From positions 121,751 through 185,750 of the forward strand of contig RSEH01000052.1 of NCBI GenBank assembly GCA_006503475.1: a stretch of 64,000 bases of DNA. The letters are read 5' to 3'. This document shows positions 1 to 64,000 of the stretch, piece by piece. The position numbers and the translations under genes were made by a program. How positions within the stretch are numbered: the stretch's first letter is position 1; each line of letters starts with the position of its first letter. A model generated the notes under the pieces. The model ran no database searches. It had not been told where the DNA came from and was given only the letters and a program-made list of their open reading frames with translations. This stretch comes from Stentor roeselii. Lineage: Eukaryota > Ciliophora > Heterotrichea > Heterotrichida > Stentoridae.

Positions 1-205
1 AGCCCAATAAACTCCTTCTAACCAATAAAATCCCTCATCACCCCAAAAAAAAATCAAAATTTCCCAAACCCCTAAAAATCCAACCCTTCCCAAAAAATCT
101 CCAATTCTCCAAATCTCCAACCCTTCAACCCATCCCAAAAAAAAAATCCAAAATATTCCAAATCTAAAATGTCTTAAAACCCCAGATCTCTTCCACGTGT
201 TATAA
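1..205. promoter_or_regulatory. 5' flank of the PDI gene, C-rich and G-poor
   Basis: No gene is seen. On the sense strand this stretch is made of short CCC and A-rich runs with almost no G, a composition repeated upstream of other genes here (33660-33895 and 45230-45545). The start codon at 206 follows the sequence TTATAA. I infer that it holds the promoter and a short 5' UTR; no defined element can be named. Confidence 0.4.
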
Positions 206-1630
206 ATGGCTAAGAATCTTTTAGTCCTTCTCTTAAGCGTCTCCTTGGTTTTCAGCACAATAACCGAAGACGAGGGTGTCTGGGTGTTAACAGAAGCGAA
301 CTTCGAAGAAGCGCTCGCGCAGCAGCCCGACATATTAGTCGAGTTCTACGCTCCCTGGTGCGGTCACTGCAAGTCCCTGGCTCCCGAATACGCGAAGGCA
401 GCGAAGCGACTGTTGAACAGCGAGCCAGCAATTCACATTGCAAAGGTCGACGCGACTGAGAACAGCAACTTGGCTCAAAAATACGGAGTCCAAGGGTATC
501 CTACTTTGAAGTACTTCGTCGGAGGAGAGCCAACTGAGTACACTGGAGGCAGGACTGAGGACTCGATTTATTCTTATGTCATTAAAAAGTCAAGACCTAG
601 TGTCACTGTCTTGGAAGCTGGATGCAACCTTGAAAAACTTTTAAGTGAAAATAAAGTCAATGTCTTGCTTTTTGGACAAAGCGGGTCTCATGAAGCGGAA
701 GTCTTTGAAAAAGTCGCGAAAGCTGTTGATGGGGTTAACTTTTTCTTGGCTACTTCCAGTGAATTAGCGACGAAATATGATGCTAGGGAAGGACAGGTTG
801 TACTGTTGAAGGAGTTTGATGAAAGAAGGAATAACTTTGAAGGTGCTTTGGAAACTGAAGCCCTTAAGGAGTTTGTGAATAAGAATAAAGTTGCGTCGGT
901 TATTGAGTTTGACCAGCAGGCTATTGAAATGATTTTTAGGGACTCGAATCCTGTTATTTTTATGTTCACTGATAAGTATGAAGAGTATGAGGAGACTTTT
1001 GGAAGACTTGCTAAGGAACATAAGGGATCGCTTTTGTTCTGTAAGGCCGATTTGTTTACCACTGATAATGGAAGACTTTCGCAGTTCTTGGGCATGACTG
1101 GAGATTTGCAGCCCACTGCTCTGATCCTCGACGTTCCAAAGCAAATGGGAAAATTCCGATTTCAAGGAAGCCCAACCTACGAAGAACTAAACAAATTCAT
1201 CGAAGACTGGAAGCAAGGATCTCTAAGCGCCTTCTTAAAATCACAAGAAATTCCAGCAGAATCTCACGACAACAACGTGCGTGTTTTAGTTGCAAAGAAC
1301 TTCAAAGAAGTAGTTTTCGACAGCAAGAAAGACGTTCTTGTCGAATTTTACGCTCCTTGGTGCGGCCACTGCAAGTCCCTGGCTCCCGAATACGAAAGAC
1401 TGGCGACTGAATTGAAAAACGTCAAAACTTTAGTTATTGCAAAGATGGACTCGACTGAAAACGAAGTGGACGGGGTCGACATTCAAGGATTCCCGACGCT
1501 GAAGTTTTACCCGGCGAATAACAAGAAACCTCTTGACTTTGAAGGAGATAGAAACTTTGATGGACTATTGAAATTCATTAAGCAGAACTCTTATTATGAA
1601 GTGGAACTTACTGCTAAGACTGACCTTTAA
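206..1630 (+). CDS. Protein disulfide isomerase (two thioredoxin active sites)
   Basis: A 474-residue protein that forms and rearranges disulfide bonds in client proteins of the ER lumen. It begins with a hydrophobic signal peptide (about residues 1-19). Two thioredoxin domains each carry the WCGHCK active site (near residues 50 and 390), and a central redox-inactive b-b' region lies between them, the classic a-b-b'-a' order and length. The last four residues are KTDL, which resembles but does not match the KDEL/HDEL retrieval signal; that it works for ER retention is inferred. No intron is needed. A 15-nt stretch that fits the local intron pattern lies inside a conserved thioredoxin segment and is evidently coding. 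Its 3' end converges on the hydrolase gene, with 263 nt between the stops. Confidence 0.96.
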   Translation: MAKNLLVLLLSVSLVFSTITEDEGVWVLTEANFEEALAQQPDILVEFYAPWCGHCKSLAPEYAKAAKRLLNSEPAIHIAKVDATENSNLAQKYGVQGYPTLKYFVGGEPTEYTGGRTEDSIYSYVIKKSRPSVTVLEAGCNLEKLLSENKVNVLLFGQSGSHEAEVFEKVAKAVDGVNFFLATSSELATKYDAREGQVVLLKEFDERRNNFEGALETEALKEFVNKNKVASVIEFDQQAIEMIFRDSNPVIFMFTDKYEEYEETFGRLAKEHKGSLLFCKADLFTTDNGRLSQFLGMTGDLQPTALILDVPKQMGKFRFQGSPTYEELNKFIEDWKQGSLSAFLKSQEIPAESHDNNVRVLVAKNFKEVVFDSKKDVLVEFYAPWCGHCKSLAPEYERLATELKNVKTLVIAKMDSTENEVDGVDIQGFPTLKFYPANNKKPLDFEGDRNFDGLLKFIKQNSYYEVELTAKTDL

Positions 1631-1893
1631 GTAGATAATTAGTTTGATTACTTTTGAATATTGAGGGTTATTTATGGAATAGCAAGTAAGATAAGGGATT
1701 GTTTTTAATTGTGATTAATAGAATATTTTAGGAGTTTCTTTAGAAACTAGTAATGAAGATTAGAGTGTTTTAGAATGGATTATTATTTGACTTCCAATCT
1801 AATATATAAAGATTCACCATGTATTAAAATTAATTATTTCTAAGAATTCAAATTATAGCACAATAAATAATCTTTCCTCATAATCTCTAAATC

Positions 1894-3816
1894 TTAGTCA
1901 AAAGATGGCATCTCAAAGTAACTAAACCCGGTCACCCTACACAGCATTTTCCTAAAAACCAATTCTTCATATTTATCATACGTTCCAGAATGTCCACAAC
2001 TAAGAACAAGTAATTCTACTTTTTCATCATTTTCCAAAAAAACTGATTCCAGTCCATCTAAAACCCTTTTCATCCCATTTTCCAAATTTTGAATTTCCTT
2101 CAAAAGTTCTCCAATTTCCTTGCAATCAGAAAAATATTCATTTCTCAGTCTTTGCACATCCTTAACAAACTTCCTAATATTAAAAATCGCTTCACTCTTC
2201 ATACAAGTCCTAATCCTTCCCGAAGGCAAGATGCGACTTCCCCAAGTTTCCAAATTTTTTACCCAAATTTCAACATTTTTCAAGTCACTTTTGATTAACT
2301 CAGCCAAAGTAAACCCAGCAGAGTCGATTTTTTCACAAAGAACGTAAAACTTCTGGTAAATTTCTTTCATGATTGCTTTACTGTCAGCCGGTGTCAATGC
2401 AAGGTATTTTAAATTCGAAGTAAAAGATTCAGGAAAGTTGAAAGTTTCTTCTTGTGAGGTTAAAAACGGCTGGACTATCGATTTGATGTTTTTTAAGTTT
2501 TTTTTTAAAGAATTTAGCAGGTTTTCATGGATTCGTGACTTGGAAATCCGAGAAATTCCTGCCATGAGCGAGGATTTCAAAGAAATCATTTCATCGAAAG
2601 GGTCGTAGGTTAAGATTTTCTTGATTTGAAGTGATTGGAATGCTGTTAAAACATCTGAATTGCAAGGGCCGAGCCATGTGATGAGATGTGAGAGGGGATA
2701 ATTGATGTACTGACTGAAAACCATCTGAGTTGACGAGAAAGTTCGATCTGAGACAAGGAAATCAGCTTGACTAAGACCCGCTGATAAAGTCGCAACAGCT
2801 CCTCCAATCGACTCTCCATGAATCAAAACCTTTTTATATCCTTTCTCAGTCCTTAGGTTCATAACAAGCCTTGCACAATCCTTGGCTAGTCTGGGAATCG
2901 ACGGAATTCCAGAGCTCTTTCCATATCCCCTGTAATTAAAAATCATTAAACTCAAACCGGACTTCAGGTAAAACTCAATCCAGGAGGACTGGTAAAATAA
3001 ATACTCGTAAAACCCAGCATTAGGTAAACAATAAAGCACGACTAGTTCCCTTCCTTTCTCAAGTTCATTTCGAATAAAAACAGTGTCAATCATGACATTG
3101 TCGTCCATTTTCATGAACTCTCTTCTCGCTTTAAACCTGCAGAAAAGATCAGTTCTTCGATTGTCCAGGTCTCCTAAAAGTATTCCTTTAAACCAAAATA
3201 CCTGAAATATTGAATTATATGAAGAATTTTCAAGAGATTCTTTTACTTCTAACAAGGAAAAAATAGATTTTTCTAGATCTCCTGAAATTCTCATTTTTTT
3301 CCTGCTTTTCACCTTTCCAGGGTTTTTTAAAACTGCCCAAATTGTGCTTTCGTAGTCTTGATTGTCTCTGATTTTCAGGGATTTTAAATCGAGTTTTAGA
3401 GTTTTCAGGCTTTCGAAGAGTTTTTTTTGGTTTTCGCTGAGTTTTGACTGCTTGAAAATTGATAAATTTTGTGAGATGAATTGATGACATGATTTGAGTG
3501 ACTTGTTGTCGATGTAGAGAGATGGTTGATCGAGAGAAACTAAAAGTCCTTCAAGTGAAGTCAGGTGTTCAAGGTAGTCTGAGCAGAGGTCTTTTGATAA
3601 AGAGAACTGGAAAAGTCGGGAAATGAACTTGTTACTACCTGGGAATAAAACTATGTAAAATATGTGACGGAGTAATAGGATTAGTCCTGAGGTTAAGACT
3701 AGACTTGAAAGTAAAAGTGAGTATTTATGTGATACAAGTGCTAGGAGAACCACTGGAATCAGCCAAAACAAAAATATCAATGAAACTATTAAAAAAATTT
3801 CATTTTTTAAAGCCAT
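1894..3816 (-). CDS. Membrane-anchored alpha/beta hydrolase (ABHD/BEM46-like)
   Basis: A 640-residue protein. Residues 1-60 contain two hydrophobic segments that should anchor it in a membrane. The alpha/beta-hydrolase core shows the loop NYRGYGKSSG and the nucleophile elbow GESIGG, whose Ser is the likely catalytic residue. Near the C-terminus CGHSG probably supplies the catalytic His, and an Asp in TPADS could complete the triad. Family members are serine hydrolases acting on lipids or acyl groups; the substrate cannot be told from sequence. The protein is longer than typical ABHD13/BEM46 proteins because of a helical insert between the elbow and the His. It is divergently arranged with the ferlin gene, with 257 nt between start codons. 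Confidence 0.8.
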   Translation of the reverse strand: MALKNEIFLIVSLIFLFWLIPVVLLALVSHKYSLLLSSLVLTSGLILLLRHIFYIVLFPGSNKFISRLFQFSLSKDLCSDYLEHLTSLEGLLVSLDQPSLYIDNKSLKSCHQFISQNLSIFKQSKLSENQKKLFESLKTLKLDLKSLKIRDNQDYESTIWAVLKNPGKVKSRKKMRISGDLEKSIFSLLEVKESLENSSYNSIFQVFWFKGILLGDLDNRRTDLFCRFKARREFMKMDDNVMIDTVFIRNELEKGRELVVLYCLPNAGFYEYLFYQSSWIEFYLKSGLSLMIFNYRGYGKSSGIPSIPRLAKDCARLVMNLRTEKGYKKVLIHGESIGGAVATLSAGLSQADFLVSDRTFSSTQMVFSQYINYPLSHLITWLGPCNSDVLTAFQSLQIKKILTYDPFDEMISLKSSLMAGISRISKSRIHENLLNSLKKNLKNIKSIVQPFLTSQEETFNFPESFTSNLKYLALTPADSKAIMKEIYQKFYVLCEKIDSAGFTLAELIKSDLKNVEIWVKNLETWGSRILPSGRIRTCMKSEAIFNIRKFVKDVQRLRNEYFSDCKEIGELLKEIQNLENGMKRVLDGLESVFLENDEKVELLVLSCGHSGTYDKYEELVFRKMLCRVTGFSYFEMPSFD

Positions 3817-4073
3817 TTATAGCTGGAATGCAGGAGTTGAAGCTGGTATTTACTTACAGTTAGTTGATTATTCAATTAAAACTCTTGAGTTTCAAGTTAT
3901 TTTGAGAAATTGATATTTTTTGAGATTGAAAAATTTCTTATAAGTATCTTCAGTTCAATTTATGCAAAACCTGCAAGTGTTTACTTATTCTATATTAATA
4001 AAATTTACGCTTGATTTACTTTGAATATTATCTTTGACTTAGACATATTTAAGAGAGGCTTACTCCTCCAATA

Positions 4074-7000
4074 ATGGATAAAGACCAGTCAAATTTATCT
4101 GAATCCACCCAAGATTCAGAAAAATTCAAAAAAGGTGATTATAATGTTCATATCTTCATTGAAGAGTCAAAAGGTCTGCTGCCAGTTACTGAAAGTCCTC
4201 GCTTTAATCCTGTTATCTCTGTGAAATGCTTCGGAAAATCAAAGTGTACAAGAAAGCTCAATGATGTATTCACGAATCACACTTCAATCTGGAATGAGCA
4301 TATTTACTTTTCTCAACTTGGAATGACTGTTAATGACCTGGAGTCATCAAAGATTTTAATCGAAGTTCTGGATTCAGGATCATTAAAAAGCAATTTGATC
4401 GGCTGTTACGAGTTTGACTTCACCTACGTTTACTTCAAGCCAAAGCATTCCCTGATCCATCAATGGGTGATCTTATACAATCCTTACTGCTCTGACATGA
4501 CCATCCAGCGAGGACTTCTTAAATTAGGAGTAAATATAATCCATGAAAATGACAAAGCCGAAGACTTAACAGCCAAGTCAATTTCTGATTCTTTAATCAT
4601 CCCGCCTCAGGTGCAGATCAGGTCGATGCAGCTTATAATTCAAATCATTCAAGCCAGTAACCTTCCTAAAATGGATAAATCAGGAACTTGTGATACTTAC
4701 TGTGTGGCTTCTTTTGCTACTTCTAAACTGAAAACTAAAGTAGATACTGCACTTGAGGCAACAATGAGCTCAAGTTGGTATCAAGAACTTTGGATTCCTG
4801 TTTGTTACCCAACTATTGCGAATAAAGTCAATATTAGTATCTGGGATCATGACCTGACATCTGATGAAATGGTCGGATCACTAAACTTCAACTGGGACTC
4901 AATCGAAGACGAGCAGTCATCCAGTTTCATATGGGCGAACATATACGGAGCCCACGACAACTTAACAAACGACATGGCTTTAACAATGAACTCAAACACA
5001 AAATCCGCCTCTAACTGGCGAGGTCGCATTTTACTACGTTTATTCAAAAGAGAATCCGAGAAAGCCTTGTTAAAAATCACAGATATCGGGACTGAAAACC
5101 TAAAAAAACAGATCCAAATGCAGTTCGAGACTGAAGATGACTATCAAATAAATGCTCAGGTGTTCGAAGCAGTGAATCTTCCATTCGAAACCGGTCAGTA
5201 CTCAATAATGGTAAAATTTTCAGGGAAAGCCATCACTTCAAAGCCTGTTCAAGCTGAAGGAGGAAATTGTAAATGGTATGAAAATATTAAAAGAGCAGTC
5301 ATCGGCATTCCTCCTCAATCAATTCTTCCTGATATTTTTGTTTATTTGATGTATGATGGAAAACCTATTTGCTATGCACGTTTAAATCCTGATCATTGGG
5401 AAAATCCGAAACCAAGGGAAAAGTGGATCAAGTTCACTCCTGATATGTCAATTGGAGTTGTTAAAAATAGCTGGGAAGGAGGGTATGTCTTGATTCGGGT
5501 CTTTGTTGGACCTATTGAATGTCCTCAGTATGATAAAAAGTTCTGGGATGCGAAAATTGATGTGAATTTGAAGAGCACTCAGAAAATTTTGGTTTGTCAT
5601 TTGTATCAGTGTAGAAATTTACCTGCTGCTGATGCGACTGGATTGGCTGATCCTTATGTGAAGATACTTTGTGGCAGGTCACATGTTTCAACAGACCGTC
5701 AAGGAAAACTCGAGATTCTTAATCCACTTTGGTACGAAACATTCACCTTGCCAGTTTCAATCTCAAATATCCAGACCGCTCCACCGGTCGTAGTGCAAGT
5801 ATGGGACTTCGACAACGGTCAAGAGGATGACATGATGGGCTTCGTGATCATTCCAATGTCAGAAGTTGCAGAAAACCCGACAGCAGCTCCTCGACCAAAG
5901 TGGTATCCATTGAGTTTAGGAACTAAAGACACTCAAGAAGGAGAAATTCTGATAAGTCTCATGATTGTTGATAGCAACCCTCCTGCTTTGCAGGTACCGC
6001 CTTTGAAAGAAGTTGATATTGAAATTTATGCTCTTGGGTTTAGAAATCTCAAACCTGCTCTTGGATGGCTTCCTGTTAATAAAGCTTTTTTGAAGGTTGA
6101 TGTCAGGGCCATGCAGTTCCCAGGGGAAGAAAGTCTTGTTCGGGAACTTGCAACTCAGCCTAATAACTCTGGACCTAACCCGAATATTGGGGCTGTGCTT
6201 AAGTTTAAGACTAAGATTCCGGAAGACCCTTTGTTTTGTCCGAACTTGAGTTGCACTGTTCATGACTTTCTACTTTCAGGCAAGTCTCAACCCATTCTAG
6301 GAACATTTAACCTAGCCCTATACCAAGAATACGAAAAAGAACTCTTAAGAATACGTGCAAAAAATGAAGAATTCCAAAAACGAGAGTCAAAACGAGACAT
6401 CTCATTCCAAGAAGAACCAATAGAATCAGAATCCCATTCACTTTTAAGTTCAACACAAGTTCTTCCAACACCCAAAACTGAAAAACATTTAAAATATTCC
6501 ATTCCAATGAGTTTAAGCGAAGCCCTCACCGGAGAAGTAGTAAAAATGCCTCAATTTAAACCCTTAGGTCCTTCAAAACAATCAGAAGTTCCATTCGAAG
6601 ACAGTAAATTCCTACCCCTGGGTTACAACCGTTCAGCAAACGACGGAAAAAAGCACTACAGATACACACTTGATGGTCCCCTCGAAGAATCCTCCATATT
6701 CGGAGAGCCTCCATTTAAAATCTACAAAATCCGCAAAGGTCAAATTCGTGGCACAGCGAACGATTCCTGGTTTTTCAGCAGAAAAACTATAAATTCCGAA
6801 GAAGCCAATTATGAAGATGGAGGAGTTTTCAAAGGAATAGTGAAGATCAACAGTAAAGACGAGGAAAATAAAGACTCTTTTGAAAAAATAGCGAAGTTAC
6901 TTTTAGTAAAAACTCAAGTGATTGTCAGGGTTTACATCATCGACGCAATTAACCTGGAACAGATGGACCTTAACTCAGCCTCAGACCCTTATTTAATAAT

Positions 7001-8072
7001 AAAACTTGGGAAAGTCCGCATTTCAGACCGTGAGAACTGGCAAGAAGACAACTCATGTCCAAAATTTTTAAAACATTTCGATTTAAACGCTACTTTTCCT
7101 GGAGACTGCACTTTGAAGGTCCAGGTCTGGGACTATGAATCTATCCTTGCAGATAAGAAAATCGGTACTTTGAAAATCGACCTCGAAGACCGATTTTTCA
7201 ATGAGACTTGGAATAGTCTTCCATATAAACCTATAGAACAAGGTAAACTTTTAGTCAAATCAACTAATCAAGCTCGAGGGTTCCTTCGATATTGGATCGA
7301 AATTCATCCAGTCCTCGACCTTCCCACTCCCTGGGACCTCAGATCTAAACCTCCAGAGCCTTTCGAACTAAGACTCGTTGTTTGGAGAAGTGAAGAAGTT
7401 CCCAACATGGACGCCGAAGGCGTCTCTGATCTTTACGTCGTTGCAAGTGTGAATGACGGAGAAAAGAGAGAAACTGACACTCATTATCGCGCTCAGAATG
7501 GAGAAGCCTCCTGGAACTGGAGGATGAAATTTCCTTTGATGCTTGATGAAACTTCTCATTGCTTCTTGAATCTCAGTCTTTGGGATCGCGACCTTCTCTC
7601 AGCTAATGACGCAATTGGAAGCACTTCTATTGACCTCTCTCAACTTGCACTTGAAGCAGTCAGGACTGGAGAAAAACAGGTAAAAGTTGGATGTTCTGAG
7701 AAATGGAGTCAAAGAGCTCTTAGGAAGGAAAGTGAAAAGTTTTTTGTTAATTTTGAAAGTATTGATTCTAATGGAAAAATTGTTGGGACTGGAAAAGTTT
7801 TAATTTCGGCGGAAATTATTCCGCAGGCGAAAGCTGATGCTTGCAAAAATGGAGAAGGGAGAAGTGAACCGAATATTGAACCTAATTTACCTCCTCCGGA
7901 GGGAAGGATTCAACTTACTATGAATCCTGTTAAGATGATCTCTCAGATGGTTGGACCTGAGTTGAAGAAAAAGGCTATGATTTGGTGTTGCTTGATTGTC
8001 TGTGTTATGCTTTGTGTCTTTATCTTCCCTATGATTGTGGCGAACGGGTTCAGTTTTATGTTATTTAACTAA
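4074..8072 (+). CDS. Ferlin-like multi-C2 tail-anchored protein
   Basis: A 1332-residue protein with repeated C2 domains and one C-terminal transmembrane helix (about residues 1298-1322), the layout of ferlins. C2 signatures are clear near residue 195 (NLPKMDKSGTCDTY), 514 (NLPAADATGLADPY), 959 (NLEQMDLNSASDPY) and 1109 (VPNMDAEGVSDLY); further C2-like folds probably lie near residues 25 and 370. Several keep the Asp residues that bind calcium. Ferlins act in calcium-triggered membrane fusion and repair, so a role in exocytosis or wound sealing is reasonable here but inferred. The start follows ATA and precedes GG, the context usual in this window. Another C2 gene follows 57 nt downstream on the same strand. 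Confidence 0.9.
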   Translation: MDKDQSNLSESTQDSEKFKKGDYNVHIFIEESKGLLPVTESPRFNPVISVKCFGKSKCTRKLNDVFTNHTSIWNEHIYFSQLGMTVNDLESSKILIEVLDSGSLKSNLIGCYEFDFTYVYFKPKHSLIHQWVILYNPYCSDMTIQRGLLKLGVNIIHENDKAEDLTAKSISDSLIIPPQVQIRSMQLIIQIIQASNLPKMDKSGTCDTYCVASFATSKLKTKVDTALEATMSSSWYQELWIPVCYPTIANKVNISIWDHDLTSDEMVGSLNFNWDSIEDEQSSSFIWANIYGAHDNLTNDMALTMNSNTKSASNWRGRILLRLFKRESEKALLKITDIGTENLKKQIQMQFETEDDYQINAQVFEAVNLPFETGQYSIMVKFSGKAITSKPVQAEGGNCKWYENIKRAVIGIPPQSILPDIFVYLMYDGKPICYARLNPDHWENPKPREKWIKFTPDMSIGVVKNSWEGGYVLIRVFVGPIECPQYDKKFWDAKIDVNLKSTQKILVCHLYQCRNLPAADATGLADPYVKILCGRSHVSTDRQGKLEILNPLWYETFTLPVSISNIQTAPPVVVQVWDFDNGQEDDMMGFVIIPMSEVAENPTAAPRPKWYPLSLGTKDTQEGEILISLMIVDSNPPALQVPPLKEVDIEIYALGFRNLKPALGWLPVNKAFLKVDVRAMQFPGEESLVRELATQPNNSGPNPNIGAVLKFKTKIPEDPLFCPNLSCTVHDFLLSGKSQPILGTFNLALYQEYEKELLRIRAKNEEFQKRESKRDISFQEEPIESESHSLLSSTQVLPTPKTEKHLKYSIPMSLSEALTGEVVKMPQFKPLGPSKQSEVPFEDSKFLPLGYNRSANDGKKHYRYTLDGPLEESSIFGEPPFKIYKIRKGQIRGTANDSWFFSRKTINSEEANYEDGGVFKGIVKINSKDEENKDSFEKIAKLLLVKTQVIVRVYIIDAINLEQMDLNSASDPYLIIKLGKVRISDRENWQEDNSCPKFLKHFDLNATFPGDCTLKVQVWDYESILADKKIGTLKIDLEDRFFNETWNSLPYKPIEQGKLLVKSTNQARGFLRYWIEIHPVLDLPTPWDLRSKPPEPFELRLVVWRSEEVPNMDAEGVSDLYVVASVNDGEKRETDTHYRAQNGEASWNWRMKFPLMLDETSHCFLNLSLWDRDLLSANDAIGSTSIDLSQLALEAVRTGEKQVKVGCSEKWSQRALRKESEKFFVNFESIDSNGKIVGTGKVLISAEIIPQAKADACKNGEGRSEPNIEPNLPPPEGRIQLTMNPVKMISQMVGPELKKKAMIWCCLIVCVMLCVFIFPMIVANGFSFMLFN

Positions 8073-8129
8073 TTCCTTCACCATCCTCTAAAATCCTATA
8101 ATCCTAATCCATCTCAATAATCCAATTAA

Positions 8130-9242
8130 ATGAGTAGCAGAGGCCGAGTAAAGCAGTTAGAGCGAATCCACTCAGAGATCGCAGGAGGAGGAAGTTGCTT
8201 CACAACCCGAGCTCTAAAAAAGTTCTTAGGAATAGAAGTGAACACCGACATGCTTCCGAGTTCAGTCTACTTCTCCGACGTGCTTGACGCCTACCAAGGC
8301 GAGTTAACTCGTTTAAACGACCAAGAAGAGTACTTGAAATACCAGATAAATCAATTTAAAGTCAAGAAGCGGATGCATCTGGCAAACTACGACCAGCTCA
8401 TCGAGTCAGGTTCTCCATCTTCAGCCTCACGTTTAAATCTTATGATCGAGGAGGCCCGTGAGTTGCCTGCGATGAACACGAACAACACGGCTGACCCTTT
8501 TTTTACTGTTAAATGTGATGAAAAGCTTATTCATACTTCTGCTGTCATCCCTGATACGGCTGACCCTGTTTGGAATGTTCATGTCTCTCTTCCTATCAAT
8601 AATAAAAGTCATACTATTGAGGTTGAGGTCTGGGATGATGATACTAATCCTGAGTTTATTGGAAGCTTTTTCATTGAAGTCGACTCTTATGTTGATCAAC
8701 AGGTTCATACGAGGTGGTATGATTTGGAAGGACCTGAAGGAATTAGTAATGGAGAGGTTAAAGTTGTGGGACAGTGGATTTATGATATGCTTAGGTTCCA
8801 TGAAATGTATATTGATAAGTATGATCACCTGATAAACATCAACGAAAAGACCCTCCAAACAATAAACGAGCACATAAACAAGCTATACACGCTAGACGGT
8901 AAAGACCTTCTAATAGCATGGCTGACTCCTCCGCAGCCTCCAAGCCAGCCGAAGAGCCGTCGAGCCCAGCACTACCTGAGCGTTCCAACAAGTAAGAGCA
9001 ATTCAATAATCGGTTCTCCACGAAACTCACCCAACAGGTTTTCAAGGCCTCAAGCTTCATTCGACGCGAGCCCCGAGCGAGACGAAAGACGAATAAGCAG
9101 TCCATTGGCGTATTCAAACAAGCCTCAAAGGCCATCAACAGACTACTTCGCAGTAGGAATGTACCTGACCAACCGAGCAAAGGCAAAAGCAGCGAGACAA
9201 GCGGCGATGCCATCAACAAGAGGAAAGACGGGGAAGAAGTAG
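8130..9242 (+). CDS. C2-domain protein with coiled coil and basic Ser-rich tail
   Basis: A 370-residue protein. An N-terminal helical stretch (about 45-90) is followed by a single C2 domain (about 105-215) with the signature ARELPAMNTNNTADPFF and a conserved WDDDTNPEFIG segment, so calcium and phospholipid binding is likely. A second helical part (about 215-265) leads to a basic tail rich in Ser, Pro and Arg without predicted fold. It lies 57 nt after the ferlin gene on the same strand, so the two C2 proteins may be functionally linked; that is inference from position only. No close named family is recognised. Confidence 0.8.
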   Translation: MSSRGRVKQLERIHSEIAGGGSCFTTRALKKFLGIEVNTDMLPSSVYFSDVLDAYQGELTRLNDQEEYLKYQINQFKVKKRMHLANYDQLIESGSPSSASRLNLMIEEARELPAMNTNNTADPFFTVKCDEKLIHTSAVIPDTADPVWNVHVSLPINNKSHTIEVEVWDDDTNPEFIGSFFIEVDSYVDQQVHTRWYDLEGPEGISNGEVKVVGQWIYDMLRFHEMYIDKYDHLININEKTLQTINEHINKLYTLDGKDLLIAWLTPPQPPSQPKSRRAQHYLSVPTSKSNSIIGSPRNSPNRFSRPQASFDASPERDERRISSPLAYSNKPQRPSTDYFAVGMYLTNRAKAKAARQAAMPSTRGKTGKK

Positions 9243-9264
9243 TTAGTTAAGATGATATGAAAAG

Positions 9265-10965
9265 TTACTTAATGACCTTCTCGATCAGTGCATTCATGCT
9301 CTCATCAGAAGGCATGAATTTAAATGAAGGGGCTTCAGGACTTGTCGTGAAAATCGAGTCTTCGTTTAAGGCACTTCTGAAAAGTCTCAAACGTCCAGAG
9401 AACCTTTGAACACAGGTCAGGTAGTAATCGCTTAACACCCTGGTCTTCGTTGCATTTGGGACAATACCGATTATTGCAGCTGAGCTTTTTCGGTGCTTTT
9501 TCTTTTTCGCGCTGAAAACTATTTTTTCGATGGCCCGGGTGAAGAGCTCGTTCATCCTTCTTATTCTTTTCCGACGTTTTTCAAGGTATCTACGGAAAGC
9601 TCGTTGAATCTTCAAGATCCTCAAACCAAAGTTCCCGATTTTATGAACTAATAAGTTGTTCCCTGCCTTGGAAATTATAGTTTTCATTAGAACTCTTGAA
9701 GTGCTTTTCTTTGTCATGTCAATAGTGCTAAATCTGTAGAAGTTAAAAGAATTTACAGCAATTAACAAGGCGCTTTTGTGGGCAGGAAGCTGGAATTTCG
9801 CTTTTACACATTTTTGGATTTTACTTGCTTTCATGTTGACAGTGATTCTTCTTAAGATCGAAGACCTTTTAAAGTGAACTCTTGACTGGATTTCGCTAGT
9901 TGACTGGAGAAGGACAATTAAAGAAAGAAGGCATTTTTGGAACTTTTTCATTGATTCTTGTTTGAGCAGGTCAAGTTGTGCTTGTTCTTCTCTTTCAAGT
10001 CTTCTCGCCTGGCGGTTGAGGTTTTCAATCGCTTTATTTTTTTTGGCCTGAATGAAAAGTTTCTTACGACTGACGATTTCATTTCTTTTCGTGAGCCAAT
10101 CTACTGAAGCGAGCTGATCTTTTGTCCTGAGATGTTCGACAAGTCCTTTCACGTCTTTATTCGCCTCAACAAAATTTTTATCATAATTTTTTTCTTGAAG
10201 TCGCTTAAGTCGCCGTTCTTTTACTTTTTCTAGTTCTTCTTTCGGGGTCTGTTCGACGGAAAACTTCGCCTTGCGAAGGTCATTGAGGCTTACGTGCTTG
10301 CCGAAAGAAACTTCGATTTTGTATTTGCAGTCACTTTCACAGAAAATACCGAAATAGGCGAAGTCTGACTTGAACTCGAACGCTCGGTCGCTTACGTCGA
10401 AGATGTTCTTGTAGAAGACTTTTTCGTAACTTTGAGGACGGGGATGAGAGTCGGAAAAAGACACGTAAACGGTTGGACGTCCAAGGTATTTCTTTATTTT
10501 TACCGATAGAGGAGGCTTTTTACCTTTTATGTAACATTTGTAAAATAAGGGCAGACCTGCACTTTGGCTTTCGAGTAAGGCCTCGTCTTCTGTTAGGATG
10601 AAAAATTGGGACTTTACTCGTGGCGAGACTACTTGGTCGATCTGTGAGAGGATTGAGGAAAAGTCTCGGAGTTGCGGAGAGTCTGCCTTGGGAATCGTTT
10701 TTTTCTCAGGGCTTCTAAAGTCTTCAGAAAATTTTTTGTACTCAAGATTTTGGTGGTGCGAAAGAGGACTTATTCCGAAAAGAGAGTCACGAGAATGTGT
10801 TGAGTTCAGAATATTCGGAATCGGGTCAGGGGAGAGAGAGAATTCAGTAGAAGAAGGATAAAGATTCGGCAGTTTTAGTTGAGTTCTGACAAGTCTTTGA
10901 CTAGCGCTTAAGGAAAACCCACTGAATTTATTCGATCGTGAAGTGAAGTCGCTGTATTTATTCAT
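9265..10965 (-). CDS. IQ-motif protein, function unknown
   Basis: I place the start at the ATG at 10963-10965 (MNKYSDFTS...), giving 566 residues; the open frame extends 11 codons further only from a TTG, which is unlikely to be used. The middle (about 115-225) is a beta-rich block with no recognised family. It is followed by a charged coiled coil with KRRLKRLQEK and RRLEREEQ, then by at least one IQ motif (KIQRAFRRYLEKRRKR, around residue 455) and a weaker one near 385, suggesting calmodulin or centrin binding. Such proteins are common in cilia and the cortex of ciliates, but the role is unknown. It converges on the C2 gene with 22 nt between stops. Confidence 0.7.
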   Translation of the reverse strand: MNKYSDFTSRSNKFSGFSLSASQRLVRTQLKLPNLYPSSTEFSLSPDPIPNILNSTHSRDSLFGISPLSHHQNLEYKKFSEDFRSPEKKTIPKADSPQLRDFSSILSQIDQVVSPRVKSQFFILTEDEALLESQSAGLPLFYKCYIKGKKPPLSVKIKKYLGRPTVYVSFSDSHPRPQSYEKVFYKNIFDVSDRAFEFKSDFAYFGIFCESDCKYKIEVSFGKHVSLNDLRKAKFSVEQTPKEELEKVKERRLKRLQEKNYDKNFVEANKDVKGLVEHLRTKDQLASVDWLTKRNEIVSRKKLFIQAKKNKAIENLNRQARRLEREEQAQLDLLKQESMKKFQKCLLSLIVLLQSTSEIQSRVHFKRSSILRRITVNMKASKIQKCVKAKFQLPAHKSALLIAVNSFNFYRFSTIDMTKKSTSRVLMKTIISKAGNNLLVHKIGNFGLRILKIQRAFRRYLEKRRKRIRRMNELFTRAIEKIVFSAKKKKHRKSSAAIIGIVPNATKTRVLSDYYLTCVQRFSGRLRLFRSALNEDSIFTTSPEAPSFKFMPSDESMNALIEKVIK

Positions 10966-11133
10966 TAATTTATTGAAAGATTCATTTTGTTGAGTCAAAT
11001 TACTTCAAAATGCTTAAACATAAAAATATAAGAAAAATTTAAAGAAACTTTTATTTCAACCGAAAGATATGCTCTATTAAATTCAGACTACTAAAATTTT
11101 CTATCAAGACTTAACAGAAATAATTATTTAAAG

Positions 11134-11619
11134 ATGTCAAGAAATTCTTTGGAAACAACGCCGTCCAGCTTGTCTCCTGCTAAACAAAAATTAACTCCAG
11201 TGATGAATTTAGAGAAAATTAGAGAACTGAGCAGACCCAAGCTTAAACTTGGAAACTATGAAGAAGTAGTAGGCCCTGGAAGTTATGACCCACAAGAAGG
11301 TTTTTTATCAACGAAGTCAAAAAGTCCCTCAGCGGCGATAGGTCGATCAGAGCGTTTCTTAAGGGTAAAGATTACTGAAATAAGAAAACAAGCAAAAAAA
11401 TACGAAGAACCAGGAGATCTAAGCCAAATAAACTACAGCCTCTCAGAGATTGCATGTCCTCCTCGATTCACATTTAAGAGAACTGGCCACAACCTAGCCC
11501 TAGTAAAAAACCCAGAAAACCCAGGAGTAGGCAGTTACTCCACTCCAAGTCCACGAAAGTACCAAACAACCATTTTCGCCAAGGCAGCCAAAGACTTCAA
11601 CTGGAAAAAAGGTAACTAA
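11134..11619 (+). CDS. SHIPPO/STPG-repeat protein, likely axonemal
   Basis: A 161-residue basic protein with at least two sperm-tail PG-rich (STPG/SHIPPO) repeats, GPGSYDP near residue 48 and GVGSYSTP near 132. Proteins of this family (ODF3/CIMAP) bind along doublet microtubules, many as microtubule inner proteins, so location in cilia or cortical microtubules is likely. It starts at the first ATG after a stop-rich, AT-rich leader and converges on the TTC29-like gene with 42 nt between stops. A second SHIPPO-type protein is encoded at 47413-48000. Confidence 0.75.
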   Translation: MSRNSLETTPSSLSPAKQKLTPVMNLEKIRELSRPKLKLGNYEEVVGPGSYDPQEGFLSTKSKSPSAAIGRSERFLRVKITEIRKQAKKYEEPGDLSQINYSLSEIACPPRFTFKRTGHNLALVKNPENPGVGSYSTPSPRKYQTTIFAKAAKDFNWKKGN

Positions 11620-11661
11620 TACTCAGCAAACCAAGGCTGGCTGTTCTAAAAATACCTAAAA

Positions 11662-12936
11662 TTAAAACTTATTCCTTTTATTCTTCCACAAAACCAATTT
11701 CTGCAAGTTACTATTCAACAAATTCGAGTAGTTCCCAATAGAGCAGTTCGCCTGAGCGACTCCAAGATGAACTCTTCCAGCATCAATAAGGCTGCGATCC
11801 TGAAGTTTTCTAGCCAAATTGAAATGTTTCTCCAAAAATTCAACAGATTTCTTAAACTGTCCTTGTTTCTGATAAACCAGTCCAAGATTAAGTGCAGCTT
11901 CGGCCTCCGCTGCATGTCTTCCACTTTCAGAAGCTTCATGATTGAGTTGTTCAAGATGCTGAATGGCTTGCGGCATATTTCCCATAGCTTGATACGTTGC
12001 TGCTAATTTACTCAATGCATTAGTGATGCCGTCAATATAATCCGCCGTTCTTGATAGCTCAAGGTACTTCTTCAGGTACTCAAGTGCTTTGAAAAAGTTC
12101 TCTTGTTTGAAGTAAATCATTCCTACCCTGAAACTTGAGTTGCCTTGACTGATCAGGTCTTCAGCGCGCATGGAGCTGTTGAGACATTTCATGTGATAGT
12201 CAAGAGCTTCAGACACCCGGCCTTCTTCTTCCAACTTGTCAGCTTCAAGTCGGTAGACCTCTGTTAAAGACTTGCTGATCGCGAGTAAAGCAGACTTGAG
12301 ACCATGTTCTTCCGCAATAGAAGAGCCTCTTTCGTACATCTGAATCGCATTTGCTATATTTTTCGTCTGATAAGCGCAGTTGCCCAGGCCTTGGTAAGCT
12401 TTAGCCTCATCTAGAAAAAGTTGTTTTTTCCCAGCGATGCCTGCGCATCGCTCATAAAAGTAAGTCGCTGCGTCGTATTTTTCTTGTTTGTCAAAGTAAA
12501 CGCCGAGGTCGTAGTAAACTTTGAAGCTTTCACTTGGGTCTTCACTTTGAGTGTATTTTTCCGCAGTGATCAGGCGGTCTTTTAAGTAGATAATGTTTGA
12601 ATCTCGAACTTCTAGGTCTAAAAAGTGTCCGTGCAAGATGTAAAACAAGTCGATGTAAGACTGAGGAAAGCCTGACATTAAAGTTTCTTTGCAAGCTGAG
12701 TCTTTTGTTATCTTGATTATTTGCAAGTTGTCAGTCACGTTCTTCTTCGATGCGGTTCCTGACCGCGATGAGACATGGAAGCGGTTGCTTGATTTACTTG
12801 CTGGCTGCTCTGCCGTGATGTCTGAAGATTGCATTGTGAAGCCTGTTCTCTTCGCTGCTGCTCCGGCCATGGGAATGAATTTTCTTCCTAACAGTCCTTT
12901 GGCAGTTTTATCTTCCATGAAGTTCTTAGAGGTCAT
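11662..12936 (-). CDS. TTC29: TPR protein, TTC29-like
   Basis: A 424-residue protein. After a disordered N-terminus come seven or eight tetratricopeptide repeats (about 130-405), for example YDLGVYFDKQEKYDAATYFY, AYQGLGNCAYQTKNIANAI and ALNLGLVYQKQGQFKKSVEF. The lead-in motif LHGHFLDLEVRDSNI, the length and the repeat layout resemble TTC29, a ciliary protein linked to outer dynein arms; GPSM/LGN-type TPR proteins are the alternative. The start codon lies only 2 nt after the stop of the upstream coiled-coil/LRR/ankyrin gene, so its promoter must overlap that gene's coding end or the two are co-transcribed. Confidence 0.7.
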   Translation of the reverse strand: MTSKNFMEDKTAKGLLGRKFIPMAGAAAKRTGFTMQSSDITAEQPASKSSNRFHVSSRSGTASKKNVTDNLQIIKITKDSACKETLMSGFPQSYIDLFYILHGHFLDLEVRDSNIIYLKDRLITAEKYTQSEDPSESFKVYYDLGVYFDKQEKYDAATYFYERCAGIAGKKQLFLDEAKAYQGLGNCAYQTKNIANAIQMYERGSSIAEEHGLKSALLAISKSLTEVYRLEADKLEEEGRVSEALDYHMKCLNSSMRAEDLISQGNSSFRVGMIYFKQENFFKALEYLKKYLELSRTADYIDGITNALSKLAATYQAMGNMPQAIQHLEQLNHEASESGRHAAEAEAALNLGLVYQKQGQFKKSVEFLEKHFNLARKLQDRSLIDAGRVHLGVAQANCSIGNYSNLLNSNLQKLVLWKNKRNKF

Positions 12937-12938
12937 TA

Positions 12939-14780
12939 TTATTCAATGTTTTTATATAATTTCTTATAGACCTTGTTTGCTGTTATCAGTTCTTTGCTCA
13001 ACTCGATGTTGAGACTTTGGAGGTTGGATACTGAAAGAGTTTCTTTTTTGAACATGCTCCGGTCCTCGTAGCTCTTTACTCGCTTTCCTCCTAGGCCTTC
13101 AAGCATGTCTGCGAAGTGGAAATGCTCTTTTTCTTCGGCTAGTCCTGCTGGAGTACGGCCTTTAAAGTCGATGTGATTTAGCTGGGCACCTAGTTGGATT
13201 AGTAACTTGCCGATCTCTATGTCACCGACTCTTGCTGCGTAGTGAAGAGGGGTTTTCGCATGAGCATCTTTGCAATTAACCTTAAGTCCCAGTTCAATCA
13301 ATCTACAAATAGTCTGAGGTTTTTGCTCTTTAACAGCAAGATGAATAGCCTTAGCTCCTTTTAAATTGCTAGCATTTAAATTAGATCCACACTGAGCCAG
13401 CAACGTTAAAATTTCATACTGTTCACACGAGCAAGCAATAAGAAAAGCAGTAAATCCTTGTTTCTACCTACTCCTTACATTTTTCGTTTCCAAGTCAGGT
13501 TTATAAGAAAGAATCTTTTTCACCAGTCTAATATTTCCAACTCGACAAGCATGCATAAGAAGAGTTTCTTGCAGTTCTAAGTCAACTTCATCGATATTTC
13601 CTCCAGTCTTAACAAAAGCTTCAATAGTGCTTGTAAGTAACTCGCCACTTGCCAGGTAAAGTCCTTTAATACTAAACAATTTTTTATCATCAGAGTATTT
13701 AAGCTCAAGTGCTTCAACTAACTTATCAGATTGACTGGTATTGTTACTGAGATGCACCAGCTCATTACTCCGATGAGGGACTTTGAAATCGTTTACTTGT
13801 GTAATGATGAGTCGGTCTAATATTTCTATCAAGTCCTGCACTTCTTTCACGTTGCTCATTTCAGTTGAAAAAATTCGGTTCGCTGTTGAAAATGAAGAAC
13901 GACGAAGTTCGTTTAATTTAAACTTGTTAGGTGATAATGAGTCTCTAAAGGCTTTTACGTGTTCGTTTATTTTTAGGTAAATATCTGCTGGTCTTTCTAT
14001 CAAGTTATTTAAAATCGAGACTTTTTTCAGCTTTTTGAACTTGGTTTCTTCTCTTAACTTCAAAGCTTTTAACATGGTCCAAGCGCCTTCGATGGTGATT
14101 TTGTTGTTGTTTAAGTTGATTTCGAAAAGGTTTACATCTGTGTTGATTACCAGTTCTGCAAGCTTTTTTACACCTGAGTCAGTGATGAAGTTTCCTTCTA
14201 AATCAAGGACTTCAATACTAGGATGTTTTTTAACCAAAGCAGGAAAAATCGTTAAAAACTCATTTTCCAGCTCTAAATAACGAAAATTAAGACATTTTGT
14301 CGAGTCTTCATTGAAAAGTTTGAAAAAAGTTTCAAGGACCTTATCCTTCATGACTCTATAAGTTTCAGAAGTGACATCTTTCTGATCAACTGACTCTTGA
14401 AGTTCATTTTTTTCTTTTATTAAATTTTTTAGTTCCTGTTGCATTTTCAGCACTTTTTGATTTGCCTTGTTAAGCTGAAGTTCAGTTTCATTCAGTCGAG
14501 TTTCAAGTGATTTAATTCGAAAGTTCTGCATTGCGATGTACTCAAAGTTAGAATTATCACTTTGCACTTTTTTCAAGTTTTCTTCACTGATCTGCAGGTT
14601 GTTTTTAAGTAAAGTTACAAGTTTTTTCAGTTTTTTATTTTCTTCGTAGAGATATTTACTGCTGAGTTTTTGGTTGGACTACTTGGGTGTTACTGCGAAG
14701 AAGGAAGTTCGCTGTTTTTCGGTTTTTGGAAGAGAAATTAAAGATTGGGACAATTTTTTCGCTTTGAGTTGAGTTTCCAT
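12939..14780 (-). CDS. Coiled-coil/LRR/ankyrin-repeat protein (two 15-nt introns)
   Basis: Three exons (14780-14694, 14678-13479, 13463-12939) join to a 603-residue protein; without splicing the frame is broken at two TAG codons, each the last three bases of a 15-nt intron. Residues about 35-130 form a coiled coil, about 135-245 hold leucine-rich repeats of the ribonuclease-inhibitor type (LEVLDLEGNFITDSGVKKL), and about 350-560 hold ankyrin repeats (KTPLHYAARVGDIEIGKLL). The ORF begins METQLKAKKL at 14780. An ORF caller that ignores introns would start it at a TTG. It lies 16 nt after the stop of the MGNLCC gene and 2 nt before the TPR gene. It is probably a scaffold; no precise function is recognised. 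Confidence 0.85.
13464..13478 (-). other. 15-nt intron, phase 0
   Basis: GTAAGGAGTAGGTAG, with A at position 10. Removing it joins ...LETKN to KQGFTAFLIA and restores an ankyrin repeat. Confidence 0.9.
14679..14693 (-). other. 15-nt intron, phase 0
   Basis: GTAACACCCAAGTAG, with A at position 10. It joins the short first exon, which starts at an ATG in good context, to the coiled coil. Total exon length is then a multiple of three. Confidence 0.85.
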
Positions 14781-14796
14781 TAATTATTATAGAAGA

Positions 14797-14997
14797 CTAG
14801 TTAGTATTGAAGTCATGCTTTTTAGATGTGCTTTTGTTTATTGGGGTTACGAGTGGCGTGCTTCTTGCCTCTGAAAACTCGAGTTTTGGACTTAGCTCTG
14901 GAATGGTGAATAATGAGTCTTTTCGGATTATGATTGACTTTTTTAAGGGCTTTGACTTTAAAGGTCTCTCTGGAGTGTTACAGCAAAGGTTTCCCAT
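14797..14997 (-). CDS. Small N-myristoylated/palmitoylated protein (MGNLCC start)
   Basis: A 66-residue basic protein starting MGNLCC. Gly2 is a textbook N-myristoylation site and Cys5/Cys6 are likely palmitoylation sites, so the protein is expected to be lipid-anchored to a membrane. The remainder is Ser/Lys-rich with several TP or SP sites and no fold. It has good start context (CATAATGGG) and is followed 16 nt later by the start of the next gene on the same strand, which supports it as a real gene despite its size. Function unknown. Confidence 0.65.
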   Translation of the reverse strand: MGNLCCNTPERPLKSKPLKKSIIIRKDSLFTIPELSPKLEFSEARSTPLVTPINKSTSKKHDFNTN

Positions 14998-15087
14998 TAT
15001 GTTTTTTGATGATTACTTGGATTAAATACCATAGTGGCGAAGAATTTATGGATAATCATAAGATGGGAGTAAATCTGGTTAATTATA

Positions 15088-16425
15088 TCAATGAGTTGAT
15101 TTTTCTAGTTCCATGTCGCTTTCATATAGTTTACTTCTTGAATCGGTTTTTGAAAAAGCTGAGAAATTTTTATTTGTTTCCTTCACTCCTCGGAACAAAT
15201 CGAATATGTACCCGGTTCCGAATGAAAATACTATTGTGTATATCAAACAAACTCCTGAGGTTATTAGGCAGGTTGTCTCAAATCCGAGGTAATCAGTCAT
15301 GAATCCAGCTGCCAAGGGCCCGATTATTTCGCCTGTTGAAGTACCGTAAACTGCGAAAGTAGAAATAACATCAGTAAGAATATCATCTTCTACGTACCCA
15401 TATGAATCAACTGCACTTCGAACCATGTAAGGGATACTAAACACTTTTTAACTCTTACTATAACAAAAACACTGTCCAACCGAAAACAAAGGCATAGAAA
15501 GTATAGGCATGTAAACCTCATCAGGGAATATCATCTTCCAAGGAGCCAGCATCAAATAAGCAATAAAAAATGAGAACTGGCCAATAATCATGACTAACCT
15601 AGAATCCACATTTTTAAATATATGCCCTCCACTAAGAGAAAGCACCAAATAAACCGCACTCTGCAATACAAAGCAAAGTGATACAAAAATAATACTCAAT
15701 CCAAAACTCCTTAAATGAATTTCAAGCATAGAGGCAAGAAATCCAGAACTAAACAAAAACGAAACAATCATCAAATCACTTAAAATGATTTTCTGTATAA
15801 ATCTTACAGGTTTAAAAAAAAGAGCAGTTTTTCCAATATCACTTTCACTCACATTATATTCGCGGAATACTCCCAGCATCTTATTGGCGAAAGGAGCGAA
15901 GATAATAATCATTCCGCCCACTCCCAGCATAGCTGCCATCAAGTTGATGTAATAAAGACCTGTTCCTATTAAAGGCCCCATCATCAGTCCTACGCCAACT
16001 GAAGCTTCCATCCTTCCTATCATCAGCTGCATCTTGTCGGGGTAGTCGCTTATAAAAATAGTGGTGAAAGACGTGAACATGCAGGATGCTCCGAAACCGC
16101 CAAACATCCTGGATAAGACACTTAAAATGATCACTGATGTCCGGTCTAGGTACTCTATTGGGCTCAGGATAAACAGAGATATTGAAACTAGAATGAAACT
16201 TGCCATTACCACCCTTTTACGACCGATCTTTTGCATGTACCGGCCTATGAATGGAGTTGCTAGCAGTTTGAAGAATGGGAATAAAGCGAATATCACCCCT
16301 ATCATCCAGAGAGGGATCTCTTTGTCTTGAGCCACCTTCGGATAAAACGGAGCAATTATCGTATAGTTCATACACATAAGAAGTAAACCAACATATATCG
16401 CAAACTGTTTAGCAAACTCACCCAT
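15088..16425 (-). CDS. MFS transporter, SLC18B1-like (paralog A; two introns)
   Basis: Exons 16425-15808, 15792-15459 and 15443-15088 give 435 residues and about 12 transmembrane helices. The start MGEFAKQFAIYVGLLLM with APFYPK and the loop RYMQKIGRKRVV match the DHA1/vesicular amine transporter side of the major facilitator superfamily, closest in feel to SLC18B1; the substrate is unknown. One intron interrupts the frame. The other (15793-15807) has no stop and is a multiple of three, so it would be translated as VRFIQ if retained; the neighbouring paralog has an intron at the same place. The stop is TGA. The tandem paralog lies 96 nt upstream. Confidence 0.85.
15444..15458 (-). other. 15-nt intron, phase 1
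   Basis: GTAAGAGTTAAAAAG, with A at position 10. It splits the ATG codon of CYMFSI; the paralog intron at 16863 sits at the same codon. Confidence 0.92.
15793..15807 (-). other. Stop-free in-frame 15-nt intron (silent to ORF calling)
   Basis: GTAAGATTTATACAG, with A at position 10. Read through, it adds VRFIQ between KP and KIIL. The paralog has its own intron exactly between KP and KIIL, so this is very probably spliced. Confidence 0.8.
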
Positions 16426-16521
16426 TTATAAAAACTTCCAAATGAAAATAGATGAATTAATGAATTCTTATCTAAAATCATAATCACCTATTGAATACCC
16501 TAGCTAGTACCTAAAATTTCA

Positions 16522-17844
16522 TTAAACCTCTCTTAAAATATCTCTTTGCATGCTAATATTTTCAGGTACAACCTTTTTCTTCACAATCAAAGCTTCGTCC
16601 TTACTTCTCCTACACAAGCTCCAAGCATACCCAGTTCCAAAGAAATAAACAACAGCGAAAACCAAACCCATGGCAGAAGCAATCAAGCAGCAATTTTCAA
16701 TTCCCAAGAAATCAGTGATAAACCCAGCGAAAATAGGTCCAATTATTTCTCCGAAAGAGCATCCAAGACTAGAGAACGAGGAAATAGTGTCCATTAAATA
16801 ATCGTCATCATGAAATCCATATTCTTCAATAGCACTTTGAACCATATACCCGATGCTAAACACTGTCTATTTTTTACTATAAGTCATATTCTGCCCAAAG
16901 GAAAACAAAGGCAACGACGCGATGACCACCCACAAGTTATTCGGCAGGATCAAAGACCAAGGCCCGAGAAATAAAAAAGCGAAGATCATGAAGACCTGCC
17001 CGATGAGCATCACAAGTCTAGGATCAAGTGACTTGAAAATATATCCTCCACTAAGAGAAAGAATAAAGTAAATCACACTTTCAAGCACAAAACAAACAGA
17101 GACTAATAAAGTATTAAGTCCATAAGAACTCAAGTGAACCTCTAGCATCGAAGCTAAAAACCCGAAGCTAAACAAAAACGAGACGTTCATTAAAATGCAC
17201 AAAATGATTTTCTATGTTTTTCTTACAGGCTTCGTAAAAAGGTTCAGTCTGTTGATATTGCGTTCCACTAACTCGTAGTTCTGGAAAGTTCCTAACATCT
17301 TCCAAATGACTGGAGTAAAAACTAAGATAAAAGCTGCAAGACTTGGCATTGCGATTATCAGATTCATTGAATATAAACCTGTTCCTAGCATTGGACCGAT
17401 TATTAGTCCTAAACCGATGCAGGCTTCCATTCGGCCTATCATTACTTGGATTTGGTCTGGAAAGTCACTTGCGAAAATAGTTGTCACTGTCACGAACAAG
17501 CAAGAAGAGCCTACTCCGCCGATGAATCTTGATAAAAAGCTTAAAATGATTACTAGGGTTTTGTCGAAATACTCTATTGGGCTCATTATCAGCATGGAAA
17601 GAGCGGTGAAGAAGTAACTTGCGATTACAACGTTTTTTCTTCCTATTGTTATTAGATGTCTTCCTAGGATTAAACTTGTTACCATGTTTCCGAATGGATT
17701 TGTGGCAAATACGATACCGATCAGCCATAGAGGGATTCCTTTTTCTTTTGCTATTTTTGGGTAGAATGGAGCGATTAGTGTGTAGGTGGAACAGATAAGT
17801 ACTAGTGCCATGTACAGTGCGATTTGCTTTGACTTTGCTCCCAT
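16522..17844 (-). CDS. MFS transporter, SLC18B1-like (paralog B; two introns)
   Basis: Exons 17844-17227, 17211-16878 and 16862-16522 give 430 residues and about 12 transmembrane helices. It is clearly a tandem duplicate of the 15088-16425 gene: MGAKSKQIALYMALVLICSTYT, APFYPKIAKEKGIPLWLIG and GRMEACIGLGLIIGP align along the full length and both intron positions match. Here both introns contain stops, so an unspliced reading breaks the protein into three ORFs. A DHA1-type proton antiporter of organic cations or amines is the family expectation; localisation and substrate are not visible. Upstream of it is a 1.16-kb AT-rich gap. Confidence 0.85.
16863..16877 (-). other. 15-nt intron, phase 1
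   Basis: GTAAAAAATAGACAG, with A at position 10. It splits the Met codon in TYMFSIGYMV, the same site as in paralog A. Confidence 0.9.
17212..17226 (-). other. 15-nt intron, phase 0
   Basis: GTAAGAAAAACATAG, with A at position 10. It lies between KP and KIIL, the position of the silent intron of paralog A. Confidence 0.9.
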
Positions 17845-19008
17845 TTTTATGTGTCAGTAAAATTACTGAGATGATGGTTATTGAATTCAAATTTTTTGAA
17901 ATATTATTAAATTTGAATAGATTTCAGAATCGTGATTGAAAAAGTTGAGTAAATCTATTAATATTGTAATACTTAATTTGGAACAGAAACTCTTTGAAAA
18001 CCATCAATTAAAATAACACTTAGTCATAATATAAATAAATTGAAATAAAGAATCAACACTTGAAAGGATAATCTTATATTTGTTTATTAAAATTACACCT
18101 GAGATATCTTTCTAGCTATTCTTATAGAATCTCATATAAAATAAATTCAAACTTAAGCAGGCAATAGAAATACTAGTGAAACTATTAATTCTAGATTGAA
18201 AGATCTTATTGATTGAAATTAAAGGAATTCAGTAAGATTTGATGAAAAATTTTTATGAGATTAATACTGACTTTATGGAAGACCTTAGGAGACCAGTACC
18301 TACTTTAACAAGAAATTTAAACAAATAAGAAATGAAATCAAGGTATTACTTGAAGATTAATGCCCAAAAAATTTACAGTTCAAATCAAGGCAGATATTTA
18401 AAAGATCGATGAAAAACTAATTTATGAATTTTCTCTAGTCCAAGAAGCACAGTAGCCCTTTAAGCTATCTTGAAACAGTTAAAAGAAATTGAAGGTCTAA
18501 GTTAAATAAGAAGTTTGAGAAACTAAATGGGTGCTTTGAAAATGATAGAGAAAATTTTTAAATTCTGGCAGGGAAATGAATAATCCAGTTTTCTGGTCTA
18601 TTTTCTTATGGTGATTCCCAAGAAATAAATAATTATTGAAGTAATTAATCTCTAATAAACAACTACTACTTTGAATTCAAAATGAAATCGAAATTCTTCT
18701 TTTTCTTTTAATTGATATATTATCAAATAATTAAAAATTTTCAGTATCATCCCTAATCAATCAACTTAATCCGTAATTATTGCTATCACTAAACACTTAA
18801 TTCAAATCATAAATCTTATAAAATATATTCACAAAAATCTAGATTTTATATCTATCTTGTAAAGGTTTCTAATACATTTCGGGAATTCTTTAAAAACAAT
18901 CATAAGAATCTTACAAACAACTTTTAATTTAAATTTCTCAAAGAGCATCAACAAGTCCATAAAAACAACTAAATATTGGGTGTATTGGCGAATTAGACTA
19001 ATCTTATA
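17845..19008. other. AT-rich intergenic gap, possible coding relic
   Basis: No intact gene is seen in about 1.16 kb. Between roughly 18236 and 18610 the plus strand is less AT-rich and reads protein-like in stop-interrupted pieces (for example KINAQKIYSSNQGRYLKDR and ILKQLKEIEGLS), which may be a decayed gene. The rest is low-complexity A/T. The 3' part holds the promoter of the esterase gene. Confidence 0.35.
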
Positions 19009-20715
19009 ATGTCTAAGGTTGTAGATGATATTATTTTAGAGTATGATAGTATCATTAAGAACTTATCTGAGCGGCTAGACAACCCTGACAAAAAGCCAGC
19101 TAATCATAAGAAAGATTCATCCAGGCTAACCCAAGTGACTCAATATCTCTCCCAATTCAATCAAGTGATTCAATCCGATCTCTTCATCTCAGGCAACCAG
19201 AAATTCTGCGAATACACCATGACCCTGCTCTTAAACTATTTAAAAAAACTAACACCCTACTCAAAGAACCTATCCAATAAGTACAAAAGACTAAAATTCG
19301 ACTTGACCTTAACAAAAATAGATCTTCTCACCCAATCTCTTCCAAACTCTTTAAACCTTTCTGAAGACGACTTCGAATGTCTACCCGACGACCACCCACG
19401 TAAAATCCGAGCATCATCAATAACCTCAACAATAACCGAAGACCAGTCATTAATCTCAAAGCAACTCCTTCCATTCATCGACAAGTACAACGCCTTAAAA
19501 GCAGTATTTTACATTTCCACGAAATACAAATCCTCCTCATTCAAATCGATGTTAACCGGAACACTTCTTCTTTATTTTTTCATTTTCAAGTCCAAATGCC
19601 GTAGAATCATAAAAAAAAGTGACTTAAACTCAAACATAGAGCCGATGTATCAACAATGGAACGTGACAGAGTCTTCTCTCATGAAGACCTTCCTGCCGAT
19701 AATATTCCCGTCAATATCATTCAACAAAATGATTTACCTTCCGCGATTAAGTCCTTCAATACTCGAGCCATATCACAAGCCAATTGAAAAGCAAGAGCAC
19801 TATATCGACCTGATCTCACAAGAGCCTCTTCTTGCTGGGGCCCGGTACTCTTTCAAGCAGGACCCTGAAGGACTGAGAGTGCCTGTGCGGATTTTAAGCG
19901 GGTTTCCTCTTCATAAGGTCCATCATGAGGAAATAAGAGAAAATGGGTCCTGTTGTAGCAGCAGCGCTTCAGAAAATCTAAAGCCCGAAGCCCTAATCAT
20001 CCACATCCACGGAGGAGGTTTCATAGGACAAACATCTTTCACTCACGAGAACTACACCCGCGAATGGTCAAAGTCCTTAAACATTCCAGTTCTTTCAATC
20101 GACTACCGCCTTGCTCCAAAAAACCAATTCCCTGACGCTTTAGATGACGTTTGGCAAGCTTACACCTGGATCATAAAATACGCTCATAAGTTTCTAGGAA
20201 TCTTGCCACATAAAATAATTTTAGCCGGCGACTCAGCTGGAGGTAACTTCGCTCTTGGAATTACGATTAAAGCGAAAACTTCTGGATTTAGAATACCTGA
20301 TGGACTGATGTTGATTTACCCTGCTGTCAACATGGATATCACTTATGTGTCTCATGGAGGATTTGACTGTTTGGAAGACCCGATTCTTGGGTATCGAGGA
20401 CTTTTAAACATCATTCAAAATTACTTGGGAAATAAGAAAAATGTCCGTGATCCGCTTATTTCACCGATTTTTGCAGAGGACTCGATTTTGACAGGATTTC
20501 CCAGGACGAAGATGATTGTTTCGATGAAAGACCCGCTTCGGTCTGATGCTCTTAGATTCGCTGACCGGCTGTTGAGTAATGAGGTGGATTTAGAGATTTA
20601 TCAATATGAAGGATTTATTCATGGCGCATTGAACTTAGGACATTCACAAGGAATTCCTGTATTCAAGAGAATTTTAAAAGATTCTATCGATCTGTTAATG
20701 AAGCTTATGTCGTAG
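19009..20715 (+). CDS. Hormone-sensitive-lipase-like esterase
   Basis: A 568-residue serine hydrolase. Residues 1-310 are a helical N-terminal part resembling the regulatory domain of hormone-sensitive lipase. The catalytic domain carries the oxyanion-hole motif HGGG (His334 onward), the nucleophile elbow GDSAGG (Ser409), a likely acid in KDPLRSDA and the catalytic His538 in FIHGAL. This set defines the HSL/bacterial lipase IV family, whose members release fatty acids from acylglycerols and esters. It contrasts with animal HSL by lacking the long phosphorylated insert. The gene ends TAG and converges on the next gene with 13 nt between stops. Confidence 0.88.
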   Translation: MSKVVDDIILEYDSIIKNLSERLDNPDKKPANHKKDSSRLTQVTQYLSQFNQVIQSDLFISGNQKFCEYTMTLLLNYLKKLTPYSKNLSNKYKRLKFDLTLTKIDLLTQSLPNSLNLSEDDFECLPDDHPRKIRASSITSTITEDQSLISKQLLPFIDKYNALKAVFYISTKYKSSSFKSMLTGTLLLYFFIFKSKCRRIIKKSDLNSNIEPMYQQWNVTESSLMKTFLPIIFPSISFNKMIYLPRLSPSILEPYHKPIEKQEHYIDLISQEPLLAGARYSFKQDPEGLRVPVRILSGFPLHKVHHEEIRENGSCCSSSASENLKPEALIIHIHGGGFIGQTSFTHENYTREWSKSLNIPVLSIDYRLAPKNQFPDALDDVWQAYTWIIKYAHKFLGILPHKIILAGDSAGGNFALGITIKAKTSGFRIPDGLMLIYPAVNMDITYVSHGGFDCLEDPILGYRGLLNIIQNYLGNKKNVRDPLISPIFAEDSILTGFPRTKMIVSMKDPLRSDALRFADRLLSNEVDLEIYQYEGFIHGALNLGHSQGIPVFKRILKDSIDLLMKLMS

Positions 20716-20728
20716 TTAATAGATTAGT

Positions 20729-21376
20729 TTAAATAGCGTGGTCGTCAGTTTGGATACTTATGCAGTTGTTGTGTTTACTTCTCTTGATACTAGGAAGAAC
20801 TTTCGATTTTTTTGGGTCTTTCTTCGATTTTTCCTGTCCTCCTGAGCCAGGCCTCAAGACTGCGTCTTGAGGTTTCGGGTAAAAAGCAGCGGGTTCAGTT
20901 ACTTTCATGAAAGTTTTTAAAGTCTTTGGAATGAAGTTTGAAGACTGATGATCTGAGTAATAAATCGTTCTTACTTTCGCCTTTGGAGTTGAAACTAATT
21001 TTTGTTGAATATTTTCATCGTTTTCCAAGATTTCAACAAATGACCTGTTTTTTTCGAACTTTTTCAACCTATTTGAAGTTTTTTTCCTGACGTAAAATTC
21101 TTGAATTTTTCGATTTTTTTCAAAAGTTTCTCTTTTTTCCAGGTCTGGAAGGTTTTCTGTGATTTCGCACAAAGAGCAGTTTTTTCTGGAAGTGACTGAT
21201 AAGGAGAAGTATTTTGAATGATTGTCTCTTTTTGCGTAAACAAGCTGAAGGATTGCATCTTTCATATTGAGACGAATGGGAAGGAGACTTGAAGGGTTCG
21301 GATTTTTTGGTCTTTTTAATGAACTTTTATATTCGCTGTCAAATGAAAAGACTGAAGGCTTGATGCAAGTGGTCAT
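20729..21376 (-). CDS. Unknown basic protein
   Basis: A 215-residue Lys/Ser-rich protein with no recognised domain, signal peptide or membrane segment. It begins MTTCIKPSVFSFDSEYKSS with good start context (AAAATGACC) and contains a short helical stretch near residues 85-120. Its start is only 28 nt from the start of the divergently transcribed coiled-coil gene, so the two should share a promoter region. Function unknown. Confidence 0.6.
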   Translation of the reverse strand: MTTCIKPSVFSFDSEYKSSLKRPKNPNPSSLLPIRLNMKDAILQLVYAKRDNHSKYFSLSVTSRKNCSLCEITENLPDLEKRETFEKNRKIQEFYVRKKTSNRLKKFEKNRSFVEILENDENIQQKLVSTPKAKVRTIYYSDHQSSNFIPKTLKTFMKVTEPAAFYPKPQDAVLRPGSGGQEKSKKDPKKSKVLPSIKRSKHNNCISIQTDDHAI

Positions 21377-21404
21377 TTTTATAAGAACTCCTTAATTTAA
21401 GGTA
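21377..21404. promoter_or_regulatory. 28-nt spacer between divergent start codons
   Basis: Only 28 nt separate the ATG of the 20729-21376 gene from the first ATG of the 21405 gene. Both 5' UTRs and any core promoter must fit here or overlap coding sequence. If the second gene starts at the ATG at 21417 instead, the spacer is 40 nt. Confidence 0.5.
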
Positions 21405-22319
21405 ATGTCGCTTATAATGGCCTGCTCTGTTTTAAAACAAATCTGCATCAACGACCAGATCGGAGTCGTCACTCAAAGAAGCCCTGATAAAATCCCAGAT
21501 CTGGTAAAAGTCAGCCAAAAGCAGCTGAAAAAAGCTTCAGATTCAATAAACGACTTCTTGAAAAATTCTGAGAAATCTGAGATTTTTCAATTAAAACTTG
21601 GAGAACTTAGAATTAATATACAGTTGAAAGATGAGGAATTTCTGAATAAGTTCCTGATTTCAAAAACAGTCTCTGAAACTTTTGGTCACTTTTCAGATGA
21701 AAGTATTTTAAATTCAAGTTCAGCGTATCCAAGCGAATTAAGTGACTTGGAAGGACTTCCTGATAAATTCGATGATTTTTCACTTGTTTTTCAATACATC
21801 CTTTCAACTGACTCTGTTTCAACCGTGAAGTCAATTCAAAGACTGTCAAGGTCTTTAGAGTCAGTTATAGAATCACTCGACTTAAGCATTAAAAAACTTC
21901 AAACAGATCTAAAAGAACTCACGTCTCCACCTGAAAAGAACTTCATCAAAGAAATCAACAAACTCAAAGAAGAAATCGAAGAACTCACTTTTCAACTAAA
22001 TCTAACTGAAAAGCCTTCTGAACACGAAATGCTCGAAATGGAAATCACAAGAAAAACCAACAAAATCAGCGAACTTCGCTCTTCAAACATTATGGCTATT
22101 ACTGAATCTCGCTGCAAACTCTACCAAAACAGTCTCAATACTTTAACCAGTCAAAAGCACTTCAACCACATCCGAAATAAATCTTCTTTACAACTTTCAA
22201 AAGCCCCTGAAACCATTAAAATCAAGTCAATTCCGAAAATTCTTCAAGATTTGAAGGATTTTTCAGAAGTTTTGGAAATGTTGAAAGAAGATCTGCGGAC
22301 TTTCAACAGTCGGCAGTGA
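21405..22319 (+). CDS. Coiled-coil protein, function unknown
   Basis: A 304-residue mostly helical protein. Residues about 145-235 form a coiled coil (SLDLSIKKLQTDLKELT, INKLKEEIEELTFQLN). Two starts are possible: the first ATG at 21405, or the ATG at 21417 (MACSVLKQIC), which has the more typical context TATAATGG. The stop is TGA, with a further in-frame TAA 18 nt later, which shows that TGA need not be read as an amino acid. The chitin synthase gene starts 20 nt downstream on the same strand. No family is recognised. Confidence 0.65.
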   Translation: MSLIMACSVLKQICINDQIGVVTQRSPDKIPDLVKVSQKQLKKASDSINDFLKNSEKSEIFQLKLGELRINIQLKDEEFLNKFLISKTVSETFGHFSDESILNSSSAYPSELSDLEGLPDKFDDFSLVFQYILSTDSVSTVKSIQRLSRSLESVIESLDLSIKKLQTDLKELTSPPEKNFIKEINKLKEEIEELTFQLNLTEKPSEHEMLEMEITRKTNKISELRSSNIMAITESRCKLYQNSLNTLTSQKHFNHIRNKSSLQLSKAPETIKIKSIPKILQDLKDFSEVLEMLKEDLRTFNSRQ

Positions 22320-22339
22320 TTAATTAAGTTTAATTAAAA

Positions 22340-25006
22340 ATGAGTGAAGAAAAGATCGTCAGGAATAGAACTTCGAGGACGATTATGCAGCCCATTATGA
22401 ACTTGGAGACTAAACAGTATGAGTATACTCCGAAGACTCCTAAGTTAGAATTGGAAAAAATCACTTATCAGACTGTCAAGTTGGTTAAAGAGATGGAGCA
22501 GAGGAATGATGAGACTAAAACTATTTATGGACTTAAAAGGGCGAAAGGAATTCAGTTGGTCTCTCCTGATACTCGGTTTAGGTCTGTTCTTGCTGACTTG
22601 GAGTACGTCCCAGGGGAACCCAGCAAATGTGACTTTTTGATCGAGGTATCCATGTACAACGAGGGTGTTAAAAACTTCACAGACACCCTAGGCGGTATCT
22701 GCAGCAACTTATCCGACTTCGTAGAAGTCGGTATAGACCCGTTAAGAATCGCGTGCATAATAATAGTCGACGGTATCAGGCCATTCTACTCGACCTACCA
22801 ACGACAAAAAGGTTTTTTCGAGCAATTCTTCATAGAAGACATGATAAAAGACCGTTACTCAGTCCAAGACGTGCGAAACTGCAAGTTTCCAGAAGAAACC
22901 GAAGACGACGAGTTCGCTCACTGTTTCAGTCAACGTATAACTTTAGAGTCCTATTCCGAGTACGAGCTTCAGCTGATATTTTGCGTAAAACACAAGAACA
23001 AGCGTAAACTCAACACACATCTTTGGTTCTTCGGGGGCTTCTGCGAGTTCATCCAACCCAAATTCGTGATGCTCATCGATGTAGGCACAATGCCACTCGC
23101 CCGGTCACTTTTTCTTCTATACGAAGCGATGGAAACTCAAAAAGACCTGGCAGGGTGTTGCGGAGAAATCAGGCCAATGGACCCGAACATCTGGAAACTT
23201 GTTGTTCCTGCTCAAGTCGTCGAGTATCGATTTTCTCATATTTTTGATAAGGCTTTGGAAAGTGTTCTTGGGTATATCACTGTTCTCCCTGGAGCTTTCT
23301 CTGCTTATCGATGGGAAGCACTGCAGGGGGACCCACTGTGGAAGGATTACTTTAAAAGTATCTGTCATCCTGAACTGATGTCAGCTTTTAACTCGAATAT
23401 TTACCTGGCGGAAGATAGAGTTCTTTGCTTGTCGCTTATTAGCAAAAAAAAGTCGAGTTATCTTATCAGGTATGTAAGGGATTCGGTTTCAGAAACTGAT
23501 GTTCCTGAAAATATCTCGAGTCTCATGGCGCAGAGAAGAAGGTGGATCAATGGGTCATGGTTTTCATTGATTGACTCGATACAGAAGTGTCCTTTGATTT
23601 ATCAATCAGGGCATAACTGTTGCAGGAAATGCATTTTTTCTGCTCAGATGTTTTACTATGTCGTCAATATTATCTTTAGTTGGGTCATGGTTGGATCGTT
23701 TTTTGTTGTTTTCAGTATTTTAATCAAAGTTGTGATTGGCGAGAATGAGTCTTCTAAGGTGATTTCTGGAAGTTCTATTGTTATTTTGATTTATTTTTTA
23801 TTACTGCTTTTTGTTCTTGTCATGTCGCTGGGGGTGCGACCGAATCGTGTTGAAGGAATGTATAAAATTATTGCCTGTGTTTTTGGGATTTATATGATGG
23901 TAAGCTTTATCTGTGCTATTGTCTTTGTGGCGACTCAGACCTATCAGTCAATTGTGATGTATGCAGTTTTATCGTCTTTTGCAATGTTCGGCATAACAGT
24001 AGTGCTGACTTGTTCAGTGATGACGACTTTAAAAGGAGTTTTTCATTACTTGTTCCTTACTCCGACTTATGTAAACGTTTTTCTTATTTATTCAATTTGC
24101 AACACTCATGACTGCACCTGGGGCAACAGGCCTGACTTGCTATCACAGGAAGAAAAGAACAGAATTGAAGAGTTCGAAGAGTTTCGCATTCGTTGGGTCA
24201 TTGTCTGGGTTCTTTGCAACTGTTCTTTTGCATTTCTGCTGAATTCATTAGGAAATGTGGAAAATGGTCAATGGTATGTTTATGGAGTTGGAGTCTTCGG
24301 CATGAGTATCATGGTTTTTCGCTTTATTGGATCTATACTTTATATTTTTCAAGAAGCTTGTTGCAAAAGGAAGATGAAACAACAGAAAAGAGTCGCACCT
24401 GTTGTAGGGGTTGAAAGTCAGGATAAGGTTAAAGCTGTCAGAAGCTCTGAACGTGTCATGACGCAGCCTTATACTCTTTTAGATGAACATCCTAAGGATA
24501 GCACTCAGTTCATGATCAGGAGAAAACTTAGCATTGGATCTGATGTTAATAAACCTTTTCAGTCTCAGGAGGTCATTAAAGATGGAGTCAAGTTGAATGA
24601 AATTCACTCTTTGGAAATGATGGTTAAAACTATCAGCTCACATGAAAAACAGAATCAGGCTAAATTCGCGGAACTTGGGTCACTTGATTTGATGAATAGC
24701 TCGGAAAATCAGAGGAATAAAGGAAAAGTTGAAAAAATTGTGAGTCTTGCTATTTCTAGAGGCTCGAAATTTGATACTTTGAACCTGGTTGATCAAGTCT
24801 TAAATGAAGAAAGAACAGAAGAAATAAGCGAGCTATCTTTAGTACTGCGTCAAAAACGTTTTCAAAAAGGAATCAGACTTACTCAAATGTCATCAGATGT
24901 AGGAATCTCTGTTAATCGTCTTCGAGGAATTGAAGAAGGAACAATGATCCCAACTCAAGAAGAAAGGAAAATTTTGTCTTATTATATAATAAACTATAAA
25001 GAGTAA
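22340..25006 (+). CDS. Chitin synthase with C-terminal HTH-like domain
   Basis: An 888-residue family-2 glycosyltransferase of the chitin synthase type, which polymerises GlcNAc from UDP-GlcNAc at a membrane. The sequence shows VSMYNEG near residue 103, EDRVLCLSL (catalytic Asp region, about 355) and QRRRWINGSWF (about 397, the QxxRW product-binding motif), followed by a cluster of about six or seven transmembrane helices (about 435-680). The C-terminal cytosolic tail is unusual: residues about 834-880 (RQKRFQKGIRLTQMSSDVGI, then NRLRGIEEGTMIPTQ) read like an XRE/MBF1-type helix-turn-helix. Chitin in ciliates is used for cyst walls or loricae, a plausible role here. It starts 20 nt after the preceding gene. 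Confidence 0.9.
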   Translation: MSEEKIVRNRTSRTIMQPIMNLETKQYEYTPKTPKLELEKITYQTVKLVKEMEQRNDETKTIYGLKRAKGIQLVSPDTRFRSVLADLEYVPGEPSKCDFLIEVSMYNEGVKNFTDTLGGICSNLSDFVEVGIDPLRIACIIIVDGIRPFYSTYQRQKGFFEQFFIEDMIKDRYSVQDVRNCKFPEETEDDEFAHCFSQRITLESYSEYELQLIFCVKHKNKRKLNTHLWFFGGFCEFIQPKFVMLIDVGTMPLARSLFLLYEAMETQKDLAGCCGEIRPMDPNIWKLVVPAQVVEYRFSHIFDKALESVLGYITVLPGAFSAYRWEALQGDPLWKDYFKSICHPELMSAFNSNIYLAEDRVLCLSLISKKKSSYLIRYVRDSVSETDVPENISSLMAQRRRWINGSWFSLIDSIQKCPLIYQSGHNCCRKCIFSAQMFYYVVNIIFSWVMVGSFFVVFSILIKVVIGENESSKVISGSSIVILIYFLLLLFVLVMSLGVRPNRVEGMYKIIACVFGIYMMVSFICAIVFVATQTYQSIVMYAVLSSFAMFGITVVLTCSVMTTLKGVFHYLFLTPTYVNVFLIYSICNTHDCTWGNRPDLLSQEEKNRIEEFEEFRIRWVIVWVLCNCSFAFLLNSLGNVENGQWYVYGVGVFGMSIMVFRFIGSILYIFQEACCKRKMKQQKRVAPVVGVESQDKVKAVRSSERVMTQPYTLLDEHPKDSTQFMIRRKLSIGSDVNKPFQSQEVIKDGVKLNEIHSLEMMVKTISSHEKQNQAKFAELGSLDLMNSSENQRNKGKVEKIVSLAISRGSKFDTLNLVDQVLNEERTEEISELSLVLRQKRFQKGIRLTQMSSDVGISVNRLRGIEEGTMIPTQEERKILSYYIINYKE

Positions 25007-25631
25007 TTTATAGAATCTCTTTAAAGACCCTCATCGTTCTTAACAAAGTATTTCAAGAGTGAGCCGTAATGAGTAACTAACTTTCAATAGATAATCTTAA
25101 AAAGGCTTCAAATGTATTTAAAAACTTAGTCGTTTCATATAATATTTCATAAAATTCCTTAAACTAGTATTTCAGAATGATATGGATTAAAAATAGGATC
25201 ATAAAAACATAGAAAAAGAATATTTAAACCTAATCATATGATGTTAAAATTTATTGCCTAGTTTAAAAAGGATGCAATTTAAAAGTTCTACTCTAGAAAC
25301 AATCAAGTCTTATGGAAACGATTCTAGAAAAACTTTTAATTAAAATACTTCTGAAGGATTGTGACCTTGTCCACTAATAAGTAAACTAACTAAAGTAATT
25401 TTAAAATAATATTTTCTAGTTTAAGAGTCTTAAACCACAGTTAATTAACTATTGACTAACAACTCTTTCTTTTAAAGTTGAATTGAGTAGAAGGGATGAT
25501 AGAGACGCTTTTAAGCTTGTTTTCAAGCTTTAGAAATTAATTTATTTGAGCGATTATATGATTAGGTAAATTCTAAGAGTTTTAATGTTATATATAAATT
25601 ATTAAGCTATGGTAAATTTTAATTAGTTTAA
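25007..25631. other. AT-rich gap including 3' flank of the inverted pseudogene
   Basis: No gene is seen. From about 25500 to 25631 the minus strand still aligns with sequence just downstream of the intact 26939-28666 gene (for example TTAATTTCTAAAGCTTGAAA against TTAACTTCTTGAACTGAAAA), so the duplication extends beyond the coding region. Confidence 0.5.
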
Positions 25632-26794
25632 TTAAATTGTTGAAAACAGATTTCGTTTCTGTTCTTTGGAAAATATAAGTTCTATTTAAATTGATCATTC
25701 TAAATCTCACTAAATATAAATAATTAATCAAAGATAACCATTTAAATAGAGTTAATCTAAGAATTGTATTAGTTTAAAAAAACATTTTCAATTTTATGCA
25801 CGAATTTCGAGTAAGTTCGAAGACGGATGCAAATAAAGCTTAACAATTTTTTGGAGAAGTAAAGTCTTCAGGGAGTAAGTGTAATTTGAATTACTAAGTC
25901 AATTATGCATTCCTTTGCTACATTGTTCAATAATATTGACTGAGTTCTTTATAATTATCTCAAAGAATGAGGCATGAACTCTGAACTCATTTCTGATAAT
26001 CTGCATGTTCTGCTGAGACTCACACAATAAACCAACTAAATAAAATAGTCATAATAGTAATTGCATCAAGGTTATGTTCAATGTGATTAAGACAACCTTT
26101 TCTAGATTTTTCTAGTAAATTCAAAGCATTTAAAAGATTCAATAAAAATCACCTATTAACTGCTGTGCTGAATTTTTTAGTTCCACATAAAGATCTTTAT
26201 TTTTTTCTATTCTCTCTCAAATAAGAGTTTGTCTTAATTTGAATTGTTTTGTTCAAACTTGAACATAAATTTAAAACATTAGAAATATATTTTCGTAAAC
26301 AGTATATCTCTTCTAGATAATTTTATATAAAGATTATGATTTTTGAAATGTTTTGTTTGTAAATGCTTTAAAAAATTGAAAAGTCTCTCGGATCTTGTTA
26401 TAGTAAAAGGAAATTAGGGTCTTGTTTAGAAGATCTTGGAAATTTATGGTTCATTTCTAAAAAATCTCTTGAGTATCATAAGATGCTGATTTTTTGACAG
26501 GATCTTGAATTTTTTCTATTGGAAAAGATTCCAAACTCTTAAAAGGGAGTTTGCGAATTTCGGATTATCATATAATTCCAATCACTTCACAGGGAGTTAA
26601 AGATTAAGAAGTTTAATATTATCCCGCTCTCTTGGCAGGGATTTAGAGGGTTTTTTTAGTATCATAAAATCCAATCTCTTGATATATAAGAGATTTTTAG
26701 AAATATCGTAAGATCTCGAACTTTTGACAGATTAGAAAGTTTTAAGTAGCATAATACTCTGATATCTTGACTCAGAGTACGAGAGTTTTAATAT
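25632..26794 (-). pseudogene. Decayed inverted copy of the KRS-repeat/HEAGH gene
   Basis: Read on the minus strand, this stretch is colinear with the intact gene at 26939-28666. From its 5' end it shows the leader AATAATAAAT with the start codon changed to ATA (26794-26792), remnants of the 48-bp repeat (PVKKSASYDTQE), NHKFPRSSKQD then QDPRDFSIF, LNALNLLEKSRKG, HIEHNLDAI, VIQITLTP, and finally AGAACAGAAACGAAATCTG up to TAA at 25634-25632. Many stops and frameshifts interrupt it. It is about 565 nt shorter than the intact copy; the largest losses remove about 45 codons before the TILGLTLFN-equivalent and about 115 codons that include HEAGH. It therefore cannot encode the metalloprotease-like part. 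Confidence 0.88.
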
Positions 26795-26938
26795 ATTTAT
26801 TATTACTAATGATAATTTAAAAAATATGAAAAAAATGTCAAAAAATCCTTTCAATAGATATAGCCTAAGTTATTGTAATGAAATCTTTAAGCCCATTTTT
26901 ACATTTATTCTATATTTAATGGATCTATAATAATAAAT

Positions 26939-28666
26939 ATGGAAAAAAATCACAATCTCACTGCAAAGAGATCTTCATCATCTGATAAGAAAAAAGAACT
27001 TAAACTTCCTGTCAAAAGATCTGCATTTCATGAAACTCAAAAAGAACTCAACCTGCCTGTTAAGAGATCGTCAGCATATGATATAAAAAATTATATTAAG
27101 CTCCCTGATAAAAGATCGGCATCATATGAAGCTCAAAAAAATCTTGAACTCCCTATCAAAAGATCGGCTTCATATAGTACTCCAAAATCACTCAATATCT
27201 CTATCAAAAGATCAGCACCTTCTAATATAAAAAGAAATATTAAGCTCCCTTTAAAAAGATCGGTATCTTATAACATTCAAGAAACTAACAGTCCATTTTA
27301 CTTAGTATCAAGAATACCTGTCCAGTACTCAAAAGTAAAGAAATCAAAAGATTTATTGGCAATCAACCATAAGTTCCCAAGATCACCTAAACAAGATTAC
27401 TATATATTTTTCCTTTGTCAAGATCCAAAAGACTCTGCAATTTTTAAAAAGTATTTAACAAAGGAAAGCATTTCAACGACTCATAATCCTTCTCAAAAAC
27501 TAAATATCGAAGAAATTTGGAGTCTTTATGAAAAAAATTTTTCTTTTGTATCAAGTTTATGCTCAATTGCAGATAAAACAATAAAAAACAATTCATATCA
27601 AAACAAAGAAACTCTTATTATAAAAGAAAAAAAAAAAATCACGGATTTATTCAATAAACTAAAAAAATCAGCTCAGAAATTAATAGGCGGACTTTATTTG
27701 AATCTGTTAGACTCTCTAAACTTACTTGAAAAATCAAGAAAATGTAGTTCATATCATATCGAAGATGATATTGATGCTATTATTACAATATTCATGTTTT
27801 TTTTAAATTGGTTTTTTTGTCTAAGACTTAATCGAGAGAACATTTGTAGATATTCAGAAATGATTTCGGAATTCACACCTCAATGTTTGAGATATTTGTT
27901 AGAAAATCAGTTGATATTATTGGATAAGATAACAAAATCATGTTTAATCTATTTAATAATTCAAATAACTCTAACTCCTGATAACTTCTCTTCTCCAGAA
28001 AAAATTTCAATGTTTATTTGCACCCGTCGTCAAACGACAAAAAATAAATCAATTCCTTTTGAGTTAGAAATCAATAATATCCTCAAGTCAAAATTGATGT
28101 TAGAGTATTTTAACAGCATTAATATAAAAAATTACAGAAAGGTGCAAGATAAAATTATAAAATCAACTTTTTTAACTGAACTTCCAGATACAATTCTTGG
28201 ATTAACTTTATTTAATGGATATATATTATTGTCTTGGTCACGGTTTTCATCTATTAAAAATAATAAGCTTCAAAAAGGTTTCATACTTTTGTGTTTAATT
28301 CATGAAGCAGGCCACTATATGATGAGAAATCAATATGAAACTGATAAACAATGGATTGAATGTTTAACACCAAGAGAATTAAATGAAGAAGCAGGAAACT
28401 ATTTAGAAATAAGACTCTTTGGTAAAAAAATGGAATTTATGAATATTGCTGCATGCGAATATATTTTGAATGCTAAAAATTGGAAAAAACAAGAAAAAGA
28501 ATTTAGAAGAGGGTTTAAAAAAATAAATAGAGATACTGATGAAAAAGGTCATCTTTTGATTGATAATTCACAAGTTGTGAGATTTAGAATGAGTAATACA
28601 AATAATGTCTATATTGGATATTGTCCCAAGCAAAACAGAAATCGAAATCAGTTTTCAACAGTTTAA
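26939..28666 (+). CDS. KRS-repeat protein with HEXXH (putative zinc metallopeptidase)
   Basis: An intact 575-codon ORF in unusually AT-rich DNA. Residues 10-121 are seven tandem 16-residue repeats, each starting KRS, consensus KRSASYxxxKxxLxLP. After a linker come helical segments and LIHEAGHYMM: His455, Glu456 and His459 form an HEXXH zinc site, and LNEEAGNYLE with Glu483/Glu484, 24 or 25 residues later, could give the third ligand as in gluzincins. Peptidase activity is inferred from this motif only; no named family is recognised. The protein has no signal peptide. A broken inverted copy lies immediately upstream, 144 nt between the two start positions. Codon use is far more A/T-ending than in neighbouring genes. 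It is either a member of a fast-evolving repeated gene family or a mobile or foreign gene. Confidence 0.7.
   Translation: MEKNHNLTAKRSSSSDKKKELKLPVKRSAFHETQKELNLPVKRSSAYDIKNYIKLPDKRSASYEAQKNLELPIKRSASYSTPKSLNISIKRSAPSNIKRNIKLPLKRSVSYNIQETNSPFYLVSRIPVQYSKVKKSKDLLAINHKFPRSPKQDYYIFFLCQDPKDSAIFKKYLTKESISTTHNPSQKLNIEEIWSLYEKNFSFVSSLCSIADKTIKNNSYQNKETLIIKEKKKITDLFNKLKKSAQKLIGGLYLNLLDSLNLLEKSRKCSSYHIEDDIDAIITIFMFFLNWFFCLRLNRENICRYSEMISEFTPQCLRYLLENQLILLDKITKSCLIYLIIQITLTPDNFSSPEKISMFICTRRQTTKNKSIPFELEINNILKSKLMLEYFNSINIKNYRKVQDKIIKSTFLTELPDTILGLTLFNGYILLSWSRFSSIKNNKLQKGFILLCLIHEAGHYMMRNQYETDKQWIECLTPRELNEEAGNYLEIRLFGKKMEFMNIAACEYILNAKNWKKQEKEFRRGFKKINRDTDEKGHLLIDNSQVVRFRMSNTNNVYIGYCPKQNRNRNQFSTV
26966..27301 (+). 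repeat. Seven 48-bp coding repeats
   Basis: Seven units of exactly 48 bp, in frame, place KRS at residues 10, 26, 42, 58, 74, 90 and 106. The units differ by substitution but not by length. Degraded units of the same array are found in inverted orientation in the upstream pseudogene, at about 26470-26790. Confidence 0.9.
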
Positions 28667-29882
28667 TTAGACTAATTTACTTAATATAGCTAAATAATAA
28701 TATTTAACATTAAAAAGAATAAAGTATACAATAATCATCTTATTACTCCATGAAATTAACTTCTTGAACTGAAAAAAAGCTTTAATTAAATCCTCCAGTC
28801 TGCATATTGTGCTTTTTTTGAAACTTTTATGTAAATTAAGTTATGCATTGAGAAAAAATGTGATAACTTTTGACAGTATTAGTTCGATTTATGGTATATA
28901 TATTTTCACAGTTTGGGAAAAGTTAAGGCAAATCTTAATCGAAATAAGTTAATTTGATAAAAGTATCGAAATCTCTATTAGATAATAAAATGATGAAACA
29001 GTTGGGTCCTTCCTTAACATTAATCTCGAACTTTGAGCAGCTTTAACATCAAAGCACAGCCAGAACGAAAACATATGAAGTTTATAGCTGGGTTGTTTTA
29101 AGGTATTTGTCCGGGATAAAGATATGAAAGTCAATAGCACGATTATCATCCTTAATTTGTGGTATACTCCAAATAATTTTTACATCTTCATATTTCTGTT
29201 TCAGCTGCAGTTCAAATTTGTATTAATGCTAAAGGTATATATTGATGTGTAGGATAAATTCGCAATTAAGAAAAATTTAATTAAAAATGAGAATTTATCA
29301 AATTAGATTAACTCAATAGATAAATATCAGCTATTTCATTAAAAAATTATCAAAAAGCTATGCTTATGTAAGATCAATTTATTCTATTTAAACTTTTAGT
29401 TTGAAGATAAAATATTCCATATAAAAATTATTATCAATACTAATATGAATTACGAAAATTTAAAAAATTTATTAATTAATGTTGATTACAAATTGTTCTT
29501 TGTAATATCCAAAGCCTAATTAATCCTTTTATTTTATAAAATCCAAGACATAAAAATAAAAATTATTAAAGTAATAGTAAATATTTGAAAACTACTAAAA
29601 AAGAAATTCTTTTCATCCATAATAACTTTCACTACAAATAACTCATGAAAATCCAAATTAATAAATTAACTCTTTAACCAATAAATAATAAAACAAAGCG
29701 AATTATTCATCCTCCTATCAAAATCTATTCAAAAACTCATCATACTCATTAAAATATCATAAAACATAGAAATCTCTCTGAATCATCTTCAACGACAAGA
29801 AAACCGAAAATAATCCCAAGAAGAAAAAAATAATCCCAAGAAGAAAAAAATTTCTCTTATTATAAAAATAACTAAAAAAGGA
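28667..29882. other. AT-rich gap with a possible gene relic on the minus strand
   Basis: No intact gene is seen. Two minus-strand frames have protein-like composition: 29082-29222 (includes KIIWSIPQIKDDNRAIDFHI and ends at TAA) and 28949-29149 in another frame. They may be parts of one decayed gene joined by a frameshift; they do not match the 575-aa ORF nearby. A 20-nt direct duplication (AATAATCCCAAGAAGAAAAA) occurs at about 29809-29850, just before the next gene. Confidence 0.4.
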
Positions 29883-30353
29883 ATGAGTAAAGACATCACA
29901 AAAGACTCTTATTCATTCTTACCTCGTGAAATCCAAGAGCGAGTGGCAATTAATAACTACCTAACCATCGATAGTCTTCGCAAAGGTTTCAAGCGTATCG
30001 AAAAACTCGCCCCTTTCATAAACCACGGAAAAATCAAAGAAATCCTCGACGTAAGAAACTCAAAAATATCTTGGTCTAAAAAAAAATCTCACAAATACAT
30101 AGAAAACTCTTCTTTAAACCAAATCACAAGATCCAAAAATATATCACCTCCTCGAAAACAAGTAGCACTTCCCAAGATCATCTCAAAAGTAAATAAAAAT
30201 CTTCTAGAAACAACACAAGAAAGATTTTTCATCAACACCATCCTGGAGGACTACAACGAAAGTTCTTTAATGATTAAGCCAGTTGAAGTCATTAATAGAA
30301 AAATAATATTCTCTACTTTTCAGAGTCCTAAACGAGGGTTAATTAACTATTAA
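29883..30353 (+). CDS. Unknown small basic protein
   Basis: A 156-residue Lys/Arg-rich protein starting MSKDITKDSYSFLPREIQER. No domain, signal or membrane segment is recognised. Its last four residues and stop (LINY, TAA) lie in the first of four 29-bp tandem repeats that also encode the C-terminus of the convergent MFS gene. An A-rich leader with a 20-nt direct duplication precedes it. Function unknown. Confidence 0.55.
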   Translation: MSKDITKDSYSFLPREIQERVAINNYLTIDSLRKGFKRIEKLAPFINHGKIKEILDVRNSKISWSKKKSHKYIENSSLNQITRSKNISPPRKQVALPKIISKVNKNLLETTQERFFINTILEDYNESSLMIKPVEVINRKIIFSTFQSPKRGLINY

Positions 30354-30460
30354 CTAATAATTCTTCGGTAATTAACTATTAACTAATAATTCTTCGGTAA
30401 TTAACTATTAACTAATAATTCTTCGGTAATTAACTATTAACTAATAATTCTTCGGTAATT
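30340..30460. repeat. Four tandem 29-bp repeats across two convergent 3' ends
   Basis: Units at 30340-30368, 30369-30397, 30398-30426 and 30427-30455 are identical, plus a 5-nt remainder. The plus-strand stop of the 29883 gene lies in unit 1 and the minus-strand stop of the MFS gene in unit 4. Each unit could supply either stop, so a single-copy ancestor would have had coding ends overlapping by about 11 nt. Confidence 0.95.
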
Positions 30461-31836
30461 GGACTTGGACGAGTTTCACGAAGTGGCAGGGATGAAAGGG
30501 AGGTTATTAAAAAACACCCTGCGAATACAAGAATCGCTGTGCCTGAACCGGAACTGGTGCTTAGCAACCAACCCGTGACTATTGGGCAGATTATTGCAGC
30601 GATTCTTGCACTGATGTTTGCTGCACCTACTCCGAGGTTTCTTATTTTAGTTGGGTAGGATTCAGGAGTTATTGTATACATTGCGCTGTAGCCCATTATA
30701 GCGACTAGGTTTAGAAGGGAAGTATTGAGGATTACCTATGTGATTCATACCGAAATAAAAGAAGTTTGAAAGTAGAACAACAAACAACAACCAGAAGCAA
30801 GTACAAAAGAAACCGAAATAGTATACCGTCTTCCCAACCAAGTTTCAACCAAATAACTTCCCAAAATAATTCCAGGAACACTGCAAACCTGTTGAAGTAA
30901 AATAACTCCATAAGCCTGAAGAATAGTGAGTTTACTCAAAAACTCAGGCATAAAATACAAAATACTTGTATAAGCAAAAGCAGCAGAACTATACATCTAC
31001 CTAAATCTCACCAATGCAAAACTAAGAGTAGACACCAAATGTTTCCCCTTAAACAACTTTTTAATCATATGCATCGCCTGAGGTTCTCTTTCATCAAAAC
31101 CATTAGGATTATTTCTTTTCATCAAGTTAAACTCATTCGCATTATTTTCCATTGAAATATTGTTCAAAACATTTTCCATATGCTCCAAATTTCCAGCTTC
31201 ATGATGAAAAGCCGGAGTTTCTTCTAAAGAAAACCGAAAACAAGCACAAACCGCTTCAATCAAAAATCCAATTCCAGAAATCAACCTCCAGGCAGGTATA
31301 ACTGAAACATTGATCAAAATAATGACAAGTGCTGTTAAAGCTGACAAGGTTCCTCCAAGTCCCCAGAACAATGCCATGCGAGTCAACAAATAATGTTTAG
31401 AAGGTGGACAAAACTCAAGAAAAACAGTACCTCCAAGTGAAAGTTCTCCAGCCATTCCAAATCCAAGAAAAAATAAACTAGCAACAACGATCCAAGGTGT
31501 ACAAGCAAAAGTAAGAACCAGTGAAAACATAGAAGCAACAGAAACAGTATTCTTAAAAGCGTACATTCTTCCGTACTTATCTCCCGTGAGTCCCCAATAA
31601 AAAGCCCCGATCATGAGGCCTAAAGGAAAGCCAGCTCCAAGTATTCCAGTCTGAACACCAGTCAGATTAAATTCATCTTTCGCCCCAACAAGGATGTAAG
31701 CAACGTTCGCTGACCAGAGCATGTCAGTCGTCCAGGCCTGTTTAAAACTTACGACTCCACATTGAAGAAAGACTTTAAGATTATAAGAGCCCCAACCGAT
31801 TTCTTCGAGATAGTGATGAGCTGTTTTCTGCTCCAT
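30430..31836 (-). CDS. MFS transporter, SV2/SVOP or organic-ion type (two introns)
   Basis: Exons 31836-31012, 30996-30751 and 30735-30430 give 458 residues and about 12 transmembrane helices. GDKYGRMYAFK after the second helix and the C-terminal PESYPTKIRNLGVG and ETRPSP resemble sugar/organic-ion transporters near SV2, SVOP and SLC22; the substrate is not visible. A cytosolic loop between helices 6 and 7 (about residues 205-265) is charged. The C-terminal EELLVNS is encoded by the fourth unit of a 29-bp tandem repeat. The start (ATGGAGCAGAAA) lies 26 nt downstream of the stop of the GRIP golgin gene on the same strand. Confidence 0.82.
30736..30750 (-). other. 15-nt intron, phase 0
   Basis: GTATGAATCACATAG, with A at position 10. 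It joins SFIS to VILNTSLLNLVAI and contains an in-frame TGA. Confidence 0.88.
30997..31011 (-). other. 15-nt intron with GTG 5' end, phase 0
   Basis: GTGAGATTTAGGTAG, with A at position 10. It is the only one of the twelve that starts GTG instead of GTA. It joins SFAL to MYSSAAFAY. Confidence 0.82.
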
Positions 31837-31862
31837 TTTAAAATTATTTCCAACAGCTATGA

Positions 31863-33104
31863 TTATCTAGGAGAACTCTCGGAAAGGTCGTCTAAAGAAA
31901 TGTTCATTCTTTTACGGCCTTCTAAGGTGTGGAGGGTGTTGTGAGATACACCTGTTCCTGGACTGTGGACTGGTGAAAACATCGCTTTTACACCTTTTAG
32001 GAAGACTTTTGAGGTACGGGCTTGTCTCACGATTTCTATTTCTTCGATGGAGAAATCGAGGACTGTGTAAATTACGCTTGCTAAGGTGTCGGCTTCTTTC
32101 AGGTTACCCACGTAGATGTACTCCATGAATTTCATCATTATGTTTTTTAGGTATTCAAGATTTACGCTTTCACGTGATTGAGCTTTTTCTAGCTCTGTGA
32201 TTCGTAGTTTTAAATTGAAGATTATGTCGTTTTCGTCGGATTTCTCGAGGTCTTTTAGCTTTAATTTCATTTTTTCCATTGTTTGGTCTTTTTCCATTAT
32301 GAACTTCTGCGCTTTTTTACGGTGATCTGAAAAATCGCTTCGGACTTGCAGGAGGGTGTCTTCGGTTTCTTTTATTTTGGTTGAAAGAAGGTCTTTTTCG
32401 GAGATTTGGTGCTTTAGGGTTTCTTCGAGGTCATGAATGATTATTTGTGAATTCACGTTTTTCTCGATTTCCTGCTCGAGCTGAGATATTTTAACCTGTG
32501 ATTCTTCAATAATCTTCAGCAATCGACTCTCTTCAACAGCCTCTTTCGATTTAATCTCCATAGCCTTAATCAAAGCATCGGTTTTACTCTTATTAACCTC
32601 ATCATGATTGCTTTTTAATCTAGCATTTTCAATCCTAAGATTTTCAATATCCTTCTCAAGAATTTCAATTTCACTTTGCATTTCCTCAATTTGACCACGA
32701 GCACAATGCAAATTTTCTTCAATACTTTTAAATTCTTTAGCTTCAATTTCCTTAACCCTAACAATTTCCTTGAATTTATTGAGTTCATTTTTTAGTTTGA
32801 TAATTTCTTCACTCGCAATTTTATTGAATTGATTGAAAGCTTTTTGTTTTTCTTCGTCTTTCGAAATCCAGGCGCTTTCGAGTTCGGAAAAATTTACGCT
32901 GCCGACTGATTTGGAAATCTGGCTTTCAAGGACGAGTCTTGCAAAAGAAAGCAAGGCTTCTCGGTCACTTGTTAAGTCTGACTGTTCTCTGTGTTTTTGC
33001 ACGTAACGCTCTTCGAGTTTTTGGACTTTCTTTTGAAGGTTTTTTACTTCTTTGTCTTTTTCTTTGATAACAGCTGTCAAGGTTTTGCTGTCTGGTTCTG
33101 CCAT
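31863..33104 (-). CDS. GRIP-domain golgin
   Basis: A 413-residue coiled-coil protein ending in a GRIP domain (about residues 320-370: NLEYLKNIMMKFMEYIY then YTVLDFSIEEIEIV). GRIP domains bind Arl1-GTP and recruit the protein to the trans-Golgi, where golgins tether vesicles. The coiled coil runs almost uninterrupted from residue 10 to 310. The conserved Tyr of the NLEYLKN motif, needed for Arl1 binding in characterised golgins, is present. It is short compared with animal golgin-245 or golgin-97. The start is an ATG at 33104 in a G-rich (sense C-rich) leader. Confidence 0.88.
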   Translation of the reverse strand: MAEPDSKTLTAVIKEKDKEVKNLQKKVQKLEERYVQKHREQSDLTSDREALLSFARLVLESQISKSVGSVNFSELESAWISKDEEKQKAFNQFNKIASEEIIKLKNELNKFKEIVRVKEIEAKEFKSIEENLHCARGQIEEMQSEIEILEKDIENLRIENARLKSNHDEVNKSKTDALIKAMEIKSKEAVEESRLLKIIEESQVKISQLEQEIEKNVNSQIIIHDLEETLKHQISEKDLLSTKIKETEDTLLQVRSDFSDHRKKAQKFIMEKDQTMEKMKLKLKDLEKSDENDIIFNLKLRITELEKAQSRESVNLEYLKNIMMKFMEYIYVGNLKEADTLASVIYTVLDFSIEEIEIVRQARTSKVFLKGVKAMFSPVHSPGTGVSHNTLHTLEGRKRMNISLDDLSESSPR

Positions 33105-33895
33105 TTAGATTATTTGAAGATGATTAGAGAGTTAGATTGGTTTTGTTGTTTTGGGATGAGGGTGAGGAGGATTGGGTTTTCAGTGGAGGTAGAGAGAGGC
33201 TGTTTTAGGGATTTTAGTGGATTTTTTGGGGGGATTAGAAGTTTGGAGATTGTTTTGAGATTGAGGTTGATTATAGGGTGTTGTGAAAAGAAAAGTACTG
33301 GAATTTAAAATGATTTATTTGGCAGAGAATCAAAGTTTTCCTTGGTTAAAGAAAATGATTTGGAGAAATCGTGAGGAATTTTCAATTAATTATTTAACAT
33401 TTAATTGATCCACTTGTCTATCTTAAAGCCTGATCTATTTCGCATTACAAATAAGAAAATTTAACTTTTGAAAGCTTTTTTTTAGCAGAGTTTAATAATT
33501 TTTTTTAACATCATAAAAAAAATCAAGAATTTCTTCCTAAAGTCAAAAACAATCTGTGCTTGCTTATGCATCTAATACTTTACCCAAATAAAATAAAGTT
33601 TTACCAATAGTTCCAAATCACCAAATCCATGAAAAGAATCACTAAAACCTAAAAAAATTCCAAGTCCTCCGCGACATCAAGAACAGAAACACAAATAATG
33701 AGCCTTTCCTCAAACCTCTCTAAACGACTGAACATAATCCAAACCTTCCCAAAAAACCCAAAAAATCCAACCCCCTTAAAAATTCTATCCACTCTCAACC
33801 CCTAAATTTCCTCTAAATTCCCAATTTCCCATTAAATCCAACTTATCAAAAACCCTTCTTCCAAACACTTAAACCTAATCAATAACAATCAATAA
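33105..33895. other. Divergent promoter region, 791 nt
   Basis: No gene is seen. The left part (33105-33310) is G-rich and C-poor on the plus strand and the right part (33650-33895) is C-rich and G-poor. In both cases the sense strand of the adjacent gene start is C-rich, so the two halves look like mirrored 5' flanks of the golgin and SDR genes. Confidence 0.5.
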
Positions 33896-34810
33896 ATGGC
33901 AAGTCAGCTCAGGTTTGACAATCGAGTCGCAATAGTGACCGGGGCAGGGGCAGGCCTCGGCCGAGCCTACGCCTTAGAACTCGCGAAGCGCGGCGCCAAG
34001 GTCCTCGTCAACGACCTGGGCGTGACGCGTGCAGGTGAAGAGACCTCATCTCGAGCAGCTGATCAAGTCGTTCAAGAAATCAGAGCAGCAGGAGGCGAAG
34101 CTCTTGGCAACTACGACTCCGTCGAATTCGGATCAAAAATCGTTGAAGCAGCTGTAAAAGCCTTCGGAAGAGTCGACATCATCATCAACAACGCAGGGAT
34201 TCTTCGAGATGTAAGCATGTTGAAAATGACTTCAAAGGACTGGGACTTGATAATGACTGTTCATTTGAAAGGCGCATTTAGTCTTTCAAAAGCTGCTTGG
34301 CCATATATGAGGAAGAATGGCTTTGGAAGGATTATTAATACTTCTAGTTCTTCTGGAATTTATGGAAACTTCGGACAGGCGAACTATGCGGCGGGAAAAC
34401 TTGGACTTTTTGGAATGACGCAGACTTTGGCGAAGGAAGGGGATAAGTATAATATCAAAGTCAATGCTATTGCACCCTCAGCTGCCTCGAGAATGACTGA
34501 AGATGTCATGAGTAAAGAAATTTTAAGTCTTTTAACACCTGAAAAAGTTGTACCACTTGTTATGTTCTTGTGTCATGAAAAAAATCAGGAAAATGGAGGA
34601 CTCTTTGAAGTTGCTGGAGGGTTTATTGCTAGGCTTAGGTGGCAAAGAGCTCAGGGATCGTTCTTTTCTGGGGAATTTACTCCTGAAGATGTGGTGGAGA
34701 AGTGGGCTGAAGTTACGGGATTTGATAGGGTTAATGATTATCCCTTAGCAATGACAGATACTCTTCAGACCGCGATGAACCTAATAGAAAAATTCAAGCC
34801 CAAGCTTTAG
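33896..34810 (+). CDS. SDR, peroxisomal multifunctional enzyme-type dehydrogenase
   Basis: A 304-residue short-chain dehydrogenase. It shows the NAD-binding TGAGAGLGRAYALELAKRGA near residue 16, NNAGILRD near 97 and the catalytic YAAGK near 165. Length and sequence match the (3R)-hydroxyacyl-CoA dehydrogenase unit of peroxisomal multifunctional enzyme 2 (HSD17B4/FOX2), including the region after the catalytic domain, but there is no hydratase or SCP2 domain. The C-terminal tripeptide PKL resembles a type 1 peroxisomal targeting signal. A role in beta-oxidation of fatty acyl-CoA is inferred from the family. Confidence 0.88.
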   Translation: MASQLRFDNRVAIVTGAGAGLGRAYALELAKRGAKVLVNDLGVTRAGEETSSRAADQVVQEIRAAGGEALGNYDSVEFGSKIVEAAVKAFGRVDIIINNAGILRDVSMLKMTSKDWDLIMTVHLKGAFSLSKAAWPYMRKNGFGRIINTSSSSGIYGNFGQANYAAGKLGLFGMTQTLAKEGDKYNIKVNAIAPSAASRMTEDVMSKEILSLLTPEKVVPLVMFLCHEKNQENGGLFEVAGGFIARLRWQRAQGSFFSGEFTPEDVVEKWAEVTGFDRVNDYPLAMTDTLQTAMNLIEKFKPKL

Positions 34811-34892
34811 CTAATAATTTGACAAACCTTCTCCATCTCCTCCCCTAAATCAATCAAAAATCCAAAACCTCGATCAAACTAAACCCTAGTTT

Positions 34893-35729
34893 TTAAAAAA
34901 CTAAACAATTCTTGCAAGTTCCAGTTTCCCTAGTATTGACATGTTTCTTAGCCTGCCTCGTAGTAACATCATCAACCGAAACACTATACCCAGCCATGGC
35001 CGTATTATACTTCATATCTCCCGAGTCCTCACTTTTATTCCCTCCAACATCACGAGTCCTGCTATCTCTCGTAACAGGTTTTCCCAAACTTTCAATTTCA
35101 TCAATCACAACAGACACAGTCCTTTTACTCACATAAGCCAACATCAATCCTCCAAGACAAGCTCTTTTCCCATGAACGATACTTGCCCGACTTTGACTGA
35201 ATTTAATTCCAGACTGTTGCAAAAATCCTAAAACAGCTTCAGGACTTTGCAAGTTTCCAGCAGAGTCAAGGACATTAAAAGCCAAATAATTTACCTGAAC
35301 TGCCTGCTGATAAAAAGCCTCTCTTTTTAAAAACTCTTCTTTAGTCATTGCAAGCTCGTTATTAAAAGGGAGATAAGGCCTTTCAGCTTTTGGGATCTGA
35401 GAAGGACTTCCTTGGAGAAGTTGAATCATTGTAGGAACATAGGCACTTCTAACGAGAACCTTCACGTTTGCGAAGCCAGCAGCTCTTAATGCCCAATAAG
35501 CCTTGGCTGCTAAGAACAAGTCGCCTGAGTCATAAACGACAAGAGTTTTGCCTTCTGGGATTTCAACAGAGCAGATGAAGTTGATGAACTTGGCAGTCAT
35601 GTCGTCAACAGGCAACAAGAAGCTGCCTTCGAAGTACTCGTCAGGGAGACGGGCAGGACTGGAGCAGAGAAGAAGGCAGAAGTCGGAAGGAGCAGTGAAG
35701 ATTTCTTGTAGAAGAATAAATGGATTCAT
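34893..35729 (-). CDS. Rhodanese-like protein with C-terminal CaaX box
   Basis: A 278-residue protein resembling tandem-rhodanese mercaptopyruvate or thiosulfate sulfurtransferases; LVVYDSGDLFLAAKAYWALR and AGFANVKVL (about residues 63-92) match the first, inactive rhodanese domain. The second domain has HGKRACLGGLMLAYV where the catalytic CxxGxTA loop would be expected, so activity is doubtful. The protein ends CKNCLVF: CLVF fits a CaaX prenylation box, and the Cys three residues upstream could be palmitoylated, so membrane attachment is likely. Such an end is unusual for this family. Convergent with the SDR gene (82 nt); the HMG-box gene lies 34 nt upstream on the same strand. Confidence 0.65.
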   Translation of the reverse strand: MNPFILLQEIFTAPSDFCLLLCSSPARLPDEYFEGSFLLPVDDMTAKFINFICSVEIPEGKTLVVYDSGDLFLAAKAYWALRAAGFANVKVLVRSAYVPTMIQLLQGSPSQIPKAERPYLPFNNELAMTKEEFLKREAFYQQAVQVNYLAFNVLDSAGNLQSPEAVLGFLQQSGIKFSQSRASIVHGKRACLGGLMLAYVSKRTVSVVIDEIESLGKPVTRDSRTRDVGGNKSEDSGDMKYNTAMAGYSVSVDDVTTRQAKKHVNTRETGTCKNCLVF

Positions 35730-35763
35730 TTTTTGACTTTATTGAAGATATGCAGGATAGTTA

Positions 35764-36027
35764 TTAGATAGACTCACCCTGAGCTGTTAAAAAGGTGTTC
35801 AGGTCTTCTCGGTACTTTTCCTTCTTTTCTGCTGCTTCTGTTATGTAAGGCATCTTTTCTTTCACGTCTAAACCCCGCCACTCCTCAGCGATCATTGTTG
35901 TCACTACTGAGATCTTCGCTGTTGGGTGGTTCATCCGGATTATGTTGCGACGGTCTCGCGCGTAAAGCAAAAATGCAGTCATTGGACGCTTTGGTTTGTC
36001 CTTGTTCTTCGCCTTGTTTTTAACCAT
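35764..36027 (-). CDS. HMG-box protein
   Basis: An 87-residue protein that is essentially one HMG box: KPKRPMTAFLLYARDRR, EEWRGLDVKEKMPY and AAEKKEKY are the diagnostic helices. Like NHP6-type proteins it has a short basic N-terminal arm (MVKNKAKNKDK) that should enter the DNA minor groove. It is expected to be an abundant non-sequence-specific DNA-bending chromatin protein. It lies 103 nt from the divergent 5'-nucleotidase gene. Confidence 0.92.
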   Translation of the reverse strand: MVKNKAKNKDKPKRPMTAFLLYARDRRNIIRMNHPTAKISVVTTMIAEEWRGLDVKEKMPYITEAAEKKEKYREDLNTFLTAQGESI

Positions 36028-36130
36028 TATGAAGGGGCTTTATTTAATATAAATGAAAATTGTTAGAAATTTGCAAGCGACGAGAAATGTTAAGGAACAG
36101 GTAGAGAATAAATAGATTTTTATCAAGGGT

Positions 36131-36937
36131 ATGGAAAAGTTTGATGAAAAAGTCAAAGCTTTTCCTGAGAAATTCGCTGTTATTAGCGATTTTGACTTTA
36201 CTTTGACAAGGTTTAATGAAAACGGTCATTCAATCTCAACAATTCATCTGATGCGAGTAAGTGATAAAAAGTCATTATTGCCTAAAGAGACTTTAGAACA
36301 AACTGAAAAACTTTTCAGTCAATATCATCCTTTTGAGCTTAATTTTGAAATAGACCCTTTGGAAAGATCTAAGCTTATGTTAGAGTGGTGGACAAAAGAA
36401 TACACTTTATTTACAAATGCAGGGATTAAAGAACAAGACATGTACAACATCGTCGAGAAATCCGAACCCTTCCTTCGCTTCGGTGTTTTAGAGTTCTTTA
36501 AAATCTGCAAAAGATATCAGATCCCTCTTCACGTTTTATCAGCAGGAATAGGAAATTTCATTAAAATCATCTTCGAAAAGATCGGAGTAAACGTAGACAT
36601 CCGCGCTAACACCCTGACTTTAAACGAAAATCATGAAATTTCTGGTTTTCAAGTCCCTGTGATCCATTCAGGCAACAAGTCATCTTCAGTTTCCGACCTG
36701 GACTACGAAGCAGTAGTTGTTTTAGGAGACATGCCTTCAGTAATCCTCATTTAGGACGTGGCTGCAGTGCCTTCAAGTGCAAAACAAAAGATTCTCATCG
36801 GTTTTTGCAATGACCCTGATAACAGCAAATACGAAGACTACAGAAAGAACTTCGACGTCTTGATTCTCAATGATGGGAACTTTACATTTGTCAACAGTCT
36901 TCTGCGCCAGTTGATAAAACCTAAAGATCATAGGTAA
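36131..36937 (+). CDS. Cytosolic 5'-nucleotidase III-like (pyrimidine nucleotidase; one intron)
   Basis: Exons 36131-36739 and 36755-36937 give 263 residues. It is a HAD-superfamily phosphatase: SDFDFTLTRF (about residues 20-29) is motif I with the nucleophile Asp, and LGDMPSD, completed only after splicing, is the metal-binding motif. The cap region and ILSAGIGNFI-like segment (VLSAGIGNFIKII) match NT5C3/UMPH-1 enzymes, which dephosphorylate UMP, CMP or m7GMP. Without the intron the protein would end at MPSVILI and lack its second half of motif IV. The next gene starts 4 nt after the TAA stop. Confidence 0.88.
36740..36754 (+). other. 15-nt intron, phase 0
   Basis: GTAATCCTCATTTAG, with A at position 10. 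Removal rebuilds the HAD motif LGDMPSDVAAV. Confidence 0.93.
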
Positions 36938-36941
36938 TAAT

Positions 36942-37454
36942 ATGGAAAACTGGACTTTCTCAAGAAATGATGGAAACCCGCTGTTTAAAAGCTTTTACAG
37001 CTCGAGTAGTGTCAGTCAACTCGGCGAGTTTAAGAATAAACTCATCAGTGCGAGGAAACCTGTCAGTCTTATTTCGATTCCTAGTTGGAAAGTCTTCAGG
37101 AATCAGGTCAAGTCTAATGTGAGTCCTGTTAAATTGAATAAACCAAGATTTGAATGTTATTCTGATGCTGCTTCTTTTAGGACTAACTCGCCTAAAGGCT
37201 CGAAGTCGCCTCTTTGGAAGTCAAGGATTAGACAACAGACTTCTTTTTCTAGTGTTTCGGTCAAGTCGAGTCCGAAAAATGGAAGGGGAAAAAGGATTAT
37301 GACTATTCTTAGGAATGAAGAACTGGTGAAGGCTGCTGAGGTCTTGGCGGATATGGATGAAAGTGACTTGAGTCAGCTACCGGGTTCTTATTTAAAGAAT
37401 TTAGCTGAGTTTTGCAGTGCTTTTGATGAAAAATATAGAAGGATTGGGTATTAG
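36942..37454 (+). CDS. Unknown Ser/Lys-rich protein
   Basis: A 170-residue protein without a recognised domain. The first two thirds are Ser/Lys/Pro-rich and probably disordered. The end (about residues 120-170: MTILRNEELVKAAEVLADMD) is predicted helical. It starts MENWTFSRNDG only 4 nt after the stop of the nucleotidase gene (TAA, TAAT, ATG), so transcription either initiates inside that gene or the two are on one RNA. Function unknown. Confidence 0.6.
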   Translation: MENWTFSRNDGNPLFKSFYSSSSVSQLGEFKNKLISARKPVSLISIPSWKVFRNQVKSNVSPVKLNKPRFECYSDAASFRTNSPKGSKSPLWKSRIRQQTSFSSVSVKSSPKNGRGKRIMTILRNEELVKAAEVLADMDESDLSQLPGSYLKNLAEFCSAFDEKYRRIGY

Positions 37455-37527
37455 AACCCTGAATGTAATAAATCAGGATAGGTAAATCATATGGAATATA
37501 AAAGGTTTTAAGGATGATACATTATAA

Positions 37528-38577
37528 ATGGATAAAATTGATAGAAAGGTCTGGACTGAGCAAGTATCATTTAGATAGGAAGACGTAATTCTTCACGATC
37601 TGATCCAAAAGCACGGTGAAAAAAACTGGGCATTCATAGGCCGTGAATTTAGCCGAAAATACGGAATCCATAATAAAAACGGGAAACAATGCCGAGAAAG
37701 ATGGAACAATCACATAAATCCAGACGTTTCTCGCGACTCTTGGACACCTCAAGAAGAAAAAATCCTATTCGACTTACACAAGATCCACGGAAACAAATGG
37801 TCAGTCATCGCAGGAGAGCTTCGAGGAAGGACCGACAACTCAACAAAGAACCATTTTTACAGCATCGTTCGTAAAAACCTCCGAAGATACAACAAGACCA
37901 AGCCAGAATCAGAAAGACTAAGCGGAAACGTGCAAGACCTGTTAAAAGACTCAGAAATCAGTAAAATCCTTCTGAAACGGCCGAGACACTACTACCAAAA
38001 AAAAGGTTCAAAGCCAAAAGATTCAAAAAAAACTTCAAATAAAACTTCAGGAAGGTCTTCGAAAAGAAGTTCAAGGTCATCAATCCCGAAACTTGACTCA
38101 GACCTGCTCAAGTCAAGTCTGGAAAAAGTGAAAGAAACGAATGAGAAGCCCAAGGCAAGTATTAAAGTTAGAAGAAGTTCAGGACTTTCAAGTATCGGAC
38201 AGTTTTTATCGCCTGGGTCGCTTCTTAGTTGCAGGTCGTCTCTTTCGAAACTGGACCTCGGAGATAATGGGATGCTGCCAAGTCCGGTGTATTTGGATAG
38301 TTATCGAGCGAGTAACAGAAGCTCAGCATGCTTGTTTGAACCGCTGTTGTCACCCGCCATGATGCGTGATATGACACCGACTAGTATTAGAGGGTCGTTG
38401 CAAGTCATGGATTTTTCACGTCGAGATAGTCGGAGTAATACTGAAGAAAGTTTACCTAGATGTGAAAGTCGTAAAAACTCTTTGAAACTTGAACCAAAAT
38501 TGCTTATTCCGAATTTTCCTGAACTGCCTGACTACTCTCCTCGAAACAGTTTCCAATTCCACAAAACTCCTCGATAG
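37528..38577 (+). CDS. R2R3-type MYB transcription factor (one intron)
   Basis: Exons 37528-37563 and 37579-38577 give 344 residues. Residues 1-60 form the first MYB repeat (VWTEQEDVILHDLIQKHG, then GKQCRERWNNHINP) and about 64-115 the second (SWTPQEEKILFDLHKIHG, then GRTDNSTKNHFYS), with the regularly spaced tryptophans of c-MYB-like DNA-binding domains. The rest is Ser/Lys-rich and disordered. The 12-codon first exon carries the first Trp and is joined by a 15-nt intron; ignoring it would drop the whole DNA-binding domain, because the next start-like codon is at 37930. EMC3 starts 15 nt downstream. Confidence 0.9.
37564..37578 (+). other. 15-nt intron, phase 0
   Basis: GTATCATTTAGATAG, with A at position 10. 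It joins KVWTEQ to EDVILHDL and completes MYB repeat 1. Confidence 0.93.
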
Positions 38578-38592
38578 TTGTCTTAAAAAATA

Positions 38593-39303
38593 ATGGAAAT
38601 CCTTCTGGACTCCGGAATCCGAGACTGGATGTTGATTCCAATCTTCATCGTTGTCTTCCTTGCAGGAATGCTAAGAGGAATCGTAGGTAACCTTCTCGAG
38701 TCTCGTCAAGAAAGCGACAAAAACGACATCTTAGCCCACGAGACCTGCCAGCGAGCTCAAAGATTAAAGCGAAATCACCGAATACTTCCAGAGACTTCCT
38801 TTCGAAACAAGCGAGCTTACTTTTGCAAGGAGCAAATCGGAGTACTTCGTAAAGAATTCGACTCAAACCCAATGATGGCCATGATGGACCCATCGACCCA
38901 ACTCGGAATGTTAAAGAAAAACATGACTTACGGCGTTTCCACAATGCTTGTCTTGGGGTGGGTCTCAAGTTTCTGCTCCGGGTGCATTTTGGCGAAGATT
39001 CCTTTTCCATTAACCCAGAAGTTCAGAGGGATGCTTCAACGAGGAGTAGAATTATCAGCTCTTGACGTGACTTATGTTTCTTCAAGTTCTTTGTACTTTC
39101 TTATGATGTTTGGAATGAATGGCATTTTAGGACTGGTCATGGGCGAGATGATGAAAGACAAGTTGAGAGACATGGCCATGCCCATGATGCCTGGACCGAT
39201 GAAAGACCATAACAAGATATTTTCAGCTGAAAGGGAAAGTCTCGAGTTTTTGAACTACAAGTTCAAATTAAATGGAGTGGAAGAGTACTTCTTAAGTCAC
39301 TAG
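38593..39303 (+). CDS. EMC3: ER membrane protein complex subunit 3
   Basis: A 236-residue membrane protein matching EMC3 (TMEM111) along its length: an N-terminal helix (about 13-32), the polar segment RNKRAYFCKEQIG, NPMMAMMDPSTQLGMLKKN, and two later transmembrane helices with FPLTQKFRGMLQRGVEL and LDVTYVSSSSLYFL between them. EMC3 is the Oxa1-superfamily insertase core of the EMC, which puts weakly hydrophobic and tail-anchored helices into the ER membrane. The basic and Met-rich cytosolic features are kept. It lies 15 nt after the MYB gene on the same strand and converges with the kinase gene (17 nt between stops). Confidence 0.95.
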   Translation: MEILLDSGIRDWMLIPIFIVVFLAGMLRGIVGNLLESRQESDKNDILAHETCQRAQRLKRNHRILPETSFRNKRAYFCKEQIGVLRKEFDSNPMMAMMDPSTQLGMLKKNMTYGVSTMLVLGWVSSFCSGCILAKIPFPLTQKFRGMLQRGVELSALDVTYVSSSSLYFLMMFGMNGILGLVMGEMMKDKLRDMAMPMMPGPMKDHNKIFSAERESLEFLNYKFKLNGVEEYFLSH

Positions 39304-39320
39304 ATATGAATATTTTTCAA

Positions 39321-40349
39321 CTACTTAAGGACTGACTTGTACCAGCCGATCAAGTCGGCTGAACTATTTTCATGAAGTCTTAACCACGGATGGTCCAACA
39401 GCTGAGTCACTGTCGCGCGATTTTCAGGTTCTTTCTGCATGCAAAGGGAGATAAAGTGTCTCAACTCTGAAGAGTAAAGTCCATTATCAGGCAGTTGAGG
39501 AGGGCTCATATTCTGAAGATATTCAACCATTTCAATAAAATTCGTCAGTTTCGGGTAAGCGTAGACTCCAGTTGCCAACTCAATAACAATCAGTCCTAAA
39601 CTCCAAATATCTCCTGCATAGCTGTAAGCATTGCGGAAAATACGCTCAGGACTCATATAAATCATTGTTCCCACAAAAGTATTGCAAAAAGCCGCGGAAT
39701 TCGCGAGTTCTCGACAGACTCCAAAGTCACATAGTTTTATTTCGCCATGAGAACTGATAAGGACATTGTCTGGTTTGATGTCGCGATGAATCATGTGCTT
39801 TTCCTTGTGTAAATAATGAAGACCTTTGAGAATAGCAGAGATGAAGTAAAATAAGATGGATTCAGGCATCACTGGTTGAGGACTGCCTGAAATTGAGTTG
39901 ATTATACGGCGAGTACTTCCCAGGTCCATCAGTTCCATAGCGACTTTCACAACCCCTTCAGCGAAGAAGGCTCCGTAGTACTTGATTAAAAAGGGCGAGT
40001 CGAACTCGTCTAAGGCTTTTAAATCGTTTTCAAGTTGTTTTCGCTTGTCACGCTCGTAGATGTTTATTGATTTTAAAGCGATCAGAGTGTTTGATGGAAT
40101 GTGACGCGCTGCGAAGACCACTCCACTGGAACCTTGTCCGATGACTTGGCCTAACTCGATTTCTGTAGGGATTAATGTGAGAGTTACTCCTGTTTGTGTG
40201 TTCGTGATTCCTTCTTTACTGATTTCTAATGCTAGTTTGTGGAAACGAAGAGCGTCTGATGTTCTAAGTGGAAATTACACGTCTACTGAGAGAGAGTCTT
40301 CTTCCATTGTGGTGTCAGTCATGCTCTCGAGAACTAGACCTTTTTTCAT
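39321..40349 (-). CDS. MAP2K-like protein kinase (one intron)
   Basis: Exons 40349-40279 and 40263-39321 give 337 residues. The kinase domain is complete: glycine loop GQGSSGVVFAAR, catalytic Lys in IALKSINIY, HRDIKPDN, DFGVC, and SPERIF. The segment GEIKLCDFGVCRELANSAAF and the following GTMIYMSPERI resemble MAPK kinases (MEK), but the activation-loop sites differ from the SxxxS/T pattern. The N-terminal 60 residues are acidic and Thr-rich. Skipping the intron would truncate the glycine loop. Upstream on the same strand is Fab1/PIKfyve. Confidence 0.88.
40264..40278 (-). other. 15-nt intron, phase 2
   Basis: GTAATTTCCACTTAG, with A at position 10. It joins LSVDV to TSDALRFHKL; the split codon becomes GTA. 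The first two bases of the exon codon come from upstream. Confidence 0.87.
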
Positions 40350-40433
40350 GATTTATTCTGAATGGAGTTTAATAAATTAAAGTTTTTTCTGAAATTTATC
40401 GTCGAGGTTATTTTCTATAAACTAGTAAAAATA

Positions 40434-43400
40434 CTAAAAAACACTTTCAACAAAAAACTTCATCGCGATGCTATCTCGAAACCTGTTTTTATATTTCACA
40501 GGTCTTGCTATTGTCGGGTCTTCAATAGCAACGACTTTTTTAATTTTCCTTTCAACAGCTTTTTCAAGTGTGAACTTGGTGATATAGTCGATGATCCCAT
40601 AAGCTAAAACTCTTTGCTTGACAGAGACCATCAACAAAAGCGAGTAATCAACAATATTCTTTTTCGCAAGGAACAAAGTATCATTCCAGACACACATATC
40701 AAGCATTTTCTTATTCTCCGCAGAAATCATAATCGGAAGTCCTCTGAAATCTTCTAAAAAATTTTTATCCATTTTAGTCCTTTTCTCATTTTTTTGCACA
40801 TAACGTCTTTCATTAAACGAGCCTTTCAAGTCATAAACTTCGAAGTCCCCAGGCATGACACATCCCAAGTTCTCAAAAAGTAAAACCCATTCAGTCCTAG
40901 ACCTGCAGGTTGAGTGATTTTTAACGAACACCCTGTAACACCCTAGAGTCCTCACAAGTCGACTGGGCATGTTGTGAAACTCTGAATTACAAAAATGACG
41001 AAAGTAATTCGGTGCCAGGTCTTTAAACATCGAAAATTCTTTTTCATCTAAAATTTTTATCAGAAGTCGAGAATCAAGAGATTTGGAAAAACTTGCTTTG
41101 CTTTTTCCAAGTTGTTCTTTTTTGTTTTCGCTTTGGTAAAAAGAGGATAGGAAGGAAAAGTGGTCTTTAAAGAGAGAATCTCGGATTATTTGGAATTGTC
41201 GAGGGTAAAAAACATGCACGTTAAATGTGAGGAAGTCGCCGTAAAGATTGATGAATTCCTCGTTTTTTGATAGGTCTTCACTTGCGTAAGTTGAAAATTG
41301 GGTCTGGAAGTGTCTTTCGTTGCAGTTTAAAAGTTCTGATTCAATTGCGTGCTTTTCTGAAGTTTTCGGCAGGGTGTTGATGATTTCTTCCTGGTACTGT
41401 GAAGAGTTAAGGGCATGAGCTATGATTGACATGGTGTCGGTTTCTTCAACGGGTAAGAAAATGTTGTTGTTTCCAGGAAGTAAAGTATGGTTTCCTTTTT
41501 TTAGCTCTATGAACTCTTTCTGAGAGAGACTTTCATCATTTTTATAGTGATTCTCAGGAAAATTAGGTAAAATAAACGCTTTCGTTTTCAGAAGTTCACC
41601 GTCAACAGAGGCTCTCCAGGTCTTCCCCTCAATAAAAACATCCTGAACTTGAGCATCAGCAACACTAAACCTGTCTCTCTTTCCAAAAGTTTTAATCAAA
41701 ACAAGTAAACTTGAAACACTTTTTTTAAATTCACAGATTTTCAAGAAAATTTCACGTTTCCAGGTCTCAACAAGTAAAATCGATGTTTTTAAACTTGAAT
41801 CTTTTTCATCAACTTTAGCCAGTTCTTCTGAAACCTTTAAAACAAGAGCTGAAAGTTCTTGATGAACATCTCGAATAAGCATTTCTCGGCTTTTTCTTTC
41901 TTCCGAGTTGAAATGACTGACGAAAACAAGAAGTTCTTCACATTTTTGCAGAATTCCTTGAAAGACGATTTTCGCGTTTTGCTTTGTTTCAAGTGACAAG
42001 TTTTCAGCAGCTTGAGTTAAATAAAAGGAATTATCAGGCAAGTCATTCATGCTAAGGACTGAAAAACAAGGATTTTCTTCATGTTCGATCATAATTTTTT
42101 TCCCTTCCAAGTGAAAACTGAACTTTGACCATATGAAAAAGCTGTGCTTGCAGTTGATGCTGTTACTGACTGACTCAGGCCGTGTGAAGAAGTTGTTAAT
42201 GAACTTATAAAAAGAATATTCCCATAAACTACCTGTCAACTGATTTTTATTCTTCGTGAATTTTCCACAAATTTTACATTCTCTGTTAAAAATAATGTTT
42301 TGGCCGAAGTCAACTCCTTTATGTTCACTAAAGGACACTTTGACTCTTGAATCTTTTTTCATCATGTAAAAACAGTGACTGTTGATTGCTGATCTGCAGA
42401 TTGAGCAGGTTTGGTGAAACTTTTCAGATAAATTTATAAGAAACTCTCCTATTGTGTGGTCTTGCTTTCTGTAAAATTCAATTCCTAGGTCTGTTGGGCA
42501 GGTGCATAAAGAACTGTTGGAAATCGCGAAGTTTTTAATTAAAATCGAATTATCTTGGCCTTCAACAAAAAAACTTTCAGGGTTTTTTATCTCGAAAGTC
42601 CTTAAAAAGCTTTTTTCAATTAAAAGGTTGCGATATTCAATAATCAATTCCCTTATAAGTGTCTTCACAGAAGACAGTTCAAAAGTATCAGGTCCTGAAA
42701 TAAAGATAGTCCCAGCAGAGGTCCTTTCTTCAAGTCCGGTGAAATGAAGCAAGTTCCTATCCCCTCGAGTTTCCTGATAAAAACATCCACATCCTCCAAG
42801 AAAGTCTTTTTCATAGTTAAGTGACTCACAGTTCTTAAGTACCTTTGCAGAAGTAGCCCTTGACAGTAATTTAAGAGTTTTTAACTTAACCTTAGGAATT
42901 GCCGTGATTTTTATCCCTGCCAAGCCAGTGATAAAAGACTGAGTAAGTGAATTTCCAGATATCAACAAATTCGGTCCAATTGTTTGAATTTTTTTAAGCA
43001 GAAGGTTTTCAAACTTCGACTCTTCATCAATCAACTTGTCCATCGAGACCAAAGAAGAAGACTGACTGAAAGCTGAGAACTTTCGAATGATCAAAATTCT
43101 TGGACTTTGAAAATAATTAATCATCTTGTTACTTGCAAGTTTCCCATAAAACGCGATTCCTGTGATAAAATTCGTGAAAGAAAGGTCAGTGTGGACTATC
43201 GGCTGGACTTTGATGTAGTGGTTCAAGTCCATGAAGTCACCTTTGTATCTAACTGAGTTGCAAACACTTTTCACTGACGAGTCGACGAGTTTCACAATAG
43301 TTTCGCACCATTCATCATGAATGTGTCGTGATTCCAGCAGCTGTTTCGTTCTTTTCCACAGATAGTCTCCGATGAGTGAGTCAAGATCTGGGTCAGAGTC

Positions 43401-43799
43401 GCTTAGTTCCTTTAAAATTTCTACAACTTCACGAAGGGTGTTATCTGAATTCGTGTAAATCTTCCCTGAGTCAAAAAGTGAATCTCCACTTGACTGAGAC
43501 TCTGATCTTAAAGTCCCTGATGTGTGAAAATCAAGAGAAGAGGCTTGTCGGTACTTTATGGTCTGGCTTTCTTCTGACTTTTTTAAACGAGTTAAACACA
43601 TTTGGCAAACTTTTTTCAAGGGAGTGTTGAAAAGCTTTGCCTTCTTATCTAAACATCTTTTGCAAAATATGAACCCGCAGTAACGGCAGTGGTGACGACG
43701 GAAAGTGGTTTTAAATTGAGAGTTGCAGGATTTGCATGAACTGACTGCTGAATCATGGACCCAGTTTAACCTGCTGACCTCTTGAAATAAAGTATTCAT
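40434..43799 (-). CDS. FAB1: Fab1/PIKfyve phosphatidylinositol-3-phosphate 5-kinase
   Basis: An 1121-residue protein. The N-terminal FYVE finger (about 18-72) has RRHHCRYCG and paired CxxC motifs that bind PI3P on endosomes. A CCT/TCP-1-like region (about 175-420) follows, then a long linker, then the PIP kinase domain (about 870-1115) with DLKGSFNERR, KKNIVDYSLLLMV and GIIDYITKF. This order is diagnostic of PIKfyve/Fab1, which makes PI(3,5)P2 and controls endolysosome and food-vacuole size. At half the length of the human enzyme it lacks the DEP domain. It is divergent from CDC50 with 202 nt between starts, a notable pairing of two membrane-lipid regulators. Confidence 0.95.
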   Translation of the reverse strand: MNTLFQEVSRLNWVHDSAVSSCKSCNSQFKTTFRRHHCRYCGFIFCKRCLDKKAKLFNTPLKKVCQMCLTRLKKSEESQTIKYRQASSLDFHTSGTLRSESQSSGDSLFDSGKIYTNSDNTLREVVEILKELSDSDPDLDSLIGDYLWKRTKQLLESRHIHDEWCETIVKLVDSSVKSVCNSVRYKGDFMDLNHYIKVQPIVHTDLSFTNFITGIAFYGKLASNKMINYFQSPRILIIRKFSAFSQSSSLVSMDKLIDEESKFENLLLKKIQTIGPNLLISGNSLTQSFITGLAGIKITAIPKVKLKTLKLLSRATSAKVLKNCESLNYEKDFLGGCGCFYQETRGDRNLLHFTGLEERTSAGTIFISGPDTFELSSVKTLIRELIIEYRNLLIEKSFLRTFEIKNPESFFVEGQDNSILIKNFAISNSSLCTCPTDLGIEFYRKQDHTIGEFLINLSEKFHQTCSICRSAINSHCFYMMKKDSRVKVSFSEHKGVDFGQNIIFNRECKICGKFTKNKNQLTGSLWEYSFYKFINNFFTRPESVSNSINCKHSFFIWSKFSFHLEGKKIMIEHEENPCFSVLSMNDLPDNSFYLTQAAENLSLETKQNAKIVFQGILQKCEELLVFVSHFNSEERKSREMLIRDVHQELSALVLKVSEELAKVDEKDSSLKTSILLVETWKREIFLKICEFKKSVSSLLVLIKTFGKRDRFSVADAQVQDVFIEGKTWRASVDGELLKTKAFILPNFPENHYKNDESLSQKEFIELKKGNHTLLPGNNNIFLPVEETDTMSIIAHALNSSQYQEEIINTLPKTSEKHAIESELLNCNERHFQTQFSTYASEDLSKNEEFINLYGDFLTFNVHVFYPRQFQIIRDSLFKDHFSFLSSFYQSENKKEQLGKSKASFSKSLDSRLLIKILDEKEFSMFKDLAPNYFRHFCNSEFHNMPSRLVRTLGCYRVFVKNHSTCRSRTEWVLLFENLGCVMPGDFEVYDLKGSFNERRYVQKNEKRTKMDKNFLEDFRGLPIMISAENKKMLDMCVWNDTLFLAKKNIVDYSLLLMVSVKQRVLAYGIIDYITKFTLEKAVERKIKKVVAIEDPTIARPVKYKNRFRDSIAMKFFVESVF

Positions 43800-44001
43800 T
43801 AATAAGAAGGTAAAGATACAGGGAGGAAATTGTTATACAAGAGAAAAGATTTGATTAAGAAATGATTTTTGTAATTGTCAAGACTTTAGTGATACTTAAT
43901 CTTTTATTTAATTCAGTAGTTATTTTATTGTATTTTTCTTCTGCACTTGGTGAAAATAGGGTAGAATAAATAAGCTCGACACTATTTCGATGAAATAATA
44001 A

Positions 44002-44958
44002 ATGGATCCTTCAAAGCCGAACAAGCCTTCAAGTTCCAGCATAAAGCAACAAAATATGAAGAGTTGGACTATCAAACTTTCACCTATGGCCCTGGGAATC
44101 TTTTACATAACGATCGGATGCATTTTTTTGATGATGGGAATTATTATTGTGGTCGAAGATGATGCTGTTATTGAACATCGAATAAGATATGACAACAAAG
44201 ACGCCTGCGACGTTCACTGGAAACATCCTCGTGCTTGCTTGTTAAAACTTCATATATCAAAGAAGATGAAGGCTCCAATTTTTGTTTATTACGAGATTTC
44301 AAACATGTACCAAAACCATCGAAGATACAACAAAAATCGAAGCAGTGAGCAGTTGATGGGAAATACTCTTTCAAAAGATGATATCAAACCTAGTTGCTAC
44401 CCGGTTTCTACTGTTAGAGACTTAGGACTTTATATAGAAAACCCGAATCTTAGTCCGAAAAGTGTGGCAAGTCCTTGTGGCCTTATTGCGAAGTCAAAGT
44501 TTAACGACACTTATTCTATCATTCCGAGAAAGCCTAATAAAGATATTATTCGGATCTCTTTTAATGATATTTCTTGGAGTCATGATAGAAATGATAAATT
44601 CAAAAATCATCATCTGGAGACTAAAATGTGGACTAGTGTTGAAGATTGTAAGATTTATTTAGCGCATTTTATTAATTGGATGAATATTGCTGGATTACCT
44701 ACTTTTAAGAAACTTTGGGGAAAAATCAACTCTGATTTACATAAAGGGACTTATACACTTGAAATCGTGAATAATTATGATGTTTCGGATTTTAATGGGA
44801 AAAAAACATTTATTTTGACTACCACTTCAAACCTTGGGGGAAAAATGAGCTTTTTGGGAATTGTTAGCTTGATTGTGGCATGCTTTTCTATTGTTGGAGG
44901 TGCCGGGATTTTGGTCTTGGATTATTTTGGTAAAAGAAAAGGAGTGGATATTAGATAA
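44002..44958 (+). CDS. CDC50: CDC50/LEM3 family P4-ATPase subunit
   Basis: A 318-residue protein with two transmembrane helices (about 31-53 and 283-306) and a large lumenal domain between them, as in CDC50/TMEM30. Diagnostic pieces are YYEISNMYQNHRRYNKNRS, CGLIAKSKFND and the C-terminal SFLGIVSLIVACF segment. CDC50 proteins are the obligate subunit of lipid flippases, needed for ER exit and transport of phosphatidylserine and related lipids. The lumenal domain keeps two pairs of Cys that could form disulfides. Start context is AATAATAAATGG. Confidence 0.93.
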   Translation: MDPSKPNKPSSSSIKQQNMKSWTIKLSPMALGIFYITIGCIFLMMGIIIVVEDDAVIEHRIRYDNKDACDVHWKHPRACLLKLHISKKMKAPIFVYYEISNMYQNHRRYNKNRSSEQLMGNTLSKDDIKPSCYPVSTVRDLGLYIENPNLSPKSVASPCGLIAKSKFNDTYSIIPRKPNKDIIRISFNDISWSHDRNDKFKNHHLETKMWTSVEDCKIYLAHFINWMNIAGLPTFKKLWGKINSDLHKGTYTLEIVNNYDVSDFNGKKTFILTTTSNLGGKMSFLGIVSLIVACFSIVGGAGILVLDYFGKRKGVDIR

Positions 44959-45545
44959 ATTTTAGATTATTAGTAGATTGTTGGGTTATATATAGATAAT
45001 AATAAAATTTTATATTTTTATCATTTTCAAACGTTTTTGATGTAAATTATGAAGTGATTTCAACCTATTTATTCTGCAGTGTCTTAATATTAGATTTTTG
45101 TTTATATTTATTATAACATATTATTCTAGGTTCAAGAAATCTTAGAGATATGAATATATAAATTCATTCTTGGATCGTTATCGGATTTAATTAATAAGAG
45201 CAGAGAATATCTATATCTACCATAAAATCGACGCATTCAACAACCAAGAATCCTCAATCATTAAAAGAGTTTCAATCATTAAAAGAATCTCCATCATCAA
45301 ACGCCTCAAATTCCTAAAATTCACCTGAAACCGAAATATCAAATCTAATGAAAATTCTATCATTCACTACAAAAAAAATCTCCATCCTATCTCCAATTCA
45401 AATCAAAATCATGAAAACTAAACTTAACCCATACCCAAAACCTCCAACTCCCTGAAACCACCAAAAAATCCAAAAATTTTCTAGAACTTTCCATTCATCT
45501 AAAACAGGTTCCATTTCTTGTTAGGTTCAATATCCGTAGAAAATA
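44959..45545. other. Intergenic 587 nt: C-poor 3' flank then G-poor 5' flank
   Basis: No gene is seen. The left part after the CDC50 stop is T/A/G; from about 45230 to the arginase start the plus strand is rich in C and A with very few G. Direct repeats of CATTAAAAGA occur near 45257-45285. Presumed 3' region and promoter. Confidence 0.4.
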
Positions 45546-46439
45546 ATGGCTAGTTTCGAAGGAAAAAATTTCAAATTCCTCGGAGCAGCAACATCAATAG
45601 GCCAGCCGAAATCCGGAGTAGAAAAAACATCAGAAGTTCTAAAAGCCGAACACATCGAAACCCTCTTCGAAGCAGGTCGTGCATCGTGGCTGGAGACTTT
45701 AACAGACGAGCCATTCGAGCGTGAAGCAGATCGAACCCGTCCGATAAGAAACGTTGAAGGCATGGGTCGTTACCTGAAAGCGCTTTACGAAGTAATCACG
45801 ACACGTTTAACACCCAGTGATTTTTTAGTGACTTTTGGAGGCGACCACTCAGTAGCCAGTGGGACGATTTCAGGGCTTTTAAGAGTTCACGGCCCTGAAC
45901 TTTCAGTGATCTGGGTCGACGCCCACGCTGACTGCAACACTCCGGAGACTTCACCTTCAGGAAATTTTCATGGAATGCCTGTGGCTCATCTTTTAGGTCT
46001 TTTTTCTGACCCAAATCTTGACTGGGGACAAGAAAAACTGGACTTGTCTCGATTTGCTTTGATTGGAATTAGAGATCTAGACCCTTTAGAAGAAGTGCTG
46101 GTTAATAAAATTGGGTTGTTTTACTTTACTATGAAACAAGTAAATGAACTAGGAATCGAGCATTGTATTCAAGAAGCTTTTAAACATGTTGACCCGCTTG
46201 ATCAGAGATTGATTCATCTTAGTGTCGATGTTGATGGACTTGACCCTTCTCTATTCCCTGGCACTGGAACTTCAGTGAATAATGGACTTAGCTTCGAACA
46301 TTATCAGGCTATTGTGAAACGTGTGAAAGAATGCGGGCAGAGATTTGTCTCGATGGATGTCGTTGAGGTTAACTTTGAGATTGAAAAAGAAAAAACTTTA
46401 GAAAGTGTGAAAGAGTTGCTGAGGATTACTTTTTCTTAA
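45546..46439 (+). CDS. Arginase
   Basis: A 297-residue ureohydrolase that hydrolyses arginine to ornithine and urea with a binuclear manganese centre. All metal ligands are visible: GGDHSVASG (His), WVDAHADCNTP (Asp-His-Asp), and SVDVDGLDP (Asp-x-Asp). The substrate-binding segment SPSGNFHGMPVAHLLG has the SGN that distinguishes arginase from agmatinase. Length fits eukaryotic cytosolic arginase I. It is followed 9 nt later on the same strand by a zinc-finger gene. Confidence 0.95.
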   Translation: MASFEGKNFKFLGAATSIGQPKSGVEKTSEVLKAEHIETLFEAGRASWLETLTDEPFEREADRTRPIRNVEGMGRYLKALYEVITTRLTPSDFLVTFGGDHSVASGTISGLLRVHGPELSVIWVDAHADCNTPETSPSGNFHGMPVAHLLGLFSDPNLDWGQEKLDLSRFALIGIRDLDPLEEVLVNKIGLFYFTMKQVNELGIEHCIQEAFKHVDPLDQRLIHLSVDVDGLDPSLFPGTGTSVNNGLSFEHYQAIVKRVKECGQRFVSMDVVEVNFEIEKEKTLESVKELLRITFS

Positions 46440-46448
46440 TTATAAATT

Positions 46449-46892
46449 ATGGAATTTCGTCAGGATCTTGAGTTTTTAGAAGGAATTGATAGGGTTGAGT
46501 TGGATGAGGAAGGGAAAAGGAACTGTGTTAAGGGAAAGAGCTTTAAATGTAACTTTTGTCAGAAGGTATTGTCTTCCAAGCAGAATTTAAAAGAGCATCT
46601 TTTTACTCATACTGGGGAACTTCCGTATGTTTGTAGGTTTTCTGGATGTGGAATTCGATTCAGACAAGGAAGTGTGTTGTCTAGTCATAAAAGGATTCAT
46701 AATGCAATTGAGAAATTCGTTACATATGATCGAGTTTTGTGTTTTAAAGTAACGCATATTTAGCTTTCTGAGCATATTTTTGACCAGAAAGAGATATTTG
46801 AGGTTAAAAGGAATGAAGAAGATGCGATTTCACTTCCTCCGATAGGAAAAGTTCAGGAGTATTTTATCCAAGTGAGAAACACAGACTTTTAA
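46449..46892 (+). CDS. Two-finger C2H2 zinc-finger protein (one intron)
   Basis: Exons 46449-46748 and 46764-46892 give 142 residues. Residues about 35-85 hold two C2H2 fingers (FKCNFCQKVLSSKQNLKEH and YVCRFSGCGIRFRQGSVLSS) joined by the canonical linker THTGELPY, so DNA binding is likely. The C-terminus after the intron is acidic. Without splicing the protein would end at KVTHI. It lies 9 nt after the arginase stop. The target is unknown. Confidence 0.85.
46749..46763 (+). other. 15-nt intron, phase 0
   Basis: GTAACGCATATTTAG, with A at position 10. It joins CFK to LSEHIFDQKEI; 43 more codons follow before TAA. Confidence 0.85.
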
Positions 46893-47003
46893 TATTAGAT
46901 GCTATGAATAATAATCATTTGACTATCCATACTCAAACATCCTCTATATTCACTTAAACCTCAGAAATAAAATCATTAAATTCACATCCCCATCATAAAT
47001 CAA

Positions 47004-47408
47004 TTAATAACCACCAATAAAACCCTTCTTTTTCTCAGTCATCGAGTAAACCCTTCCCAAATCCTTAAAAAAATCATTCTCTCCAGAAATTTCCCCAGAT
47101 CTCTTCTTACTTCTCACAAATCTTCCATACTTTAACTCACTAAACCCACTTCTTTTTCCACATCTAAGAAAATTTTCCTTATTCAAATCTTTCATGTTTT
47201 TTTTCACAGAGCTATTAGAAGTCGAATACTTTCTCTTCAAATCATCAGATGCAAAACTTGGAAAGTGTTTTCTTGCACTTTCCAACAATTCATCAAGACT
47301 AGCATCAGAATTACAAGCTTTAAAGTATCTTCTAAACCTTCCTTGAACCATAACATCTTCAATCAAATCTTCAATTACAAGTCCAACGATTTTCTCCGGG
47401 TTTTCCAT
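47004..47408 (-). CDS. Unknown small basic protein
   Basis: A 134-residue protein starting MENPEKIVGLVIEDLIEDVM at the ATG ending at 47408. The open frame continues 5' into the SHIPPO gene, but that extension is the shadow of another reading frame. The N-terminus is helical and hydrophobic-acidic (a possible dimerisation segment); the rest is Lys/Ser-rich. Only 4 nt (TTTA) separate it from the stop of the SHIPPO-repeat gene upstream, so it is probably co-expressed with it. Function unknown; a ciliary role is suggested only by position. Confidence 0.6.
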   Translation of the reverse strand: MENPEKIVGLVIEDLIEDVMVQGRFRRYFKACNSDASLDELLESARKHFPSFASDDLKRKYSTSNSSVKKNMKDLNKENFLRCGKRSGFSELKYGRFVRSKKRSGEISGENDFFKDLGRVYSMTEKKKGFIGGY

Positions 47409-47412
47409 TAAA

Positions 47413-48000
47413 TTATTTTTTCCTATATTTAATTTTTGGGTACTTGAGTCGATCTTCTCCAAAGCAAGAAACCAACTTATAAGCCCCTGGACCTGGAGAA
47501 GACTTTTTTCTTCTTTCACTGACAGGAACTGTTTTTTTGGCTTTTGGCATGAAACCGCCGATAGTTCCTTTATCAACCAGTTTTGTAATAGGTTGATAAG
47601 CTCCAGGTCCAGGAGAACAATACTGAAATTTGTAAAGATCTCTACGAGAAAGAGAAAAAGTATGATACAAAGTTTGATTATCATTCGGAGAATAACTTCC
47701 AGGGCCAGGATAATTTCGATTTCTTTCAAATCCATACTTGGCATCAGGTCTCTGGACAAAAGTCAAACTCATTCCTGGCTCAGGTGTAACAGAATAAGAA
47801 GCAGGTGAAGGAGTTTTAACTGAAAACTTGTTAATCAACTGACTTCTTTCTCCATATCCAAAAGAACAGGCACGAGTCTTGAAAGGATCAACAAGATTCA
47901 AAAATTCCCGTCCTTGAGGCGAGTCACCTTTTAAAAATCGTTTCGCTTTGCCAAAGCTATAATTTTGTGTTTTTCCTAAAGTGGAAAAAGGAACTTCCAT
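47413..48000 (-). CDS. SHIPPO/STPG-repeat protein, likely axonemal
   Basis: A 195-residue basic protein with about four PG-rich repeats: TPSPASYSVTP, YPGPGSYSPND, SPGPGAYQP and SPGPGAYKL. The family (ODF3/CIMAP/STPG) decorates doublet microtubules. It is one of a run of same-strand genes: Mpv17-like (15 nt upstream) and CFAP36 before that, and the unknown gene 4 nt downstream. The frame 47409-47759 in which an overlapping ORF is open is not needed. Confidence 0.82.
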   Translation of the reverse strand: MEVPFSTLGKTQNYSFGKAKRFLKGDSPQGREFLNLVDPFKTRACSFGYGERSQLINKFSVKTPSPASYSVTPEPGMSLTFVQRPDAKYGFERNRNYPGPGSYSPNDNQTLYHTFSLSRRDLYKFQYCSPGPGAYQPITKLVDKGTIGGFMPKAKKTVPVSERRKKSSPGPGAYKLVSCFGEDRLKYPKIKYRKK

Positions 48001-48015
48001 ACTTTAATAAGCAAC

Positions 48016-48567
48016 TCACTGACTTTTCTTATTACTATTCATCGCCCAGGACAGGTAAATCATCCAGAAAAAGCCGACAGTGTTCAAGAACAACACCTGG
48101 AACTCCAAAGGGACAAACTTGAAGTTCGTCATTAAAGCCGTCATCCAGACCGTCACATTCATCTGAAGCGCGCCGGGGAGGTCTCTGTAAAGTTTCACTT
48201 GCAGGTCTGGGGTGTTGCCGCCGTTTAAATAATGTTGCGACACGAAAAAGCTGCACACAACAAAAGAGCCAATCGTAAGCCTGTCAAACAAAGACTTGAA
48301 AAAAATCGAGAAAAAGGTCTGACTGGGCCATTTAACTGCAAGAAACTTGTACCAATAATGAAACATCGGAGTAATGACCCCAGCGCCGAAAAAAGACAAG
48401 TTAAGAGAACGTTTATTGTCGTAGTCCTCGAAATACGACTTTTCCTTCGGCTTCTCGATGTACTGACAGATGCTGTCTGAGACGTAAGTTAAGAGAAAGG
48501 AAGAAACGACTTCAGTCGTTTTCGGCTTGCGACGAAGGATCTGGTTGTACCAACGAACGAACTCCAT
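48016..48567 (-). CDS. Mpv17/PMP22 family membrane protein
   Basis: A 183-residue protein with about four membrane segments. RWYNQILRRKPKTTEVV at the N-terminus and NFKFVPLEFQVLFLNTVG followed by YLSW at the C-terminus are the family signature. Members sit in inner mitochondrial or peroxisomal membranes and form channels or affect membrane permeability; the exact substrate is unsettled even in animals. The start is 7 nt after the CFAP36 stop and the stop 15 nt before the SHIPPO gene. Confidence 0.88.
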   Translation of the reverse strand: MEFVRWYNQILRRKPKTTEVVSSFLLTYVSDSICQYIEKPKEKSYFEDYDNKRSLNLSFFGAGVITPMFHYWYKFLAVKWPSQTFFSIFFKSLFDRLTIGSFVVCSFFVSQHYLNGGNTPDLQVKLYRDLPGALQMNVTVWMTALMTNFKFVPLEFQVLFLNTVGFFWMIYLSWAMNSNKKSQ

Positions 48568-48574
48568 TTATTCG

Positions 48575-50017
48575 CTAATTAGCGCCGAAGGGCTTAATCG
48601 AGATTCTCTTGGTTTCTAGGACTGTTGTTCTTTTTATAGTTCCTGACTCGCGCATGGCGTCGACTGCTGGAGAGCTCAAGTCCATGCCGCCACTTTCCTT
48701 AAATTCTTTGATTTGCATTTCACGTTCCATTTTCTTTTTAGCAAGAAGAAGTTCTCGTTGTTTCTGCATTTTTTCTTCACGGTCGGCGACACTTTCACGT
48801 CGATTGCCTTCGTTTCTCCTGATGATGCCTTGAGTTAACCTTCTGAGGTTCTCAGCCTCTTCCAGTTCTTTCGTCAAGTCGACTCTGCCCTTGTTGATGT
48901 CAAGAACGTCGATGTCGAGGTTCATGGCTTGCATTGGGATAAGACTCATACGAGGCTTATTTGCTCTTTCAGCTTCCTTTGCGGCGTTCATTGCTTCGAT
49001 TTCAAGTCTGAGACGATCAGCGTCTTCCTGAGCTTTTTTCTTCATTGCTTCAAGTTCGAGTTCTCTTTGTCGTTTCATTTCTTCGAGTTTCATTTGAAGT
49101 TCGAGCTGCCTTCTTTTTTCTTCTTCTTCTCTAATGAGCTGGAGTCTTTTAGCTTCAGCCATGGCTTTTTCCATTTCTTCCTGTTCTCTTTTTTTCCTTT
49201 CTTCCTCGTCTCTTAGCCACTTTTCCCGTTGTTCTTGGTCAAGTCTCTGCCTTTCAGCTTCTTCTCTCTGGCGTCTTTCAAGTTCTTCTCTTCGTCTTCT
49301 GTCTTCAGCGTCTTTTGCTTCCTTTTCCCTTTGAAGTCTCAGTCGTTCTTCTTCTTGTCTTCTGAGTTTTTCCAGAGCGATGCGGTCTTCTTCTTCTCTT
49401 CTTCTTCTCCTTTCCTCCTCTTCTTGTTGGTTTCTGCTCTGCTGTGCTTTAAACTCGTTTTCTGACTCACGAAGGACTCTCTGCAGTTCTTCCTCAGCTT
49501 CTCGTTGCTTTCTTCGCTGTTCTTCTTCCCAAGCGATTGAAAGTGCGAGGGCGTAGCCGACTTCAGCGATTTCTTGTTTTTCTAAAGCGATTTCAAGTTC
49601 TTCTTCAGTGGCGATTCCGTCGTTTTTCATTGATTTCACGACTTCCACCTCGATTTCTTTGTTTCTTCTGGTCATGAGTTTCTTGAAACTCATGAAATTG
49701 TTGCAGGCAACAATTTGCTCGAAGGCGACTTTGTCCTGAGGGTGTTGCATGCCTTGATCAACGATGTGAAGAAAAAGCTCAGGACTTATGCTTAGTTCTT
49801 TTAAAAGGTTTTCAAGTAGGCCGTCAATCATGCCTTGGAATTGCTGAATAAGGATTACTTCGAAGAGCTTCGTGTAAATCAGCTTGTTTTCTTCGTCGTT
49901 GTCGAAGTGAGAACAGTTGTCGTCTAAAAACTGAAGAATTGGAAGACTCCAAGCTGGACTTTTTAAAAATTGAACGAGGTAGTCGTAAAACCATTCAATG
50001 TTAGAGGTTTTGTCCAT
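48575..50017 (-). CDS. CFAP36: CFAP36-like protein with long coiled coil
   Basis: A 480-residue protein. Residues 1-125 match the BART-like domain of CFAP36/CCDC104: LVQFLKSPAWSLPILQFLDD, FDNDEENKLIYTKLFEVI, GMIDGLLENLLKELSIS and NFMSFKKLMTRRN. In animals this domain binds ARL3 and the protein sits at the cilium base and axoneme. Residues about 165-360 are an extremely charged single-helix/coiled-coil (many ER/EEER runs), longer than in the 342-residue human protein. It is 94 nt from the divergent malate dehydrogenase gene and heads the minus-strand ciliary run. Confidence 0.88.
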   Translation of the reverse strand: MDKTSNIEWFYDYLVQFLKSPAWSLPILQFLDDNCSHFDNDEENKLIYTKLFEVILIQQFQGMIDGLLENLLKELSISPELFLHIVDQGMQHPQDKVAFEQIVACNNFMSFKKLMTRRNKEIEVEVVKSMKNDGIATEEELEIALEKQEIAEVGYALALSIAWEEEQRRKQREAEEELQRVLRESENEFKAQQSRNQQEEEERRRRREEEDRIALEKLRRQEEERLRLQREKEAKDAEDRRRREELERRQREEAERQRLDQEQREKWLRDEEERKKREQEEMEKAMAEAKRLQLIREEEEKRRQLELQMKLEEMKRQRELELEAMKKKAQEDADRLRLEIEAMNAAKEAERANKPRMSLIPMQAMNLDIDVLDINKGRVDLTKELEEAENLRRLTQGIIRRNEGNRRESVADREEKMQKQRELLLAKKKMEREMQIKEFKESGGMDLSSPAVDAMRESGTIKRTTVLETKRISIKPFGAN

Positions 50018-50111
50018 AATTATTATTTTAGGGCTTTTGAGGGTTTAGGGTTTTTAGGAATTTTAAGTTGAATATTGGGGAATTGGTGGAGGATTAACGG
50101 ATGGTAAAAAA

Positions 50112-51137
50112 ATGTTCAGAGCTTTGGCTAGAACTTTCACGCATCATATGAAAGAACCTGTCAGGGTTGTTGTCACTGGAGGGTCTGGACAAATCTCTTA
50201 TAGTCTGTTGTTTAGAATTGCGAGTGGCTCGTTGTTTGGTGACCATCAGCCTGTCATCCTTCAAATCTTTGACATGCCTCAAATGCAAGGAGCATTGAGA
50301 GGAGTAGTAATGGAGTTAATGGACGGTGCATTCCCCTTACTCCACGGAATCGTAGCAAGTGACGTTCCATCAACAGTCTACGCTGACGCTGACTACGCAT
50401 TCTTCGTGGGAGCGAAGCCAAGAGGTCCAGGGATGGAAAGAGCAGACCTATTAAAGCAAAACGGTGAAATCTTCGTACAAGTAGGTGAAGCCCTGGACAA
50501 ATACGCAAAAAAGTCAGTAAAAGTCCTGGTAGTAGGAAATCCAGCTAACACGAACTGTCTAATCGCCCAGTCAAACGCTCCAAGCATCCCAAAGGAAAAC
50601 TTCACAGCAATGACAAGACTTGACCATAACCGCGCAGTCTGGCAACTTGCGAGTCACCTGAACGTGAAAGTCACTGACATCGGCCACTTGGCAGTCTGGG
50701 GAAATCACAGTCCAACAATGTACCCCGACGTTTCCCACACCACTTCTCAAGGCCAGCCACTCACTGGCAAGCTTGACAGCGCCTGGCTCACTAAGGAGTT
50801 CATTCCTGAAGTGCAACAACGTGGCACAGCTATCATCAATGCGAGAAAAGCCTCAAGTGCAGCGTCTGCTGCAAGTGCCGCTGTTGATCATATGCGCGAT
50901 TGGGCTTTAGGCAGCAATGGCAGATGGGTCTCGATGGCAGTTCCTAGCGACTTGTACAATGGAGAATATGGAATTCCTAAAGGAGTCATTTTCTCTTATC
51001 CCATGGTCTGCACTCATGGAGTCTATCATCTGGTCAGAGGACTTAAAATTGACGAGTTTTCAAGGGAAAAGCTGAAAGTCACTTCAGAGGAACTGCTGAA
51101 GGAAAGAGAAGCCATCGTTCATTTACTTAAGAATTAG
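50112..51137 (+). CDS. Malate dehydrogenase, cytosolic type with N-terminal extension
   Basis: A 341-residue NAD-dependent malate dehydrogenase. It has [19 protein letters not shown] (NAD fold; typical MDH has GAAGQI), [27 protein letters not shown] (substrate loop), [19 protein letters not shown] and [13 protein letters not shown] with the catalytic His. It belongs to the MDH1/plant-chloroplast-like group. The 12-residue leader [12 protein letters not shown] has Arg and no acidic residue and could be a mitochondrial presequence. A 17-codon ORF starting ATG at 50101 overlaps the start in another frame. Convergent with the next gene with no nucleotide between stops. Confidence 0.94.
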
Positions 51138-51731
51138 TTAGTCCTGCCCGTAGTTTTCACTTACTTCTAGAAAATCGTAAGAGGACTTACGGAACTTCTG
51201 GTAACCCATCTTCCGTGCGTATTGCATGCAAAGGAAACGACGGTAAAGACGACCTTCGGAGATCTGCTTTATGTCTACTTGGATGTTTAGGTCAACGTCT
51301 TCGACGTTGATGCCGAAGTAGTAGAGGAAGGGAAGTATTTTAATGTTGTAGATGTAGTTGTAAGCTCGGAGGATTAAACGGTTTCGAATTGGAATTGTTT
51401 GGCCTGCCTCTCGGTCCCATTTGCGCTCTTTCCATAGACGGCTTTCGAAATGGTAGAAACAGGATATTGAAAGAATTCCGAGAATAAATAATCGAAGACT
51501 TAGGAAGTATTCGAAGTTTTTAGAGGAGGGGATGTACTTGTAAAGACTTTGCCAGAGAAATGGACGGACTTTTAGGATTGTTGAGTATTGGTAAAAGCGA
51601 CGACCTGTTAGTTGGTTGTATTTGCTGAAGGAGAATGGATACATGTTGTGATGCTTCTGGGTTATCGCCTGGCTACTCCAAAATCGTTCTCGGTAGTTGA
51701 AGACTGATGAGATGTCTTTGTAATATCTCAT
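51138..51731 (-). CDS. Unknown basic protein with one membrane helix
   Basis: A 197-residue Tyr/Arg/Phe-rich protein. Residues about 77-97 (LRLFILGILSISCFYHF) form one hydrophobic helix; the remainder is basic and aromatic. This composition resembles ciliate mitochondrial complex subunits, but no family is recognised. Its stop codon (TAA at 51140-51138) directly abuts the TAG of malate dehydrogenase, so the two mRNAs must overlap at their 3' ends. Confidence 0.6.
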   Translation of the reverse strand: MRYYKDISSVFNYRERFWSSQAITQKHHNMYPFSFSKYNQLTGRRFYQYSTILKVRPFLWQSLYKYIPSSKNFEYFLSLRLFILGILSISCFYHFESRLWKERKWDREAGQTIPIRNRLILRAYNYIYNIKILPFLYYFGINVEDVDLNIQVDIKQISEGRLYRRFLCMQYARKMGYQKFRKSSYDFLEVSENYGQD

Positions 51732-52083
51732 GTTATGGAGTTTAAATGAATTATCAGCATAGAGTTTTGGCTATAAATAATCATAATCTTTAATGACTTG
51801 TGAGAATTATATGATTGATGAATTATGTTTAAAAATTCTATGCAAATCGATGTTAGTTGATTGTTCATTTTATAATCAAGGAATAGGCCCAAACAAAAAT
51901 TAATTATATAAAATTCTAGGATTTATTAAAGAACTTGATTATTGATCTGCATATATAAGAAAATACTTTATAATAATACCGATTACTTAAAAATTACTTA
52001 CTTGTTAAAATATGTAATATGCTTAAATAAACAACAAGTGATTCGTTAGGATACATTTTAGTTTAAGTAAAAATATACATTAT
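51732..52083. other. AT-rich intergenic 352 nt
   Basis: Nothing is seen beyond low-complexity A/T sequence. It separates the start of the 51138-51731 gene from the stop of the WD40-channel gene; both are on the minus strand. Confidence 0.4.
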
Positions 52084-55000
52084 TTACTTTTTATGAAAGT
52101 CTTTTTTCTTAATTTTTTTCGTCTTTTCCCTTTGTATTTCTTTGATACTTTTGCTCATATTTCCAATATCTTTCAATACTTCAACGCTTTTCTGGTTCTT
52201 AATCGTAAAAGATTCATTCATATTTTTCATCAAAAGCCTGAGTTCCTGCTTCACCTTCTTAAGTCGATCAACCCGATTATTACAAACATTATCAAAAACC
52301 TGAATATACTCTTTATCCTGCTCTTTCCTGTTCCAAAACAAAAGAAGTTCAATTTTCAAAATAATTCCAAGCAGGTACTTTCCTTGATTAAACTGTTTAT
52401 TCTCCGAGATATGCCGAGAAATGCACAAAAACACTGAAATAACAACAAAAAAACTTAAAACATTTAAATTTTCAGTCGATTTCACAGTAAAAGAATCAAA
52501 AAACTCCAAAAAAGTCTCAAAAAATCCGAAACTAATCAAAAAAAAGTAAACCAACGCCGGCAAAATGACTGGAACCTTTGAAACAATAGAAGAAAAAACG
52601 TAAATAGCTTGACAAGACCTTTCAAACATCTGAAAATAATGAACTCCATAAGTCGCACTTAAACTAATAACCAAACTATCGAAAATTCCATTCTGATCTC
52701 TAAAAATCATCCAAAAAACAAGTAAAATTTCTTGCAAAGTGCACAAAATGCCTAAAAAGCTGCTAATTTTAACAGTTGTCGCAAGTTCAAGGGTAAAAAT
52801 CAAGAACCCCAAGATCAAAGCGAATATCTTAAAAGCGACACCTGCCAAGCCAACACAATAAATCACTAAAAAGGCAAAATGTAATCCAAACAAAAAAACC
52901 TCTGCAGTGATCAAAACCCTGATCTTCTTCATTTTAATCATCAAAAACTTCTGAATAATCTCACTTTTAAAAATCCTAAAATCCTGGCAAAGACTCAAAC
53001 TATAAAGAAACTTGATACTTTTTTCACTTCCAGGTTTCAAGTAAAGGTTGATTAAACTTCTAGAGTTTCTCAATTTTTCAACAGGTTTCGACGTTTTCGG
53101 TACTTTAAAAGAAGTAGGACTGACTGAAGTAAGAACAAGTGGAAGTCTATGCTTTTGTTTATTGATATATGTGGAGTTAATGAAGGACACACTTAAAAGT
53201 TTGTAGACCTTTGAAAGCTGAGAAAACTTCAGCAAGTGCAACTCGTTCAAGGTGCTGATTGAAACTATTGACAAGATATATGGGTTGACTTTCCGCTGGT
53301 CCCAAGCTGATAAAATAATCGCCTCGATGCAGTCTTTATGTCCGAGTTCAATCGACAAGGACAGAGGATTCGACCCACTCGATGAATTAAGCAAAGCAGC
53401 TCCTGACATGATTGCACTTTTAAGGTGTCCGGGCAGGTTGTAATACGCGTAGAAGTGCAAAGCATTGAGTTTATAAGGAAAAATAGTGAACCTGTCCATT
53501 TCAGCGCGATGCTTGAAAGTTTCCCTTAAAACAATAGCCTTGATATAATAAAAGAACTCGTAAGTCCCAGTCTCGTCCTTTCCCCACACTTCAATATTCT
53601 TTATCATAAAAGGGTCTGAAAACCAAAGCGAGGCCTCATCAAGGCCGAGTCCAATATAAACCGAAGACCTTTCATATCCTACCTCTAACACCCGAAAGCA
53701 ACTCACAAGACTTTCCGTCTTTTTCTTAAACATTTCACAGTAAGTCAGCAAGTCCCAACAGAAAATAAAATCAGGGACCCCAATAAGCAGCTTGTTGAAC
53801 TTCGGGGTGCAAAGAGCGACTACCTTATCAGGCAGGTCTTTGACGTGAAAAACTTTTTCTTGCACTTCCCAGAACCAGACAATAACTGAGCGGTCCCAAC
53901 TTCCAGAGGCGAACCTCGAAGAGTCAACTTTGACGACAGCGGAGACGACGTCTAAATGGCCTTGAAGGACTGAAATTTTTTTAAGATTTCTGAAGTTCCA
54001 GACAATGACTTTACTGTCAGCACCTCCTGAAACCGCGACATTGTCATTTAAACAAGCTAAGGAAAAGACAAAGTCATTATGTCCCATGAGTTCTCCACAT
54101 TTTTTCATTGTTTGTCTGTCCCAAACGGCGATATTTCGACTTTCGCCTCCAACAACAATTAAGTCCTTTCTATCGCTGATTGCCATGCAGAGAGGTTTAA
54201 AATGTTGCTCGTCTTGTTTGCTGTCTTCGAACTCTTTCGAAGTCAGGACAATGGCGTTGAAGGGCAAGTTGATGTCAGAGGTTGTTTTGAAGATGTTTGA
54301 ATGAGGAAAGGCTGTAATGGCGAGTTTCGAGTCGCTGCCGAAAGTGTAGACCTTTGACATGTCTTTTGTTTGGAAGATCGCCGTGATGCTTGACTGGTGG
54401 ATGCGGATTTTCACTGAGGGCTTGCTTGTCAACGAGAAAAAAAACAACTCGCCGGACTCGAGGCCTGCGATGATAAAGGCCTCGTCCATGCTCATCTGAA
54501 GTGAATACGCCTGCATCCCTGTCTCAATGTCTTTTGTGAGAGAAAGAGACTTCGAGTCTAACAACTTGATCGACGTGGGAAGCGCCAGCATTAAAAACTC
54601 GCTGTTGTGGGAAAAAAACATAAAAGCGTTTATTCGGAATTTGAAAGACTTACTTTCAACCAGTACTCCGTTTAAGTCGAGTTTCAGGATCTTTCTGTCA
54701 GAAGTCCCGATAAATAAAAAGTGGTCTGGAGAAACCGTCATGCTTATCATTTCACTTGAAGCGAAAATTTCACTGAAGTCGTCTAAGTTGTTTATTTTCA
54801 CTTTCCAGATCTTTCCATCCCAGACCCTTGCAAATAAAACACTTTCTGCGGAATCTAACACGATTTTTCCAAAGCCACTCACGGGATACGTGGTTTTTTG
54901 CACGAGTTTCATTGAATCAATGTTGACTTTGTATAAAATTGGCTTGTCTCTGGACTTTACAATGGCAAGCATTTCTTTTTCTACTACCAGGACTGAGCTT

Positions 55001-55392
55001 AAAGGATGACCTGCGAGAACTGTTTCGATGAAAGAATGATCTGATAAGTCCAAAATCACGAAAACGCCATTTGAAGTGACTCCAGCTGCGTAAAGCTCGT
55101 CGTTTAGAATTTTTATGTCTAAAAAGGAGTAAGGACTGGAAATCTTGCGAGGAAGAAGCTCTGAGCAGACCTGATGCGCGTCTTTTATTTCTTCGTGAAT
55201 TGTGGTGCAGAGGCCTGAATGGAAAATCATGCAGGGAGATGCCGGCTTTGTTTGGAACTCTGGATGCTTCTGGAGCAAGTCAAGGTTTAACTCGTTTATG
55301 TCTGTGTCGATGAAGTGCACGGAACCTGAGGAACTCATTCTGATTGAACTCTCTCCTTGAGGTTTGGTATGGCTTATGTTTTTTGAGTTCAT
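52084..55392 (-). CDS. WD40 protein with C-terminal TRP/channel-like membrane domain
   Basis: An 1102-residue fusion. The first half is beta-propeller sequence; WD40 repeats are clearest at about 395-520 (NIAVWDRQTMKKCGELMGHN, SKVIVWNFRNLKKISVLQGH, GSWDRSVIVW). A short ankyrin-like stretch (about 635-690, ALLNSSSGSNPLSLSIELGH) follows. Residues about 825-1015 hold six hydrophobic helices (VFLFGLHFAFLVIYCVGLAG and onward) arranged like a TRP or voltage-gated-type channel, and a charged coiled coil ends the protein. WD40-channel fusions occur in ciliates. Ion selectivity is not visible. It lies 12 nt after the TRIM-kelch-like gene. Confidence 0.75.
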   Translation of the reverse strand: MNSKNISHTKPQGESSIRMSSSGSVHFIDTDINELNLDLLQKHPEFQTKPASPCMIFHSGLCTTIHEEIKDAHQVCSELLPRKISSPYSFLDIKILNDELYAAGVTSNGVFVILDLSDHSFIETVLAGHPLSSVLVVEKEMLAIVKSRDKPILYKVNIDSMKLVQKTTYPVSGFGKIVLDSAESVLFARVWDGKIWKVKINNLDDFSEIFASSEMISMTVSPDHFLFIGTSDRKILKLDLNGVLVESKSFKFRINAFMFFSHNSEFLMLALPTSIKLLDSKSLSLTKDIETGMQAYSLQMSMDEAFIIAGLESGELFFFSLTSKPSVKIRIHQSSITAIFQTKDMSKVYTFGSDSKLAITAFPHSNIFKTTSDINLPFNAIVLTSKEFEDSKQDEQHFKPLCMAISDRKDLIVVGGESRNIAVWDRQTMKKCGELMGHNDFVFSLACLNDNVAVSGGADSKVIVWNFRNLKKISVLQGHLDVVSAVVKVDSSRFASGSWDRSVIVWFWEVQEKVFHVKDLPDKVVALCTPKFNKLLIGVPDFIFCWDLLTYCEMFKKKTESLVSCFRVLEVGYERSSVYIGLGLDEASLWFSDPFMIKNIEVWGKDETGTYEFFYYIKAIVLRETFKHRAEMDRFTIFPYKLNALHFYAYYNLPGHLKSAIMSGAALLNSSSGSNPLSLSIELGHKDCIEAIILSAWDQRKVNPYILSIVSISTLNELHLLKFSQLSKVYKLLSVSFINSTYINKQKHRLPLVLTSVSPTSFKVPKTSKPVEKLRNSRSLINLYLKPGSEKSIKFLYSLSLCQDFRIFKSEIIQKFLMIKMKKIRVLITAEVFLFGLHFAFLVIYCVGLAGVAFKIFALILGFLIFTLELATTVKISSFLGILCTLQEILLVFWMIFRDQNGIFDSLVISLSATYGVHYFQMFERSCQAIYVFSSIVSKVPVILPALVYFFLISFGFFETFLEFFDSFTVKSTENLNVLSFFVVISVFLCISRHISENKQFNQGKYLLGIILKIELLLFWNRKEQDKEYIQVFDNVCNNRVDRLKKVKQELRLLMKNMNESFTIKNQKSVEVLKDIGNMSKSIKEIQREKTKKIKKKDFHKK

Positions 55393-55404
55393 ATTATAAC
55401 TAAA

Positions 55405-57180
55405 TTATTCTCGTGAGTCTGTGTCTTGTATTATTACAGCAGCCCACTTATACATAGTATCTTCAGTGAAGTCCTTATAAGGTTTAGTAGAGACCCATTT
55501 GCTATCCGAAACATTATAAAACTCAATATTCTGCCCCTGTGCGGATCCTCCAATAGCATAAACAAATCCTCCACAAAAGTGCAATTTATTCATCAAATAT
55601 CGAGTATAGCTCATATTAGGCATGACACTCCACTCAAGCGTCTCCAAGTCCAGACTGCGAGCAGCACTTAAAGTGCCTTTTTCGTTATACCCTCCAGCAA
55701 TAATAATCTTATTCTCCGCATAACTTGCAGCGCCTGTATTTTGCAAGGGTCGATGCAAAGTACAGTTCAAGTTTTCCCACTTATTTTTAAAAACATTAAA
55801 CCTTTCAATATTGTCCAAATAACGAGTCCCGTCATATCCGCCAAAGACATAAATGAAGTTTCCAGCAATACAAGATGAAAAAGCGCATCTTCTAAAGTTC
55901 AAACTTGCGATGGGCAGGGTGTTAAAAGTTTCCACTGAGATCTTCTCGCACTTCTCATGCCAGGTGGACCCATTATACCCACCAATGCAATAAACGAAGC
56001 CGTTGAAGTAAATCGCGTTGTGAGAACTGCGAATGTACATCATGCTGCATCTTCTGATCATTTTTCCATCTTTGAACTCGTAGACTTCACTTGACTTGGT
56101 GCCTCCAGTAATAAGAATTCCTCCATTCGGAAGCGGCGCCGCTGATGCGAAATTTTTGAACTCGTAGCCGTTTGTTTCTTGGATCGGGATTTGAAGCCAT
56201 TTCTGCTGGTTTATGTTAAACTTTAACACCATATTTTGCATACCGAAACAGAAAATCGCGGGGTTTGTTAGTTCTGCCGCTGAGGAAATGTTCCCGAATT
56301 TGTTGATTTCTTGTTCGAGGTTTTTTATGTTGAAAACTGTTTTTATTGAGAGGACTGAACTGGAGTCGATCATTGCTAGGCGTTGAGAAGTGGAGTAGAG
56401 AATGTGAGCTTCTCGCTTCTCTGATACGATTTTTTGTGAAAGGTTTTGAGCGTCAGCTAGTTCCCGGGTGCTCATCGATTCAATCACAGTGTTCAACCCT
56501 TTGATTTTCTCCAAATATCCCTTAAGCTGTCCAGCGAAATCATTAACTTCATCAAGTTCAGTTTTAATCTGATCTTCACAAGAATAAGCATCTTCAATTT
56601 TCGCTTTAAGTTGTCTTTTCCTATTTTCAAGTTTATCATAAATCCTCAAAAAATAACTATCAATCCTATCAAGTTCACGATTTAAGTTCTGTTTAGTCAT
56701 AGCTTCTTTACTAACAATATCATTTTTTTTCCTTTCGTTAATTTCAATCATTTCTTCAACGCGATGCAAAAGTGCTTTAGACTCGAATCGTAGTTCAAGA
56801 ATAGGATCATCAAGTTTAACAAGTTTATGTCCATTGTGCGAAAGGATGCAATCTGCGCAGACCGCTCGTGAATCTTCGATGCAATATCGAATCACTTTCT
56901 CTTCAGGGTGGTCTGGACATTCCCCAGGCACCTTCGGGTTCGGGACTTGTCCGCCTGTTTCGGTTGACCTGGAATTTGCGAGGAATTCAAGAACGACGTA
57001 GTTCTTGGGAAGGGTGTCCACGCTGGAAGCGACTGAAATACTGCGACATGAGGGACAAATTATTTGGTTGTCCTCAATCACACGCGTTAAGCAGACTTCA
57101 CAGCAGGTATGTCCGCATCGAAGAAGTCTTGGGCAGTTCGCTTGCTCGTTGAATAACTCTGAGCATATCAGGCACTCCAT
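55405..57180 (-). CDS. RING/B-box/coiled-coil/kelch protein (TRIM-like)
   Basis: A 591-residue protein. A RING finger (about 4-46, CLICSELFNEQANCPRLLRCGH, cysteine ladder complete) suggests E3 ubiquitin ligase activity. A B-box (about 87-128, CPDHPEEKVIRYCIED), a coiled coil (about 135-255) and six kelch repeats (about 305-580: GYNGSTWHEKCEKI, VFGGYDGTRYLDNIERFN, IIAGGYNEKGTLS) follow. This RBCC order with C-terminal kelch blades is TRIM-like; the kelch propeller should bind the target. It shares a 95-nt divergent spacer with the TTLL gene and is 12 nt upstream of the WD40-channel gene. Confidence 0.88.
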   Translation of the reverse strand: MECLICSELFNEQANCPRLLRCGHTCCEVCLTRVIEDNQIICPSCRSISVASSVDTLPKNYVVLEFLANSRSTETGGQVPNPKVPGECPDHPEEKVIRYCIEDSRAVCADCILSHNGHKLVKLDDPILELRFESKALLHRVEEMIEINERKKNDIVSKEAMTKQNLNRELDRIDSYFLRIYDKLENRKRQLKAKIEDAYSCEDQIKTELDEVNDFAGQLKGYLEKIKGLNTVIESMSTRELADAQNLSQKIVSEKREAHILYSTSQRLAMIDSSSVLSIKTVFNIKNLEQEINKFGNISSAAELTNPAIFCFGMQNMVLKFNINQQKWLQIPIQETNGYEFKNFASAAPLPNGGILITGGTKSSEVYEFKDGKMIRRCSMMYIRSSHNAIYFNGFVYCIGGYNGSTWHEKCEKISVETFNTLPIASLNFRRCAFSSCIAGNFIYVFGGYDGTRYLDNIERFNVFKNKWENLNCTLHRPLQNTGAASYAENKIIIAGGYNEKGTLSAARSLDLETLEWSVMPNMSYTRYLMNKLHFCGGFVYAIGGSAQGQNIEFYNVSDSKWVSTKPYKDFTEDTMYKWAAVIIQDTDSRE

Positions 57181-57275
57181 TGTTTAAAGTTTATTTGAAA
57201 TTTGGAGGACTTTCTTGTCGCAGGGTTGATTTGGTTGGGATGTGGATTGGTTTTAAAATTGGTGATTATTGGATA

Positions 57276-59135
57276 ATGGCTACTGTTAGGATGCAGGTTA
57301 TTCAAAGGTTTCTGTTGGATAAAAAAAATCAAGAAGATACGTCTGATGAACTCCCAAGTGCCTCTCAAATTATCAAAAAAGCTGTTAAAACCGCGAAATA
57401 CTCACCAGTCCTATCAAAACGACCAGCCCAAGGCCGTAGTGTTGCAAGTTCATCCATAAGACCCTCGATGAAAGCTGACTTCTCTCCACTAAACACTTTA
57501 AATCTAAAACCAGCTCAAAGTTCAAGGAACTTTTTCAAGCCATCATCCAAGACATTACTCGAAAGCAGTTCTTTAGAGATGTTCAAGCCAAACAAGTTAA
57601 TTCTTCATAAAAAAATCCTAGGAACTTTGACGAAAACCACGAAAAAACCTCAAAAACCTCAAAAATCTCTTCAAATCGAAAACAAAGAATTAAAAGCTTT
57701 CGACTGCAAAGTTACAAACAAGGCAGAACTCGACCGTGTTTGGCGAAAAGTCTTTTTTTTGAGTAACGGGGTTGAAATCTTCTCAACAGTTGCCAACTAC
57801 TTCGCTTTTGTTGACAAAGGCAACAACTCACCACTAGTGAAGAAGCTGATCCTTGCCCGACCTTGGTGGAAGTTGATAGATTCAAAAGAAAAGGCGAATT
57901 TTGTTTGGACACAATGGAAAAACAAAAGCGTTTTAGAAGGACTTCGAAGTGGGGCATCAACTTGCAGAAAACTTGAAAATGTTGTATTGAACTGGCCTGT
58001 TATCTGTAAAAACCTTTGGCCAAAAGGAAGAAACAACGAAAATGAGCAGTTCGGTCTTCACCTGATCACAAATTCCTCGTCATTTTTAATGATCGCTGCG
58101 GAAAAGTCGTTCACTGAAGCACAGAGGCTTCATAATCATCTAGAAAGTAACTTTTGCCTGACAAACAAGAAAGGACTTTACCAAACCATGAAAACTTACT
58201 GTGAAGTCCTGGGAAAGGACCTGTTTGACCTGGTTCCTCTGACATTTCATGTAAAATCTGAGGAGGATCCTGAGTTTTCAGCGTTTTTACATCATTTTCA
58301 CCAGCTTGAATCTCAGAAACCTGCTGTGAAAAACGTTTGGATAGTCAAGCCCGGTGAAAATTCAAACCGAGGCAACGGGATAACTGTTTGTGACTCTTTG
58401 GCAGGGATCTCTGAATTGATCAAGCCTGCGGAAAACAAGACTTTCATCATCCAAAAGTACATCGAGAACCCTTTGCTTATCAATCAAAGGAAGTTCGACA
58501 TCAGGTGTTACGCAATGCTGACAAGTATCAATGGAGTCATTCAGGGGTACTTCTATCTTGACGGGTACCTCAGGACTGCATCTCAAGAGTTTTCATTAGA
58601 AACAGTTGAGGACAAGTTCGTACATCTCACAAACGACGCGATTCAAAAGCACTCGACTGAATACGGAAAATACGAAAACGGAAACAAAATGTCTTATAGA
58701 GAATTTTGCACATATCTTGAAAATCATCACCCAAATGTCAACTTTTTCAATGGCATCTTGCCAAGGATCAAGGAAATTGTGAAGGAAACTTTTGTGGCAA
58801 GTTTTTTGGAGATTGATAAGAATAAAAGACTTCATTGCATGGAAATATTCGGGTTTGACTTCATGGTTGATCAGCAGTTTAAACCTTGGCTTATTGAGAT
58901 CAATACGAATCCTTGCTTGGAACTCGCTTCTCCTCATTTGAGGATTATTATTCCTTCTATGCTTGAAAATGCCTTTAAAATTGTACTTGATACTCTTTTT
59001 CCACCACCTTATGGACAAGCTCAGGAGTTTGTTCAGATTAACAGGTTTGAACTGATTTTTCATCAGGAAAAAGAAGGTAAACAGATGGCGGAGAGTGTTG
59101 CTAGGAGGTTTGATGAAGAGGGAATTACAGTTTAA
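57276..59135 (+). CDS. Tubulin tyrosine ligase-like (TTLL) enzyme
   Basis: I start it at the ATG at 57276 (MATVRMQVIQRF; context GATAATGG), giving 619 residues; the frame is open upstream to a TTG at 57180 that would lie against the divergent gene. The TTL domain (about 280-590) is an ATP-grasp ligase fold: WIVKPGENSNRGNGI, RKFDIRCYAM, KFVHLTNDAIQKHS and FGFDFMVDQQFKPWLIEINTNPCLE. TTLL enzymes add glycine, glutamate or tyrosine to tubulin tails; TTLL3/8/10-type glycylation is possible but which amino acid is added cannot be decided. Confidence 0.88.
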   Translation: MATVRMQVIQRFLLDKKNQEDTSDELPSASQIIKKAVKTAKYSPVLSKRPAQGRSVASSSIRPSMKADFSPLNTLNLKPAQSSRNFFKPSSKTLLESSSLEMFKPNKLILHKKILGTLTKTTKKPQKPQKSLQIENKELKAFDCKVTNKAELDRVWRKVFFLSNGVEIFSTVANYFAFVDKGNNSPLVKKLILARPWWKLIDSKEKANFVWTQWKNKSVLEGLRSGASTCRKLENVVLNWPVICKNLWPKGRNNENEQFGLHLITNSSSFLMIAAEKSFTEAQRLHNHLESNFCLTNKKGLYQTMKTYCEVLGKDLFDLVPLTFHVKSEEDPEFSAFLHHFHQLESQKPAVKNVWIVKPGENSNRGNGITVCDSLAGISELIKPAENKTFIIQKYIENPLLINQRKFDIRCYAMLTSINGVIQGYFYLDGYLRTASQEFSLETVEDKFVHLTNDAIQKHSTEYGKYENGNKMSYREFCTYLENHHPNVNFFNGILPRIKEIVKETFVASFLEIDKNKRLHCMEIFGFDFMVDQQFKPWLIEINTNPCLELASPHLRIIIPSMLENAFKIVLDTLFPPPYGQAQEFVQINRFELIFHQEKEGKQMAESVARRFDEEGITV

Positions 59136-59644
59136 GTTAATAAAATTTGATGAAGATTTTAGGATTTTAGGAATTTTTTAAGAATTTTTGGGTTTTTGAA
59201 ATTTTAGGATCTTGGAATTTTTGATTCAAAAGGTTATCATTAATATTTATCGATTTAGTTAGGAAAGAGTTAAGTTGTCTGAAGGTTATTTTATAGCGAT
59301 TCTAGTTAATATTGGTAGAAATAAAACTTATCCTTGAGTTTTTATTATCCCAAGGGTTACGATCAAATTAATTTCTTCCATATCTTATTTAAACCCTCTG
59401 ATGAAGGGGTAAAAATTTCAATTTCCAAAAGAAATCCAAAAAGATTAGAAAAAAACTCCCAACCTCCTCTAAAAAATTTTATTTCCCTCTAAATAATCCT
59501 AATATCTGTAAAAATTTCTAGAAGCGAATTCCTAATAAATCATGTTTCTAATTAAATCGTCATCAAAGCTATTCTCAAACCCAAAAATCCAAATAAAAGA
59601 AAACCAAATCTTTTGCAATCTAATTTACATCTAGTTTTATTAAT
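59136..59644. other. Convergent 3' gap, 509 nt
   Basis: No gene is seen. The first half is C-poor (GGATTTTAGGAATTTT-like repeats), the second half G-poor on the plus strand. That matches two facing 3' flanks: both are C-poor on their own sense strand. Confidence 0.4.
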
Positions 59645-59923
59645 TTAAAAACAACCAACCAAGTTCTTCAAATCATCTTCTTCATCTTGAACGAAGGAAA
59701 CAGGTCTTACCTTGATAGGCGAGATTCCAATTCGAGTGATAGTCGCTGGGATTGAGAAAAGTGATTTCTTGTGGTTCACAGAAACCTTTTTGATTACTTT
59801 GCGGATTCTGATGTTCGACTGGTTGATGCTTGTGTTGCGAGTGTGAATCTTTGACGGGGTGTTGACGTGAGTGAGACTTGGGAGACGCATAAAGCTTTTA
59901 CTGTATGAATGGAGCATGTTCAT
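59645..59923 (-). CDS. Unknown small basic protein
   Basis: A 92-residue protein, MNMLHSYSKSFMRLPSLTHV at the start, Lys/Arg/Ser-rich with an acidic patch near the end (FVQDEEDDLKNLV). Start context is good (ATAAATGAAC) and codon use is like that of neighbours, so I keep it as a gene, but no domain is recognised. Confidence 0.5.
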   Translation of the reverse strand: MNMLHSYSKSFMRLPSLTHVNTPSKIHTRNTSINQSNIRIRKVIKKVSVNHKKSLFSIPATITRIGISPIKVRPVSFVQDEEDDLKNLVGCF

Positions 59924-60142
59924 TTATATAGCCAAGTTTTCTTTTAAGGAATTAGTCATATTGACTAGGTTAAATCAATGAGGCTTTTTCATGAAATCTG
60001 AATTTTTGCAGGTTTAAAAATTAGGAGAATAGGGATGAAGAATGAGTGTTTTTTAACTTATTTTTGGTTTGATTTGGGTAGTTGACGGGTTTCACAGATG
60101 TAGATTATTGAGGAAATAGATTATATACTCAGAAATAATAAT

Positions 60143-61975
60143 TTAAATAAATGATCTCAGTCTAAATCCACTGTCTTGGTCTATTATGTACATACCGTTC
60201 ACCTGGTCACTAGCCATGTAAGAGCGAAGATACTTCACTGGAACCCCCTCATCATAAACTATTTCCCAAAACAGCCCTGGGATATAAAGGTCAGATTCAA
60301 ATTCAACCTCGATTAAGTCATCTAGGTAAACTTTGCATGGACTTTTTTCATCTATTTCAAGAAATTCAGAACTTTCTGATGAAATTTCGGGAATTCTTGA
60401 GAATTTACTGGGATCGATTATGAAGTTTTCAAATTCGTTTTGCTTGTACTCGACCCTTTGTCCATTTTTTAGATGTCTTTCAAAGAAATATCTTCCTGAG
60501 CGATCTCCTTCAAGTCTTGTACATGTTTTTTCAAATATTTTTATTGGAAATTCAATTTTTTGTGATTCAAAAGACTTTTCATTTGAGTTTTCTTCGAAGT
60601 TCTGTGAATCCAAAAGAGATTTATCATTTTCTTCTTGATTTTCATTATTTTGGTTTATTGTTAGAGTTGAAGTTATGTCTGTTGTGTTGAGATGAATGAT
60701 GTTGGTGATTGTGACCATGTCAGTTTTTGGTTCGCTTTCAACTTGGTGAATTTCGAATTTCTTGCTGATATCGACCAGGTCTTTTTCGTTATGATTTTTG
60801 TGATGTTTCTTTTTTTCGGATTTTTCAATTGTTTCGATTGCTGAAATGTTTTCAATCTCTGATTGATTTGGTAATAAGCTGATGTTGGAGGAAAAGAGAT
60901 TGGCTGGGTCTATTTTTTCTGTATTATTTGAAACTAAGCTGATGTTTGAAGAAAAAAGACTAGCTGGGTCTATTTTTTCTGTGTTATTTGAAACTAAGCT
61001 GATGTTTGAAGAAAAGAAACTAGCTAGGTCTATATTTTCTGTATTGTTTGAAAATAAACTGATGTTTGAAGAAAATAGACTAGTTGGGTCTATTTTTTCT
61101 GTATTGTTAGGTACAACTTCACTATCTTCACTGCTATTTTTCGCATTTTCTATAAAGATTTCTGATGAAGATAACTGATTCTCAGTTAAATTAGTAGATT
61201 TTTCCAGTTCTTCACTCTCAGACTCCACCAATAAAAACTCAATCCCATTATTTTCTAATGACATCGATGAATTCTGACCAGTTTCATTAAAATCAGAACT
61301 AACTTGTCTTTCATCATTCTCCAAATATTCAACTTCCTGTTTTTTTTTCTGTTTAACCTGATGTTTTTTAATATTTTCCTGAGTCATCTCATCATTATCC
61401 AAATATTTTCCTTGTCCATTCTCCAATTGATAACCTGCCTTACGTTGCGTTTGAATAAAACTAACAACTCCACTATTCCCTATTCCTCCCTCTTCACTCC
61501 TTCTATCAACCTGATCAAAAATCTCCAAATACCCGATCAAAGCATCCTGTTCAACAAGAATTCTCCGATACTGCAACTGGGGGTACCCACCAGCGAAGTC
61601 CTGTTTATAAGCCCAGATCCTTCCTCCAATCTTTTCAAATTCAACTTTCTTTCCCATGAAGCACCAAGAGGTCCAAACATTTCCCATGGAGTCAACTTCA
61701 GTTTGTAAACAAGGAACAATAGAAATAAAATACCTTCCCTGAAAGCTCTTATGAGGGCCAATCAAATATTTCCACCCCTCCAAAAAATACTCTCTTAAAA
61801 AAATGAGTTGATCCTGGCCTTCAGGGCATTTGTAGCAGTACCTAGGCCATACTTTTCCGACAGAGTCCATTTCAGCTGCTTGTTCCGAGCAGACATTAAT
61901 CGTGCATTCAGAGAACAGCGGGTCGTTTACGTTATCCGCGAAAGACACCACAAAGAAAATAATCGTTAAAATCAT
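60143..61975 (-). CDS. Secreted or surface protein with Asn-rich 20-residue repeats
   Basis: A 610-residue protein with a cleavable signal peptide (MILTIIFFVVSFA). The N-terminal part contains a Cys-framed motif twice (EMDSVGKVWPRYCY and EVDSMGNVWTSWCFM). The middle is low-complexity and includes four 20-residue repeats (NNTEKIDPASLFSSNISLVS) with two N-glycosylation sequons each. The C-terminal block (about 480-610) is beta-rich with Arg-Tyr-Phe motifs. No transmembrane helix is seen after the signal, so it is probably secreted into a vacuole, cyst or coat. Codon use is normal. The upstream neighbour starts 23 nt away. Confidence 0.65.
   Translation of the reverse strand: MILTIIFFVVSFADNVNDPLFSECTINVCSEQAAEMDSVGKVWPRYCYKCPEGQDQLIFLREYFLEGWKYLIGPHKSFQGRYFISIVPCLQTEVDSMGNVWTSWCFMGKKVEFEKIGGRIWAYKQDFAGGYPQLQYRRILVEQDALIGYLEIFDQVDRRSEEGGIGNSGVVSFIQTQRKAGYQLENGQGKYLDNDEMTQENIKKHQVKQKKKQEVEYLENDERQVSSDFNETGQNSSMSLENNGIEFLLVESESEELEKSTNLTENQLSSSEIFIENAKNSSEDSEVVPNNTEKIDPTSLFSSNISLFSNNTENIDLASFFSSNISLVSNNTEKIDPASLFSSNISLVSNNTEKIDPANLFSSNISLLPNQSEIENISAIETIEKSEKKKHHKNHNEKDLVDISKKFEIHQVESEPKTDMVTITNIIHLNTTDITSTLTINQNNENQEENDKSLLDSQNFEENSNEKSFESQKIEFPIKIFEKTCTRLEGDRSGRYFFERHLKNGQRVEYKQNEFENFIIDPSKFSRIPEISSESSEFLEIDEKSPCKVYLDDLIEVEFESDLYIPGLFWEIVYDEGVPVKYLRSYMASDQVNGMYIIDQDSGFRLRSFI
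60876..61115 (-). repeat. Four 60-bp in-frame coding repeats
   Basis: Units at 60876-60935, 60936-60995, 60996-61055 and 61056-61115 are nearly identical and in frame, encoding NNTEKIDPASLFSSNISLVS-like repeats. Confidence 0.93.
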
Positions 61976-61998
61976 GTTTATGAAAAATGGTTGAATTT

Positions 61999-63345
61999 CT
62001 AAGGTTTGTAAGTTATTCTCTTGCCCCTAAACCTAAAACCTTCAATGTAATCTCCATCAAGTCTCCAAAGATTCTGAGAGAAACTGGCAGGTTCGTCAAG
62101 GTCTTCAACCTGTTCAAAGGTCTCTTCTTTGACGTCGAATTTGAATACTGCAGAAGAGTTTGCCTTGTTAATAGTGAATCCTCCTAATATAAAGATGCTG
62201 TTTTTCACTCCGATAATACCAGCTCCGACTACTTCTAAAGGACTTTTAACTTTAAGTTCTTTCCAGATGTTATTTTTGAAGACTTCTACTGTTTGAACAG
62301 GTGAATTTTTCCCATTCGCCCCTCCGAACACCCAGGTGAAGCCCAGATGAAAAGTAGCTGAATGGCCGTAACGAGCGGAGTTCAAAGGACTCACACTTGT
62401 CCAGGAGTTGCTGTCGAAGACCTCCACTGATGCCAGGGCTTTTTGGTCTCCGTCGCATCCTCCGATGACTGCGACTTTTCCGTCGATCCAGGCCATTGCG
62501 TGCATGTCTCGAGCGTGGTGAAGCTTCGCGATTTCCTTCAGTTCTCCGTCATTCACGTCAAGGACAAAAGCGCTGTTGTAACTCGAGTTGCCTCCGGTGA
62601 ATAACAGGAAGTCTTTTCCAATTTGAAGACTTCGGGAAGTCCAGTTGAACTTGTTTACCTTTAAGTCCTTCCCGTTGATATGCAGCAGGTCAGTACTGAT
62701 GAAATCTCCTGATATCTTTAAATAGTTTCCTAGAAGAGTTTCGTGGAATTTTCCTTCTTTTTTTAACTTTGCTTGGAATGGAATCAAGAACTCGTTTTCC
62801 TCGTCGATGTCGAGTTTTAAAAGGTTTTCGTAAGTTTTTAAAGTATCTGGATGGGCAGTTTCTTCAAGATCGTCGTGTTCTGGGTTTTCTGCATTTAGTT
62901 CATCGATTTTAAGGTCGTCTTCAAGTAACTTGACGGGTGCTTCATGTTGATGGTGGTCTTCATGGGTGTCTGATGGATGAAGTTCTTTTCGGTGCTCACC
63001 GTGTGACTCGTGATGATCAGATTTTTCTGAATGGTGGATTTCTGGTGAATGTACTTGTTGATCTCTGGAAGAATCTTCATGAGAATCTTCTTCAATTTCT
63101 TCATGTTTTTTCCCTTCATGAGTTTTTTTGCTGTGATGTTCCTCGTCATCCTTCTCATGCAGAGTTTTTTCTTCCTCGTCATTTGAAGACTTGCCTTCGA
63201 GACTCAAGTTTCCAACAGCTTCATTCAAGTCTTTCAAGCCTTCATGACTTTCATCCTTCTCTTTGGCGACTGTTTCATGGTGTTCATGGTGATCGTGGGA
63301 AGAATCATCTTCAGCTTTGACTATTTCTTCATGAGCATCAGACAT
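61999..63345 (-). CDS. His/Asp/Glu-rich kelch-repeat protein
   Basis: A 448-residue protein. The first 160 residues are extremely rich in His, Glu, Asp and Lys (SSHDHHEHHETVAKEKD and similar), which suggests metal binding or a disordered polyelectrolyte. Residues about 190-440 form kelch blades: NGKDLKVNKF, VAVIGGCDGDQKALASVEVF, TWVFGGANGKNSPVQTVEVF and IFILGGFTINKANSSAVFKF. No catalytic or membrane part is seen; a scaffold role is likely. Its start is 15 nt from the divergent SDR start. Confidence 0.82.
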   Translation of the reverse strand: MSDAHEEIVKAEDDSSHDHHEHHETVAKEKDESHEGLKDLNEAVGNLSLEGKSSNDEEEKTLHEKDDEEHHSKKTHEGKKHEEIEEDSHEDSSRDQQVHSPEIHHSEKSDHHESHGEHRKELHPSDTHEDHHQHEAPVKLLEDDLKIDELNAENPEHDDLEETAHPDTLKTYENLLKLDIDEENEFLIPFQAKLKKEGKFHETLLGNYLKISGDFISTDLLHINGKDLKVNKFNWTSRSLQIGKDFLLFTGGNSSYNSAFVLDVNDGELKEIAKLHHARDMHAMAWIDGKVAVIGGCDGDQKALASVEVFDSNSWTSVSPLNSARYGHSATFHLGFTWVFGGANGKNSPVQTVEVFKNNIWKELKVKSPLEVVGAGIIGVKNSIFILGGFTINKANSSAVFKFDVKEETFEQVEDLDEPASFSQNLWRLDGDYIEGFRFRGKRITYKP

Positions 63346-63360
63346 TTTTAGTATAAACGA
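63346..63360. promoter_or_regulatory. 15-nt spacer between divergent start codons
   Basis: TTTAGTATAAACGA is nearly all that separates the kelch-gene ATG (63345) and the SDR ATG (63361). Transcription starts for at least one of the two genes must lie inside the other's coding region, or the SDR uses a later ATG such as 63427. Confidence 0.45.
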
Positions 63361-64000
63361 ATGGAATGGGGTAATCTTTTATGGCACATCGCTGCTGCTT
63401 TTGGATTTTGCAAGATTTTAACAGAAATGATTCCTTTTCTGTACTGGGCACTTTTCTGCAAAATTAATTTGGACCAGTTCCGATATGGATACGTCTTAGT
63501 TACTGGCGCTACTGACGGCATCGGCAAGGCAATCAGCAGAGAGTTTTTGAGAAGAGGCTTCAAAGTACTCATGGTTTCGAGAAACCTGGAAAAGTTGAAA
63601 GAGGTTCACCGCCAGTTTGACTTTGAGTACCCTGGATGTGATGTTCAGGTCGTTTCAGCGGATTTCAGTAAAAGTCATAGAAATACTCTAGAGTTTTACC
63701 AGAAACTGGCAGAAGAACTTGACAAGTTTGATATTTCAGTCGTTGTTAATAATGTTGGATTTACTTCTGTTAAAATGTTGAATAGTGAGAACTGGGAAAA
63801 TATTGAAAATATGTTAGGAGTGAATATTTACCCAAGCACAATGATAACTCATCGACTTATACAGCGTTTTCTATGCAGATTTGAAGAAACCCGTCAAAAG
63901 TCTTTAGTAATCAACATCAGTTCATTGATGGAAGAAAGTATTTTTCCAGGCAATTCAGTTTACGCCGCAACAAAGCGATACAACACATTTTTTAGTGAAG
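63361..64000 (+). CDS. SDR, HSD17B12/3-ketoacyl-CoA reductase-like (partial)
   Basis: The frame is open from 63361 to the right edge (213 residues seen; 3' end outside the window). A hydrophobic N-terminal segment (about 4-38) precedes YGYVLVTGATDGIGKAISRE (NAD(P) loop), FKVLMVSRNLEKLKEV, VVNNVGFTS and YAATK, the catalytic Tyr-Lys. This matches ER 17beta-HSD12/LET-767/KAR enzymes, which reduce 3-ketoacyl-CoA in very-long-chain fatty acid elongation. The first ATG (63361) is preferred because it covers the membrane segment, although it lies 15 nt from the divergent start. The ORF is missed if a stop codon is required. Confidence 0.8.
   Translation, partial: MEWGNLLWHIAAAFGFCKILTEMIPFLYWALFCKINLDQFRYGYVLVTGATDGIGKAISREFLRRGFKVLMVSRNLEKLKEVHRQFDFEYPGCDVQVVSADFSKSHRNTLEFYQKLAEELDKFDISVVVNNVGFTSVKMLNSENWENIENMLGVNIYPSTMITHRLIQRFLCRFEETRQKSLVINISSLMEESIFPGNSVYAATKRYNTFFSE

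Follow-up and report, generated by a model that had tools for sequence, protein, structure and literature searches.

Within the window, i.e., the whole stretch of 64,000 nucleotides that was analyzed, we identified an intact gene encoding a protein with a HEAGH motif (right arm), which faces its own decayed inverted copy (left arm; Table 1). We interpret this locus as a local inverted duplication in a large, fast-turning-over zincin-like gene family, with one copy dead and the other under selection (probability about 0.87). A gene-sized stretch, comprising a short leader, the 575-codon gene, and ~120 bp of 3' flank, would have been copied in inverted orientation beside itself, presumably at the DNA level. 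Released from selection, one copy became a pseudogene through point changes, frameshifts, and the loss of ~0.33 kb spanning the HEAGH/EAG region, and the other remained open under moderate purifying selection. The orientation and extent of the copied stretch, as well as the decay of one copy and the preservation of the other, are shown by the data.

Table 1. Features of the inverted gene pair, with positions in the window.
Feature	Position	Strand	Basis
Intact intronless gene (right arm), HEAGH protein, 575 codons	26939..28666	+	Open reading frame and translation P0001
Seven 48-bp units; 16-aa repeat with KRS in each, LPxKRS in 5/7	26943..27278	+	Direct repeats D1; TRF period 48
HEAGH motif, aa 455–459; putative zinc ligands H455/H459 and putative catalytic E456	28301..28315	+	Translation; roles inferred from motif
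EAG, aa 484–486; putative third zinc ligand E484 and invariant G486	28388..28396	+	Family alignments
3' flank common to both arms	28667..28785	+	blastn and shuffle test, 0/300 reach score
Spacer between heads of arms, ~120 bp, without significant symmetry of its own	26806..26927	.	Shuffle test
Decayed inverted copy (left arm): leader, repeats, body, C-terminus, 3' flank	25510..26805	-	Inverted repeats, alignments, stop counts
Lost start codon, ATA	26792..26794	-	Alignment to ATG of right arm
Deletion joint; 28216–28554 of right arm (HEAGH and EAG region) absent	25733..25741	-	Flanked by arms I7 and I3; MAFFT gap
3' flank of decayed copy	25510..25630	-	blastn and shuffle test

A sequence-only reading had described the minus strand of 25632–26794 as a colinear wreck of the gene, and the alignments bear this out. 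Comparison of the reverse complement of 25400–26866 with 26867–28900 gave a local alignment score of 783.5, far above 200 dinucleotide shuffles (mean 296.4, s.d. 14.8, maximum 347.5). The alignment spans 1387 columns with 77.7% identity and 90 gap openings, 70 of which are not a multiple of three. Self-comparison of the window placed the inverted-repeat arms I1, I2, I3, I5, I6, I7, and I12 in one consistent order (74–93% identity over 25–134 nt); arm I4 lies within the 48-bp repeats, off the register of the others. MAFFT, run with four further sequences, aligned the left and right arms more loosely, at 64.7% identity over 1452 columns. All parts named in the earlier reading, i.e., leader, 48-bp repeats, motif blocks, C-terminus, and 3' flank, were recovered in the left arm; including the flank, the copy extends beyond 25632 to ~25510. 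The loss of the start codon (ATA instead of ATG) and of the HEAGH region was likewise confirmed, the latter being a deletion of ~0.33 kb that appears as a single gap in the MAFFT alignment and is split into several gaps by the pairwise local alignment. Furthermore, the three frames of the left arm contain 28, 37, and 34 stops, and its longest open stretch is 61 aa. By blastn, identity between the arms is 67% in the repeat region, 71% in the body, and 73% in the 3' flank; as the repeat region is more divergent than the other two, repeat slippage or conversion may have mixed the history.

Changes were assigned to each arm with the family copy on contig C282 as the third sequence, keeping 1364 of the 1387 columns (23 of low local identity were dropped). 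Those assigned to the left arm are spread evenly over codon positions 1, 2, and 3 (25/24/28), while those assigned to the right arm lean toward position 3 (16/10/25), in agreement with the proposal that one arm was selectively eroded. Both arms agree against C282 at 195 sites (291 differences between the right arm and C282 minus 51 and 45), with 77 and 51 sites for the other groupings, a count in which agreement of the two arms is favored by an alignment optimized for score. Divergence between the arms is 0.192, 0.192, and 0.256 at the three codon positions; for the 3' flank it is 0.260, and a Jukes–Cantor correction by hand of 0.26 yields a neutral distance of ~0.3 substitutions per site. When the right-arm gene is paired with the C282 copy, dN/dS is 0.23 at a dS of 1.54, which is close to saturation; with 145 codons of a C310 copy it is 0.30. 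The bodies of the C310 copies are truncated by contig ends. Together, these values support neutral erosion of the left arm alongside selection on the right arm, and show that the right-arm gene is open under moderate purifying selection. The gene and its dead twin are a clear single-locus case that can serve as an internal neutral ruler.

Leader, body, and 3' flank are common to both arms, and the relatives C282 and C120 lack the common flank. The flank match (28667–28790 against 25500–25635) scored 99.5, compared to 48.3 ± 6.8 for shuffled sequences (reached by 0/300). Beyond it, no significant homology was detected, with 217, 72, and 270 of 300 shuffles reaching the three scores. The 60 bp flanking the axis on each side show no significant symmetry (40/300 shuffles reach the score), and the arms are therefore best described as split by a ~120 bp spacer. 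Homology confined to a gene-sized unit without a palindrome at the axis is compatible with duplication and with separate insertion alike. As to whether the copy was processed, it carries ~120 bp of 3' flank, which may or may not lie outside the transcript, and the source gene is intronless.

The family was searched with the window protein, revealing 37 tblastn matches at E up to 10 (self and split matches included); two other members as queries gave 46 and 33 matches at E up to 0.01. In the retrieved DNA, the HExxH family matches 33 places, in line with the earlier suggestion of a gene family that multiplies. At 23 of these places the member is alone on its contig within the retrieved DNA, and 17 lie within 5 kb of a contig end (~12% expected). 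For the HEAGH gene and its dead copy, the closest contig end is 35 kb away. At 11 of the 33 places, no single open frame covers 90% of the match; reading frames were inspected for six of them, and tiny introns rather than lesions may lie behind some of the 11. The 14 members of alignment A1 have frames that are open without introns, and dN/dS ranged from 0.23 to 0.42 in the eight member pairs tried. These data support multiplication of the family; copy loss is a common fate in it, i.e., birth-and-death evolution, and the left arm can be assigned as a duplicated pseudogene of such a family.

Inverted duplication and mobility had been proposed as routes of this multiplication. The former holds in part: besides the HEAGH locus, adjacent inverted family fragments were found only at C260, beside its gene (flanks searched mostly 1.5 kb a side), and other inverted pairs are far apart (~31 kb on C42, 32 kb on C107, and, for C310, at opposite ends of a 196-kb contig). 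Marks of mobility were absent from the 10 family units studied, whose edges were set by eye (±25 nt): no unit had a target-site duplication beyond chance expectation (the smallest direct P was 0.13), nor was there a consistent terminal inverted repeat (P < 0.05 in 1/10, P 0.03). The units thus carry neither hallmark of a transposon-like mobile unit consistently. The same data bear on the best-surviving alternative, namely that a gene-sized copy, i.e., a retroposed mRNA or a mobile unit, inserted independently and landed inverted beside its source. Several pairs are indeed alike over little beyond the gene: C211/C339 share −190 to +218 at 90%, C42 a main block of −21 to +115 at 91% besides two weaker ones farther upstream, C411/C258 −286 to +141 at 88% (the 5' edge being near the limit of the retrieved stretch), and C372/C510 a main block of −302 to +223 at 86% plus another block reaching −910. 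Many copies look like dispersed gene-sized units, and the intronless frames of alignment A1 also favor insertion. However, inspection of four pairs by eye showed no poly(A) tract at their 3' edges, target-site duplications and consistent terminal inverted repeats are missing as described, and C394/C101/C108, C107, C317/C396, and the C310 ends have a flank of ~0.9 kb or more in common. Such long flanks argue for DNA-level copying. We regard insertion as unlikely.

It had further been suggested that the inverted arms could give hairpin RNA, and the pair might have been kept as a small-RNA source directed against the family. Inverted arms around a ~120 bp spacer fit this idea, and small RNAs are involved in the genome editing of ciliates, with a Dicer-like protein described in Blepharisma (PMC9942806). 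The suggestion is not borne out and appears highly improbable, as the arms lack long near-perfect complementarity (longest exact match 16 nt, ~22% mismatches, 90 gap openings), the left arm changes at equal pace in all codon positions, and the leaders face apart, so that transcription from both would diverge. Misassembly, to which the frequent position of family genes near contig ends might point, has a very low probability because the arms are ~22% apart and differ by the 0.33-kb deletion, where an inverted misjoin should yield near-identical arms, and because the nearest contig end is remote.

Local inverted duplication itself is an ordinary event, and the greater interest lies in the protein family. 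The window protein contains the HExxH motif of zinc metallopeptidases (HEAGH). H455 and E456 are invariant in alignment A1 (14 members), HExxH persists in 13 of the 18 aligned members, the second His being lost in five, and an acidic residue occupies the E484 place in 17 of 18 (counted by eye). No Pfam peptidase match was obtained for P0001; a PDB search with P0001 gave no match up to E 1, and one with profile A1 gave three matches (E 0.37–0.67), none named as a peptidase. A single-sequence structure model of aa 238–575 reached a pLDDT of 32.6 and is uninformative on the fold. Judged by HEAGH and the downstream acidic residue, the live product is most likely an intracellular zinc-metallopeptidase-like protein, with protease activity remaining putative; as HExxH is lost in 5/18 aligned members, the protein need not be an enzyme. 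In the N-terminal repeats, KRS recurs at aa 10, 26, 42, 58, 74, 90, and 106, and this basic LPxKRS motif, amplified to seven copies, may form a docking, targeting, or phosphorylation array.

No relatives were found in viral contigs, bacterial or archaeal genomes, or phages. Among the matches listed, titles and abstract starts held no published description of the family, a weak negative given that few subscription papers were covered. The wider point is a large, uncharacterized, rapidly changing HExxH family that includes dead copies and probable pseudoenzymes, in an apparent heterotrich ciliate. Large, fast-changing families with dead copies often mark recognition, defense, or predation functions. 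One could imagine an unnamed, lineage-specific zincin-like family that would spread through the germline as gene-sized units without terminal repeats or poly(A), sometimes inverted beside their source, with the N-terminal LPxKRS amplified into arrays and enzymes repeatedly becoming pseudoenzymes, as in a recognition or arms-race family; we consider this broader scenario a long shot.

Regarding the genomic background, seven 15-nt intron candidates at six places all carry an A at position 10, in a scan that also counts other lengths (e.g., 7 at 13 nt and 12 at 37 nt) and in DNA in which A is frequent; no common motif was evident by eye in the printed candidates of 10, 13, 16, 34, and 37 nt. The telomere repeat CCCTAACA was detected as 271 + 389 exact 16-mers (control 0), and among the matches listed, its places cluster at the beginning of contigs or at high coordinates that would fit their far ends. 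TTAGGG telomeres gave no exact match to three units, and a 16-base rRNA pattern gave none either. Stentor is described as having 15–16-nt introns with the branch A at position 10 (PMC9505925), and CCCTAACA as the telomere repeat of Blepharisma (PMC9942806). The 15-nt introns, together with the CCCTAACA telomeres, suggest the macronuclear genome of a heterotrich ciliate.

Compared to known systems, the left arm resembles a duplicated (unprocessed) pseudogene of a birth-and-death multigene family in its live close paralogue, copied flank, neutral substitutions, stops, frameshifts, and deletion, but differs in being inverted and adjacent, while most family places stand alone on their contig in the retrieved DNA. 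The protein resembles zincin metallopeptidases with HExxH in the hydrophobic residues before the motif and in the downstream acidic residue; YgjP-like (PF01863) and SprT-like (PF10263) are the nearest, weak Pfam matches, with the window protein itself matching neither and YgjP-like found in only one of 14 scanned members (5.5e-5; 23.7 bits, under the Pfam cut-off of 26). The genome shares 15-nt introns with A at position 10 and apparently standard stops with Stentor (S. coeruleus), CCCTAACA telomeres with Blepharisma (B. stoltei), and short gaps between genes with the macronuclear genomes of both, from which it differs in its size of 44.4 Mb and in a G+C content of 33–47% for most window genes.

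The intact HEAGH gene on the plus strand (26939–28666, 575 codons; the right arm) is faced by a colinear run of similar sequence on the minus strand (the left arm). In a repeat search of the window, the inverted arms I2, I1, I6, I7, I3, I5, and I12 fell into one order; arm I4 lies within the 48-bp repeats, out of the common register. When 25400–26866 was reverse-complemented and aligned locally with 26867–28900, the score was 783.5, compared with a maximum of 347.5 (mean 296.4, s.d. 14.8) for 200 dinucleotide-preserving shuffles. A whole-genome DNA search with 25450–29000 as query returned the arm-to-arm match at E = 1.3e-75 (71%) with a second block at 1.5e-26 (73%), outranked by a paralogue on another contig, C282, over a longer stretch (1.4e-91, 66%). 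By alignment score and search rank, the inverted copy is therefore far above chance. The sequence-only reading had proposed such a copy, to be abandoned if the arms lacked reverse-complement similarity; this similarity is significant, and the proposal stands, including its copied 3' flank (28667–28790 matches 25500–25635, equalled by 0 of 300 shuffles). Beyond this flank, no significant similarity between the arms was detected (217, 72, and 270 of 300 shuffles equalled the scores), nor was symmetry significant within 60 bp on each side of the central axis (40 of 300). These limits define the borders of both copies.

Extent of the inverted pair in the window
Feature	Position	Strand	Basis
Duplicated unit	about 26928–28785	+	flank and axis shuffle tests
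Dead copy	about 25510–26805	−	flank and axis shuffle tests
Spacer between arms	roughly 120 bp		axis without significant symmetry

The left arm carries ATA in place of the right-arm ATG, and its three frames are interrupted by 28, 37, and 34 stops. Missing from it are right-arm positions ~28216–28554, containing HEAGH (28301–28315) and the downstream EAG. The loss of the start codon and the deletion of the HEAGH region had both been noted in the sequence-only reading, as had erosion of one arm only, and all three were recovered. When C282 served as the third sequence, the changes attributed to the left arm were spread evenly over codon positions 1, 2, and 3 (25/24/28) and those of the right gene unevenly (16/10/25), in an alignment optimised on the right gene and hence biased towards left/right agreement; a further 45 differing sites received no assignment, and 23 of 1387 columns were dropped for low local identity. 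Divergence between the arms was 0.192 for position 1 as well as position 2 and 0.256 for position 3; across the 3' flank (204 columns) it was 0.260, and across a short 5' stretch (60 columns) 0.167. This is the pattern expected of a neutral left arm and a moderately constrained right gene. By the Nei–Gojobori method, dN/dS of the right gene was 0.23 against C282, with dS near saturation (1.54), and 0.30 against the copy on contig C310 (145 codons); six other member pairs gave 0.24–0.42. The 3' flank common to both arms was not seen in C282 or in the copy on C120, and is independent evidence for the arms as sister copies. The suggestion that the arms could yield hairpin RNA is not supported, the longest exact match between them being 16 nt. 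Judged from sequence, the inverted duplication is genuine and its dead arm neutral: an ordinary duplicated pseudogene.

The family, more than the single locus, merits further work. In tblastn against the own genome, the window protein gave 37 matches at E ≤ 10, self and split matches included, and two other members gave 46 and 33 at E ≤ 0.01. Seventeen member queries located 33 places at E ≤ 1e-4, including short fragments and contig-end pieces, within 33 merged stretches (122,883 bases), and the tblastn matches of one of the two other members include more places outside these; some of the stretches searched, e.g., on C9 and C213, gave no match at this threshold. At 11 of the 33 places, none of the open frames spans 90% of the match, which tiny introns may explain in some; six of these, on C339, C180, C407, C317, C396, and C101, were read in three frames and are frame-shifted. 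Members have a common core (..LPxxxxGLTLxN..HExxH..R..W..EAG..LE..FG), and HExxH is preserved in 13 of the 18 members aligned, a subset of 26 loci read with fragments omitted; in C282, C120, C411, C354, and C453 the second His is gone. Pfam gave weak matches only (YgjP-like in 1 of 14 members, below cut-off). A PDB sequence search with the window protein found no match, and one with a profile of the 14-member alignment A1 found three (E 0.37–0.67). No relatives were found in the viral, bacterial/archaeal, and phage collections searched. Family genes are AT-richer (G + C 27–37% in open frames read) than most window genes (33–47%), and third-position G + C in the window gene is 21%. Seventeen of the 33 places are no more than 5 kb from the end of a contig, against an expectation of ~12% (binomial P = 3e-8, taking the places as independent); either repeats collapsed where the assembly breaks or a subtelomeric position may account for this.

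The window gene has seven 48-bp units, each coding for a 16-aa repeat built around KRS, and the KRS motifs are exactly 16 residues apart. An intact-looking copy at a C310 end also has an array, and C282 has one unit. We read the window array as amplified from an ancestral single motif, because a single motif of similar sequence is present at the N-terminus of other members (MLPIKRS in C91, MLPCKRS in C211, LPLKRS in C282).

Regarding the spread of copies, the C211/C339 pair is alike from −190 to +218, with little beyond the gene, and the C42 pair mainly from −21 to +115, plus two blocks of weaker similarity farther upstream. Common sequence extends from −286 to +141 in C411/C258, the 5' edge being near the limit of the stretch compared, and from −302 to +223 in C372/C510, with a further block to −910; flanks are longer in C394/C101/C108, C107, C317/C396, and the C310 ends. 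Ten units checked at their edges had no target-site duplication and no consistent terminal repeat. Beside an intact family gene, C260 has two inverted fragments of that gene (stretch L010, 2941–3160 and 3427–3614), whose order misfits one copy; distant inverted pairs occur on C42, C107, and C310, and a same-strand pair ~4 kb apart on C206. The two ends of C310 (196 kb; L071 1–2024, L072 5389–7000) form an inverted repeat, matching at 87% in one block and 90% in another, both ends with a KRS-repeat family gene breaking off at the same codon. Given these varied arrangements, inverted placement is one outcome among several rather than a demonstrated rule. The idea of a multiplying family is borne out by the tblastn matches; inverted duplication as its route is partly supported, with C260 the only other adjacent inverted case within the stretches compared.

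The window takes up the final 64 kb of its contig, C371 (genome 44.4 Mb, 522 contigs), with eukaryotic neighbours: chitin synthase, GRIP, ferlin, FYVE/PIP5K, and BART. From the 15-nt introns and telomeric repeats described below, we conclude that this is a heterotrich-ciliate macronuclear genome. A minus-strand sugar-transporter (MFS) gene has two candidate 15-nt introns (30997–31011 and 30736–30750), and the predicted ORF ends at a stop within the first. Directly past the readable end of this gene lies a perfect 29-bp tandem repeat (30340–30460, 4.2 copies), overlapping the end of ORF 29883–30353; an exact 20-bp tandem repeat (29807–29851) lies upstream of that ORF. Ends of 35 chosen ORFs were TAA in 20, TAG in 13, and TGA in 2, the TAG count being too high because a few ends (e.g., 30997, 13464, 17212) are stops inside candidate introns. 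The genetic code is apparently standard; in B. stoltei, UGA is sense (PMC9942806). Seven candidate 15-nt GT..AG introns at six places, from a scan that also counts other lengths (7 candidates of 13 nt, 12 of 37 nt), restore reading when omitted and all have A at position 10; the inspected candidates of 10, 13, 16, 34, and 37 nt had no common motif by eye. The 15-nt introns described for Stentor (PMC9505925) are of the same type and likewise have A at position 10. The telomeric repeat CCCTAACA is abundant (271 and 389 exact 16-mers, control 0), and the matches listed are concentrated at contig starts or at coordinates that would fit the far ends; the same repeat is reported as the telomere repeat of Blepharisma (PMC9942806).
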